This document shows positions 1 through 42,717 of a stretch of 42,717 bases of DNA, piece by piece (position 1 is the stretch's first letter; each line of letters begins with the position of its first letter). The notes beneath the pieces were generated by a model, which ran no database searches, was not told the DNA's origin, and saw only the letters and a program-made list of their open reading frames with translations. The DNA comes from a virus: IMG/VR virus record IMGVR_UViG_3300046009_014136, positions 1-42,717 of that record; one strand, given 5' to 3'. A program made the translations under genes and the position numbers.

Positions 1-2681
1 GTACAGCTTCCCCTGATGCTCTATTAGAAATCAAAGTTTCAAGAACATCAAGCACGTCTGCTACTGCATTAATTTTAAACGATAATGTAACAGGTACCCA
101 AACTGATGGTGTTTATAAATCTATTAGATCATTGAGTAACTCTGGCAGTTCTGTAAGCGAAATTAGATTTATCGAAACAGACGGAACAAATAATAATACA
201 GCAATAGCATTTGCAACAGCACCAACAGCCGGTGGTTTGACTGAAAGAATGAGAGTTCATCGAGACGGTAATGTTGGTATCGGAACGACAAGTCCTACCA
301 AGCGTCTTGAGGTTAAAGGCACAACTACTGGTTCAGCTATTCGTGCAAGTGTTACTGACGGCCAAGGATCTTCGAGTTTTGGTTACGGTTTTTATATTGA
401 TAATACTCTACATGAGATAGCACAGATACTAGCAAATTATGTTTCTTCTGCCAGTTCCGGTTATGGTGGTCTTACATTTAATGTTGCGAATAATGGTTTA
501 TTCTCAGCAATGACTATAGATTATACTGGCAAAGTAGGTATAGGAACAACGAATCCAAGTTCAGCTCTCCATGTAACAGGTACTAATTCTTACGCAGGTG
601 CGGGATTATTGTTAGGCAGTGCCGGTGTCGCCAGTGGTTATATTTGGACAACAGATAATCTATACATCAAACCAAACACATCTCAAAACACTGCCAGTGG
701 TACATTGTATATTCAAAATTTTGCTGGCGACACTTCAATTTCATTGAATTCTACAGTAGCAAATGCGATGACATTGGATAGTAGTGGCAGACTCCTTGTT
801 GGTACAACCAGCAACTTTGGCGGAGCAGGACAGTTCGCAATAAATCAAGGTGGCGGCAATGTGCCTAGTATCCACTTGATTGGTACGAACGACGTTGGTG
901 GCGGTCAGCGTGAGGTTTCTGCTATTTTTTCTGGTATTACAAACGACACTGGGCCTGCTTACGGCAACTTGGCAAGAATTAGTGCCGGTAAAGAAAACGC
1001 AACTCAAGGAAATACTGCTGGTTACATGGCGTTGTCTACTATGCCTAATGGTGGGACATTATCCGAACGTGTGCGTATCACCAGTGCAGGCAATGTCGGA
1101 ATTGGTACTACGAGTATTTCAACCTATCCAAAATTAGTAGTAGGTAATAGTGCTGTAGATATACACGTAGATTCGACCACTACAGCATCAGCCTTGATGA
1201 ATGCTAACGCTACTAACAATATTCTAGCTCTTCGAGCACCGTTTAATGCCGATCCTGCAGCAACTAGTGGTCTAGATGCTAAATGGGGTATATGGTTTAG
1301 TGGTGGTCCGCCCAACGATACAACAAATTATCCTTACAACTCAACAAATGCTCGTACCACAAATTTAGGAAAATCTGCCGCTATCTATGCGATCTCCGAG
1401 GATACACTAGGATATAATAGGCAAGTCGGTCTTACTTTTTATACATCGGGCTTTGATGAAGGCATGTCAGAAAGGATGCGAATTACTAATACTGGCAACG
1501 TAGGTATTGGAACAAATAATCCTGCACAAAAATTACATGTTAAAACTGGTGGGACAGGCGCGATTGTTACGCTAGAAGGCACAACAGGACGTTATATCTA
1601 CACAGGAATAGACGGATCAGGTCATTATATTGAGCAAGAGGGAACATCAGCAGGAGAACGTGTTCTAAGAATACAAAATTCAAATGGTAGTGGGGCATAT
1701 ACACAATTATTTTTTGACGGCGCAAATCAAAGAATTTATACAAGTAGTAATGTAAATTTTGGTATTGGGACTATAACTCCTAATAGAAAATTGACCATTT
1801 CGAGAGCTAGCGAGACTACATCTGAACAATTAGAGTTTAGGGTTGAAGGAGGAATTAGTACCGGAAATTATGATGGTATAGTTTGGACTCAAGGAAGCAC
1901 TGGCACTACTACTTTAGGTAGTATAAGATTAAATTATAATTCTTCGGGTTCGCCCGATATGACATTTAATTTAAGAAATGATTCTGATGTTCTTTTCTTA
2001 AAAAATGGTGGCAACGTTGGTATTGGAACTACTACGCCTGCGGCAAAATTGCATGTTGTTGGAGCTTCAATTCTTTCTAACAATACAACCATTGACCCAG
2101 ATTCATATACTAATGCCGTAGTATCTGGTAATATTGCCGATGGTTCGGGATGGGGAGTATCATCTGGTATAGGAGGAAATGCAGGTACAGGCGACTCTTG
2201 GGCTATTGGTCATAACGGAGAGGGACTTTATTTTGCAATGGGAAATGGTAGCGCCAATAATACTTTAGATTCTTATATGGTATTTGCAACCAATAGAAAT
2301 GTGTCTCTTGTACCTAATAGTGGAAATGTTGGTGTTGGAACTACAAGTCCAGGTGCATATAAACTCTATGTGAACGGCGACACTTATGTGAACGGAACTT
2401 TAACTGAATCTTCCAGTATAACTATTAAAGAAAATATTAATCCTATTATTGGTGCACTAGAATCTATTTCTAAACTTACAGGAGTAATATATGATCGTAA
2501 GGATGGTTCTGCAAAACAGAGAGCAGGCCTCATAGCAGAAGAAGTAGAAAAAGTTCTACCCAATATTGTTAATAAAGATAATGATGCACCTACAGGTATA
2601 CATTATACAAATCTTATTGCCTACTTGGTGGAATCTATAAAAGAATTAAAAGCTGAAATTGAAATTTTAAAACAAAGATAA
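1..2681 (+). CDS. Tail fibre / receptor-binding protein with C-terminal S74 chaperone (5' partial)
   Basis: The frame is open from base 3 to the stop at 2679-2681, so the gene begins upstream; the TTG at 132 is not a real start. The protein is low-complexity and beta-rich, with repeated GNVGIGTTSP-type motifs every 60-120 residues, typical of trimeric phage fibre shafts. The last 90 residues match an intramolecular chaperone of the endosialidase type (Peptidase S74): a Ser-x4-Lys dyad (SSITIK) before ENI, then GLIAEEVEKVLP, then a terminal coiled coil (VESIKELKAEIEILKQ). By family knowledge this domain folds the trimer and then cuts itself off. It is followed 2 nt later by a Cys-rich accessory gene. 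Fibre role is confident; the receptor is unknown. Confidence 0.85.
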   Translation, partial: TASPDALLEIKVSRTSSTSATALILNDNVTGTQTDGVYKSIRSLSNSGSSVSEIRFIETDGTNNNTAIAFATAPTAGGLTERMRVHRDGNVGIGTTSPTKRLEVKGTTTGSAIRASVTDGQGSSSFGYGFYIDNTLHEIAQILANYVSSASSGYGGLTFNVANNGLFSAMTIDYTGKVGIGTTNPSSALHVTGTNSYAGAGLLLGSAGVASGYIWTTDNLYIKPNTSQNTASGTLYIQNFAGDTSISLNSTVANAMTLDSSGRLLVGTTSNFGGAGQFAINQGGGNVPSIHLIGTNDVGGGQREVSAIFSGITNDTGPAYGNLARISAGKENATQGNTAGYMALSTMPNGGTLSERVRITSAGNVGIGTTSISTYPKLVVGNSAVDIHVDSTTTASALMNANATNNILALRAPFNADPAATSGLDAKWGIWFSGGPPNDTTNYPYNSTNARTTNLGKSAAIYAISEDTLGYNRQVGLTFYTSGFDEGMSERMRITNTGNVGIGTNNPAQKLHVKTGGTGAIVTLEGTTGRYIYTGIDGSGHYIEQEGTSAGERVLRIQNSNGSGAYTQLFFDGANQRIYTSSNVNFGIGTITPNRKLTISRASETTSEQLEFRVEGGISTGNYDGIVWTQGSTGTTTLGSIRLNYNSSGSPDMTFNLRNDSDVLFLKNGGNVGIGTTTPAAKLHVVGASILSNNTTIDPDSYTNAVVSGNIADGSGWGVSSGIGGNAGTGDSWAIGHNGEGLYFAMGNGSANNTLDSYMVFATNRNVSLVPNSGNVGVGTTSPGAYKLYVNGDTYVNGTLTESSSITIKENINPIIGALESISKLTGVIYDRKDGSAKQRAGLIAEEVEKVLPNIVNKDNDAPTGIHYTNLIAYLVESIKELKAEIEILKQR

Positions 2682-2683
2682 TT

Positions 2684-3238
2684 ATGGCCAGTCTTCAATC
2701 ATTAGCATTAGGTGGAAATCCTGTTACAGTTTCTGGAGGTATACTGCAACAAGGAGGAGGATGCACCCCTTGGATGCGATTGTATCATTGCGGCGACTGC
2801 CCATCAACTTCGGACTGTAATCCTACCTACTCTGGAGGCTATCTACACGTTAGAACACCTATACCCTGCGAAGGATATACTTCAATACGTAATGTACCTT
2901 TTATGTTTGAACTCATTGCATTTCATACTTACAGTGGTGAATATACATCAGATTTTAAAACTGTTATCAATATTGATGGCAGTGATAATTTAGAATATAA
3001 TGTCCGAATAAATGCTGGATCTTATGGACTTTCATACGAACCTTATTTTTACAAATCTTCAAGTACCTATGGAGGTTATAAGAGATTGTGTATGAGTATA
3101 CAAAAAGTCGGTTGCTGTTGTGTGGGGTGGTTATGGATGCGCTGGTGGGGAGATACCGCCGCCACAAATCTATGGAATAACTATGCATGGGGGCAGACCG
3201 GAGCAGGTAATAGAACTAACACTTATCCTTATTTTTAA
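2684..3238 (+). CDS. Cys-rich virion-associated hypothetical protein, paralog 1 of 3
   Basis: An ATG 2 nt after the fibre stop gives 184 aa. The N-terminus (MASLQSLALGGNPVTVSGG) resembles those of the next two genes, and all three share HVRTP/HVRLP, a Y(S)G..DFK segment, a SSTYGG-type motif and a C-terminal W-rich stretch (WMRWW). This copy has two Cys clusters: CGDC...DC near residues 36-46 and CCC near 150. These could bind metal or form disulfides. No known family is recognised. Its place between two fibre genes suggests a fibre-tip, adhesin or baseplate-peripheral protein (inference). Confidence 0.7.
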   Translation: MASLQSLALGGNPVTVSGGILQQGGGCTPWMRLYHCGDCPSTSDCNPTYSGGYLHVRTPIPCEGYTSIRNVPFMFELIAFHTYSGEYTSDFKTVINIDGSDNLEYNVRINAGSYGLSYEPYFYKSSSTYGGYKRLCMSIQKVGCCCVGWLWMRWWGDTAATNLWNNYAWGQTGAGNRTNTYPYF

Positions 3239-3242
3239 TATT

Positions 3243-3740
3243 ATGGCAAATTTAGTATCTACATCAATAACAGGAAGCTTGACCGTGTCCGGGCAAATGC
3301 TAGGAGGCACAAACTCTGATCAAACTCCTTGGTACAAAATATCCTATACAGGATCTACAGATCTTTATATACATGTAAGGCTTCCGCTGCCTGCTGATAC
3401 AACCTATCTTGGTTGGAATCCATCTATTTTAGAAGTTTATGGTTTCAACGGGTATAGCGGAGATAAAGTTCACGACTTTAAAGCATTGTTAAATGTTAAT
3501 GGTTATGATAATGGCTGGTATGGCTCTCAAATTCCTATGAATGATGGATTTAATAGTTCACCTACAGTTTATAGATCATCTAGTACCTATGGAGGACAAA
3601 CTAGAGTTTGTTTTAGTGTAAGGCAAGATCAAAATTCGGAACCAGGTCATCTTTTTATACGTTGGTGGAATAATCAAGGTGCATGGAATAGTTTTGCTTG
3701 GGCCTATACAACCAGCAATAGTGCAACAGGAGCATATTAA
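3243..3740 (+). CDS. Virion-associated hypothetical protein, paralog 2 of 3
   Basis: The start chosen is ATG 3243 (MANLVSTSITGSLTVSG), aligned with the N-termini of the flanking paralogs; a longer frame upstream overlaps the previous gene without support. The protein has 165 aa and shares HVRLPLP, YSGDKVHDFKALLNVNGYDN, SSSTYGGQTRVCFSVR and a W-rich end (FIRWW). Unlike its neighbours it lacks the Cys clusters and keeps a single Cys in the TYGG block. Its stop overlaps the next ATG by one base (TAATG). The function is not known; it is probably a fibre or adhesin accessory protein by context. Confidence 0.7.
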   Translation: MANLVSTSITGSLTVSGQMLGGTNSDQTPWYKISYTGSTDLYIHVRLPLPADTTYLGWNPSILEVYGFNGYSGDKVHDFKALLNVNGYDNGWYGSQIPMNDGFNSSPTVYRSSSTYGGQTRVCFSVRQDQNSEPGHLFIRWWNNQGAWNSFAWAYTTSNSATGAY

Positions 3741-4291
3741 TGGCCAACTTAGTTTCGTCTACTATCTCAGGTAATCTTACCGGAGCAAGTTATATTTTAG
3801 ATAGCAACACAGACATGTCAGAGTGGTACAAATTAAATCATTGTATATGTCCAGGATCTGGTCCTTCAGACTGTCTAGGAACAGGTCTAGCCTATCTACA
3901 TGTAAGAACTCCTTTACCTACTAAAATTGCCGACGGAATGGGATGGAATCCTTATATTATTGAAGTTGTAGGATATCACACATATAGTGCAGAATGTTTC
4001 CATGACTTTAAAGCTATTGTGAATACTAACGGTTATGACGATAATTTTTATGGTAGTCAGGTACGAATAAATAGAAGCGGAGCAGGTGGAGCAATGACTC
4101 CAGCATCCAATCCCTATGTGTATGAAAGTGCAACAACTTACGGAGGGAAAAAGAGATTATGTTTCGCAGTTAGGAAAATAAGTTGCTGCTGCACAGGATA
4201 TATTTGGGTAAGATGGTGGACCAATGCAGTAAAACGAACGGATTATTCCTGGGGAACATTTCATTCAGACAGTCAAACTAGTTATTGGTAG
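3740..4291 (+). CDS. Cys-rich virion-associated hypothetical protein, paralog 3 of 3
   Basis: This 183-aa protein starts at an ATG overlapping the previous stop. N-terminus MANLVSSTISGNLTGAS is nearly the same as that of paralog 2. It shares HVRTPLP, YHTYSAECFHDFKAIVNTNGYDD, TTYGGKKRLCFAVRK and VRWW with its siblings, and has Cys clusters like paralog 1 (HCICP..SDC near residue 35, CCC near 160). The run of three is best read as tandem duplication with diversification of the Cys content. No known domain is recognised. Confidence 0.7.
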   Translation: MANLVSSTISGNLTGASYILDSNTDMSEWYKLNHCICPGSGPSDCLGTGLAYLHVRTPLPTKIADGMGWNPYIIEVVGYHTYSAECFHDFKAIVNTNGYDDNFYGSQVRINRSGAGGAMTPASNPYVYESATTYGGKKRLCFAVRKISCCCTGYIWVRWWTNAVKRTDYSWGTFHSDSQTSYW

Positions 4292-4300
4292 GAGATATAT

Positions 4301-4675
4301 GTGTATCAATATAGATGGGTAATTGAAAAAATTGAAGGATATCCTAATCATAATGGATTAGAGAATGTTTTAGGTCTTGTAGGTTGGGAATTAGAAATTC
4401 GAGACACTGCTGACCATTCTATTCATTATATTAGACAATCCACTAAATTAAATGTTTCTAATGTAAATCAAGACAATTTTATAGATTATCTAGAATTAGA
4501 TGATCAACAGGTTTTATCTTGGGTTTGGGAAATTATTGGAAAAGAGGCAACAGAATTACAGGCCAAAAAAGAACTAGATGATTTAAGAACTCCTTCACCA
4601 GATCAATTAACATCATTAGGTATGCCTTGGAAAGGTTCTTGTTGTCCTGATGGTACAGGAATGCAACCAGAATAA
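4301..4675 (+). CDS. Small fibre-associated hypothetical protein (DUF7936-like)
   Basis: A GTG start at 4301 sits behind GGAGA at 4291-4295; the overlapping ATG at 4299 runs into a stop after seven codons. The protein has 124 aa. Its C-terminal half (LDDQQVLSWVWEI, then KKELDDL, then GMPWKGS) aligns with the 120-aa protein at 11927 (LSSEQVLEWIWTN, KQLDQL, LPLPWTQ), so the two are homologs placed on either side of the giant fibre gene. The pattern resembles the DUF7936 phage family as I remember it; that assignment needs a profile search. A possible role is fibre attachment or assembly. Confidence 0.65.
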   Translation: MYQYRWVIEKIEGYPNHNGLENVLGLVGWELEIRDTADHSIHYIRQSTKLNVSNVNQDNFIDYLELDDQQVLSWVWEIIGKEATELQAKKELDDLRTPSPDQLTSLGMPWKGSCCPDGTGMQPE

Positions 4676-4685
4676 GGAAAATTTA

Positions 4686-7600
4686 GTGTCAGTAAATTTA
4701 AGTTCACTGTTAGGTAGCAATTTTAGAGGAGATAGCGGATACTCTGGTATCAGTGGATATTCGAGTCAATCGGGATATAGCGGAATATCTGGGTATTCGG
4801 GTAGTGTAGGTCCTCAGGGTAGTTCTGGTTATTCGGGACAAATTGGCTCTAGTGGATATTCGGGATATTCTAGTTTTTCAGGTACCAGTGGTTATTCTGG
4901 TGATAGCGGTTATAGTGGTGAATCGGGTATATCAGGTTATAGTGGAGAATCGGGTTACTCAGGTTATAGCGGTGAATCAGGTTATAGCGGTGAATCAGGC
5001 TATTCGGGTATAAGTGGTTATAGCGGTGAATCAGGTTACTCAGGTATATCAGGCTATAGTGGTGAATCAGGTTACTCAGGTATATCAGGCTATAGTGGTG
5101 AATCAGGTTACTCAGGTATATCAGGCTATAGTGGTTATTCAGGTTACTCAGGTATATCAGGCTATAGCGGTGAATCGGGTTATAGCGGTGAATCAGGTTA
5201 CTCAGGTATAAGTGGTTATTCAGGTTACTCAGGTATATCAGGCTATAGTGGTGAATCAGGTTATAGCGGTTATAGTGGTGAATCAGGCTATTCAGGTATA
5301 AGTGGTTATAGTGGTGAATCAGGCTATAGTGGTATATCAGGCTATAGTGGTATATCTGGTTATTCGGGTATAAGTGGTTATTCAGGTATATCAGGCTATA
5401 GTAGTGAATCAGGTTATTCAGGTATAAGTGGTTATTCTGGTAATAGCGGTTATAGTGGCATATCGGGTTATTCAGGTATAAGTGGTTTTAGTGGCTATTC
5501 AGGTATATCAGGTTATTCAGGTATAAGTGGTTTTAGCGGTTACTCGGGTATAAGTGGTTTTAGTGGATTTTTACAGAATCCCTACCCTAATGTTGTTGTA
5601 CTGACTAATAATACTCAGGCAAGTTCCACTGTGTCGGGTGCATTACAAGTAAGTGGTGGTGTTGGCATAGGAGGCAATTTATATGTAGGCGGTGAAATTG
5701 TTGCTCAAAAACTAACCATTGAATTGACCACTGTGACCACAACACAGGTAATTACTGACGATGTAATCAAAACTGACAACACAACCGATTCTTCAAGTAC
5801 AACTACAGGAGCATTAATTGTAGCAGGAGGTGTTGGAATAGGTAAACAGCTACGTGTTGGATCAAGTTCAACATTTGGCGGTAGTCTAATTCCTAATGCT
5901 GATGGAGTACACGATCTAGGAAGTCCTACTAATAGATGGGCTACATTATATGTTTCTTCAGGCACAATTGATATAGGTGGAACTACACTATCATCTACCG
6001 ATGGAGTTTTCGAAACATCCCTAATAAGAGTAACCGGAGCTACATCTAGTACTTCTACTTCAACAGGAGCTTTGAGAATAGTCGGGGGATTAGGTGTAGG
6101 ACAATCTGCCAATATCGGAGGCAATGCCACAGTATTGGGTAATGTCGGTATTGGTACAACAAGTCCTTCGACTCTTTTTAATATTCGTTCTTCATCTCCG
6201 ACTATTGCAATTGATGATTCAGGCAACGGAACTTCAACCATTTCGTTCCGCCCATCTGCTGCTTCATATGCCGAGCGTGCAGGACTGTCAGTTAATTATT
6301 CAACTGCAGAACTTCGCCTGTCCGTTGGGGTGAGCGGTAATACTTATGTCCAAACATTTTATACAAATGGTAATGAACGTGCTCGTATTTCTGCAGCTGG
6401 GTATCTAGGGGTGAATAATACAAATCCAAGTAATCCTTTAACAGTCTCGAGCACAGGAAATAGTGTAGCACCTATAGGACTTGTAGATACGCAGGCTAGT
6501 GGAAGAACTTGGTATATTAATAATGGATATCCGAACGTAGGCAATTTTAGTTTGTATGATGGAACTGCTGCTGCTGTCAGATTTGTTATCAATACTTCTG
6601 GAAATGTAGGTATTGGAAAAACTGATCCTAGTTTTAAATTAGATGTTGATACCAGTATGCGAATATCAGCAGTCGATGGTAGCGGAGGTCTACAAATAGG
6701 AACTGCAACTCCTTCTGTTTATCATTATATTAATTTTGGTGGAGCAGTTGGAGGAACTGATGATGCCTGGCAAATAGGTCGTAGTCCCACCGGTGGAGTT
6801 GGGCCAACCAATGGATTTTATATCTATGATATTAAATCTTCAGCAACAAGATTTGTGATCAATACTTCTGGAAATGTAGGTATTGGAACTACATCACCTA
6901 TTAATAACAGCGGCTACGGTGGCCTGTCACTAAATGGCACCAGTGGTGCTCTGTTCAGCATGATGACCAACGGAACAGAGTCTAGTCGTATTGCTAGCCT
7001 TGGAGATGAAACTTCGATTCAAAGTAAAGCCACTACTGGTTATATTAGTTTCGTTCAGGGAGTAAGTGGCGGTACTGAACGTATGCGTTTAGATGCCAAT
7101 GGCAATCTTGGTATAGGAACTTCAAGTCCAGGAGTATTGCTTGATATTCAATCTAGTTCAGGTGCAGTTATACGTGCAAAAGCAACAGGTGATGCGACAC
7201 AAGCAGCACTTATCCTTGATGGATATGCTACAACAGGAACTTATAGAGCTTCTAGATTAGATTTTAGACAAAATAATGTGGCAAAATGGAGTTTAATTTT
7301 AGACTATAATCAAAATGATACAAATAGTTTAACATTTGAACAAAGTGGATCTATTAAAGCAGTTTTAGATGCTTCGGCTAATTTTTCGTTGGACGGTGGT
7401 GGAACTTTTGTGGTTAATAATGCAAAAGCATACGCAACTAAAGATTCCGGTGGAACCTCACGTTGGGCTATGTACATGTCCGGAGGTGTGTCGCCTTCTT
7501 CTGGTGACATTCTATTTGTAGGTAATCCATTAAACAACGCTTTGGGATTCTTTACAAATAATACAGAACGTATGCGTATCGCCGGTGGCGGTGCTGTTGG

Positions 7601-10600
7601 CATTGGCACCACTGGTCCATTGTATGAAACCGATATAGCAGGCAGTACTGGATATGATCCTACATCCGACAATGCAACTGTACTAAGAGTTAGAAGTACA
7701 ACTAGTAGATATCCTACTTTTCCTGGCGAAACATCGGCTATAGCAATTACAAAATCCGGAGAACCTTACGGTTGGAGATTACTCAGTCAATATGTTGCGG
7801 ATACCTATGCTGGAGCCAATTTTCATATTCAGAATAGTTTAGACATTACACCAACCTGGGGTACAAAATTCTTTATTTCAAGTGCAGGTAATGTTGGCAT
7901 TGGAGTCACTGACCCAGTGATAAAATTACAAGTACACGGACCAATGAATGTCCCTGCTTCTAACTTTAAATCTGTTGCATCATTTAACTCAACCGATTCT
8001 CAAGCAGCAAACACTGGTGCTGGAATAACGCTGGGCGGAGTTTACACAGGTGGCACAGTCACAACATTTGCTCAAATAGCAGGTGTAAAAGAAAATTCAA
8101 CCGATAATAATTTTGCAGGAGTTTTAGCCTTATACACAAGACCCAATGGCGATACACTACAAGAACGTATGCGTATTACTTCTGTGGGCAATGTTGGTAT
8201 TGGTACAACTTCACCATCAGATCGTCTTCAAATAGATGGTAGTGCTTCATCTTCTGTTGCATTTATAGGATTAAACACAACAAGTGCCAGTAACGCAATG
8301 CGAATTATGTTTCGCGAAAGCGGTACATCAAAAGGTCAAGTGACATGGTCTGTTGATAATTCCGCTCTTGAATTTTTAAATCAAGACGAGGGCGGATACA
8401 CTGTATTTTATACAACTCCGACAGGTGGTTCTCTTACCGAACGTATGCGTATCACAGATGCAGGTAATGTTGGTGTTGGTACTGCATCACCCTTTGGTAC
8501 AACCTCTAATCGAACTTGTTTCAGTGTTAATGGAACAAACGACGTTTCATTAAATGTAGGTAGTGATGGAGTTCAAAGAGCATATCTTTATGGATCTGCA
8601 TCTGTTGGACAAGTTGGTACTATAGGTGCGCTTCCATTGGTATTTGCTCCTAATGATACTGAACGTATGCGTATCACTAGTGATGGAGATATAGGTATAG
8701 CAGCGACTTCACCAGAAGGTAAATTAGATGTTGTTTCTTCCGGTGTAAATGGTACCCAGCAATCAGATTGGAGCAGTGCTGGCATTTCATATAATAGTTA
8801 TGGTGATGTAACTATTACCAGAAGACACGGTGCAACTAAAGATAGCACATATGGATATACTGGTCCCATAATTGATTTTAGAACAACTAATCAACTGAAT
8901 GAATGGTCAGCGGCTCAAATTATGGCCACTGTAGATCCTCAAAGTGGAAACAATCATCAAGGTGGTTTGCTATTCCTAACAAGTTCTGGAGGTACTACAG
9001 ATCCCACAGGTCGAAGAAATATGGGAGCTGCTCCTCAAGTTAGGATGATGATTGGTCACAGTGGCGATATCTATATGCCTGGAAAATTAGGCGTAGGTGT
9101 TAGCTCTCCAGCAACAGAATTAGAAGTAGCGAAAACATTAGGTTCCGATGGATGGGTAAGAACAGTTACCAGAGATGCAAATAAAGCTTCATTTATAGGT
9201 GTGTATAGATCAGGTAGTACATACAGTGCTGGAGTTTTTGCCCATAATGCAGGACTTAGCGCATGGGATGATTTATGGATAAATGCGCATAATGATGGTA
9301 GTGGTGGAGTAAGTGGAGGAACTAGTAATAAAGTTATTATAGCAGGTAATGTTGGCATTGGAACTGCATCGCCTTCGGAAAGATTGCATGTTTCTGGCGG
9401 CACAATAAGAATTGATGGCACTACAGACGGCATAAGAATATTTAAAGACGGAAGTAATTCGATTATTAGTCAATTGTATCTTGCAAATGCTGTAAACAAT
9501 AGAGCATACAATTGGCAATTAAATGCTGATGGATCTGGTTTAGATTTGTGGACGTATGGTGGTTCAAGTTGGGAAAGAAAATATACGTTTTTAGCAACTG
9601 GTAATGTTGGTATAGGAACCGCTTCTCCAAATTCCAAACTTACAGTTAACGGAGTAACGAATGTAGGTCTAGGTGGAAAACTTTCTCTAATTGGTTTGGA
9701 TATTAATAGCGGAGATACACCGACATACATTAAAATTACAACTACCATTCCATTTGCATCTGGTTCAGCTGATTTTACTGTTAACATTAAAGGATTTGTA
9801 TATGGAGATGCAGCAGCTTGTGATCTAAACATCTGTTGGCATTATTATAATAGCACTTTCTATAACGCCACTGCTACTTCTAGTGGATCTTGGGCACCCA
9901 CAATAAGATTGTCTGCTGAAAATGGATTCGTTGCGATCGTGCTATCTTCTCCTGCCTATTGGCCTAAAATATATGTGGAAAGCATGTACAGTAGTGCATA
10001 TTCTGATCAATATTCCAGTGGTTGGTCATGGAGTGATGCTGATGCGAATGGATCTCCAATTGTAACAGTGGGTTATAAGTCTAATTTTGGTAATGGAATT
10101 GTTGGTAACTCTAATGGTTTAGGTATTGGTGTAAATCCTTCAGAAAAATTACATGTCAATGGTAATATTAAAGTTGCAACTGGAGGTGTGCTTTATGTAG
10201 AAAATCCAGCAGGAGGTAGATTAGGTTATTTAACAACTAATGCTACTGGAACATTACTATCAGCCCATAATGATGCTGGCGAACCTCTTTTATTAAGCGC
10301 CCCGGCAGCCTCGGCATATATGAGTTTCTCTACTGCAGGATCAGAACGTGCTCGTATCACCGGCAGTGGGGATGTTGGGATTGGGACAACTAATCCGGGA
10401 TCAAAATTAGAGGTTCGATTTTCTAGCAACTCGTATGTATTAACAACAAATAGCGGAGACAATAACACCGGCATTCGCTTTTCGAATACTGGTAGAGATT
10501 ATGGCATCTTCGTTGATGGTGGCTCTGGTTCAAGCAACCCACTTCGTTTCTATGACTTTACGGCCGCCGCCGAACGCGCCCGTATCACCAGCGGTGGGGA

Positions 10601-11708
10601 TTTTGTAGTAGGCCCAGTTGGCGGCAACGGCAGTGGCGTAGTCAAGGCTTCGGACGCTGCTGGTACTAACCAGCCCGGCTCCAACCTGCTGCTGAAAGGT
10701 GGCGATGGTGGCGGCACGGGCAACAGTTATGTCGCAATCTTCACAGCCCCCGGAGGATCGTCTGGTTCTTCGCCGAGTGCGTCAGTGGAGCGCGTGCGCG
10801 TCACGCCTGCTGGCAACTTCCTATTTGGCACTACGTCCGACATCGCCGGGAACGGCGCTTATGGGGTCTTCGGCAATAGCAGTTCCGCCGGAGCCAACAA
10901 ATGGGCCGCGTATTTCGGCACCAATTCTTCGAGTTCGGGGGCCGCGCCAAATTTTGGCTTGACCATCGGCTGGAACAAGTCTGGTGGTGGAGGCGAGACA
11001 AATATCGTTTATGGAACAGGCGTCGGGTCTACCCCGGCACTTGCTTTTGGGTCTTCGGATGGGACTACATACACCGAACGCGCCCGTATCACCAGCGGTG
11101 GGTACTTTAAGGCGAGTAATAGCGGGGCGTATCTAAACAGCACTGCTACCTATCATGAAATCAATCAAACGGCTAACGACAATATTCTGTTTATACGGTC
11201 TACCGATGCAAATTACTCTGTTGATGGTGTTCAATTAAGATTTAGTAGAAACACAACTAATAACACCTTTTATGCATTAAGTTACTACAATGATGCGGCA
11301 GCCGCATACAAGTTCCGTGTAGCCGACTCTGGTGATGTCACCAACACCAACGGCACTTACGGCACCATCTCCGATCAGAAGATGAAAACTGACATTGTGG
11401 ACGCAGGTTCACAGTGGTCAGACATCAAGTCGCTGCGCTTCCGCAAGTTCAAAATGAAGGATGATCCTTCTGGTCTTGTCCAGTTGGGCGTGGTGGCTCA
11501 GGAAGTTGAGCTTACCTCTCCGGGTCTGGTGGATGAACATCAAGACCGCGACGCTGAAGGCAACGACCTTGGCACGACCACCAAGTCAGTCAAGACCTCT
11601 GTGCTGCTGATGAAAGCAGCCAAAGCTCTGCAAGAAGCTATAACTAGAATAGAATCTCTTGAAGAAAAAGTTAACCTATTAGAAGAAAAGCTGAAGAAAT
11701 ATGAATGA
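4686..11708 (+). CDS. Giant collagen-like tail fibre with S74 chaperone
   Basis: The preferred start is GTG 4686, behind AAGGAAA at 4674-4680, giving 2340 aa. An ATG at 4650 is in frame but lies inside the previous gene without a ribosome site. After a short head, about 280 residues are Gly-X-Ser collagen-type triplets (GYSGISGYSGES...). A long shaft follows with many GNVGIGTTSP and ERMRIT/ERARIT modules. The end is an S74 chaperone with a SDQKMK Ser-Lys dyad, GVVAQEVE and a terminal coiled coil (ESLEEKVNLLEEKLKK). From about 10560 to 11640 base composition shifts to GC-rich, unlike the rest of the gene, suggesting the distal tip was acquired by recombination. It is probably the main long fibre; the receptor is unknown. 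Confidence 0.85.
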   Translation: MSVNLSSLLGSNFRGDSGYSGISGYSSQSGYSGISGYSGSVGPQGSSGYSGQIGSSGYSGYSSFSGTSGYSGDSGYSGESGISGYSGESGYSGYSGESGYSGESGYSGISGYSGESGYSGISGYSGESGYSGISGYSGESGYSGISGYSGYSGYSGISGYSGESGYSGESGYSGISGYSGYSGISGYSGESGYSGYSGESGYSGISGYSGESGYSGISGYSGISGYSGISGYSGISGYSSESGYSGISGYSGNSGYSGISGYSGISGFSGYSGISGYSGISGFSGYSGISGFSGFLQNPYPNVVVLTNNTQASSTVSGALQVSGGVGIGGNLYVGGEIVAQKLTIELTTVTTTQVITDDVIKTDNTTDSSSTTTGALIVAGGVGIGKQLRVGSSSTFGGSLIPNADGVHDLGSPTNRWATLYVSSGTIDIGGTTLSSTDGVFETSLIRVTGATSSTSTSTGALRIVGGLGVGQSANIGGNATVLGNVGIGTTSPSTLFNIRSSSPTIAIDDSGNGTSTISFRPSAASYAERAGLSVNYSTAELRLSVGVSGNTYVQTFYTNGNERARISAAGYLGVNNTNPSNPLTVSSTGNSVAPIGLVDTQASGRTWYINNGYPNVGNFSLYDGTAAAVRFVINTSGNVGIGKTDPSFKLDVDTSMRISAVDGSGGLQIGTATPSVYHYINFGGAVGGTDDAWQIGRSPTGGVGPTNGFYIYDIKSSATRFVINTSGNVGIGTTSPINNSGYGGLSLNGTSGALFSMMTNGTESSRIASLGDETSIQSKATTGYISFVQGVSGGTERMRLDANGNLGIGTSSPGVLLDIQSSSGAVIRAKATGDATQAALILDGYATTGTYRASRLDFRQNNVAKWSLILDYNQNDTNSLTFEQSGSIKAVLDASANFSLDGGGTFVVNNAKAYATKDSGGTSRWAMYMSGGVSPSSGDILFVGNPLNNALGFFTNNTERMRIAGGGAVGIGTTGPLYETDIAGSTGYDPTSDNATVLRVRSTTSRYPTFPGETSAIAITKSGEPYGWRLLSQYVADTYAGANFHIQNSLDITPTWGTKFFISSAGNVGIGVTDPVIKLQVHGPMNVPASNFKSVASFNSTDSQAANTGAGITLGGVYTGGTVTTFAQIAGVKENSTDNNFAGVLALYTRPNGDTLQERMRITSVGNVGIGTTSPSDRLQIDGSASSSVAFIGLNTTSASNAMRIMFRESGTSKGQVTWSVDNSALEFLNQDEGGYTVFYTTPTGGSLTERMRITDAGNVGVGTASPFGTTSNRTCFSVNGTNDVSLNVGSDGVQRAYLYGSASVGQVGTIGALPLVFAPNDTERMRITSDGDIGIAATSPEGKLDVVSSGVNGTQQSDWSSAGISYNSYGDVTITRRHGATKDSTYGYTGPIIDFRTTNQLNEWSAAQIMATVDPQSGNNHQGGLLFLTSSGGTTDPTGRRNMGAAPQVRMMIGHSGDIYMPGKLGVGVSSPATELEVAKTLGSDGWVRTVTRDANKASFIGVYRSGSTYSAGVFAHNAGLSAWDDLWINAHNDGSGGVSGGTSNKVIIAGNVGIGTASPSERLHVSGGTIRIDGTTDGIRIFKDGSNSIISQLYLANAVNNRAYNWQLNADGSGLDLWTYGGSSWERKYTFLATGNVGIGTASPNSKLTVNGVTNVGLGGKLSLIGLDINSGDTPTYIKITTTIPFASGSADFTVNIKGFVYGDAAACDLNICWHYYNSTFYNATATSSGSWAPTIRLSAENGFVAIVLSSPAYWPKIYVESMYSSAYSDQYSSGWSWSDADANGSPIVTVGYKSNFGNGIVGNSNGLGIGVNPSEKLHVNGNIKVATGGVLYVENPAGGRLGYLTTNATGTLLSAHNDAGEPLLLSAPAASAYMSFSTAGSERARITGSGDVGIGTTNPGSKLEVRFSSNSYVLTTNSGDNNTGIRFSNTGRDYGIFVDGGSGSSNPLRFYDFTAAAERARITSGGDFVVGPVGGNGSGVVKASDAAGTNQPGSNLLLKGGDGGGTGNSYVAIFTAPGGSSGSSPSASVERVRVTPAGNFLFGTTSDIAGNGAYGVFGNSSSAGANKWAAYFGTNSSSSGAAPNFGLTIGWNKSGGGGETNIVYGTGVGSTPALAFGSSDGTTYTERARITSGGYFKASNSGAYLNSTATYHEINQTANDNILFIRSTDANYSVDGVQLRFSRNTTNNTFYALSYYNDAAAAYKFRVADSGDVTNTNGTYGTISDQKMKTDIVDAGSQWSDIKSLRFRKFKMKDDPSGLVQLGVVAQEVELTSPGLVDEHQDRDAEGNDLGTTTKSVKTSVLLMKAAKALQEAITRIESLEEKVNLLEEKLKKYE
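4733..5571 (+). repeat. Collagen-like coding repeat array
   Basis: Imperfect tandem repeats built from 9-18 nt blocks (ggttatagtggt, gaatcaggttac, tcaggtatatca), often forming units of about 36 nt, encode Gly-X-Ser triplets. The frame is intact throughout. Such an array should be prone to length change by slippage or recombination, which would alter fibre length. It is protein-coding and is not a CRISPR. Confidence 0.85.
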
Positions 11709-11877
11709 ATCTTATAAAATTTGCAAAGAATGTGATCGATTTGATAATAAATTAAAAATTTGTGAAGTTTGTCACTGTTTCATGCCTATCAAAACTAAGT
11801 TACCCATAGCTAGCTGTCCTTTAGGTAAATGGGACAATAGAGATAAAAAATCTGAAGATTTCACGGCAGAGTTGTAA
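11701..11877 (+). CDS. Small zinc-ribbon-like protein (58 aa)
   Basis: The ATG at 11701 lies inside the last codons of the giant fibre (8-nt overlap), and the frame ends at TAA 11875-11877. It contains CKEC near residue 8, CEVCHC near residue 21 and a CPLGKW ending, a pattern of paired Cys fitting a small metal-binding ribbon. Similar short CxxC...CPLGKW proteins recur in tailed phages as I recall. The function is not known. Translational coupling to the fibre suggests late expression. Confidence 0.7.
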   Translation: MNESYKICKECDRFDNKLKICEVCHCFMPIKTKLPIASCPLGKWDNRDKKSEDFTAEL

Positions 11878-11901
11878 AATCAAAACTAAATTAATTTTTA
11901 T

Positions 11902-11907
11902 TAAATA
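11902..11907 (+). promoter_or_regulatory. Possible late promoter (TTAAATAA)
   Basis: TAAATA in an AT-rich gap 20 nt before the ATG at 11927. It matches only the core of the ATAAATA late consensus, so it is weak. Confidence 0.3.
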
Positions 11908-11926
11908 ATACTATTAGGAGTCTCGA

Positions 11927-12289
11927 ATGACAACAACAGCAACTACAACATGCACTTGGATAGTAGAATGGATGTCTACTCAAAAAGTTGACGGTGATCT
12001 GCAAAATGTAGTAATTCAAGCAGGATGGAGAGCAAATGGATATAGGGCAGTGAATAGCAGTACCTATCAAACTACAGTTTATGGTTCAGTAGGATTTACT
12101 TCGCCCGATCCTACTAGTTTTACACCCTACGACGAACTTTCATCAGAACAGGTTCTAGAATGGATTTGGACTAATGGGGTAAACAAAGATACTACAGAAG
12201 AAGGCATAAACAAACAACTAGATCAATTGATTAACCCACCCGTAGTTCAGTTACCTTTACCTTGGACACAAACTACAAATAATCCATGA
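11927..12289 (+). CDS. Small fibre-associated hypothetical protein (DUF7936-like), second copy
   Basis: The ATG follows AGGAG at 11916-11920. The 120-aa protein has a Thr-rich start, a beta-rich core (WIVEWM, VVIQAGWRANG, TTVYGSVGF) and a C-terminal helix region LSSEQVLEWIWTNGV...KQLDQLINPP, ending in LPWTQ. It is homologous to the 124-aa protein at 4301 and resembles the DUF7936 phage family (from memory, unchecked). Its stop overlaps the start of the metallopeptidase gene (ATGA). A role in fibre or baseplate assembly is possible but unproven. Confidence 0.65.
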   Translation: MTTTATTTCTWIVEWMSTQKVDGDLQNVVIQAGWRANGYRAVNSSTYQTTVYGSVGFTSPDPTSFTPYDELSSEQVLEWIWTNGVNKDTTEEGINKQLDQLINPPVVQLPLPWTQTTNNP

Positions 12290-12720
12290 AAATACTTGAT
12301 GTTATTACAGAAGATCTTTCAGATCAAAAAAATCTCTTTGTCGATATTGTCAGCAAATTCTTACCAATCGCTGTGAAATATATTGAACTGAAAGATCTAC
12401 CTAGAATTGTTTGGCAAATAAATGTGCATAGTGATGATCAACCAACGTTTGGCAAGTATATGAAAGAAGAAAATACTCTTTATGTGGCTGTATCAAATAG
12501 ACATCCCAACGATGTATTAAGAACTTTGGCTCACGAATTGGTCCATTACAAACAGGATATTGAAAATAAATTGACTTCTACTAGTGGCGATACTGGCAGT
12601 GATATAGAAAATGAAGCACACGCAATTGCAGGTATAGTTATGCGGCATTTTAATAAAAAATATCCCGAGTTTTTAAAATCTAAACCTTTGGTATTTGAAT
12701 CAGGCCCACAAAAATTATGA
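12286..12720 (+). CDS. HExxH zinc metallopeptidase-like protein with capsid-targeting-like N-terminus
   Basis: This 144-aa protein overlaps both neighbours by 4 nt. The motif HELVH at residues 83-87 within VLRTLAHELVHYKQ is a classical zinc metallopeptidase site; ENEAHAIAG about 20 residues later could give the third ligand. The N-terminus MKILDVITED resembles the T4 capsid-targeting sequence MKTYQEFIAE and carries an IxE prohead-protease-like site (ITE). I infer that it may be packaged in the head and released or matured there. The substrate is unknown. An alternative is a cytosolic protease with an incidental N-terminus. Confidence 0.75.
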   Translation: MKILDVITEDLSDQKNLFVDIVSKFLPIAVKYIELKDLPRIVWQINVHSDDQPTFGKYMKEENTLYVAVSNRHPNDVLRTLAHELVHYKQDIENKLTSTSGDTGSDIENEAHAIAGIVMRHFNKKYPEFLKSKPLVFESGPQKL

Positions 12721-14144
12721 GAGCCCGTGAATTTATTCAAGAAACTAGAGATGCAGCATCTAGATTAAATCGTAGTTTAAAGCGGATAGGTATTGATCTG
12801 GATGCAGGTCAACGATATTATGCAGACAGATCTAACCGCTTAAAAAAACAAGAGCAAGAATATAAGGCACAGGGAATTATTGATGTCACAGCACAGGATG
12901 TGCATGATATGGCCGATCAAAAAGGTATTCCGTGGGATAACGAACCGGACTTTTTAAAACTCAGTAAAAGTCTTACCGGGGTAGAACATCTCGATGATAT
13001 GAATCAAAAACAATTGCAAACAATATATTCTCATCTATATCAATTAGAATCAAATATCGAAGAAAGTTTAGATAAACCTTACCAACTTAATTGGCCTGGT
13101 GAATTTGAAGATGAAGAAAGAATAGTTACATGGGCAGCATTACCTGATGGTACTAATCTTGAAATAGAATTCCAAAATACAAGTAACAATACATGGGCAG
13201 TGGATTTTTATCGTGGCGGTAGTCAAGAAGTAACCGGACAGGGTGATGAACAAAAAGTATTTGCCACTGTGATGGCTGCAATCAAAAAATTTATCCAAGA
13301 TAAACAACCTAGAGTAGTTTATTTTTCTGCTCTAAAAGATTTGTCTGCACTAAAAGGCAAAAAACCAAGTGGATCCCGTATTAGTTTGTATGATAAATTA
13401 GTGCAAAAATATGCTGCCGATCTTGGATACCAATCAAAAAGCCAGACTGACGGATACCAAACTAAGTATTATTTTACTAGAATGAACAATATGTCCGAAG
13501 CATGGAGTCAACGATACAAACGCAGTATCAATTGTTCAAATCCTAAAGGGTTTAGTCAACGTGCTCATTGTCAAGGTCGTAAGAAAAATGAAGGTGTGGC
13601 GGAAAACTTTGCAGATAGCAATAGTAATGATCTGTTTCTAAACAATCTATACAACATGCTGAAACAAAAATATCCTAAAGCAGAATTTAATCTAAAGAGT
13701 GACAGCGTAGAAAGCACTGATGGACAATTGACTGTAATTGCTGGTGTAGAAGAAGATGATGATTATGTAGGTTGTTTTATGTGGGATGTTCAAACCGGCC
13801 CTTACAAGGAAGTATTGCAGCCTGCTATTAAACTTACCACTGAACAATTATTAAAATCTAATCCTGGAAAAGAGCCTGCTTTGTTTATTGGCGGCGACAA
13901 TGAAAATCCTCAAGCATGGAAAAGGATCGCAAGAAATTTAGGTTATGAATATATTAGCGACGACGAATTAGACGAAAACTTTGCTGACGGTCGTAATCCA
14001 CAAGACAAAGGTGACAGCAAAAGATATAATGTTCCCACTAAAGGAAAAATTTCCACATTGAGAAAAATTGCCAAACAGGGTGGTCGTAGAGGTCAGTTAG
14101 CACATTGGATGGCCAATATGCGTTCTGGAAAAAACAAAAAATAA
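12717..14144 (+). CDS. 475-aa probable internal/virion protein with basic Cys/His modules
   Basis: The ATG overlaps the previous stop. The N-terminus MRAREFIQE is very close to the T4 internal-protein capsid-targeting peptide (MKTYQEFIAE) and contains an IQE cleavage-type site. Residues 10-60 are helical and charged. Residues 150-255 form an alpha/beta segment (VVYFSALK...SRISLYDKLVQKYAADLGYQ) that vaguely resembles an acyltransferase-type fold. Residues 268-290 form a basic Cys/His module (INCSNPKGFSQRAHCQGRKK), and the C-terminus (KISTLRKIAKQGG...LAHWMANM) is another basic module. I recall similar modules in marine T4-like phages. I infer a head-internal, DNA-associated or injected protein; its activity is unknown. 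Confidence 0.6.
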   Translation: MRAREFIQETRDAASRLNRSLKRIGIDLDAGQRYYADRSNRLKKQEQEYKAQGIIDVTAQDVHDMADQKGIPWDNEPDFLKLSKSLTGVEHLDDMNQKQLQTIYSHLYQLESNIEESLDKPYQLNWPGEFEDEERIVTWAALPDGTNLEIEFQNTSNNTWAVDFYRGGSQEVTGQGDEQKVFATVMAAIKKFIQDKQPRVVYFSALKDLSALKGKKPSGSRISLYDKLVQKYAADLGYQSKSQTDGYQTKYYFTRMNNMSEAWSQRYKRSINCSNPKGFSQRAHCQGRKKNEGVAENFADSNSNDLFLNNLYNMLKQKYPKAEFNLKSDSVESTDGQLTVIAGVEEDDDYVGCFMWDVQTGPYKEVLQPAIKLTTEQLLKSNPGKEPALFIGGDNENPQAWKRIARNLGYEYISDDELDENFADGRNPQDKGDSKRYNVPTKGKISTLRKIAKQGGRRGQLAHWMANMRSGKNKK

Positions 14145-14145
14145 A

Positions 14146-14171
14146 GGCCTCGAATATTTCTACCCGAGGCC
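14146..14171 (+). terminator. Terminator hairpin after the 475-aa gene
   Basis: GGCCTCG at 14146-14152 pairs perfectly with CGAGGCC at 14165-14171 (12-nt loop), directly after the stop codon. The downstream T content is modest (cttctt). It lies between convergent transcription units. Confidence 0.65.
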
Positions 14172-14185
14172 AGTCTTCTTAATGT

Positions 14186-14203
14186 AATAAAAGGCTACGC
14201 CTT
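14186..14203 (-). terminator. Minus-strand terminator for the small antisense operon
   Basis: Read on the minus strand, AAGGC-GTA-GCCTT is followed by TTATT. This short hairpin with a T-rich tail lies 22 nt after the stop of the last minus-strand gene. Confidence 0.55.
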
Positions 14204-14224
14204 AATTCTTATAAATTATAATTT

Positions 14225-14500
14225 TTATTTTTTCGTATTAGTAGCATTTACAAAGGCATACATTTTTTCTGCAGTTTCAAGAACTTTGTCAAGTCCAGGA
14301 AACTCAGGCATATCAACTTTGGTAACGATCTGACCAGTCTTGTCATCACGCTTAGTTGACATTTCCCAACCTTGCCACTTGTAACCATATTCTTGAGCAA
14401 CAAGATCCTTGGCCATTGCTAGGATATCTGTACGGATTTCGTAGCCGTTCTTATTGAATTTTACTTCGGGCATTTTTGGTAGATTAAAATTTTCAGACAT
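14225..14500 (-). CDS. Conserved phage hypothetical protein (91 aa)
   Basis: The start has a clear ribosome site (AAAGGAG, 6 nt before ATG) on the minus strand. The sequence MSENFNLPKMPEVKFNKNGYEIRTDIL continues with an alpha-helical middle and IVTKVDMPEFPGLDKVLETAEKMYAFV. I recall similar proteins in aquatic T4-like phages, always without a function. It is the last gene of the minus-strand cassette and is followed by a minus-strand terminator. It has no membrane segment and is probably cytoplasmic. Confidence 0.75.
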   Translation of the reverse strand: MSENFNLPKMPEVKFNKNGYEIRTDILAMAKDLVAQEYGYKWQGWEMSTKRDDKTGQIVTKVDMPEFPGLDKVLETAEKMYAFVNATNTKK

Positions 14501-14530
14501 GTTTTTCTCCTTTATGTGTGTATGTCTATT

Positions 14531-14815
14531 TTAGGACTTTTTATTTACTTGGGTAGTCCAAGCATCCCAACCTGCTTTAAACCAGTCAATACTGTATGGA
14601 TTGAAAAGTTTTTCAACTTTTGTTTCCATCATTTCTTTTCCCACAGTGGTCATAATAGTGGTACTGGTTTTAATTGCTTCATGTAAAAAATTTGTCTGTG
14701 CATCAACATAGCCATTCCATGAATTTTTCAGTGTATCATTCTGAATATACTTGTTGATGAATTGTTTTTTTCCGTTTTGAATTACATCTACGGTTAATTG
14801 AGGTATATTATACAT
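14531..14815 (-). CDS. Hypothetical helical protein, weakly phasin-like
   Basis: The internal ATG at 14815 (MYNIPQLTVDVIQ, 94 aa) is preferred over an upstream ATG at 14863 because GGGAGA lies just before it. The protein is almost all helix: KNSWNGYVDAQTNFLHEAIKTSTTIMTTVGKEMME, then WFKAGWDAW. That amphipathic pattern is reminiscent of phasins, which coat polyhydroxyalkanoate granules and are common in betaproteobacteria, but the similarity is general and may be chance. It is the third gene of a four-gene minus-strand run. Confidence 0.6.
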   Translation of the reverse strand: MYNIPQLTVDVIQNGKKQFINKYIQNDTLKNSWNGYVDAQTNFLHEAIKTSTTIMTTVGKEMMETKVEKLFNPYSIDWFKAGWDAWTTQVNKKS

Positions 14816-14867
14816 TGTGTCTCCCTGTCTGTTATTATATACAATATTTATAAAGCAATGCAATAGA

Positions 14868-14996
14868 CTATGAGCGTTTAGAAGACATAATTTTTACCGC
14901 TTCATCGTATTGTCTTAATCGTGCGGCCGAGGTAGCTGCTCTTAAAATTGCAAGTTCATTTAAAAATTTGTTAATACTTGATAAGATTTTTTTCAT
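14868..14996 (-). CDS. Small hypothetical protein (42 aa)
   Basis: The ATG at 14996 overlaps the stop of the upstream minus-strand gene (ATGA), and AAAGGAC lies about 10 nt ahead. The sequence starts MKKILSSINKFLNELAILRAATS, then AARLRQYDEAVKIM, with two amphipathic basic helices. No family is firmly recognised. The coupled position and ribosome site argue that it is real. Confidence 0.55.
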   Translation of the reverse strand: MKKILSSINKFLNELAILRAATSAARLRQYDEAVKIMSSKRS

Positions 14997-15157
14997 AATT
15001 TAAGTCCTTTTGAGAGTTGTTGGTGATATTCTTTTACATATCGTTCTAGATCTACTAAATCTTGTGGATGTTTCGATACAATGTATGCTTCTAAAGACGA
15101 TTGGTATTGATTGTGAAACAGAGATGATAGCTTATTGCATAATTTTGATATAAACAT
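14993..15157 (-). CDS. Small DUF3563-like protein (54 aa)
   Basis: The ATG at 15157 has AAAGGAT about 8 nt upstream. The sequence MFISKLCNKLSSLFHNQYQSSLEAYIVSK ends with HPQDLVDLERYVKEYHQQ. The YLxxxxDxxDLERR-type core is what I know from DUF3563, a small family frequent in betaproteobacteria. It is the first gene of the minus-strand operon and its stop overlaps the next start. The function is unknown; the family link is suggestive and supports a betaproteobacterial connection. Confidence 0.55.
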   Translation of the reverse strand: MFISKLCNKLSSLFHNQYQSSLEAYIVSKHPQDLVDLERYVKEYHQQLSKGLKL

Positions 15158-15186
15158 CTTTTTGTATCCTTTCTGTGTATGTTATT

Positions 15187-15192
15187 ATTATA
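15187..15192 (-). promoter_or_regulatory. Possible -10 box for the minus-strand operon
   Basis: TATAAT on the minus strand lies 30 nt before the first start codon. No good -35 is visible at 16-18 nt (TTGCAG is 21 nt away), so an activator or a phage factor would be needed. Confidence 0.35.
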
Positions 15193-15292
15193 CATGATAT
15201 TTAGTATAAATTGCTGCAACCGCACAATATAAGGTAAATTTATATCTCATTGATATAGGTAGATTCACTAAATATTGAGAAGGACGAACAAA

Positions 15293-15595
15293 TTGAAAAG
15301 AACAACCAAAAGCCTTTTAGAAGAACTTAATTCAGTCGCTAAGAGAAAAAATAGCGAGGAAATAATCGAAAGTCGCGCTATACATGTTATAGATAGTGCG
15401 ATCAATTTGCTTAATCTCATTAAAGAAACTTACTCTCCAGATCAAGCATATGAGTTAGAGCGTCGATTACTTAATTCTATAAAGGGTTCTGATACTACAA
15501 AATTCACAAGAGGTATTAGGAAATTACGTGATTCCAAAGAAACAGTGAGAAACTTAAAAATTATCAAAGGTGATATTTCACCTGACGATGAATGA
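15293..15595 (+). CDS. Conserved phage hypothetical protein (about 100 aa)
   Basis: The preferred start is TTG 15293, 8 nt after GAGAAGGA (15277-15284); a TTG at 15275 is in frame but precedes that ribosome site. The protein is helical and charged (KRTTKSLLEELNSV, ESRAIHVIDSAINLL, AYELERRLLNSIKG, KFTRGIRKLRDSKE). I recall this type in marine T4-like phages with no function given. It is the first plus-strand gene after the antisense cassette. Confidence 0.7.
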   Translation: MKRTTKSLLEELNSVAKRKNSEEIIESRAIHVIDSAINLLNLIKETYSPDQAYELERRLLNSIKGSDTTKFTRGIRKLRDSKETVRNLKIIKGDISPDDE

Positions 15596-15636
15596 TCAAT
15601 TTTAATACCATTACCGACAAATTTTGAACTCAAAGC

Positions 15637-15642
15637 TAAATA
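15637..15642 (+). promoter_or_regulatory. Probable late promoter (GCTAAATAA)
   Basis: TAAATA 59 nt before the start of the 129-aa gene. Transcription from it would begin just before a perfect GC-rich stem-loop at 15653-15667. Confidence 0.4.
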
Positions 15643-15652
15643 ACTTTACAAT

Positions 15653-15667
15653 GCTCCGGAGCGGAGC
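15653..15667 (+). promoter_or_regulatory. 5'-UTR stem-loop
   Basis: GCTCCG-GAG-CGGAGC, a perfect 6-bp GC-rich stem with a 3-nt loop, lies at the predicted 5' end of the transcript of the 129-aa gene. It could protect the mRNA from decay. It has no T-run, so it is not a terminator. Confidence 0.45.
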
Positions 15668-15695
15668 TTGCCATTAGAGACTAAGGAGAAATAAA

Positions 15696-16085
15696 ATGGC
15701 CGGAATCGATAGAGTTAATGGTTCAGTAGTAAATCCAGCTACCCTTCATGGTGGCTACCCAATGGTATTCTTAAAGATTGCTGCTGATTCTAACCAGTTT
15801 ACAGCAGATTCAGGTGGTGGCACCAGTGCTATCACCGAAGGTGGTTATACCAAGGCAATCCGTGCAATTCAAACAATTGCTACTATTGTCTATTTAGGTA
15901 CTCGTGCAAATTCTCAGTTCGTTGTTGCTCTAGATAGTTCAACAGCTCAACCAACTGGTCCTGCATATGACACAGATGCTTCCCCAACATTAATCGAGCG
16001 TGTAGAAGATGTTGTTGAGGCTGCTATCTCTGGTTTAAATGCAACCGTTACTGATGTTAGCGCATTGACATCAGGTTTAATCTAA
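15696..16085 (+). CDS. Probable abundant virion protein, function unknown (129 aa)
   Basis: The ATG follows a strong ribosome site (AAGGAG). MAGIDRVNGSVVNPATLHGGYPMVFLKI is followed by a Gly/Thr-rich, beta-rich body and a C-terminal VEDVVEAAISGLNATVTDVSAL. There is no signal peptide or membrane segment. It is a single-gene unit: late promoter, 5' stem-loop, strong ribosome site and a strong terminator directly downstream. This arrangement is usual for highly expressed structural genes. I suspect a decoration or small structural protein. No family is recognised. Confidence 0.7.
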   Translation: MAGIDRVNGSVVNPATLHGGYPMVFLKIAADSNQFTADSGGGTSAITEGGYTKAIRAIQTIATIVYLGTRANSQFVVALDSSTAQPTGPAYDTDASPTLIERVEDVVEAAISGLNATVTDVSALTSGLI

Positions 16086-16105
16086 TTATAATCTTTTAGA
16101 TTGAT

Positions 16106-16137
16106 AAGGGGAGTTTTTTACTCCCCTTTCTTTTTTT
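16106..16137 (+). terminator. Strong rho-independent terminator
   Basis: AAGGGGAG at 16106-16113 pairs with CTCCCCTT at 16121-16128 around a T-rich loop, followed by TCTTTTTTT. It is the clearest intrinsic terminator in the first half of the window. Confidence 0.9.
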
Positions 16138-16139
16138 CC

Positions 16140-16146
16140 ATAAATA
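16140..16146 (+). promoter_or_regulatory. Late promoter motif ATAAATA
   Basis: CATAAATAT directly after the strong terminator and 17 nt before the ATG at 16164. It matches the NATAAATA late consensus described for T4-like cyanophages. Confidence 0.55.
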
Positions 16147-16163
16147 TGTAATATAGGTATATT

Positions 16164-16595
16164 ATGGATCAAATTGAAATTCAAACATTAATTGATGTAA
16201 CCAGTACAAAAATTAACCGTAATACTCAGGGTAATCAACAACAAATTGATCAATATAAAAATTTCATCACACTGAGACAGTGTATAGAAATTAGATCTAT
16301 TATTGAATACAGGGATCCACCGAGAGTAGAAGAATTAGATGTTAAAAAATTAGGGTTTGGTTCAGGATTTAAAGGTAAACAAAAGGTTTGGATTTTTAAA
16401 TTTCAAACTGATCGTAGTGGGGTATACTTAGATGAAAATGGCGATCCTATAGGTATGCTATTAGAAGATATTCATGAAGTTCCTATTATTAAAAATCTAA
16501 CTGAAACAATAAATATTGACAAGTCGATCTTTGATTGTAAAGATCCCATAAAGAAAAATACAATTATCAAAGTTTTGCCTGCATCTGGAGAATAG
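16164..16595 (+). CDS. Conserved phage hypothetical protein (143 aa)
   Basis: The ATG follows a late-promoter motif after a terminator, so this gene opens a new unit running to at least 19847. The N-terminal half is helical (DQIEIQTLIDVTSTKINR, QQQIDQYKNFITLRQCIEI). The C-terminal half is beta-rich (KVWIFKFQTDRSGVYLDENG, DIHEVPIIKNLTETINID). It is soluble with no signal. I do not recognise a named domain. The context is late, virion-assembly type genes. Confidence 0.65.
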   Translation: MDQIEIQTLIDVTSTKINRNTQGNQQQIDQYKNFITLRQCIEIRSIIEYRDPPRVEELDVKKLGFGSGFKGKQKVWIFKFQTDRSGVYLDENGDPIGMLLEDIHEVPIIKNLTETINIDKSIFDCKDPIKKNTIIKVLPASGE

Positions 16596-16599
16596 TTAT

Positions 16600-16836
16600 A
16601 TGTCAGGACCAACGGATATTGAAAAAGAAAATCTAGAAGCTCATGTAGAACTATGTGCCGAAAGATATAAACAGTTAGAAAATAGATTAAGTAGTATTGA
16701 ACGAAAAGTTGCTGATTTGCAAGATACTATTGAAAAAAGCAGCTTAAATACAATTAAGGTACTAATAGGTACAGCAGGAACAATCATAGTGGGTATGCTC
16801 AGCACACTTGCAGTGATAATAACAAAGATGCCATGA
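16600..16836 (+). CDS. Coiled-coil single-TM protein (holin/XhlA-like architecture)
   Basis: This 78-aa protein begins 4 nt after the previous stop. Residues 5-48 form a charged coiled coil (EKENLEAHVELCAERYKQLENRLSSIERKVADLQDTIEK cut at its natural breaks), and residues 52-75 form one membrane helix (TIKVLIGTAGTIIVGMLSTLAVI). This arrangement is shared with the haemolysin XhlA and some holin-accessory families. No lysin gene is adjacent, so a lysis role is only a possibility. Confidence 0.65.
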   Translation: MSGPTDIEKENLEAHVELCAERYKQLENRLSSIERKVADLQDTIEKSSLNTIKVLIGTAGTIIVGMLSTLAVIITKMP

Positions 16837-16837
16837 T

Positions 16838-17080
16838 ATGAGATATTTTGAAATTATAGAACAAGTTATTGGAACCCCCATGGGAGCAACTGGAGCAGCA
16901 ACTCCTACTGCTGCTGCTAATCTATCGGGTAATACCGCGGTACTGCAAGATCCTAAATTACAGGCAGTTCAGGCAGCAGAACTGGCTAAACAGAAACAAG
17001 AAAAAGAAGATAAGAAAAAAGAAATACAACAACAAATTCAGGCTCTACAGAAAGAACTTTCTGATCTTAGTAGACTATAA
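16838..17080 (+). CDS. Small Ala-rich coiled-coil protein with capsid-targeting-like N-terminus
   Basis: The ATG lies 2 nt after the previous stop; 80 aa. The N-terminus MRYFEIIEQ matches the pattern of T4 capsid-targeting peptides. It is followed by a flexible Ala/Thr/Gly stretch (residues 10-35) and a highly charged coiled coil (AELAKQKQEKEDKKKEIQ..IQALQKELSDL). This composition suits a scaffold-core or internal head protein. No catalytic domain is visible. A function in prohead assembly is inferred from the N-terminus and composition only. Confidence 0.6.
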   Translation: MRYFEIIEQVIGTPMGATGAATPTAAANLSGNTAVLQDPKLQAVQAAELAKQKQEKEDKKKEIQQQIQALQKELSDLSRL

Positions 17081-17081
17081 A

Positions 17082-17276
17082 ATGAAAATAGTTCAAATTT
17101 TATCCGGAGTCAGTATACCACTTTCTGAGGAAGAACAACAATTCTTTGAAAAATATCAAGAGATAAAACTAACCAGTCTAAATGAAAGACAAAAATGGAT
17201 AGCCCAAAATCTAGTGAGAAGAGGTATTTTTTCCATAAGTAATGATGATACAACTTTGGTTAAAACTGCTAAATGA
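17082..17276 (+). CDS. Conserved small hypothetical protein (64 aa)
   Basis: The ATG at 17082 (MKIVQILSGVSIPLS) is 2 nt after the previous stop. A longer frame from 16869 lies wholly inside the preceding gene and is rejected. The C-terminal half SLNERQKWIAQNLVRRGIF looks like a small helix-turn-helix-sized unit. No family is recognised. Its stop overlaps the next ATG by 4 nt, so translation is probably coupled. Confidence 0.65.
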   Translation: MKIVQILSGVSIPLSEEEQQFFEKYQEIKLTSLNERQKWIAQNLVRRGIFSISNDDTTLVKTAK

Positions 17277-17740
17277 TTCAAATAGACCATACCCTTTATA
17301 ATAAATTAGAAAAAATATCTAATAATGTAGAAAATCGTCTTAAACAAAGGGGTATAGCTGTTCCTGTAAGGCAAGATAACGGATCTATTCAAGTGGGCAG
17401 ATATACTATAGAAAAATTCGATGGTTTTTATCAAATTCTAGACGATAAAAGAAATATCATTGTTAGTCAAATTAATTTGCCCCAGACCGCTGCTGTTTTA
17501 GCTAATGATTTGGCTCTTAATAGATTTTTAGATAACATAATCTTACAATTTGATAGATCTTATGGCTATGCAGATTTTGAAGAAAAACTTAACAAAAAAC
17601 TAGCTTACAGATCAATTAAGAAAAATTTAGAAAAAGCTGAAATGCTGTTTACTAAAAGTGCTGTGAAGAAAAGTAAAAAAGATCACTATAAGAGACAGAT
17701 CACAACACATTTTGAAAAACTGTTCATTTCTAATAAATAA
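17273..17740 (+). CDS. Conserved phage hypothetical protein (155 aa)
   Basis: The ATG overlaps the preceding stop. It begins with a helix (HTLYNKLEKISNNVENRLKQRG), then a small beta region (IQVGRYTIEKFDGFYQILDDKRNIIVSQI), then long helices with a Lys-rich end (KSAVKKSKKDHYKRQITTHFEKLF). It is soluble. I know such proteins from T4-like aquatic phages only as hypotheticals. It is probably part of the same late unit. Confidence 0.65.
   Translation: MIQIDHTLYNKLEKISNNVENRLKQRGIAVPVRQDNGSIQVGRYTIEKFDGFYQILDDKRNIIVSQINLPQTAAVLANDLALNRFLDNIILQFDRSYGYADFEEKLNKKLAYRSIKKNLEKAEMLFTKSAVKKSKKDHYKRQITTHFEKLFISNK
17733..17739 (+). promoter_or_regulatory. Late promoter motif ATAAATA
   Basis: ATAAATA overlaps the stop codon of the 155-aa gene, 25 nt before the ATG at 17764. 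Confidence 0.5.
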
Positions 17741-17763
17741 TTTTATTAAATTTTGGAACCAAT

Positions 17764-19488
17764 ATGAAGACTCAAATCTTTTTTAATTCTGCTACAAGTG
17801 AAAAACTCAACGAAGCTTTTACCAAGACCTTTGGTGGCAAAGTAAACTTAGCAAATTATTCACGTGAACAATTAGAAGATATACGGAATAAAGTGAGAAC
17901 CAGAGTGTTCCAATATGAAAGTAGTTCAGGCTATAATGAATTATTAACTAATGAAACATATCAAAAAGAAAAAGCCATACTGCAACTGCTTAACACAAGG
18001 ATTAAAGAAATGCTAGACGAAAATCTTAAAATTTTAAAAGATAAACTTGCTCAATTAGATGAAGCCAAAAAAGGTGTTCGTGCACCTAAATATACTAAAA
18101 AAGCTAAAGGTACAGATCAAACAGGCGACGGTAAATCAGACTTTGACGATGTACAGGTTGCACGTATGACCGCAGGTGGGGTACCGAAGAAACAGGCAAT
18201 CGCTAAAGCAACTAGCGATAAATTTAAGGAAGGGTTTGGTGCTACCGGTAAAGATCAAAAAGGTGGCAAGGAAAAAGCAACAGATGAAGCCATCGTTAAA
18301 GGTAAACGCTATGTCGGAACCGACGATGATACTCCCGGAGATCCAACACCAGGTTTAAAATCTACATTGTCTGGATCAGATCTATACAGAACATCAACTG
18401 AACCAGGTTACCGTGCAGCAGCAGCAGGATTGGCTGGCACAGGTGTGAAAGGTACAAAAGTTAGCCCTGCAGAAAATAAAATGAAACTAATTAGAGATGC
18501 AGCTACTTATTTTTTAAATAATGTTTTAAAAATTCAAGGTGTAGATGAACAAGACATCGAGATTGAAATTGACGATATGATGAATAATAAAACTTATATG
18601 CAGAAGGTAATGACTGCATATAAAAATAGAGAAGAAATGGCTATGGAAAGCTCTAAAAAATGTAATCATACAGCAGAAGGTAAGATGTGCCCAGTTCATG
18701 GTATGAAAGAATGTGGTAGAATGGAAGAAGCCGCAGAACGTAAAGCCAAAGTACCACCAAGTAAAGGTATGACAGCAAAACAAAAATCAGCTGCTGTAAA
18801 ACAGGCCAAATCAGGTAAGGATATGGGCAAACCTGGCAAAAAATTCAAAGACATTGCACAGGCTGCAGGTGGCGGCGAAAAGGGTGAGAAAATTGCCGGG
18901 GCTGCATTTTGGAAAGGTCAAGCAGAAAAAGCTCAAGCAAAAGAAAGTCAAGAAACTTTCCGTCAAAATGTAAAAATTGTTAATGAAAGTCTACATCGTC
19001 TTATCATGGAAGATGAAGAAGGTAAGGCCAAAGCAATTACCGCTGCTAGCGATATGGTGAATGATTTCACAAGCTGGATGCAACGTGTTGGTCAATATCA
19101 AACTAAAGCTTTGATAGAACTACATGATGCTATACGTGCAGATTTTGGCCACGCCGACGCTGAAAAATTTAAACAGACAGTATCTCCTGCTTTGGCAGCT
19201 ACTTTAGAAACTTTGACTCAACAACGTGAAACTATTAGTAATGCGGTTGCAGTCTTAGCAGGTGAAGCAGATGCCATGGTCGAACCAATGGGAGCTGAAC
19301 CAGGTATGGGACCTCCAGAACCTGGTATGGATGCAGTCGAACCTGACACTATGAATGCCGGAGATGAGTTTGCAGCTAGTGATGCAGCCGCAGGTGGATC
19401 GGCAGCTAGCGGACGTGAAGTTCGAGAAAGCAAATTTCAGCGTAAATTAGCCGAAAGTCATAGTATCATTTCAAAATTAGCCAAATGA
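17764..19488 (+). CDS. 574-aa Lys/Ala-rich probable prohead core or internal structural protein
   Basis: The ATG follows GGAA after a late-promoter motif. Residues 1-100 are helical. Residues 100-230 are low-complexity and Lys/Gly-rich (AKKGVRAPKYTKKAKG, DQTGDGKSDFDDVQVARM). Around residue 300 there is a Cys/His cluster (CNHT..GKMCPVHGMKEC) that could bind zinc. A second Lys/Ala-rich stretch follows, then a folded helical domain (about 420-500; AASDMVNDFTSWMQRVGQYQ, AIRADFGHADAEKFKQTV), a Pro/Met/Glu linker and a short helix. The style fits T4-like head-core or internal proteins. There is no enzyme motif. The role is inferred from composition and neighbours. Confidence 0.6.
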   Translation: MKTQIFFNSATSEKLNEAFTKTFGGKVNLANYSREQLEDIRNKVRTRVFQYESSSGYNELLTNETYQKEKAILQLLNTRIKEMLDENLKILKDKLAQLDEAKKGVRAPKYTKKAKGTDQTGDGKSDFDDVQVARMTAGGVPKKQAIAKATSDKFKEGFGATGKDQKGGKEKATDEAIVKGKRYVGTDDDTPGDPTPGLKSTLSGSDLYRTSTEPGYRAAAAGLAGTGVKGTKVSPAENKMKLIRDAATYFLNNVLKIQGVDEQDIEIEIDDMMNNKTYMQKVMTAYKNREEMAMESSKKCNHTAEGKMCPVHGMKECGRMEEAAERKAKVPPSKGMTAKQKSAAVKQAKSGKDMGKPGKKFKDIAQAAGGGEKGEKIAGAAFWKGQAEKAQAKESQETFRQNVKIVNESLHRLIMEDEEGKAKAITAASDMVNDFTSWMQRVGQYQTKALIELHDAIRADFGHADAEKFKQTVSPALAATLETLTQQRETISNAVAVLAGEADAMVEPMGAEPGMGPPEPGMDAVEPDTMNAGDEFAASDAAAGGSAASGREVRESKFQRKLAESHSIISKLAK

Positions 19489-19847
19489 GATTGTTTGAAG
19501 TAGACCAAGGATCTTTTAGAGACATTTTAAAGGTCCTTCAAGGTCTTGCGGATAAAGAAAAAGATTCATCAGAATTGCAGTATCCTGTGGTGAAAAACAT
19601 TTTAAGACCATTTGGTCTTAGTCTAAACACCACAGATGCTATGATAGCATTTAAGAATCAGTTTGATCCCGCAGGAGATGTTATTGATAAGATTACTCCA
19701 TATCCAAATGATCCTAAAAAATATACTTTAGTATTGAAAACGTCTAAACCATCTCAAATGCCAACACAGGCTCCTCCTGATAAAAACTCCGCCACGATTG
19801 ATGCAATGGCCTCTAGTGGTGCTAAGAAATTAACGCCACAAATTTGA
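19485..19847 (+). CDS. Hypothetical protein (120 aa)
   Basis: The ATG overlaps the previous stop (ATGA). The N-terminus MRLFEVDQG begins like the capsid-targeting peptides of nearby genes but lacks the IxE cleavage site. The middle (ILKVLQGLADKEKDSSELQYPVVKNILRPFGLSLNT) is helical, and the tail is Pro-rich and probably disordered. No known domain. It is the last gene before a sigma70-type promoter, so it probably ends the late unit. Confidence 0.65.
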   Translation: MRLFEVDQGSFRDILKVLQGLADKEKDSSELQYPVVKNILRPFGLSLNTTDAMIAFKNQFDPAGDVIDKITPYPNDPKKYTLVLKTSKPSQMPTQAPPDKNSATIDAMASSGAKKLTPQI

Positions 19848-19871
19848 CTCGTTGATTTATTTTGTTATAAT
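19844..19871 (+). promoter_or_regulatory. Sigma70-type promoter giving a near-leaderless transcript
   Basis: TTGACT at 19844-19849, a 16-nt spacer and TATAAT at 19866-19871. The ATG at 19879 is only 7 nt after the -10 box, so the mRNA should start at or within a base or two of the start codon. No ribosome site is possible. Confidence 0.65.
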
Positions 19872-19878
19872 TAATTTT

Positions 19879-20604
19879 ATGATAAAATATAATCCACCCC
19901 CATTTATACCTAAATTTACATACAAAAACTGCGTTCAAATCAACGACCCCATAACACGTAAACGTGTTTATCAAACTCCTGACGGAGAAACATTACCCTC
20001 AGTTACTACAATTCTAGGTGCTACAAAGGATATGACAGCACTTAATGAATGGAAGAAACGTATAGGCGAAGATAAAGCTAATCAAATTACTAGAGAAGCA
20101 GCCGGTGTTGGAACTGCTATGCATAATAACTTAGAAAGATTTATTGCCGGACTTCAACGACAACCCGGCAATAATCCAGTACATGTGCAAGCTAATAAAA
20201 TGGCAGATATAATCATAGAAAATGGATTGTCAAAGGTACAAGAAATTTGGGCAATGGAACAAAGTCTTTATTTCCCAGGACTATTTTCAGGTACCACTGA
20301 TTTGATAGGAGTATATCAAGGAAATCCAGCAGTTATGGACTATAAACAAACTAACAAACCCAAAAAAGAAGAATGGATTGGCGATTATAAATTGCAAATG
20401 GTTGCCTATATGATGGCTCATAACGAAGTCTACCATACAGATATTAGAGAAGGGCACGTGTTTATGTGTAGCAGAGATCTGCAATATCAACAATTTGATC
20501 TTTGGCCCGATGAATATCCAATTTGGCAAGAAGAATGGTTAAAAAAAGTTGAAGAATTTTACACTACCAGTCTTCGCGGAATGAAACAATTATTAACTGG
20601 ATAA
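19879..20604 (+). CDS. PD-(D/E)XK superfamily exonuclease
   Basis: The start chosen is ATG 19879 (MIKYNPPPF, 241 aa); an in-frame ATG at 19852 lies within the promoter. The motifs fit phage RecB/exonuclease-like PD-(D/E)XK nucleases: VTTILG near the N-terminus, the GTAMH helix, WAMEQSLYF, then FSGTTDLIG (the Asp), VMDYKQTNK (D-x-K type) and a Gln-Tyr helix (YKLQMVAYMMA). Similar nucleases occur in T4-like cyanophages and pelagiphages. It probably acts in recombination or host DNA degradation. The sigma70-like promoter points to early or middle expression, unlike its late neighbours. Confidence 0.85.
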   Translation: MIKYNPPPFIPKFTYKNCVQINDPITRKRVYQTPDGETLPSVTTILGATKDMTALNEWKKRIGEDKANQITREAAGVGTAMHNNLERFIAGLQRQPGNNPVHVQANKMADIIIENGLSKVQEIWAMEQSLYFPGLFSGTTDLIGVYQGNPAVMDYKQTNKPKKEEWIGDYKLQMVAYMMAHNEVYHTDIREGHVFMCSRDLQYQQFDLWPDEYPIWQEEWLKKVEEFYTTSLRGMKQLLTG

Positions 20605-20624
20605 ATATCCCTATATAGGGATAT
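20601..20624 (+). promoter_or_regulatory. Late promoter motif with overlapping 20-bp palindrome
   Basis: ATAAATA at 20601-20607 overlaps the nuclease stop codon. A perfect 20-bp palindrome, ATATCCCTAT followed by its reverse complement, covers 20605-20624, immediately before the ATG at 20629. It could be an operator or an RNA hairpin at the 5' end. Confidence 0.55.
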
Positions 20625-20628
20625 TGAT

Positions 20629-22551
20629 ATGGCCGTTATAGAAATCTCGAAGATACAAGTCCGTCGTGGACAAGAACAACAAACCGGAATTCCACAATTA
20701 GATGCTGGCGAATTTGGCTGGGCTCAAGATACAGAACAACTGTACATAGGAAAACGCATAGAAGAGGGTGCAGTTGACGACGAAAATACTAGAATTCTTA
20801 CAGAGAACGATCTAAATTACTTTAAACTATTGGCCCTAAATAATACTAGCACCGCTGCTAGTATTTACAGATATAGAGAAACTGTATTACTTAATACTAC
20901 TTCTACCAGTATACAAACTAAGTTAGATAGTTTAGATCCATCTCTTGTGGATTTCGGTGTGGCCGCAAATACTGGGACCTATGTTCAAATAGATTCTGTA
21001 TTACAAAATGCTATTAATGATTTATTTGTAAATATTGATCCAAATAAACGTGTAGATTATCGTAGACAATTACAAATCCCTGCAGGGCTGTTTTATCTGT
21101 CTAATACAGTTGATCTACCTCCCTATACTAGATTATCGGGTGCCGGTGCTGGACTGACAAGAATCAAATATACTAACACTGCATCAAACATGTTTAGAAC
21201 CGTGGATATTGCAGGTGATACTTTTGAAAATGGCAATATGGATCTCACAACTGGATCTTCTAGAGATATCGTTATTCAAGGTATTACATTTGAATTTGAT
21301 AATACATTGGGTGCAGCAAAAAGTTTAATCTCTTTAGATAATGTTAATAAAGCCTTGATTCAAGACTGTACTTTTCAAACTGCTTTTAATTCCGAATCGA
21401 CCACTACATACGGTATTGTTAATCACGGGGTGGGTGTACAAATACGAGGACAAGGTCTTAATGGCACCGAAAAATGTAAAAATGTATCTATAGAACGTTG
21501 TGAATTTAATGGATTATTGATAGGTGTATGGGCCACTGGAACTGTGATTACACCCTCAATTAGAAACAGTGTTTTCCAAAATCTACAACAGGGTGTGGTA
21601 TTTGAGACTCATGATACTAGTCCGGGTCCTTCAAACGGTTATATTGCTTATAATAGATTTCAGGATATCCTCAAAGAAGCTATATATGTAGGATCTAATT
21701 CTAACAATAGACCTAGCAGCACACTCAGTACACAGAATCATTTTTCAAGAGTTGGCGGAAATAATTTTAATGAATTTACAACTGCTTCAACTATTACTGC
21801 TCCTATAAAATTCGATAGTCCAGGTAACAAAACTGTGGATGATTTTTTTGCAAGGAAATTTTATGTAGAAAATGATCTTACCAGTTTGACAGGGTTTTAT
21901 TATAACCCATATGTGAGGGGTAATGCCACAATAGCTGACAGTGCTGTCTATACTAAAAATATAGCTGCTGCTACCGATGTAGGAGCTCAAAGTAGTGCTA
22001 CTTATTTGGCCAAGGTACCTCTAAATGGAGGTAATCAATTTGTTTCTATAAATTATCAGCTTTATAGCAGTAATCAATCTAGATCTGGTAAAATATTAGC
22101 TAATGTGGATTCTGCTGGTAATGTAGGATTGAACGATACTTATAATTATGTAGAAACACTTAAACAGGATACATTGAACATTACCACAGCTTCGGGGTCA
22201 ACGGTTAATCTGTTAGTAATAAACACAGCAACTAATCCTAGATTTGCTACAGTTCAAACCAGTATAGGGAATTGGTTTTTGACCGGAGAATCTTATCCAG
22301 GTAAATCTGCCTTTATTACCAATGTAGTTACATCGGGCACATTTTATTATGTCTATACTGACAGTAATTCTCCCACATTTAATTTTTCATCAGCTGGAAC
22401 GTATACTCTGTTAACATCATTCTCAGTGGATATCAGTTCTACCTATGATAAAAGTACTGCATTGACTAATAATTTTGTCAGTTTTATTATGCAGAATCCA
22501 AATACTACAACTAATTTTACTATGGACTATCAAATTGATATCCAAACATAA
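20629..22551 (+). CDS. Tail spike/fibre-like protein with right-handed beta-helix
   Basis: This 640-aa protein starts MAVIEISKIQVRRGQEQQTGIP and continues LDAGEFGWAQDTEQLYIGKR, the type of N-terminal head known from phage tropism-determinant and tail proteins. Residues 100-400 contain a pectate-lyase-like parallel beta-helix (IPAGLFYLSNTVDLPPYTRLSGAG, then IVIQGITFEFDN, KALIQDCTFQT, VSIERCEFNG, IRNSVFQN). The C-terminal part is a beta-rich domain. Beta-helix virion proteins often bind or degrade surface polysaccharide; no catalytic residues can be assigned by eye. It lies apart from the main fibre region. Confidence 0.75.
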   Translation: MAVIEISKIQVRRGQEQQTGIPQLDAGEFGWAQDTEQLYIGKRIEEGAVDDENTRILTENDLNYFKLLALNNTSTAASIYRYRETVLLNTTSTSIQTKLDSLDPSLVDFGVAANTGTYVQIDSVLQNAINDLFVNIDPNKRVDYRRQLQIPAGLFYLSNTVDLPPYTRLSGAGAGLTRIKYTNTASNMFRTVDIAGDTFENGNMDLTTGSSRDIVIQGITFEFDNTLGAAKSLISLDNVNKALIQDCTFQTAFNSESTTTYGIVNHGVGVQIRGQGLNGTEKCKNVSIERCEFNGLLIGVWATGTVITPSIRNSVFQNLQQGVVFETHDTSPGPSNGYIAYNRFQDILKEAIYVGSNSNNRPSSTLSTQNHFSRVGGNNFNEFTTASTITAPIKFDSPGNKTVDDFFARKFYVENDLTSLTGFYYNPYVRGNATIADSAVYTKNIAAATDVGAQSSATYLAKVPLNGGNQFVSINYQLYSSNQSRSGKILANVDSAGNVGLNDTYNYVETLKQDTLNITTASGSTVNLLVINTATNPRFATVQTSIGNWFLTGESYPGKSAFITNVVTSGTFYYVYTDSNSPTFNFSSAGTYTLLTSFSVDISSTYDKSTALTNNFVSFIMQNPNTTTNFTMDYQIDIQT

Positions 22552-22562
22552 TTGATTAAAAA

Positions 22563-22997
22563 ATGTTCAAAGAATCCACCGATGATCGTATTTCATCCTG
22601 GGTAGAGTTTAGACAAGGATTGACTAATTCTCATGATGTTCTATTAGAGATATGGAATTTTTGGAAATTGGCTCCTTATGTTCACTATAACAATAAAATA
22701 GATCCATACCATCAAAGAAGTTGGCCTAGTCCTTGGGAAATTATCGCAACTAACAAGTATGATGATTTTACTAAAGCTCTTATGATAGGATGGACTTGTA
22801 AATTGGTAGACCGATATAAAGATTCCAAAGTTGAGGTTAGAACTATTGTAGACAAAGAACAACGTGTTGTCTATAATGTTGTGTTCGTGGATGATTTAAT
22901 AGCAATAAACTATAGCGATAATGGTCCTATTTTAGTTAAAGATATTCCTGATTCATTTTTTATAGAAAATATCGTTGAACTAAACCGACCTAGGTAA
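22563..22997 (+). CDS. Conserved phage hypothetical protein (144 aa)
   Basis: The ATG lies 11 nt after the previous stop. A distinctive segment (WNFWKLAPYVHYNNKIDPYH, then RSWPSPWEII, then YDDFTKALMIGWT) is one I recall from marine T4-like phages with no function. The end is beta-rich (VVYNVVFVDDLIAINY). It is soluble and lacks a catalytic motif. Its stop overlaps the late-type motif that precedes nrdA. Confidence 0.7.
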   Translation: MFKESTDDRISSWVEFRQGLTNSHDVLLEIWNFWKLAPYVHYNNKIDPYHQRSWPSPWEIIATNKYDDFTKALMIGWTCKLVDRYKDSKVEVRTIVDKEQRVVYNVVFVDDLIAINYSDNGPILVKDIPDSFFIENIVELNRPR

Positions 22998-23000
22998 ATA
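22994..23000 (+). promoter_or_regulatory. Possible late-type promoter GTAAATA before nrdA
   Basis: GTAAATATC overlaps the stop of the upstream gene, 26 nt before the nrdA start. It matches the core of the motif but not the second position. Confidence 0.35.
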
Positions 23001-23026
23001 TCTTCCTCATTAAAAGGTACAATATT

Positions 23027-25360
23027 ATGATTACAGTAGTCAAACGTAGTGGATCTCGTGTTCCCCTAGATATTTCAAAAATTCAAAGACAGGTTTATCT
23101 TGCATGTAAGAATATAGATGCGGTAAGTCCGTCTATGATTGAAATCAAAGCACAGTTAGAATTTCATGATGGTATGACTACTGAAACTATTGACGAACTA
23201 CTTTTAAAAGCTATGGTTGATCTTATCGACGAAACTGAAAATCCTGAAATCAATAATGTAAATTATCAATATGTAGCAGGCAGACAAATGGTTTCGATGC
23301 TACGGAAAAAAGCATATGGTCAATATGAACCGCCTAAACTTTATGAGATTGTTAAACGTAATATTGATCTAGGATTATATACACCAGAACTACTAAATTG
23401 GTATAGCGAAGACGAATGGAATATTATTGATCTTTTTATCGATCATGACAAAGACACACAGTATACCTATGCAGCAATTGCACAGCTAGCAGAAAAATAT
23501 TTGGTACAAAACAGAGCCACTGGTAAATTGTATGAAAGTCCACAGATTCGATACGCAGTGGCAGCGGCTACCGCTTTTCATGCCGAACCTAAGGAGGCAA
23601 GATTAAAATATGTTAAAGAATATTATGAATGTGCGTCGGATGGGCATTTTACTCTCGCTACTCCTGTTCTTGCTGGGCTTGGCACTACTACTAAGCAGTT
23701 CAGTAGTTGCGTTCTTATCAGCAGTGACGATACATTGGACAGTATATTTGCAGCTGGCGAAATGATGGCCAAATATGCTTCAAAACGAGCCGGAATTGGT
23801 CTGGAAATAGGCAGAATTCGACCCTTAGGTGCCCCAATTCGTAATGGAGAAATCAAGCATACGGGTATGATACCATTTTTGAAGAAATGGTTTGCAGATT
23901 TAAGATCATGTTCGCAAGGTGGTATACGTAATGCTAGCTGTACCGTAACTTTTCCTGTTTGGCATTATCAATTTGAAGATCTTATTGTACTAAAAAATAA
24001 TCAGGGAACTGAAGAAAATCGTGTGAGGCAAATGGACTATAGTGTAGTTGTCAATAAAATGTTTTGGAATCGCTATAAGAATAATCAGTCTATTACTCTA
24101 TTTGATCCGCACGAGGTCCAGGATCTGTATGAAGCTTACTATCGTGACAGCGACGAATTCGAACAACTTTATCTAAAATATGAACGTGATCCTAAAATTA
24201 AGAAGAAAGTTTTACCAGCAGAGGAAATTTTTAAAAATGGTATTTTAAAGGAAAGAACCGATACTGGACGTATCTATTTGGTTAATATAGATAACGTGAT
24301 TAATCAGGGACCATTTATAACTAAAACCGATCCTATCTATCAATCAAATCTCTGTCAAGAAATTCTATTACCAACTAAACCATTTCAAAGAATAGAAGAC
24401 CCAAATGGTAGAATAGCTCTTTGTACTCTAGGCAGCATTAATTGGGGATCATTTCGAACTCCACAAGAAATGAGAAAAGCTTGTCGTATCTTAGTTCGTA
24501 GTTTAAGTAATCTTTTACAATATCAAGATTTTTTAAGTATACAGAGCCAATTGGCAAATAAGGACTTTGAACCATTAGGAGTAGGCGTGACTAACCTTGC
24601 ATACTGGCATGCAAGAAGAGGTTTGAAATATGGAACAGCTGAATCACTGGCGGAAGTCAAAAGATGGATTGAACATCAGGCCTACTTTCTTACAGAAACC
24701 AGTGTAGAACTTGCTCAAGAACGCGGTGCCTGTGAGCGTAGTCAATATACATGGTATGGCCAGGGAGTGTTTCCTTGGGAACGTAGAGCAAAAGGTGTAA
24801 ATGAACTTACAGATTTTACTCCATCACTTGATTGGGAAAGTCTTAGAACACGATTGAAAACCTATGGTATAAGAAATGCTACTTTGATGGCAGTTGCACC
24901 AGTGGAAAGTTCTAGTGTAGTATTGAACAGTACCAACGGTATCGAAATGCCTATGGAACTGATCAGTGTGAAGGAATCTAAGGCAGGCAGTTTTGTACAA
25001 GTAGTCCCAGAATATAAACGATTGAAAAATCGATATCAACTTATGTGGGATCAAACTGATTGTGTAGATTACCTGAAAACAGCCGCAGTACTAGCAGCAT
25101 ATATCGATCAAAGTTTGAGCACTAATACATTTTATAATCCAGCACACTATTCGAACAACAAGGTACCCGGTACTATTGTAGCTAAGAATCTTATGTTAGC
25201 TTATAAATGGGGTATAAAAACCATTTATTATAGCCTAATTAACAAAGTTGGTGCGAAAGTAAATATTACAGGAACAAATTCTACCGCAAATATAAATGCA
25301 GCAGACAATGTAGTTATCTATGAAGAATTAGAAGAAAATTGCGATTCTTGTGTACTTTAA
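23027..25360 (+). CDS. nrdA: Class Ia ribonucleoside-diphosphate reductase, large subunit
   Basis: This 777-aa protein has the length and order of NrdA: an N-terminal ATP-cone (MITVVKRSGSRVPLDISKIQ, allosteric site), catalytic Cys residues at 228 (FSSCVLIS), 443 (SNLCQEI, with the partner Glu445) and 466 (IALCTLGS), the radical-transfer Tyr pair at 734-735 (KTIYYSLI), and a C-terminal CDSC pair that hands electrons to the active site. It reduces ribonucleoside diphosphates to deoxy forms for phage DNA synthesis, with NrdB. It is followed by iscU, nrdB and a glutaredoxin gene. No intein or intron is present in this gene. Confidence 0.97.
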   Translation: MITVVKRSGSRVPLDISKIQRQVYLACKNIDAVSPSMIEIKAQLEFHDGMTTETIDELLLKAMVDLIDETENPEINNVNYQYVAGRQMVSMLRKKAYGQYEPPKLYEIVKRNIDLGLYTPELLNWYSEDEWNIIDLFIDHDKDTQYTYAAIAQLAEKYLVQNRATGKLYESPQIRYAVAAATAFHAEPKEARLKYVKEYYECASDGHFTLATPVLAGLGTTTKQFSSCVLISSDDTLDSIFAAGEMMAKYASKRAGIGLEIGRIRPLGAPIRNGEIKHTGMIPFLKKWFADLRSCSQGGIRNASCTVTFPVWHYQFEDLIVLKNNQGTEENRVRQMDYSVVVNKMFWNRYKNNQSITLFDPHEVQDLYEAYYRDSDEFEQLYLKYERDPKIKKKVLPAEEIFKNGILKERTDTGRIYLVNIDNVINQGPFITKTDPIYQSNLCQEILLPTKPFQRIEDPNGRIALCTLGSINWGSFRTPQEMRKACRILVRSLSNLLQYQDFLSIQSQLANKDFEPLGVGVTNLAYWHARRGLKYGTAESLAEVKRWIEHQAYFLTETSVELAQERGACERSQYTWYGQGVFPWERRAKGVNELTDFTPSLDWESLRTRLKTYGIRNATLMAVAPVESSSVVLNSTNGIEMPMELISVKESKAGSFVQVVPEYKRLKNRYQLMWDQTDCVDYLKTAAVLAAYIDQSLSTNTFYNPAHYSNNKVPGTIVAKNLMLAYKWGIKTIYYSLINKVGAKVNITGTNSTANINAADNVVIYEELEENCDSCVL

Positions 25361-25370
25361 GGAGAATAAA

Positions 25371-26795
25371 ATGGCATACAGTGAACGTGTTCTCGACCAT
25401 TACGAAAATCCCAGAAATGTTGGCAGATTAGACAAATCTGATCCCTCAGTAGGAACCGGAATCGTAGGAGCTCCGTCCTGCGGAGATGTACTCAAACTTC
25501 AAATCAAGGTAGACGAAAATGATGTCATCACGGACGCGAAATTTAAGACGTATGGCTGTTTAACAAGTAATGCATTAATAAACACACCTACACATAGTAA
25601 GAAAATTTCAGAATTTAAAGTAGGCGATTTGGTATTAGCATGGGACGGACAAAAAATCGTTAATCAACCAATTGCTGATATTATTGTTCGCGCTGTACCA
25701 GTTAGTGAATTACTAAGAATTACATTTCAAAGAGAAACTTCAAGAAAGAATATCCGATCCGGACTTTTTTCACTAATTTGCACAAAAGAACATATCTTTT
25801 GGAATGCTGATAATACACCGGTTGAAGCACAAATGCTTCGACCAGGACAAGCATTGTATGAAATAACAGAACATGAATTAAGAACATTGACCAATAACAG
25901 GCATCGAGAAGAAATTAAGAAAAAAAATAGTCAACGTATGACTAAGTGGAATCAGACATTTGATCATTCATCTTTACCACAAAATCAACTCGGGTATGTA
26001 TGTAAAGATCCAATAGGCAAAAAAAATAAAATTTCTAGAGAATCTAAAAGAAATTGGAATTCTCCCGAATATATCCAAAAATGGCAAGAGGGGATGAAAA
26101 ATCGAGACTTTACTAAGCCTACTAGTATTGAACAGAAATTTATCTCATTGTTTGAAGAACACAATGTCGCAGCACGATGGTCTGCAGGAAAAATTTGGAT
26201 TCAATCTTCAACCGGTCCGGTGAGTCCCGATTTTATTGTGCCCGGTAAGAAAAAATGTATCGAAGTATACACTAAAAAAATGCCATCATTCATGCAAGAT
26301 AGGTCAGATACATCTCAATATATCGAACAAAGATCAAAACAATTATTGTCTGCTGGTTATGAATCGTTATTTTTAGCGATTGAAGATATAGACAATTCTT
26401 TAGAAAAAGTTCAAAATTTTATCCATAATGGGATGAAAGTTATTGCTATTGAAGAAATATCATCTTTGAATCAAAATTCTTTAAGAGGCTGTGAAAGAAA
26501 TGGCAAAGACGTTCTAGTGTATGATCTAAAATTACAGGAAGGAGCACATGTATATTTTTCGCAGAGAGTTGGTTCGCACAACTGCGGTTCGGCGATCGCA
26601 AGTTCATCACTCGTTACGGAGTGGATCAAGGGTAAGACGTTGGACGAGGCGGGAACTATTAAGAATACTGAAATCGCCGAACATCTTGCACTCCCCCCAG
26701 TTAAAATACATTGCTCGATTCTTGCTGAGGACGCGATCAAAGCTGCTATAGCTGATTATAAAAAAAGAAAAACAACAGAGAGAAACCATGAGTAA
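25371..26795 (+). CDS. iscU: IscU iron-sulfur scaffold protein interrupted by an intein
   Basis: The ATG at 25371 follows AAGGAG. N-extein (62 aa) starts MAYSERVLDHYENPRNVG and ends FKTYG; C-extein (70 aa) starts CGSAIASS and includes PPVKIHCSILAEDA. Joined, they give a 132-aa IscU with every known ligand in E. coli numbering: Cys37, Asp39, Cys63, His105 and Cys106. A 342-aa intein sits exactly before Cys63. IscU assembles [2Fe-2S] clusters with IscS and passes them to target proteins. The sampled extein lines are about 53% GC against 35% in the intein, suggesting a host-derived gene. The 3' end overlaps nrdB by 8 nt. The link to reductase supply is inferred. Confidence 0.95.
   Translation: MAYSERVLDHYENPRNVGRLDKSDPSVGTGIVGAPSCGDVLKLQIKVDENDVITDAKFKTYGCLTSNALINTPTHSKKISEFKVGDLVLAWDGQKIVNQPIADIIVRAVPVSELLRITFQRETSRKNIRSGLFSLICTKEHIFWNADNTPVEAQMLRPGQALYEITEHELRTLTNNRHREEIKKKNSQRMTKWNQTFDHSSLPQNQLGYVCKDPIGKKNKISRESKRNWNSPEYIQKWQEGMKNRDFTKPTSIEQKFISLFEEHNVAARWSAGKIWIQSSTGPVSPDFIVPGKKKCIEVYTKKMPSFMQDRSDTSQYIEQRSKQLLSAGYESLFLAIEDIDNSLEKVQNFIHNGMKVIAIEEISSLNQNSLRGCERNGKDVLVYDLKLQEGAHVYFSQRVGSHNCGSAIASSSLVTEWIKGKTLDEAGTIKNTEIAEHLALPPVKIHCSILAEDAIKAAIADYKKRKTTERNHE
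25557..26582 (+). mobile_element. Intein with embedded PD-(D/E)xK/Vsr-like nuclease domain
   Basis: The 342-residue intein starts with Cys1 (CLTSNALINTPTHSKKISEF, block A) and has a block B-like TKEH at residues 76-79. The C-terminal splicing blocks are VLVYDLKLQEGAHVYF (319-334) and terminal VGSHN (His341-Asn342), followed by the +1 Cys of IscU. All residues needed for standard splicing are present. The middle is not LAGLIDADG: residues 115-185 have repeated basic S..W motifs like NUMOD3, and residues 188-280 (SPDFIVPG, CIEVYTKK, YIEQRSKQLLSAGYESLFLAI) look like a Vsr-type or EDxHD homing nuclease. It is probably an active mobile intein. Confidence 0.9.
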
Positions 26796-27888
26796 AGCAC
26801 AATATAACCTAAGTAAACAAACAAACTATCTAAAACGTAAAATGTTTTTAGATCCAGAAGGTCCAGTAACAGTTCAACGATTTGAAGAAGTTAAATATCC
26901 TAAAATTCAAAAGTTTGAAGAACTGGCTCGTGGATTCTTTTGGGTACCAGAAGAAATTTCATTAACCAAAGATAAAATTGATCATAAGGATGCCACAGAT
27001 GCAATCAAACATATCTTCACTTCAAATCTTCTTCGTCAAACTGCTTTGGACAGTATTCAAGGTAGAGCGCCGTCTCAAGTATTTGGTCCCGTAATTTCAA
27101 TTCCTGAATTGGAAGCTCTAGTGAACAATTGGAGCTTTTTTGAAACTAATATCCACAGTAAAAGCTATAGCCATATCATAAGAAATATCTACGGTGTACC
27201 TAAAGAAGAATTTAACAAAATTCATGATACTGAGGAAATTATTAGTATGGCTGCAAATGTAGGAAGATATTACGAAGAACTACATCAGCTAAATTGCCGT
27301 AAAGAATTAGGAGAAGAAATTGATATTAAGACACACAAACGAGCAATTTGGATGGCTCTTCATGCTTCTTATGCCTTAGAAGCTCTAAGATTTATGGTGT
27401 CATTTGCTACTAGTTTGGCTATGGTAGAAAATCGTATCTATATTGGAAACGGCAATATTATTAGTCTAATTCTTCAAGATGAATTGTTGCATACAGAATG
27501 GACCGCTTGGTTAATTAACAATATTGTCAAAGACGATCTCGACTATGTTGAGATTGCAGAAACTACAAAAAATGAAGTTTATCAGCTTTATCTAGAAGTG
27601 ATCAATGAAGAAAAATCATGGGCAGATTATCTGTTTAAGAAAGGTGTGGTAATTGGTCTAAATTCTCAAATCCTAAAAGACTTTGTGGACTATACCGCTT
27701 ATGCTAAATTAAAAGATATAGGTATAAAATATCTTGAAGAGCATCCTAAGAATAGTCCTATTCCCTGGTTCAATAAACATGTTAATATTAACAAGAAGCA
27801 GACTGCCCTTCAAGAAAATGAAAGCACTAACTATGTTATCGGTGTACTCAGTGACGTCGTAGACAAGGAAGAGCTGCCACAACTGTGA
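26788..27888 (+). CDS. nrdB: Class Ia ribonucleoside-diphosphate reductase, small subunit
   Basis: This 366-aa protein aligns along its length with E. coli NrdB. Di-iron ligands are Asp88 (ALDSIQGR), Glu119, His123, Glu198 (ALEALRF), Glu232 and His235 (DELLH); the radical Tyr is 127 (HSKSY). The C-terminus KEELPQL resembles the tail that docks on NrdA. One oddity: the helix reads FFETNIHSKSY, with one residue more between Glu and His than in the E. coli sequence FSETIHSRSY. The start overlaps iscU by 8 nt, so nrdA-iscU-nrdB are probably one transcript. Confidence 0.96.
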   Translation: MSKAQYNLSKQTNYLKRKMFLDPEGPVTVQRFEEVKYPKIQKFEELARGFFWVPEEISLTKDKIDHKDATDAIKHIFTSNLLRQTALDSIQGRAPSQVFGPVISIPELEALVNNWSFFETNIHSKSYSHIIRNIYGVPKEEFNKIHDTEEIISMAANVGRYYEELHQLNCRKELGEEIDIKTHKRAIWMALHASYALEALRFMVSFATSLAMVENRIYIGNGNIISLILQDELLHTEWTAWLINNIVKDDLDYVEIAETTKNEVYQLYLEVINEEKSWADYLFKKGVVIGLNSQILKDFVDYTAYAKLKDIGIKYLEEHPKNSPIPWFNKHVNINKKQTALQENESTNYVIGVLSDVVDKEELPQL

Positions 27889-27895
27889 GGCGAAA

Positions 27896-28066
27896 ATGGC
27901 AAAAATAGTAGAAACAGTATTCAAAGTTAAATTGAGCCAACTGGTTAAGGACAATGCAATTGCGCAAGATGATTCCGCATTCGATGAATTGCCTACAACT
28001 ATTGAACAAGTGGTTCAGGAATTAGTCACTAATGACGTAATAGTCGAAGTAGAAAAAACCAAATAG
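27896..28066 (+). CDS. Small hypothetical protein (56 aa)
   Basis: The ATG lies 7 nt after the nrdB stop, with GTGAGG just ahead. The sequence MAKIVETVFKVKLSQLVKDN continues with an acidic helix and ends in a beta-type stretch (QELVTNDVIVEVEKTK). No known domain is recognised. Its position between nrdB and glutaredoxin suggests co-expression with the reductase operon. Confidence 0.65.
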   Translation: MAKIVETVFKVKLSQLVKDNAIAQDDSAFDELPTTIEQVVQELVTNDVIVEVEKTK

Positions 28067-28070
28067 TTGT

Positions 28071-28098
28071 TTTACTTTGATTAATCTTATATTATAAT
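28071..28098 (+). promoter_or_regulatory. Sigma70-type promoter before the glutaredoxin gene
   Basis: TTTACT at 28071-28076, a 16-nt spacer and TATAAT at 28093-28098. The ATG at 28116 follows AAGGA. The -35 match is moderate and the -10 is perfect. Confidence 0.5.
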
Positions 28099-28115
28099 AA
28101 AAAAGGAATATTTTT

Positions 28116-28343
28116 ATGACAAAAGCAGTAATCTGGAGCAAGTATCATTGCCCCTATTGTGATCAGGCAAAAAAACTGTTAGAAATGCGCGGTATTGAAT
28201 TTGAAGAACGTAAAATTGGAGATGGTTGGACAAAGGAAGAATTATTAGAGGCTGTGCCCTCAGCTAGAACTGTCCCCCAAATTTTTATTGATAATAAATT
28301 AATTGGAGGTTTTACTGATTTGAAGAAGTTTTTAAATGACTAA
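28116..28343 (+). CDS. Glutaredoxin
   Basis: This 75-aa protein has the thioredoxin fold in short glutaredoxin form: CPYC active site at residues 12-15, TVPQIFI cis-Pro motif and GGFTDL glutathione-binding motif. It probably supplies electrons to the phage NrdA, as phage glutaredoxins do in T4. A glutaredoxin could also contact Fe-S clusters from the nearby IscU, but that is speculation. It has its own promoter and ribosome site and overlaps the next start by 8 nt. Confidence 0.92.
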   Translation: MTKAVIWSKYHCPYCDQAKKLLEMRGIEFEERKIGDGWTKEELLEAVPSARTVPQIFIDNKLIGGFTDLKKFLND

Positions 28344-28686
28344 TATACCTGTAACCGGAAATTATTCTACTCAAAATAATTCTACGTCTACTAATTACAA
28401 TAATTTTTATACTATCAATACAGCAGCATTAACCCCGTCGTCAGGCTTAATAACAAATAATTACAACACAAATCATGCTCAGTTGACTGTCAAGGGTGAT
28501 ATGGAAGTAGACGGTAACATAAAATGGAAAGGTAGAAATTTAGAAAATTTTTTGCAGGCTATAGAAAATAGATTAGCTATATTAAGTGAACAAGATCCTG
28601 AAAAATTAGAACAATTCGCTGCCTTGAAAAAAGCCTACGATCAGTATAAAATATTAGAAGCACTATGCGGTGTGAATGAAAAATAA
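28336..28686 (+). CDS. Small structural-type hypothetical protein (116 aa)
   Basis: The start overlaps the glutaredoxin gene. The N-terminus is Asn/Thr/Ser-rich and probably disordered (residues 1-45). It is followed by a short beta unit (AQLTVKGDMEVDGNIKWKGRNL) and two helices (FLQAIENRLAIL, LEQFAALKKAYDQYKILEAL). I recall this pattern in small phage proteins near baseplate genes, with no defined role. The context is the PAAR-containing cluster downstream. Confidence 0.65.
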   Translation: MTNIPVTGNYSTQNNSTSTNYNNFYTINTAALTPSSGLITNNYNTNHAQLTVKGDMEVDGNIKWKGRNLENFLQAIENRLAILSEQDPEKLEQFAALKKAYDQYKILEALCGVNEK

Positions 28687-28695
28687 GGAAACTAA

Positions 28696-28983
28696 ATGTT
28701 AATTTCAAAAGGTATTACAACAGGTGAAACTGTAACTATTAAATTAATTTCCGGAGAGGAAATTATTGCTCGATTAGAAGAAGATAACACTCATACAATC
28801 AAGATACATAAACCTTTAAGCGTCAGTATCGGCCCTCAAGGATTGGGCATGATGCCCTTTATGTTTCTGGGAGATAGCACCGACTTGGAAATCAAAAAAG
28901 AGCATGTTATTGCTATGGCTGTTAGTAAAAAAGATGCTGCTGATCAATATATTCAAGGAACTACCGGTATTAAGATTCTATAA
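28696..28983 (+). CDS. LSm-like small beta-barrel protein
   Basis: The ATG follows AAGGAA; 95 aa. The sequence has the small beta-barrel style of LSm-type proteins: TVTIKLISGEEIIARLEED, then TIKIHKPLSVSI, then LGMMPFMFLG and KKEHVIAMAV. Similar short proteins are frequent in T4-like cyanophages, usually hypothetical. RNA binding is possible for this fold but not shown by any residue here. Its stop overlaps an exact TATAAATA. Confidence 0.6.
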   Translation: MLISKGITTGETVTIKLISGEEIIARLEEDNTHTIKIHKPLSVSIGPQGLGMMPFMFLGDSTDLEIKKEHVIAMAVSKKDAADQYIQGTTGIKIL

Positions 28984-28986
28984 ATA
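28979..28986 (+). promoter_or_regulatory. Exact T4-type late promoter TATAAATA
   Basis: TATAAATA overlaps the stop of the LSm-like gene and lies 5 nt before the ATG at 28992. It is the only exact T4 late consensus I found. If used for the next gene the transcript would be leaderless; it may instead serve the genes further downstream. Confidence 0.5.
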
Positions 28987-28991
28987 TTTTA

Positions 28992-29528
28992 ATGTCGGTA
29001 ACTTATACGATAACAACCAGCACAGGTTTTCCAATTACTTTGCCACCTGGTTCTCCTCAATCAGGTGATATAGTTCCAGAAAATTTGTTACCTGGAGTCT
29101 ATGGTGGTGTTCCTATCAGTTTTGATTTGAAAATTTCATCTACAGAACCAGAATTTATTAATTATATTAGCGCAACCAATGAATTAAGTTCAATTGGTGT
29201 CGATATACAAATATTGTCAACATCTACTGATACAGTTTCTATATCTGCAAATTTTACAGGTATCTTTAATGAAACTTTTAAATTCTTGAAGAGAGATTTA
29301 ACTGAAGCAATCCTTCCTCCAAATAACACAGAAGATTGGTTAACTTTGATTCAATGGGTACCACCATCGATTTCCTTAACTACAGTTTACTATACGTTTA
29401 CTTACGTAGTTAATGTATCGGAAACTGTTTCTTATATTTCTTCTTCTACATTTGTACAAGAAGTTTATTATGGTTATCAACAGTCTTTAAATACATTTAG
29501 AAATTTATTAAGTCAAGGAGAAATATAA
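28992..29528 (+). CDS. Hypothetical beta-rich, probably virion protein (178 aa)
   Basis: The ATG follows the TATAAATA element. The protein is Thr/Ser/Ile-rich with many predicted beta strands (VTYTITTSTGFPITLPPGSP, ISFDLKIS, VDIQILSTSTDTVSISANF, YYTFTYVVNVSET) and one helix at the C-terminus (SLNTFRNLLSQ). It has no signal peptide. Its stop overlaps the start of the PAAR protein gene by one base, which suggests a partner of the spike or baseplate hub. Confidence 0.6.
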   Translation: MSVTYTITTSTGFPITLPPGSPQSGDIVPENLLPGVYGGVPISFDLKISSTEPEFINYISATNELSSIGVDIQILSTSTDTVSISANFTGIFNETFKFLKRDLTEAILPPNNTEDWLTLIQWVPPSISLTTVYYTFTYVVNVSETVSYISSSTFVQEVYYGYQQSLNTFRNLLSQGEI

Positions 29529-29842
29529 TGCCACCAGTGGCTAGAGGTGAAGGAGGTGATGGAGTATTTTCATTAACTGGTTCTGGTAGAAGATGTCAAA
29601 GTCCTATTAATACTGTTACAGGTGAGTGTTCCAATAATGTATTTGTCAATAATAAAGGGATCATAAGACAGGGTGATAAAGTTGGTGTTCATAATGCATC
29701 AGGATGTTCTACTGATCAATCTGGTTTAACAACATTTAGTGGTAGTGTATTTGCTAATAATCTTGAAATAGCAAGAATAGGGGATGAATACACTTCAGAT
29801 AATGTGATTACATCGGGAAGTTCTAATGTTTTTGCAGCCTAA
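29528..29842 (+). CDS. PAAR-motif spike-tip protein
   Basis: This 104-aa protein shows the PAAR-like repeats that form the sharp cone at the end of contractile-tail spikes (T4 gp5.4 type): SPINTVTGECSNNVFVNNKG, IIRQGDKVGVHNASGC, then FSGSVFANNLEIARIGDEY and SSNVFAA. Cys and His residues (Cys33, His55, Cys60) are consistent with a tip metal site. By family knowledge it caps the spike and helps pierce the outer membrane. It indicates a contractile tail. Confidence 0.85.
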   Translation: MPPVARGEGGDGVFSLTGSGRRCQSPINTVTGECSNNVFVNNKGIIRQGDKVGVHNASGCSTDQSGLTTFSGSVFANNLEIARIGDEYTSDNVITSGSSNVFAA

Positions 29843-29858
29843 GAGAAAATAATTTAAA

Positions 29859-30335
29859 TTGGAAAATAGTGCAAAAGGATTGACCAGTTACGATTCGACC
29901 GTAACTGGATCACTAATACATTTTTTTAATCGTAATATTTCTGAGTATCCTACAGAAGCAGGAGGTATGAAATTCGATTTAGTCCCTGTACAAAAACAAA
30001 AAGATATTATGCTCAATGTAGCTAGACTTCATGCTCAACAAGAATATGATAGAATAATGCAGTTAGTAGATGTGCTTCAAAAACAAGCGGCACAATTAAA
30101 GAGAAGATTAGAAATAACTGATTTGGTCCACTGTGCTGAATATAAATTTCAAATTGCTCATAATCACTGTTATTGGTTAATTAATGATACTAAGAATCAA
30201 AAAATAGTTCTTTCGCATTTAGGACCGGACGATTGGTCATCTGGCTGTCCAGAATATTATTTGCATTTAGCCAAGGTAAAATGGATGGGTGATTATAGCT
30301 GGATAGAGGTTGACAATGCGGGAAATCCTCTATAA
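29859..30335 (+). CDS. DUF2452-like protein
   Basis: The TTG start at 29859 is the only good choice before MENSAKGLTSYD; it lies 17 nt after the PAAR stop, behind a weak purine-rich site. The 158-aa protein has a helical middle (QQEYDRIMQLVDVLQKQAAQL) and an end with CAEYKFQIAHNHCYWLI, then KIVLSHLGPDDWSSG and VKWMGDYSWIEV. The Y-x-LI...LS.LGP..W pattern matches DUF2452, known from bacteria and phages without a defined function. Confidence 0.75.
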   Translation: MENSAKGLTSYDSTVTGSLIHFFNRNISEYPTEAGGMKFDLVPVQKQKDIMLNVARLHAQQEYDRIMQLVDVLQKQAAQLKRRLEITDLVHCAEYKFQIAHNHCYWLINDTKNQKIVLSHLGPDDWSSGCPEYYLHLAKVKWMGDYSWIEVDNAGNPL

Positions 30336-30336
30336 A

Positions 30337-30343
30337 ATAAATA
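30337..30343 (+). promoter_or_regulatory. Late promoter motif ATAAATA before a structured RNA
   Basis: ATAAATA just after the DUF2452 stop. Transcription would start around 30350, exactly where a long base-paired element begins. Confidence 0.5.
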
Positions 30344-30350
30344 CTTGATC

Positions 30351-30441
30351 TAGTAGGGGCAAGCCGTGCGTAGCAGGTAGCAGTTAGGTGAAAGACCTAT
30401 CAGTCTAAGTAGAGGACACACACGCCCTATGGAGTCTACTA
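30351..30441 (+). ncRNA. Candidate structured RNA (about 90 nt)
   Basis: A non-coding stretch of 125 nt lies between two genes. TAGTAG (30351-30356) pairs with CTACTA (30436-30441). GGGC (30357-30360) pairs with GCCC (30424-30427). GTGCGT (30366-30371) pairs with ACACAC (30418-30423) with one mismatch, alternative to part of the GGGC stem. An inner hairpin TAGGT-GAAAG-ACCTA spans 30385-30399. It is locally GC-richer than its surroundings. It is not a tRNA (no T-loop), and I matched it to no riboswitch or ribozyme I know. It could be a leader element for the downstream basic peptide and exported protein, or an independent small RNA. Confidence 0.5.
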
Positions 30442-30460
30442 AATTTATTAGGAAATTAAA

Positions 30461-30565
30461 ATTGCCAGTCCAAGATCAGTAATGCAAAAACTTAAAGGTA
30501 AAAAACCACCAAAGCCTCGTAGTATTAATGAAATGGCAAGACGAAATTCCAAAAAGAAAAAATAG
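30461..30565 (+). CDS. Small very basic peptide, possibly ATT-initiated
   Basis: A well-placed AGGA (30450-30453) lies 7 nt before ATT 30461, giving a 34-residue peptide with 12 Lys/Arg in its last 26 residues. The first ATG is at 30482 (27 aa, MQKLKGKKPPKPRSINEM), but it would be 28 nt from the ribosome site. ATT starts are rare but known. The peptide ends in NSKKKK and might bind nucleic acid or the ribosome. Modest confidence because it is so short. Confidence 0.4.
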   Translation: MASPRSVMQKLKGKKPPKPRSINEMARRNSKKKK

Positions 30566-30579
30566 TAAAAGGAAATATT

Positions 30580-30891
30580 ATGAAGAAACTTCTTACCGCA
30601 CTTATTTTGCTAAGTTGTTCTACTACTTTTTCCTATGCACAACATAGACATAATCATCATTATTATCATAAACCTCATGGTCATTATCACAATCATTCAT
30701 ATGTTGTCCCTGCTTTAATTGTTGGAGGTTTGTTGGGTGCAGCAATAGCTAACAACTATCAACAACCCACACCTACTATTGTTTACCCTCATACATATAA
30801 TACATATGAAACTGTGATTATTGATGGTATTATCTATCGAAAACAGATAGTACTAGTAAATGGGGTTTATCGTGAAATTTTGATAAGATAA
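30580..30891 (+). CDS. Exported His-rich small protein
   Basis: The ATG follows AAGGAAA. Residues 1-20 form a Sec signal peptide (MKKLLTALILLSCSTTFSYA, probable cut after AYA-like SYA). Residues 21-41 are a His-rich stretch (QHRHNHHYYHKPHGHYHNHS). A glycine-zipper-like hydrophobic segment follows (ALIVGGLLGAAIANN), then a beta-rich end with YETVIIDGIIYRKQIVLVNG. It is probably periplasmic or outer-membrane-associated. The His tract could bind metal. It is part of a run of exported proteins around the tmRNA, unusual for a lytic phage. Confidence 0.7.
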   Translation: MKKLLTALILLSCSTTFSYAQHRHNHHYYHKPHGHYHNHSYVVPALIVGGLLGAAIANNYQQPTPTIVYPHTYNTYETVIIDGIIYRKQIVLVNGVYREILIR

Positions 30892-30901
30892 ATCTTAAAT
30901 T

Positions 30902-31081
30902 ATGAGTTGGGTTTGGGTGGTTTCATTTTCTGTCCTAAATGCAACTTCAGAACATGGAACATTTGGTAATTTTAGCACCAAGGCCGAATGTGAAATTGCA
31001 TTGAGAGAAAAACGAGTTCAAATGTTACAGCAAAACAAATCAATTGTTGGAACATGTTTTGTAACTCAAAAAAAATCATAG
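30902..31081 (+). CDS. Small hypothetical protein with two Cys (59 aa)
   Basis: The ATG at 30902 comes 10 nt after the previous stop; the ribosome site is weak. The sequence MSWVWVVSFSVLNATSEHG continues FGNFSTKAECEIALREKR and ends VGTCFVTQKKS. The layout (a strand with Trp, then F.(s)..EC..AL helix, then a Cys strand) is shared by many small phage and bacterial proteins of unknown function. No clear signal peptide. It ends right at the -35 box of the tmRNA promoter. Confidence 0.6.
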   Translation: MSWVWVVSFSVLNATSEHGTFGNFSTKAECEIALREKRVQMLQQNKSIVGTCFVTQKKS

Positions 31082-31107
31082 ACAGATTTCTTAATTAAAT
31101 ATATACT
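31079..31107 (+). promoter_or_regulatory. Sigma70-type promoter of the tmRNA
   Basis: TAGACA at 31079-31084, a 17-nt spacer and TATACT at 31102-31107. Transcription should begin near 31114, just before the tmRNA acceptor piece. Confidence 0.6.
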
Positions 31108-31125
31108 GTAGTTTATTGTTGTATG

Positions 31126-31422
31126 AAGGAAGTCGAAAGACGAGCAAGACGCCGGGGCAGTGCCGGCCGGGTCCACCAAAAGCATACTGAGTCCGTAAAT
31201 ATCTTTCAGTAGACTCAAGGAACGGTTTTAGAAGATAGTGCAATCTATTACCAGTATGCTTTTGATGGGCCCGAAACAGTATCGATTGGCGTGTAATAGA
31301 TAACTGGACAACACGGTAGGCGACGACCGTAAATCGAGCAAAAAAATAAATGCCAATGATGAGGTATTTGCTTTAGCCGCTTAAGGCTAAGCCGGGGTTG
31401 GTTACCTTGTTACCCAATAACC
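31126..31422 (+). ncRNA. ssrA: Circularly permuted (two-piece) transfer-messenger RNA
   Basis: The acceptor piece comes first: T-arm GCCGG-GGCAGTG-CCGGC (31151-31167), acceptor strand CGGGTCC (31168-31174), A175, CCA at 31176-31178. A spacer closed by a perfect 12-bp repeat (31178-31189 with 31252-31263) follows. The coding piece starts GGGCCCG (31267-31273), making a 7-bp acceptor stem with G3-U70, the alanine identity pair. The tag frame GCC AAT GAT GAG ... GCC GCT TAA (31352-31384) encodes ANDEVFALAA inside a hairpin. Permuted tmRNAs are known in alpha- and some betaproteobacteria and in cyanobacteria; this tag is most like the beta type. The RNA rescues stalled ribosomes. The T-loop is not canonical. 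Outer ends are approximate. Confidence 0.93.
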
Positions 31423-31446
31423 AAGGCACCTTCGGGTGCCTTTTCT
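31423..31446 (+). terminator. Rho-independent terminator of the tmRNA
   Basis: AAGGCACC-TTCG-GGTGCCTT followed by TTCT; an 8-bp stem with a stable TTCG tetraloop. Confidence 0.9.
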
Positions 31447-31463
31447 ATCAATAAGGAATATTA

Positions 31464-32090
31464 ATGAAATACACACTTATCACACTAGCTTTTTTAAGTT
31501 CATCAGCAATCGCACAACCTTACAGTAATTGGACAGCTACAGAACAACCAGTAAAAAGTGGAACTAACCTTTGTTGGAGAAGTGGATTTTGGACCCCTGC
31601 TACTGCACACCCAGATTGCGACGGTGCAGATCTAAAACCAAAACCTGTTGCAGTTGTAGCTGAAGTTTCAAAGCCTAAACAAGTAGAAACGGCTAAACCT
31701 ACACCACCATTGTCGCAAAGAGCTCCACTTGAAAAGAAATTAGATAAAGTTACTTTCCAAGCTGAAACTCTTTTCGACTTTGATCGATCCGTAATAAAAC
31801 CTGAAGGACGTATTCGTCTAGATAATTTTTTGAAAGAATTATTTGGAGTAAAGTATGAAGTTGTTATCGTAGTGGGACATACTGATAGTATCGGTAGTGA
31901 TCAATACAATATGAAATTAGGACTTCGTAGGGCAGAAGCGGTTAAAGCTTATCTTGTGAGCAAAGGTATGAATGCTAATCAGATTCGAACTTCCAGTAAA
32001 GGAGAACGTGAGCCAATTGCTGATAACAAAACCGCTCAAGGTCGAGCAATGAATAGAAGAGTGGTAATCGAAGTAAATGGTTTAAAATAA
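31464..32090 (+). CDS. OmpA-family outer-membrane/peptidoglycan-binding protein
   Basis: This 208-aa protein has a signal peptide (MKYTLITLAFLSSSAIA). It is followed by a segment typical of betaproteobacterial OmpA (LCWRSGFWTPATAHPDCDGA), a Pro/Lys/Val-rich linker, and a full OmpA/MotB C-terminal domain (residues 93-208): TLFDFDRSVIKPEGRIRLDNF, GHTDSIGSDQYNMKLGLRRA, and NRRVVIEV. The Asp and Arg residues that grip diaminopimelate in this family are present. No eight-strand barrel is visible. A host-derived origin is likely. It may reinforce the envelope or block later phages; this is inferred. The ribosome site is AAGGAA. Confidence 0.88.
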   Translation: MKYTLITLAFLSSSAIAQPYSNWTATEQPVKSGTNLCWRSGFWTPATAHPDCDGADLKPKPVAVVAEVSKPKQVETAKPTPPLSQRAPLEKKLDKVTFQAETLFDFDRSVIKPEGRIRLDNFLKELFGVKYEVVIVVGHTDSIGSDQYNMKLGLRRAEAVKAYLVSKGMNANQIRTSSKGEREPIADNKTAQGRAMNRRVVIEVNGLK

Positions 32091-32093
32091 TTC

Positions 32094-32122
32094 TTGACCA
32101 TACTTCATAGATGATATATACT
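32094..32122 (+). promoter_or_regulatory. Sigma70-type promoter of the beta-barrel gene
   Basis: TTGACC at 32094-32099, a 17-nt spacer and TATACT at 32117-32122; the ATG at 32159 follows AAAGGAAA. Confidence 0.65.
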
Positions 32123-32158
32123 AATACTTGACAATGTCATTTTTATAAAGGAAATAAT

Positions 32159-32608
32159 ATGAAAAAACTTGTTATTGCTTCAGCTATTGCAGTAATGGCT
32201 TCAACTGCCTCTGCACTAGATCTTAGCGTTTCACAAACTCGCGATTTTGGGCGTGTTGAACGTAATGGTGTAGGGCTAACTCTCGGTCATAATCTTGGTC
32301 CAGTTCACCTAGGGTTGGGCGTAGAGCGTTTTATCAAAGGCACAAATGATCTTGATCGTTATAGCCTTACCGCTTCTTATGATGTCCTCAAAACCAAAGT
32401 AGGAACTGTTTCGGTTAAAGCAGGCGGTGCATATCTAAACAACGAGCGCGGTAGTGACGGTTTTGCTGCTGTTGCAGGTCTTGGATATAGGTTTCCTGTA
32501 ACTAAGACTGTTTCAGTTGGTCTAGATGCTGTTCGCCAATTTGGTCAGGATCGTGTTTCTGCTCAAGACGGAAATCGCGCTACTGCCGTTGTAACTGTCA
32601 AATTCTAA
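32159..32608 (+). CDS. Exported outer-membrane beta-barrel protein
   Basis: This 149-aa protein has a signal peptide (MKKLVIASAIAVMASTASA) followed by about eight alternating strands (VGLTLGHNLGPVHLGLGVERF, YSLTASYDVLKTKVGTVSVKAGGAYL, FAAVAGLGYRFPVTKTVSVGLDAVRQF). It ends in the aromatic beta-signal VTVKF used by the BAM machinery, so insertion in the outer membrane is likely. The sampled line is about 50% GC, above the phage background, which suggests transfer from a host. It has its own sigma70 promoter. Candidate role: receptor masking or superinfection exclusion (inference). Confidence 0.82.
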   Translation: MKKLVIASAIAVMASTASALDLSVSQTRDFGRVERNGVGLTLGHNLGPVHLGLGVERFIKGTNDLDRYSLTASYDVLKTKVGTVSVKAGGAYLNNERGSDGFAAVAGLGYRFPVTKTVSVGLDAVRQFGQDRVSAQDGNRATAVVTVKF

Positions 32609-32619
32609 ATTGCTGATAT

Positions 32620-32640
32620 ACCCGCCCTCAAAAAGCGGGT
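32620..32640 (+). terminator. Hairpin after the beta-barrel gene (weak terminator)
   Basis: ACCCGC at 32620-32625 pairs with GCGGGT at 32635-32640. No T-run follows, so termination may be inefficient or the hairpin may only protect the mRNA 3' end. Confidence 0.45.
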
Positions 32641-32671
32641 CAATCATCTTAACACACAAGGAGAAACACAG

Positions 32672-32743
32672 ATGAAAACAGTAGGTGATATTGGGCGTAT
32701 TGCTGCGGTAATGACCGCAGTCAGTCGTGTAATGACAGGTTAA
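32672..32743 (+). CDS. Tiny peptide ORF (23 aa)
   Basis: ATG at 32672 follows AAGGAG (32658-32663), one of the best ribosome sites in the window. The peptide MKTVGDIGRIAAVMTAV continues SRVMTG and would form a short amphipathic helix. It ends 2 nt before the aldolase gene and may be a leader that couples translation. No family can be assigned at this length. Confidence 0.5.
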   Translation: MKTVGDIGRIAAVMTAVSRVMTG

Positions 32744-32745
32744 TT

Positions 32746-33384
32746 ATGTTAGAAACTATTTCTGAATTATTTCAAGAAGCCTATAAACGTAATTGGATTA
32801 CAGCTAGAGATGGCAATGCCAGTATTCGTTGGCATGATCGTGATCATTTTTATATCACACCGTCGGGTATTAGAAAGCAATTTCTACAACCCGAGATGTT
32901 TAAAAAAATCAATATTATAACTGCAACTCATACTGTTCCCCCATTCATTAGAGAATCGTGGTCTATAGCAGAATATACTGATATCAGTGAACGTCTTACT
33001 CCTAGTGGAGAAATTCCTTTACATTTTGGTCTACAAAAACAAATAGATTCAGATGTAAGAGTTGTCTTACATTTTCATCCTACCTATACTATAGCAGCTA
33101 TGTATGCGGGTATTGAACTAAGCGATTTAGTGAAACAATTTCCAGAACTAGGCCGTTATACTAAGGTTGGTAGGAATGTACCAGTTGTTCCTGTTATCAG
33201 TCAAGAATTAGCCGATGCTACTATATCTAAGTTTGGTCTTACTAATAATGGTAACATTTTAAACAATATTGTAGGTTTAGATCGTCACGGAGTTGTGGCT
33301 GTAGATACAAGCCCCTGGCGTGCGTTCGAACATATAGAACGCCTTGAACATATTTGTAAAATTGTGCTATGTAGTAAAAAATGA
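32746..33384 (+). CDS. Class II aldolase/adducin-family protein
   Basis: This 212-aa protein has the motifs of zinc-dependent class II aldolases: GNASIR (23-28), TPSG (38-41), SGE (87-89, catalytic Glu), HFHP with His109 and His111, and a third metal His at 181 (DRHGVV). Known members are fuculose- and rhamnulose-phosphate aldolases, ribulose-phosphate epimerase and methylthioribulose-phosphate dehydratase (MtnB). The sugar substrate cannot be told from sequence. A metabolic or sugar-modification role in infection is likely. It begins 2 nt after a tiny leader-like ORF. Confidence 0.85.
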   Translation: MLETISELFQEAYKRNWITARDGNASIRWHDRDHFYITPSGIRKQFLQPEMFKKINIITATHTVPPFIRESWSIAEYTDISERLTPSGEIPLHFGLQKQIDSDVRVVLHFHPTYTIAAMYAGIELSDLVKQFPELGRYTKVGRNVPVVPVISQELADATISKFGLTNNGNILNNIVGLDRHGVVAVDTSPWRAFEHIERLEHICKIVLCSKK

Positions 33385-33388
33385 AAAA

Positions 33389-33526
33389 ATGTTTGATTGT
33401 ACTTTAATAAATGATGAATTAGATATTTACGGACACAATAAAGAAACATTAGAAATTAAAGAATTGAGTTTTTTACCAGAATATGTGCAAAATAATTTGG
33501 AAAAATTCCAACATTTAATTCTCTGA
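33389..33526 (+). CDS. Small hypothetical protein (45 aa)
   Basis: ATG 33389 (MFDCTLINDELDIYGHNKE) begins 4 nt after the aldolase stop. A longer frame from 33344 lies inside the aldolase and is less likely. The peptide is acidic and ends FLPEYVQNNLEKFQHLIL. There is no clear ribosome site other than AT-rich sequence. No family is recognised, so the call rests on position and intact frame. Confidence 0.45.
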   Translation: MFDCTLINDELDIYGHNKETLEIKELSFLPEYVQNNLEKFQHLIL

Positions 33527-33532
33527 TACAAG

Positions 33533-33561
33533 TTGATCTTATTTTAAAAATATATTAAAAT
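33533..33561 (+). promoter_or_regulatory. Sigma70-type promoter giving a near-leaderless transcript
   Basis: TTGATC at 33533-33538, a 17-nt spacer and TAAAAT at 33556-33561; the ATG at 33567 is 5 nt after the -10 box. Confidence 0.55.
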
Positions 33562-33566
33562 ATGCT

Positions 33567-33866
33567 ATGATTCGTTTCAATTTTGTAGTATCCTATCCTT
33601 TTAAATCAAAAACTTTCAAAAGAATTTGGGGTAAAGAAAATCTATTGAAATTTTTGCAAAATAAAGCTTACAATATAGAACTAAGTTTTTATATCTGTAA
33701 CCTCTTTTGTGTATGCTTAGATTTACATACAACAGGAAGAGATCATGCTGGTCCACAATTAGAAATTGTAATCTTGGGTTTAGGATTTAGATGTGGTATA
33801 TATGATACACGTCATTGGAATTATCAAAAAAACTGTTGGGAACTTAACACGGAGAGCAAGAAATGA
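33567..33866 (+). CDS. Conserved phage hypothetical protein (99 aa)
   Basis: The ATG lies immediately after a sigma70-like -10. The sequence MIRFNFVVSYPFKSKTFKRIWG continues with a hydrophobic, Cys-containing core (LSFYICNLFCVCLDL) and ends TGRDHAGPQLEIVILGLGF...YDTRHWNYQ. I recall this RDHAGPxLE...YDTRHW pattern from T4-like phages of aquatic bacteria; the function is unknown. Its stop overlaps the next ATG by 4 nt. Confidence 0.7.
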   Translation: MIRFNFVVSYPFKSKTFKRIWGKENLLKFLQNKAYNIELSFYICNLFCVCLDLHTTGRDHAGPQLEIVILGLGFRCGIYDTRHWNYQKNCWELNTESKK

Positions 33867-34252
33867 CTATGCATCTTGAAGGACCTTGGCTTAACACTAT
33901 TGGCAAAAAAAAAGGTAAACTTAAATTTAGAAATGCAGAACAGGCCAAATTGGCACGAGATTTAGAACAATCTTGGCAGGATCTCCAAAAAAAATGGGGT
34001 GTTGAACAATCCAAAGGCAAAAAAGTTTCAACATCAAATATTTCCTCTAACAAACCTACAGTAGGTATTTTTAGAAGGACCACAGTAAGACCTCCTAGTT
34101 TAGATAGCAGTCATTTAGGAGCGGTGTCTTCTAAACCCAGTCCAGTTTATACTGGCGACAAAATTATCGGAATCGGTACTTTGCACAAGAGCAATGCAGT
34201 ACCAATTTTTTCCGATACTGAGGCAAAAGAAATATCACAGATGCGTCGATAA
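33863..34252 (+). CDS. Conserved phage hypothetical protein (129 aa)
   Basis: The ATG overlaps the previous stop. The N-terminus MTMHLEGPWLNTIGKKKGK and the C-terminus YTGDKIIGIGTLHKSNAVPI..SDTEAKEISQMRR are, as I recall, well conserved in marine and freshwater T4-like phages. The middle is a Lys-rich helix followed by a Ser/Thr/Pro linker. No enzymatic motif. Late or middle expression is unknown; the stop overlaps an ATAAATA element. Confidence 0.7.
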   Translation: MTMHLEGPWLNTIGKKKGKLKFRNAEQAKLARDLEQSWQDLQKKWGVEQSKGKKVSTSNISSNKPTVGIFRRTTVRPPSLDSSHLGAVSSKPSPVYTGDKIIGIGTLHKSNAVPIFSDTEAKEISQMRR

Positions 34253-34255
34253 ATA
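34249..34255 (+). promoter_or_regulatory. Late promoter motif ATAAATA
   Basis: GATAAATATC overlaps the stop of the 129-aa gene and is 5 nt before the ATG at 34261, so use for that gene would give a leaderless message. Confidence 0.4.
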
Positions 34256-34260
34256 TCTTC

Positions 34261-35370
34261 ATGCCAGTGACTTTTAATGAAAAATTAATTGCTTATCTAG
34301 CTTTATTGTGCGGTTTGAGCATATCTGCTGTAGCGGTCTATTATTCTGTAATAGGTCTAACCGCAATTTTTTCTGCGGCTGTGATTCCTATTATTATAAT
34401 GGGAACTATTTTGGAGATAGGCAAACTTGTAGCAACAATATGGTTAAAACAAAATTGGAAGATTGCACCTACTTCAATTAAGGTTTACTTGATCTCAGCT
34501 ATATTGGTTTTAATGTTGATTACTTCATTGGGAATATTTGGTTTTTTAAGCAAAGCACATTTGGATCAGACTGTTCCAACAGGTAATGTAGTAAATCAAA
34601 TTGCTTTGATAGACGAAAAAATTAGAATTGAGCGAGAAAATATAGATGTTGCTAGGAAAGCTATTAGGCAATTGGATGATGCGGTTGATCAAACCTTGGC
34701 TCGTTCCACAACAGAACAAGGAGCAGCTCGCGCCGCCCAACTTAGAAGAAACCAAACAAAAGAACGTAGTCAATTACAGGCTGATATTACTAAAGCGCAA
34801 GAAACAATCAAACAACTTAATGAAGACAAAATACCAATTTCAGGACAACTTAGAAAAGTCGAAGCTGAAGTAGGACCTATAAAATATATAGCTAACTTCT
34901 TTTATGGCGAAACAGATCAATCTCTCTTAGAGAAATCTGTTACATGGGTTATTATTACTCTAATTATTGTTTTCGATCCATTGGCAGTGATTTTGTTACT
35001 GGCCAGTCAGGTTAGTTTTCAAAATTTTTATGAAAGAAGACAACCCCAGAAATTTCAAACAGGCAAACAATCACAAAATGATCTAAGTCTTACTGAAACT
35101 ACAACGACTACTCGCTTAGACGAAGTTAAACCACCTGAGAAAAAAACTTGGGTAGAAACTGAATTTGTCAGTAGATCATTTCAAAATCAAAAACCTGTAA
35201 AAACTCTAGGTGAATTTATTGCATCTGAAATGAAATTATCAGATAAGGAAGTTACAACTCAAACTTCATATGTTCAAAACGAAGAACAAACTATAAGTAA
35301 TCGTTGGAATTCAATTAGCCAAGAAGATTATTTGAGAGCAGTTAAAGACAAACAAAATCCTAAGGAATAA
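34261..35370 (+). CDS. Multi-pass membrane protein with central coiled coil (369 aa)
   Basis: Three membrane helices lie near the N-terminus (about residues 8-31, 33-56 and 75-97). A long, charged coiled coil follows (about 115-200; IDEKIRIERENIDVARKAIRQL, LQADITKAQETIKQLNEDK), then a fourth membrane helix (about 222-245, TWVIITLIIVFDPLAVILLL) and a soluble, polar tail. The layout resembles DUF4407-type proteins and membrane proteins of marine T4-like phages without defined function. An envelope role in infection or exclusion is possible. Confidence 0.65.
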   Translation: MPVTFNEKLIAYLALLCGLSISAVAVYYSVIGLTAIFSAAVIPIIIMGTILEIGKLVATIWLKQNWKIAPTSIKVYLISAILVLMLITSLGIFGFLSKAHLDQTVPTGNVVNQIALIDEKIRIERENIDVARKAIRQLDDAVDQTLARSTTEQGAARAAQLRRNQTKERSQLQADITKAQETIKQLNEDKIPISGQLRKVEAEVGPIKYIANFFYGETDQSLLEKSVTWVIITLIIVFDPLAVILLLASQVSFQNFYERRQPQKFQTGKQSQNDLSLTETTTTTRLDEVKPPEKKTWVETEFVSRSFQNQKPVKTLGEFIASEMKLSDKEVTTQTSYVQNEEQTISNRWNSISQEDYLRAVKDKQNPKE

Positions 35371-35371
35371 T

Positions 35372-35770
35372 ATGGACGGAAAGATTACATTAATAACCCC
35401 ACCTGACATTTTTGAAAATTCTAATCTCAGTATTTTATTTTTTCACATTAGCGAAGAAGAACAAGATTTTATAAGTAAATGGTTATCTAATTCTGATTTA
35501 AAAATCAATCTAAATTTTTATGTATATACAGATGAAACCAACTTACCTTGGATTTTTTATGCATTTGGGCAATCTGAATATAAGTATATTAACTTTGATA
35601 ATAGTAATACTATAACCCAAGCATTAGGAAGTTATCTATTATCAAAAAATAATGTGTACTACAAAACTAAAGATGAAAATTTAGCTGCTATTTTCAGTCA
35701 TATTAACAGCAATAAAATTCATAAAATAGAATCATTTTTAGAGAGAGTTTTAATTGACCAAAGAAACTAA
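35372..35770 (+). CDS. Hypothetical protein (132 aa)
   Basis: The ATG is 1 nt after the previous stop. It is an acidic, Asn- and Phe/Tyr-rich soluble protein (LSILFFHISEEEQDFISKWL, INLNFYVYTDETNLPWIFY, SYLLSKNNVYYKTKDENL). I recognise no domain. Its end overlaps the start of clpX by 17 nt, so it is co-translated with clpX and bS21 and could be part of that functional group. Confidence 0.6.
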   Translation: MDGKITLITPPDIFENSNLSILFFHISEEEQDFISKWLSNSDLKINLNFYVYTDETNLPWIFYAFGQSEYKYINFDNSNTITQALGSYLLSKNNVYYKTKDENLAAIFSHINSNKIHKIESFLERVLIDQRN

Positions 35771-36983
35771 TCATCATTGTGATTTTTGCGGAAAAAGTAA
35801 AGAAAATGTAGAAAAATTGATCGTAGGAGAACACGCCGCAATTTGTAATGATTGTGTAGATTTATGTACATCAATTTTAGATGATGAAAAAGATAAAACT
35901 GTAGTAACTGATAAAAAAGTTCTAAATCCTAGTTTGATAAAAGACTACTTAGATGAATATATCATAGGACAAGATGAAGCTAAAATAGCTATCAGTGTTG
36001 CAGTTAGCCAACATTTTAAACGTATTAATAATCCCAGCAAAGAAATAAAATTAGAAAAAACTAATGTGTTGCTTTTAGGCCCAACTGGCTGTGGTAAAAC
36101 TATGATTGCAAGAAAAATTGCAGATTATCTCGATTTGCCATTTGCTATTTGTGATGCTACAGGATTAACTGAAGCAGGATATGTAGGTGATGATGTTGAG
36201 AGTATACTTAATCGCCTTATAAACGAAGCAGATGGTGATTTAGAAAAGGCAAGTCAAGGTGTAGTTTATATAGATGAAATTGATAAGATTGCAAGGAAAA
36301 GTGAAAATACCAGTATCACCAGAGATGTCAGCGGTGAAGGTGTACAGCAAGCTCTTTTGAAAATGATAGAAGGTAGTATCATGCGTATCCCTAGTACAGG
36401 TAAAAGAAAACATCCGGGATCCGATATGCAAGAAATAGATACATCTGGAATTTTGTTTATTTGCGGAGGGGCTTTTGTGGGTATCGAAAAGCTTATTCAG
36501 AATAGACTAGAAAGTAGAAGTATAGGATTTAGTGCTAACGTTGAAATCACAAAAGAATCTACTGCCAATCTTAATCAAATTACACCTAAAGATCTCATAC
36601 AATTTGGATTTATTCCTGAATTTGTAGGTAGATTTGGACTTATAACCAATGTAGAAGAATTAAATGAAGAACAACTAGTGCAAGTACTTTTGGACACAAA
36701 AAATAGTGTAATCAAACAATATCAATATATTTTTGAGTTAGATGGATTAAAATTAGATTTTGAAATAGAAGCTCTAAAAGAAATAGCCAGAAAAGCCAAA
36801 GAACTTAAAACCAATGCTCGAGGATTAAAAAACATAATTGAAAAAACTCTTTTACCATATCAATTTGATGCAATAAATCTTGTTGAAAGGGGATTGGTTA
36901 AAATTTTAATAAGTAAGAATACAGTTGCAGGAGAACCTGCGATTTTAATTTTCGATAAAAAAGTGAACCATGAAAAAAAATAA
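35754..36983 (+). CDS. clpX: ClpX, ATP-dependent unfoldase of the ClpXP protease
   Basis: A TTG start, with a purine-rich GAGAGAG upstream, gives 409 aa, close to full length (E. coli 424). Domains in order: four-Cys zinc-binding domain (Cys9, 12, 31, 34), Walker A GPTGCGKT (109-116), pore loop GYVG (142-145), Walker B VYIDE (171-175), RKH loop (218-220), ClpP-docking IGF (257-259), arginine finger Arg293 and sensor-2 Arg356 (NARGL instead of GARGL). All parts needed to recognise ssrA-tagged proteins and to dock on ClpP are kept. No clpP is in the window, so it should work with host ClpP. It is coupled to bS21 downstream. Confidence 0.96.
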   Translation: MTKETNHHCDFCGKSKENVEKLIVGEHAAICNDCVDLCTSILDDEKDKTVVTDKKVLNPSLIKDYLDEYIIGQDEAKIAISVAVSQHFKRINNPSKEIKLEKTNVLLLGPTGCGKTMIARKIADYLDLPFAICDATGLTEAGYVGDDVESILNRLINEADGDLEKASQGVVYIDEIDKIARKSENTSITRDVSGEGVQQALLKMIEGSIMRIPSTGKRKHPGSDMQEIDTSGILFICGGAFVGIEKLIQNRLESRSIGFSANVEITKESTANLNQITPKDLIQFGFIPEFVGRFGLITNVEELNEEQLVQVLLDTKNSVIKQYQYIFELDGLKLDFEIEALKEIARKAKELKTNARGLKNIIEKTLLPYQFDAINLVERGLVKILISKNTVAGEPAILIFDKKVNHEKK

Positions 36984-37206
36984 TTATCTAAATGGATGTA
37001 AAGTTGTACTAACAGACAATATGCCTCTAAATTTGGCACTTAAAAAGTTTAAACAAAAAGTTGACGACAGTGGAATTTTAGAAACACTCAAAACAAAAAT
37101 GTTTTATGAAAAACCAACTATTGCCCGTAAACGTAAAGCAGGTGCTGCCCGTGCACGTTGGATGAAAAAACTTAGAGATCAAGCTTTGCCAAAAAAAATG
37201 TACTAG
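36970..37206 (+). CDS. rpsU: Ribosomal protein bS21 homolog
   Basis: This 78-aa protein overlaps clpX by 14 nt. It matches bS21 in pattern: VVLTDNMPLNLALKKFKQKV, then GILETLKTKMFYEKPT, then a basic helix (ARKRKAGAARARWMKKL) and an aromatic end (KKMY, like RLY in E. coli). By family knowledge bS21 sits by the anti-Shine-Dalgarno end of 16S rRNA in the small subunit and affects initiation; phage versions are known from pelagiphages and large phages. It may bias host ribosomes toward phage mRNAs (inference). Confidence 0.93.
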   Translation: MKKNNYLNGCKVVLTDNMPLNLALKKFKQKVDDSGILETLKTKMFYEKPTIARKRKAGAARARWMKKLRDQALPKKMY

Positions 37207-37207
37207 A

Positions 37208-37236
37208 TTGACACAAATTTTTTCCTTTGCTATAAT
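37208..37236 (+). promoter_or_regulatory. Perfect-consensus sigma70 promoter
   Basis: TTGACA, a 17-nt spacer and TATAAT. It is the strongest host-type promoter in the window and opens the early-type region at 37.3 kb. Confidence 0.85.
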
Positions 37237-37242
37237 ATTGTT

Positions 37243-37292
37243 GTTGCGTGATATCGCAACTTAACTAACCGACCTATCGTGAATCGAAGGTC
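37243..37292 (+). promoter_or_regulatory. Structured 5' leader with two hairpins
   Basis: GTTGCG-TGATAT-CGCAAC (37243-37260), then GACCT at 37271-37275 pairing with AGGTC at 37288-37292. They fill the leader between the consensus promoter and the AAAGGAAA ribosome site, and might stabilise the mRNA or bind a regulator. Confidence 0.5.
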
Positions 37293-37309
37293 ATATAAAG
37301 GAAAAAAAA

Positions 37310-38509
37310 ATGGCTTATCATCCAAAAATTGCATCTGCATTCGGAGCAGATTTATTTAAATTGCTCGGTCCAAAATCAGATCGAGTCCCATGGTCTAGTC
37401 TTACATTATCTGAACAAAAATTAAGAATTAAAAGAATACCCGAATATGTTAATACACGGAGTTTGGGTAAACATCCCACATTGGTAGATGTTCTTGTTTA
37501 TGTTCTTAACAAACTGGTGATTCTAGGTAATAGTAATCCTTTAATGGGGATTGATCTTCCTATATTTGATAGTCTTGCAGACGCAGCTGAAAAACTTCAA
37601 ACCAAATCTCTAAACTATAATTCCAGTAATCTTCAGCCACTAGACAAGTTGGTCAAGAACGCAGAAAAACAAAGAGACGTGTTTTTGCGACATATTTTTG
37701 AAGATATTATTTTCAGATTTAATCCAGGATTGGTTCTTCCAGGTCTAGGTAGATTGAATTCAAAGGGATTTCTATTTGTCAATGATGCACAGCATAGAAT
37801 TTTGGCCTGTATGATTTTTGGTATCGAGAATGTACCTATTAACTATATTGAAAGCGATGAAGAGTTTTGGGATGTTGCTCAGTATGCAGCACTTAATATT
37901 CATAGTCTTGTAGCCAGTGAGTTTGATCGTTACCGTATCCGTGTGCAACGAGAAATTGCAGCACGTGATGCCGATATGCCTAGTGAACCCGAAGATGCTA
38001 TCAGTTATGAACTTCACGAACTGTTTAATAATCTAAATATTGAAGTGGTAGAAAGGGTAGATAAGGGTAGTAAAGCAAGAACAATGACCGGTATTGGTAA
38101 CATGATTAAGTATCGCATTGAGTATGGACAGGATTTTTTCAAACGTGCTACAACTATCAATGTAATTTTGTTTCCTACAAGCAAATTTCATACTGCCAAT
38201 AGTTGGGGAATTATGGAATTTTTACGTCATCAAAATCTCACAGAAGATGAAATGATTGTAGATGCTGCAATTTATAAATCGCTTAAAAAACGTTGGGCTA
38301 AACAAAACACTGGCGGACAACTACATAAAAACATCAAAGATACTTACAAAGAACAAACCGATGCCAGTTACAGTAACAGTCGTATACCTGAGGAAATGAT
38401 TATTGCACATGGAATTTGGCAGGTCTGTAAAAAATATTCTCCCGAAATTCAATGGACTGAACCTAATTGGCCTAGTGGTTATAAAAAATTCGAAATGTCG
38501 TTAGTATGA
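37310..38509 (+). CDS. ParB/DGQHR-domain-like protein (399 aa)
   Basis: This is the first gene behind a perfect sigma70 promoter. Around residues 150-185, FLFVNDAQHRILACMIFGIENVPINYI matches the (D)GQHR box with following G...VP that defines DGQHR/ParB-nuclease-like domains, here NDAQHR. The remainder is helical with charged segments. Related domains occur in DNA-modification systems, ParB-type nucleases and many phage proteins of unknown function. Very early expression is likely. A host-takeover or DNA-related role is inferred. Confidence 0.65.
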   Translation: MAYHPKIASAFGADLFKLLGPKSDRVPWSSLTLSEQKLRIKRIPEYVNTRSLGKHPTLVDVLVYVLNKLVILGNSNPLMGIDLPIFDSLADAAEKLQTKSLNYNSSNLQPLDKLVKNAEKQRDVFLRHIFEDIIFRFNPGLVLPGLGRLNSKGFLFVNDAQHRILACMIFGIENVPINYIESDEEFWDVAQYAALNIHSLVASEFDRYRIRVQREIAARDADMPSEPEDAISYELHELFNNLNIEVVERVDKGSKARTMTGIGNMIKYRIEYGQDFFKRATTINVILFPTSKFHTANSWGIMEFLRHQNLTEDEMIVDAAIYKSLKKRWAKQNTGGQLHKNIKDTYKEQTDASYSNSRIPEEMIIAHGIWQVCKKYSPEIQWTEPNWPSGYKKFEMSLV

Positions 38510-38970
38510 AGAATCATTTATATCTTAATGAAATTATCTCTAATAGAGAATTTTATACTGCCTTCGACGAAAGCACATATTATAATCAGTCAGTATTCAA
38601 TGAATTCTGCAATCATAGAGATCTCAAACGAGTAGCAATTTTTGGATACTATCGGCATAAGTTTCGTTGGACAATTCAACAGGCAGAACAAATGTATAAT
38701 AAATGTCCCGACGGTTGGACAGATGGAATAGGAGTTTACAGGCTTTATGATTGGGGTAAAGGTGAAAACAAATTACATTGTGGAGAAGATTGGGAGTGGC
38801 ATGAACCTCAGTTAGATCATATTATTCCACGATCAAAAGGTGGAACAAATGATCCTAGTAATTTTCAGGTACTTCCTGCTATACTTAATAGAATATTAAG
38901 TAATATGACAGACGAACAAGCCCCTTCTCTTTTGCCTTTGATCATTAGTCAATTTAAGAAAGAAATTTGA
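38506..38970 (+). CDS. HNH endonuclease
   Basis: This 154-aa protein overlaps the previous gene by 4 nt. The C-terminal half has an HNH core: WEWHEPQLDHIIPRSKGGTN, then DPSNFQVLPAILNRILSN, with the DH pair, Asn and following His/Asn positions of the family. Cys residues at CPDG and HCGEDW might add structural metal binding. It may be a free-standing homing-type nuclease or may nick host or phage DNA. Co-transcription with the upstream DGQHR-like gene is probable. Confidence 0.8.
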   Translation: MKNHLYLNEIISNREFYTAFDESTYYNQSVFNEFCNHRDLKRVAIFGYYRHKFRWTIQQAEQMYNKCPDGWTDGIGVYRLYDWGKGENKLHCGEDWEWHEPQLDHIIPRSKGGTNDPSNFQVLPAILNRILSNMTDEQAPSLLPLIISQFKKEI

Positions 38971-38971
38971 A

Positions 38972-39505
38972 ATGCCAAAACATCTTATGGTAGATCTGGA
39001 AACAATGGCGGTTTCTCCTCGTTCAGTTGTATTAAGTTTAGGTGCTGTTCATTTTGATCCTTACTCGACAGGAATACTTGATCAGATCTATTTTAAAATC
39101 GATTTGGATGATCAAGATAAATTAAGTAGAGAGATTGATCCAAATACATTAGATTGGTGGGCGAAACAAGATCCGGCTATTATGGAAGAAGCTTTTGATC
39201 CTAATGGTCGAATTCCACTTGTTAAGGCTATGGATCAATTTCATAAATTTGCTTGGGGATGTTCGGCATTTTGGAGTCATGGTGCCGGGTTCGATTTAGT
39301 AATTATTGAAGATGTTTATAAGCAACTAGGTAAATCACTACCTTGGAATTTTTGGCAACTACGTGATACTAGAACATTATTCGATCTTGGATATGACCCT
39401 AAAATGCCAAAAGAATCAAAACATGATGCGTTAGCTGATGCTATTAGACAGGCAATCGGTGTTCAAAATGTTTATCAGCAACTTAACAAAATTAAAGGAA
39501 ATTAA
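38972..39505 (+). CDS. DEDDh 3'-5' exonuclease, DexA-like
   Basis: This 177-aa protein begins 1 nt after the HNH stop. It has DEDDh catalytic residues Asp8 and Glu10 (MVDLETM), Asp108 (GAGFDLVII) and His151 with Asp156 (KHDALADA). The size and motifs (SLGAVHFDP, TLDWWAKQ) match the T4 DexA exonuclease family and related RNase-H-fold exoribonucleases. Substrates could be single-stranded DNA or RNA. It is expected early in infection for nucleic-acid turnover. Confidence 0.85.
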   Translation: MPKHLMVDLETMAVSPRSVVLSLGAVHFDPYSTGILDQIYFKIDLDDQDKLSREIDPNTLDWWAKQDPAIMEEAFDPNGRIPLVKAMDQFHKFAWGCSAFWSHGAGFDLVIIEDVYKQLGKSLPWNFWQLRDTRTLFDLGYDPKMPKESKHDALADAIRQAIGVQNVYQQLNKIKGN

Positions 39506-39506
39506 A

Positions 39507-40190
39507 ATGAAAATTGCATATGTATTCGGTGGACACTCAAGAACTTGGGAACAATGTTATCAAAGTTTTTTTGATAATATCTACTCAGTAGCACCCGGTG
39601 ACATATACATTCATACATGGGAACGTAAAAATTCTGCAGTAGGTTCTTGGTGGAATGGTTGGAATGATTTAGACGGTGAAAAATTGACTAAATCTATGGA
39701 ATATACAGATGTTAACGGTCTAATTGAAAAATTTAAACCTGTAAATATTATCGTCGAACAACACCCTGTTGTTGATGTTTCACATCTCAGTCAACAATCT
39801 CAATTTTCAAAAGCACAATACGGAAACAAATTTCAATATTATAGTATGAGAAGATCATTTGAAGAAGCCTGTGCTAGAGAAAATTACGATGTATTTTTTA
39901 ATTTGAGACTAGATCTATTTTGGAAGAATCGGTTTGATATTAATGAATTACAATCAGATAAGTTGTTCTTTCCTCAAAGAAAAAATTTTGACTTATTTTC
40001 AATCGCTAACTTTGAATTGATGGATTCTAGATTAAAGATTGCTTACGATATTGAAGATTTTTGGTATCAAAATGAACGCTGGAAATCCAAAGGTTTAGAG
40101 ACTATTCTACAAGAATATTATTCAATCAAAGGATTGTCAAATAAAATTGCTAATACAAAATTAGATTGCGATATGATTAGGTTATTTTAA
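39507..40190 (+). CDS. Glycosyltransferase-like protein
   Basis: The start chosen is ATG 39507 (MKIAYVFGGHSRTWEQCYQS, 227 aa) behind AAGGAAA; a frame from 39438 runs inside the exonuclease gene. An N-terminal beta-alpha unit with GG.R and IYIHTWERKNS, then FNLRLDLFW (an RxDL motif used like a DxD), suggests a GT-A-type nucleotide-sugar transferase as found in capsule loci and phages. It may decorate DNA bases, virion proteins or cell surface. The 3' end overlaps the convergent YbaN-like gene by 9 nt. Confidence 0.6.
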   Translation: MKIAYVFGGHSRTWEQCYQSFFDNIYSVAPGDIYIHTWERKNSAVGSWWNGWNDLDGEKLTKSMEYTDVNGLIEKFKPVNIIVEQHPVVDVSHLSQQSQFSKAQYGNKFQYYSMRRSFEEACARENYDVFFNLRLDLFWKNRFDINELQSDKLFFPQRKNFDLFSIANFELMDSRLKIAYDIEDFWYQNERWKSKGLETILQEYYSIKGLSNKIANTKLDCDMIRLF

Positions 40191-40601
40191 CCAACCAATT
40201 TTACGACCTTCTGATTTTCTTTTATCATGTTCTTCAACACTACTTGGATATCTCCATGCCCAAGTAGCTACTAAAGCCATAAAAATTCCTAAACCTAAAA
40301 CTAATTTCCAATTTTGAGTGGTAAACCAAAGTATAATTAAACTTATGTCCATGGTTATAAACATAGCCCACTTACCATAAATCGGAAATACACGTTTTTC
40401 ACTCCAATTTTTAAGAAAAGGTCCGAATAATTTATGGTTCATAATCCAATTATGCCATCGCTCACTACCTTTGGCAAAACAATAGGCCGCAATAACAGTA
40501 GGAGTACTCCATGGAATTCCGGGAGTAATTACCCCAATGTAGGCTATTGCTAAAAAAATAAACCCCAATGTTACCCAAAATGCTTTTTTAATTTTAGACA
40601 T
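40182..40601 (-). CDS. YbaN-like (DUF454) inner-membrane protein
   Basis: A minus-strand gene of 139 aa. The N-terminal half, FIFLAIAYIGVITPGIPWSTPTVIAAYCFAKGSERWHNWIMNHKLFGP cut into its parts, keeps the DUF454 pattern: small-residue helix with GVI-PG-P, then a helix with CFAKGS, then W...H..FGP. Two further helices follow (AMFITMDISLIILWF, VLGLGIFMALVATWAW). It is predicted to sit in the cytoplasmic membrane. The bacterial homolog has no settled function. It is the only minus-strand gene in this half and looks like an insertion between phage genes. Confidence 0.8.
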   Translation of the reverse strand: MSKIKKAFWVTLGFIFLAIAYIGVITPGIPWSTPTVIAAYCFAKGSERWHNWIMNHKLFGPFLKNWSEKRVFPIYGKWAMFITMDISLIILWFTTQNWKLVLGLGIFMALVATWAWRYPSSVEEHDKRKSEGRKIGWLK

Positions 40602-40611
40602 ACCCGGCCTC

Positions 40612-40640
40612 TTGACAACGTAAGTTAGTTTTGTTATAAT
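40612..40640 (+). promoter_or_regulatory. Perfect sigma70 promoter with leaderless geometry
   Basis: TTGACA at 40612-40617, a 17-nt spacer and TATAAT at 40635-40640. The ATG at 40647 is 6 nt after the -10 box, so the RNA should begin at the start codon. Confidence 0.75.
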
Positions 40641-40646
40641 TTACTT

Positions 40647-41462
40647 ATGAAAATTACTCTTATTTCAGACTTACATTTGGATATCAGCGGCCCTCTAGAG
40701 TTGGAGGGAGGCGAAGTACTTATTATCGCAGGTGATGCTTGCGAAGTTAGATCTTTGATTAACGAATATTCTACAGTCAAAGAAGATAATTTTTTTAGAG
40801 ATCAATATCCCGGTTATGACTTCTTTTCAGATCAAATTCATAAGTTTGATAAAGTTTTTTATGTAATGGGTAATCACGAACATTATCGTGGTAAATTTAA
40901 TCAAACTAAAGGTCTTCTAAAATCAACCTTACCCACCAAAGTGACTATTTTGGATAATGACTGTGTTGAATATAAGGGTGTAATGTTTTTAGGAGCCACC
41001 CTTTGGACCGACTGTAACAAAGGTGATCCTATTACAATGATGGAACTAAAATCGTTTATGAATGATTACAAGGTAATAACTTATCATGATCGAGATAAGG
41101 ACCTGTATTATAAACTGTCTCCAGAAGTTACGATAAGAGAACACAAGCAAACTTTAGAATATTTTCGCAATCAATTGATTGAACACAAGGATAAACCCTT
41201 TGTGGTTATTACACACCATGCTCCAAGTTGGAAAAGTGTAAATGAAAAATATGTGAAAGATCATTTAATTAATGGTGGATATGCTAGCGATTGCAGTTCA
41301 TTCATATTAGATCATCCAAATATAAAGTATTGGGTGCACGGTCACATGCACGATGGTGTAAACTATGAAATTGGAGATACAAACGTGCTAGCAAATCCAA
41401 GGGGGTATATACCCTGGGAGTCAGGTAACGGGTTTAATCCGGCATTTTATTTTGAGGTTTAA
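40647..41462 (+). CDS. Calcineurin-like metallophosphoesterase
   Basis: This 271-aa protein has the full motif set: SDLH (Asp8, His10), GD near residue 30 (IIAGDACE), GNHEH (75-79), VITHHAP in the middle and HGHMH near the C-terminus. Two metal ions are expected. Family members include phosphodiesterases, nucleotidases and diadenosine tetraphosphatases; T4 has related phosphoesterases. The substrate is unknown. The likely leaderless message from a perfect promoter suggests very early synthesis. Followed 1 nt later by the first of the small paralog genes. Confidence 0.9.
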   Translation: MKITLISDLHLDISGPLELEGGEVLIIAGDACEVRSLINEYSTVKEDNFFRDQYPGYDFFSDQIHKFDKVFYVMGNHEHYRGKFNQTKGLLKSTLPTKVTILDNDCVEYKGVMFLGATLWTDCNKGDPITMMELKSFMNDYKVITYHDRDKDLYYKLSPEVTIREHKQTLEYFRNQLIEHKDKPFVVITHHAPSWKSVNEKYVKDHLINGGYASDCSSFILDHPNIKYWVHGHMHDGVNYEIGDTNVLANPRGYIPWESGNGFNPAFYFEV

Positions 41463-41463
41463 A

Positions 41464-41676
41464 ATGAACGAGCATATTAAAAATCTAGCTCTAGAAGCCA
41501 CAGAAGATATGATGGGCATTAAAATTTTGAATCAAACTAAATTTGCAATGCTGATTATACAAGAATGCATTGAACAAGCACATTCTGTGGCTGATTTACG
41601 TGATGCCAATGATGATATGATTTATGGTGCAGATATAGCTGCTGCCAGAATTGCTAAACATTTTGGAGTTGAATAA
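41464..41676 (+). CDS. Small paralog-family protein 1 (MNE...HFGVE type, 70 aa)
   Basis: The chosen start is ATG 41464 (MNEHIKNLALEA), matching its paralogs. Shared features are an MNExI..L N-terminus, a central (K)FAxLIIQECIE helix, and a terminal AAARIAKHFGVE. The genes at 41938 and 42177 carry the same blocks. I remember this family from T4-like aquatic phages, without function. Its stop overlaps the next ATG. Confidence 0.75.
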   Translation: MNEHIKNLALEATEDMMGIKILNQTKFAMLIIQECIEQAHSVADLRDANDDMIYGADIAAARIAKHFGVE

Positions 41677-41822
41677 TGAGTGATATTACTGTTTTGTTTT
41701 TTATTGGTTGTATTTTAGGTATTCTTATTGGATATATTGTATGGGCACCTGAAACACGATTCAAGCAGAATTTTATTGATGGTTTAACTTTGCGATTTAT
41801 TTGGGGTAGGTTTGTAAAATGA
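41676..41822 (+). CDS. Small membrane protein (48 aa)
   Basis: It begins at the TAATG overlap. One clear membrane helix covers residues 5-24 (TVLFFIGCILGILIGYIVWA), followed by a basic cytoplasmic-type tail (TRFKQNFIDGLTLRF). Overlaps on both sides indicate coupled translation. No family is assigned. Confidence 0.6.
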   Translation: MSDITVLFFIGCILGILIGYIVWAPETRFKQNFIDGLTLRFIWGRFVK

Positions 41823-41941
41823 ACGAACACACGGAAGAATTATTGTTTACAATAGTTGAAGGAGAATTCTTTACAGTAGTATATTGTCTGCCCGCTAACG
41901 AACTTTATAGACTTGCACCAGGATCGGATACACTACAATGA
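41819..41941 (+). CDS. Small hypothetical protein (40 aa)
   Basis: The ATG overlaps the previous stop and the stop overlaps the next ATG. The sequence MNEHTEELLFTIVEGEFFTV is followed by VYCLPANELYRLAPGSD. It starts like the MNE paralogs but lacks their FGVE end. It is beta-rich and small. The evidence for a real gene is its place in a perfectly overlapping gene chain. Confidence 0.5.
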   Translation: MNEHTEELLFTIVEGEFFTVVYCLPANELYRLAPGSDTLQ

Positions 41942-42180
41942 ACGAACAACTTCTAAAACTAGCTAAAGAATCTGGTATCTCTCTTAGAGGTTTTCCAATG
42001 AATCCTCAAATGATTTATCCAAGTGAACTTCAAAAGTTCTCCGAGTTGATTGTTAGGGAATGTATGCGAATGTGCGACGTTGCTGAAGCAAGCCTTCTGA
42101 CTCATGGTGTTCGAGAACAATCCTATGGTGCCCGGAACGCCAAACAATATATTAGTAACTGGTTTGAGGTCAACGAATGA
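41938..42180 (+). CDS. Small paralog-family protein 2 (80 aa)
   Basis: It starts MNEQLLKLAKESGISLRG, has the block LQKFSELIVRECMRMCDVAE and ends AKQYISNWFEVNE, a diverged version of the KEHFGVE ending. It is homologous to the proteins at 41464 and 42177. The FxELIVxEC helix is the hallmark of the family. The function is unknown. It overlaps both neighbours by 4 nt. Confidence 0.75.
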   Translation: MNEQLLKLAKESGISLRGFPMNPQMIYPSELQKFSELIVRECMRMCDVAEASLLTHGVREQSYGARNAKQYISNWFEVNE

Positions 42181-42494
42181 ATTACATTAAGTGTCCTAAA
42201 TGTGGTCGTGAAGAACCTAGTTTCGACTATGCACACATTTGTGGTCCAGTTAAGGTTAAATCTAAAATGAACGAACGAATTGAACATCTGCTTTATCTAT
42301 CCGGACTAACAGCACAGGGATGTTGGGACGAACTGGATGAATACGCTCGACAGGGAATTGAAAAGTTCGCCGAGTTAATTGTTCAGGAATGTTCTAATTG
42401 GTTAAAACAACCAGTAAATCAGACACCGTCATGTGGTGTAACAATGAATATTGCGGCTGATAGATTAAAAGAACATTTCGGAGTTGAAGAATGA
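42177..42494 (+). CDS. Small paralog-family protein 3 fused to an N-terminal zinc ribbon (105 aa)
   Basis: Residues 1-25 form a Cys/His ribbon (CPKCGREEPSFDYAHICG). From Met31 the family sequence starts (MNERIEHLLYLSGL), continues GIEKFAELIVQECSNWL and ends AADRLKEHFGVEE. It is thus a fusion of a metal-binding head and the paralog module, or an upstream extension of an older gene starting at Met31 (42267). The overlap with the previous stop supports the longer form. Confidence 0.7.
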   Translation: MNYIKCPKCGREEPSFDYAHICGPVKVKSKMNERIEHLLYLSGLTAQGCWDELDEYARQGIEKFAELIVQECSNWLKQPVNQTPSCGVTMNIAADRLKEHFGVEE

Positions 42495-42613
42495 TCCCAT
42501 GGTATAGAAAACTTTTATACATTCTTATAGCCCCATTCATTATTGTTTTGTGGTGTGTTGTGAATCCCGGTAAAGTATGGGAACAGGCTAAGAAAGATTT
42601 TGGAGTTGAATGA
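42491..42613 (+). CDS. Small membrane protein (40 aa) ending in FGVE
   Basis: The ATG overlaps the previous stop. One membrane helix at residues 7-25 (KLLYILIAPFIIVLWCVV) is followed by VWEQAKKDFGVE. The FGVE ending copies the end of the paralog family, so it may be a remnant or rearranged member. Coupled to the next gene by a one-base overlap. Confidence 0.5.
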   Translation: MIPWYRKLLYILIAPFIIVLWCVVNPGKVWEQAKKDFGVE

Positions 42614-42717
42614 TGTTGGGATTGTTGAAATTTATAGTATCATTGATGCGAGCATTTATTGCACTGTTAGATCATAATAAAAATGATTTGCGGCATGCAC
42701 CTATATCTATTCGGTAT
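42613..42717 (+). CDS. Small hypothetical protein, cut by the window end
   Basis: The ATG at 42613 overlaps the previous stop, and the frame stays open for 35 codons to the end of the window. MLGLLKFIVSLMRAFIALLD is a hydrophobic, amphipathic start. Nothing more can be said without the rest. Confidence 0.4.
   Translation, partial: MLGLLKFIVSLMRAFIALLDHNKNDLRHAPISIRY

Follow-up and report, generated by a model that had tools for sequence, protein, structure and literature searches.

A permuted, apparently mosaic tmRNA gene encoded alongside ClpX and bS21 in a group of related phages

The tmRNA locus

The stretch of DNA analysed here, referred to as the window, is a linear virus contig of 42,717 bases (IMG/VR record IMGVR_UViG_3300046009_014136), which encodes tail fibre and baseplate proteins and, like T4-like phages, the subunits of a class I ribonucleotide reductase. 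The isolated phage closest to it in nrdA and nrdB, at about 62%, is Xanthomonas phage X1. A permuted tmRNA gene, from promoter through terminator, occupies positions 31079-31446 of the plus strand, on which all window features described below are located, and its acceptor 3' half (31151-31178) lies upstream of the 5' half and the tag frame (31267-31384). The original prediction of a phage-encoded, two-piece tmRNA had been made from the sequence without database searches, and it is supported by an Infernal search with Rfam models in which the permuted covariance models do match. By cmscan, RF04321 (tmRNA_permuted) aligns to 31117-31384 over model positions 1-213 of 213 (134.9 bits, E 1.9e-26, gathering score 47) and beta_tmRNA RF01850 aligns at full length to 31065-31446 (131.4 bits, E 5.7e-40, gathering score 84), while alpha_tmRNA RF01849 reaches 94.1 bits, which is over its cut-off and below the score of the beta model. 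The pseudoknot regions also align to the beta_tmRNA model, covariance models as such containing no pseudoknot pairing. When the gene was compared with isolated phages by blastn, only short matches of 25-36 bases were obtained.

Transcription is predicted to start from a sigma-70-type promoter, TAGACA-17-TATACT (31079-31107), which recurs in relatives, given that 12 of 29 distinct phage genes carry a 17-nt-spaced site that scores 10/12 or better and whose -10 element ends 39-50 nt upstream of the T-arm. The acceptor piece extends to the encoded CCA (31117-31178, from the RF04321 and RF01850 alignments) and includes the T-arm GCCGG-GGCAGTG-CCGGC (31151-31167), with an alphaproteobacterial-type T-loop at 31156-31162, followed at 31168-31178 by the acceptor 3' strand CGGGTCC (31168-31174), A73 (31175) and CCA (31176-31178). 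The acceptor 5' strand GGGCCCG is found at 31267-31273, an RNase P site being expected just before it, and the two strands form the anticipated stem of 7 bp, including the G3-U70 pair, ahead of A73 and CCA. The D-loop region AAACAGTATCGATTGG (31274-31289) is alpha-like, with A18-G19 at 31278-31279. The tag frame GCC AAT GAT GAG GTA TTT GCT TTA GCC GCT TAA (31352-31384, stop codon TAA included) encodes ANDEVFALAA, and is followed by a 3' part of beta type (GGCTAAGCCGGGGTTGGTTACCTTGTTACCCAATAACC; 31385-31422, RF01850 alignment) and by a terminator consisting of the hairpin AAGGCACC-TTCG-GGTGCCTT (31423-31442) and a T-rich tail that ends at 31446. Tag, promoter and TTCG-loop terminator are thus all as originally proposed.

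Between the two pieces lies an intervening segment of 88 nt (31179-31266), which would presumably be cut out during maturation and whose closing hairpin (31178-31189 with 31252-31263) extends the acceptor stem. The perfect 12-bp inverted repeat described for this segment is present, except that it includes the last A of CCA and therefore contributes 11 bp inside the spacer itself. Among relatives the spacer sequence varies from gene to gene, while its ends still pair with each other: a gene's own ends form a mean of 9.8 contiguous bp as compared to 5.3 for exchanged partners (permutation p 0.0002). Such covariation argues for the importance of the closing hairpin, presumably in processing.

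The gene was not reported by ARAGORN when run on the window, so that covariance models were the sole finders among the tools used. When 17 loci were submitted to ARAGORN, none of the five phage genes with a GGCAGTR T-loop was detected, whereas all eight with TTC or TGC loops and all four bacterial genes were. Since every phage gene tested with the alpha-type T-loop was missed, ARAGORN-based censuses of phage tmRNAs, such as that of PMC9004378, probably undercount this form.

Conservation in related phages

The comparison set comprised 50 virus contigs that had been chosen solely by a related nrdA. A permuted tmRNA is present in 38 of these, and it follows nrdA-nrdB in 23 of the 24 contigs that offer at least 12 kb past nrdA, where it is located 4-13 kb downstream of nrdA and always on the same strand. 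In Xanthomonas phage X1 neither an annotated tmRNA nor ClpX was found within 18 kb of nrdA. It has been discussed (PMC9004378) that ssrA is a common integration site and that prophage fragments are known, and the gene could accordingly be a captured host ssrA that persists as a functionless relic of integration or imprecise excision. This explanation appears very improbable, because the place after nrdAB is kept in nearly all informative relatives, promoter and spacer hairpin are conserved, the gene is intact over its full length, and no integrase was found among the scanned genes of the window.

Two further genes of the window deserve description. A protein of 2352 residues (4650-11708) contains collagen-like repeats and an endosialidase-type chaperone domain (Peptidase_S74), and is probably a very long tail fibre. 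Between nrdA and nrdB, an IscU-like protein (25350-26795) matches IscU/NifU_N at residues 8-75 and 375-474, the two stretches being separated by some 300 residues that weakly match a Hint module, which probably represents an intein inside a phage iscU gene; this protein was matched in six fetched loci, with 100% identity in one contig.

Coupled variation of the T-loop and D-loop

The T-loop GGCAGTG had been singled out as departing from the canonical form. Its sequence is real and is indeed non-canonical for a tRNA, but it is the normal form in alphaproteobacterial tmRNA, and attention is therefore due to its pairing with a beta-type body rather than to the loop as such. The consensus T-loop of RF01849 is GGCgGUA, scanning bacterial genomes for the pattern yielded tmRNAs with GGCAGTR that were for the most part alphaproteobacterial, and an older comparative study had described the replacement of the second U by G in the Caulobacter T-loop (PMC1168896). 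Degeneration or a sequencing error was considered as the origin of this loop and ruled out, as it is an alphaproteobacterial form that is recurrent in relatives.

The D-loop changes along with the T-loop, carrying AG or GG two or three bases before TCGA. Among 251 distinct tmRNAs, numbered by the tRNA convention, G55 is accompanied by A18-G19 in 228 of 228 genes and U55 by GG in all 21 that could be scored, two further U55 genes being left unscored by the script. The G55 genes stem mostly from the scan in which the T-loop, though not the D-loop, had been selected, and both types also occur in the nrdA-anchored set. This concerted change suggests a direct contact between positions 18 and 55 in the tmRNA core, in which A18-G55, of alphaproteobacterial type, would take the place of the usual G18-U55. 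A literature search for a natural A18-G55 in tRNA gave no usable report. It is conceivable that the T-loop change could reduce tmRNA function.

Alpha-type and beta-type features

When its features are compared with those of the two Rfam families, the window tmRNA is, as far as its sequence can tell, a mosaic in which the T- and D-loops are of alpha type and the body, the tag and the 3' part are closer to the beta type. It shares gene order, tag type, 3' part and spacer hairpin with beta_tmRNA (RF01850, some Betaproteobacteria). The canonical T-loop TTCRANT and GG D-loop of that family (consensus GUUCGAUUC) are replaced by GGCAGTG and AG, and the gene is for this reason regarded as a mosaic and not as a plain beta_tmRNA member. 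Chromosomal beta-type genes, by contrast with the window, carry the T-loops TTCGATT (L405), TTCGACT (L427) and TTCAATT (L428) together with a GG D-loop. Conversely, the window has the T-loop GGC[A/G]GTR and the D-loop AG-NN-TCGA in common with alpha_tmRNA (RF01849, Alphaproteobacteria), from which it differs in its tag and 3' part, these being ANDEVF and CCTTGTTACCCAA instead of an ANDN tag and ACCUGGCAACAGAA, and thus resembling the beta type. Few plain beta tmRNAs turned up when relatives at class, phylum and order level were sampled in large numbers. A similar mosaic occurs on a bacterial chromosome, and the arrangement is therefore not unique to phages: L353 (genome G078; G078:C1:605750-606054) combines a GGCGGTA T-loop and an AG D-loop with a beta-model score of 121.1 bits, and differs from the window gene in its 4-nt spacer, in its tag ANDDNFEVALAA and in being found by ARAGORN. 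Among 369 class relatives of a Xanthomonas genome, L353 was the only such alpha-loop gene passing the beta cut-off.

Comparison of phage relatives suggests how this combination may have come about. Bodies that are 91-99% identical were found despite differing T- and D-loops; for example, L017 (TTCGAAT) and L051 (GGCAGTG) are 99% identical across 75 nt downstream of the D-loop, and L016 and L028, with different loop types, are 92% identical downstream of the D-loop and 97% upstream of the T-arm. It is therefore probable, on such alignments, that the beta-type body acquired its alpha-type core by exchange between permuted genes, an event that would be eased by the permuted order, which places T-arm and D-loop no more than about 140 nt apart. 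No other body compared exceeds 72% identity to that of the window, and consequently a donor of its own core was not found. On the other hand, a series of compensatory mutations may have produced the loop difference step by step (TTCRA to TGCRA to GGCAG, accompanied by G18 changing to A18), considering that the same phage family contains intermediate T-loops of the TGCGA (e.g. TGCGAAT) and TGCAA types with A18 in an AG D-loop, and that some pairs, such as L040 and L051, share stems yet differ in both loops. We consider this route somewhat unlikely, as T-loop, D-loop, T-stem and acceptor stem all differ at once between L017 and L051, which is what an exchange predicts, while the existence of intermediates means that exchange and stepwise change both may have acted. 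A four-gamete argument for recombination was also considered; all four combinations of T-loop type and 3'-end type were seen, yet this was not used as proof because the 3'-end types are few bases apart, with intermediates.

ClpX, bS21, ClpP and SmpB

Several kb past the tmRNA, the window encodes a full-length ClpX (35754-36983), identified by PDB alignment and by matches to NF003745 (523 bits, cut-off 359) and TIGR00382 (496.6 bits), and thus at the level of a ClpX equivalog model; alignment and sequence inspection revealed the zinc finger, Walker A and B motifs, GYVG and RKH pore loops and IGF loop. Its end is overlapped by the frame of ribosomal protein bS21 (36970-37206; TIGR00030 50.8 bits, PF01165 51.4 bits). 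ClpX is uncommon in isolated phages, with 51 of 50,697 records matching over most of its length, while it is encoded in 18 of the 50 related contigs, including 12 of the 13 tmRNA-bearing ones that extend at least 20 kb downstream. In all 18 ClpX-bearing contigs bS21 adjoins clpX or lies no more than 1 kb away. The distance between tmRNA and clpX is about 3 to 18 kb in relatives, and the two genes do not share an operon. ClpP was found in two of the largest related IMG/VR contigs, G021 (141 kb) and G034 (230 kb), which hence bring together tag writer (a permuted tmRNA), unfoldase (ClpX) and protease. SmpB was found neither in the window nor in the 50 related contigs.

The presence of tmRNA, ClpX and bS21 on one stretch has a bacterial look, which might imply that the contig is bacterial or misbinned and that the gene is simply bacterial, a possibility that is hardly credible: the record is viral and carries phage-type ribonucleotide reductase genes together with genes for tail fibre and baseplate, and its arrangement is repeated in many virus contigs with ClpX proteins 62-82% identical to that of the window.

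Proposed function

Taken together, these features argue for a functional, phage-owned two-piece tmRNA that would use host SmpB, with core exchange and disposal through phage ClpX, a reading to which we assign a probability of roughly three in four. Following transcription, host tRNA-processing enzymes would remove the spacer and leave two pieces joined by base pairing, host alanyl-tRNA synthetase would charge the molecule through G3-U70 and A73, and host SmpB and EF-Tu would deliver it to ribosomes stalled on mRNAs broken during infection. The nascent chain would be freed with the tag A-ANDEVFALAA (AANDEVFALAA including the carried alanine), which is similar to the E. coli tag AANDENYALAA. The C-terminal LAA would then be read by ClpX, and the phage protein, by docking to host ClpP via its IGF loop, may sustain disposal past host shut-off. 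As tmRNA and ClpX are both phage-encoded, the phage may run its own line of ribosome rescue and protein disposal, the coupling of the two being suggested by their co-occurrence. Alternatively, phage ClpX may have its role in replication or in the assembly of virions and not in tag disposal, by analogy with the roles proposed for ClpX in lambda and in a Sinorhizobium jumbo phage (PMC11242549). Some relatives carry tags without the usual ALAA end, namely ANDSQFALAANA in L026, ANDDTFLLASNA in L067, ANDSQFRMVA in L079, ANDDTFLLAANA in L101, ANDSQYSMAA in L040 and ANDELYSMAA in L077, and these tags may either be adapted to the ClpX that the phages themselves encode or be poor degradation tags.

It could also be argued that the phage RNA is a decoy or competitor which, by tying up SmpB or stalled ribosomes, would prevent trans-translation by the host. 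The tag-less, tRNA-like RNA of mycobacteriophage DS6A has been suggested to act in this way; there is thus a phage RNA with little beyond the tRNA-like domain, and tmRNA is inhibited by a similar molecule (PMC4131195, PMC11915505); the unusual T-loop would fit a decoy, as would the need for the host SmpB pool. A decoy nevertheless requires no tag, whereas tag frame and stop codon are intact here and the tag is readable in nearly all relatives, and ClpX, the reader of such tags, is co-encoded, which makes this role rather unlikely.

Relation to known phage tmRNAs and significance

The original prediction had regarded phage tmRNAs as rare and mostly of standard order. This view is not upheld for two-piece forms, which account for 53 of 133 distinct phage tmRNAs, 50 of those 53 coming from aquatic samples (PMC9004378); the tmRNA database contains 79 unique bacteriophage tmRNAs (PMC11915505). 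A phage two-piece tmRNA per se is thus already published, as exemplified in PMC9004378 by phage Melnitz and other aquatic phages. Like the window, Melnitz, a T4-like phage, carries nrdA and nrdB and has a permuted tmRNA just after an early promoter. Unlike that of the window, the Melnitz tmRNA is reported to group phylogenetically with alphaproteobacterial ones and to be associated with a glutamine riboswitch, and the available text of that article gave no indication of a mosaic or of ClpX or bS21 coupling for Melnitz-type tmRNAs. A precedent for co-encoding of tmRNA and ClpX is provided by the Sinorhizobium jumbo phage AP-J-162 (PMC11242549), which differs in its size (471 kb) and in the location of clpX beside IF-3 and topoisomerase genes, linked by its authors to replication. 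For a mosaic with a concerted T/D-loop switch, a fixed position in the family and a ClpX and bS21 neighbourhood, no description was found in open-licence papers.

More tentatively, and at less than even odds, it may be proposed that a T4-like phage family possesses its own translation quality-control line (mosaic tmRNA to rescue ribosomes, ClpX with or without ClpP for the disposal of tagged chains, and bS21 acting on the ribosome) together with a swappable core, whose two codes, G18-U55 and A18-G55, would be exchanged between alpha and beta types since permutation brings T-arm and D-loop close in the DNA. If the functional reading is correct, complete trans-translation RNAs would be a stable trait that phages retain and recombine, and the natural swap of T- and D-loops in near-identical bodies would allow two tertiary solutions for the tRNA-like domain to be compared. 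Pairing an RNA that writes a degradation tag with the unfoldase that reads it would, in addition, make the gain that a phage draws from its tmRNA directly testable.
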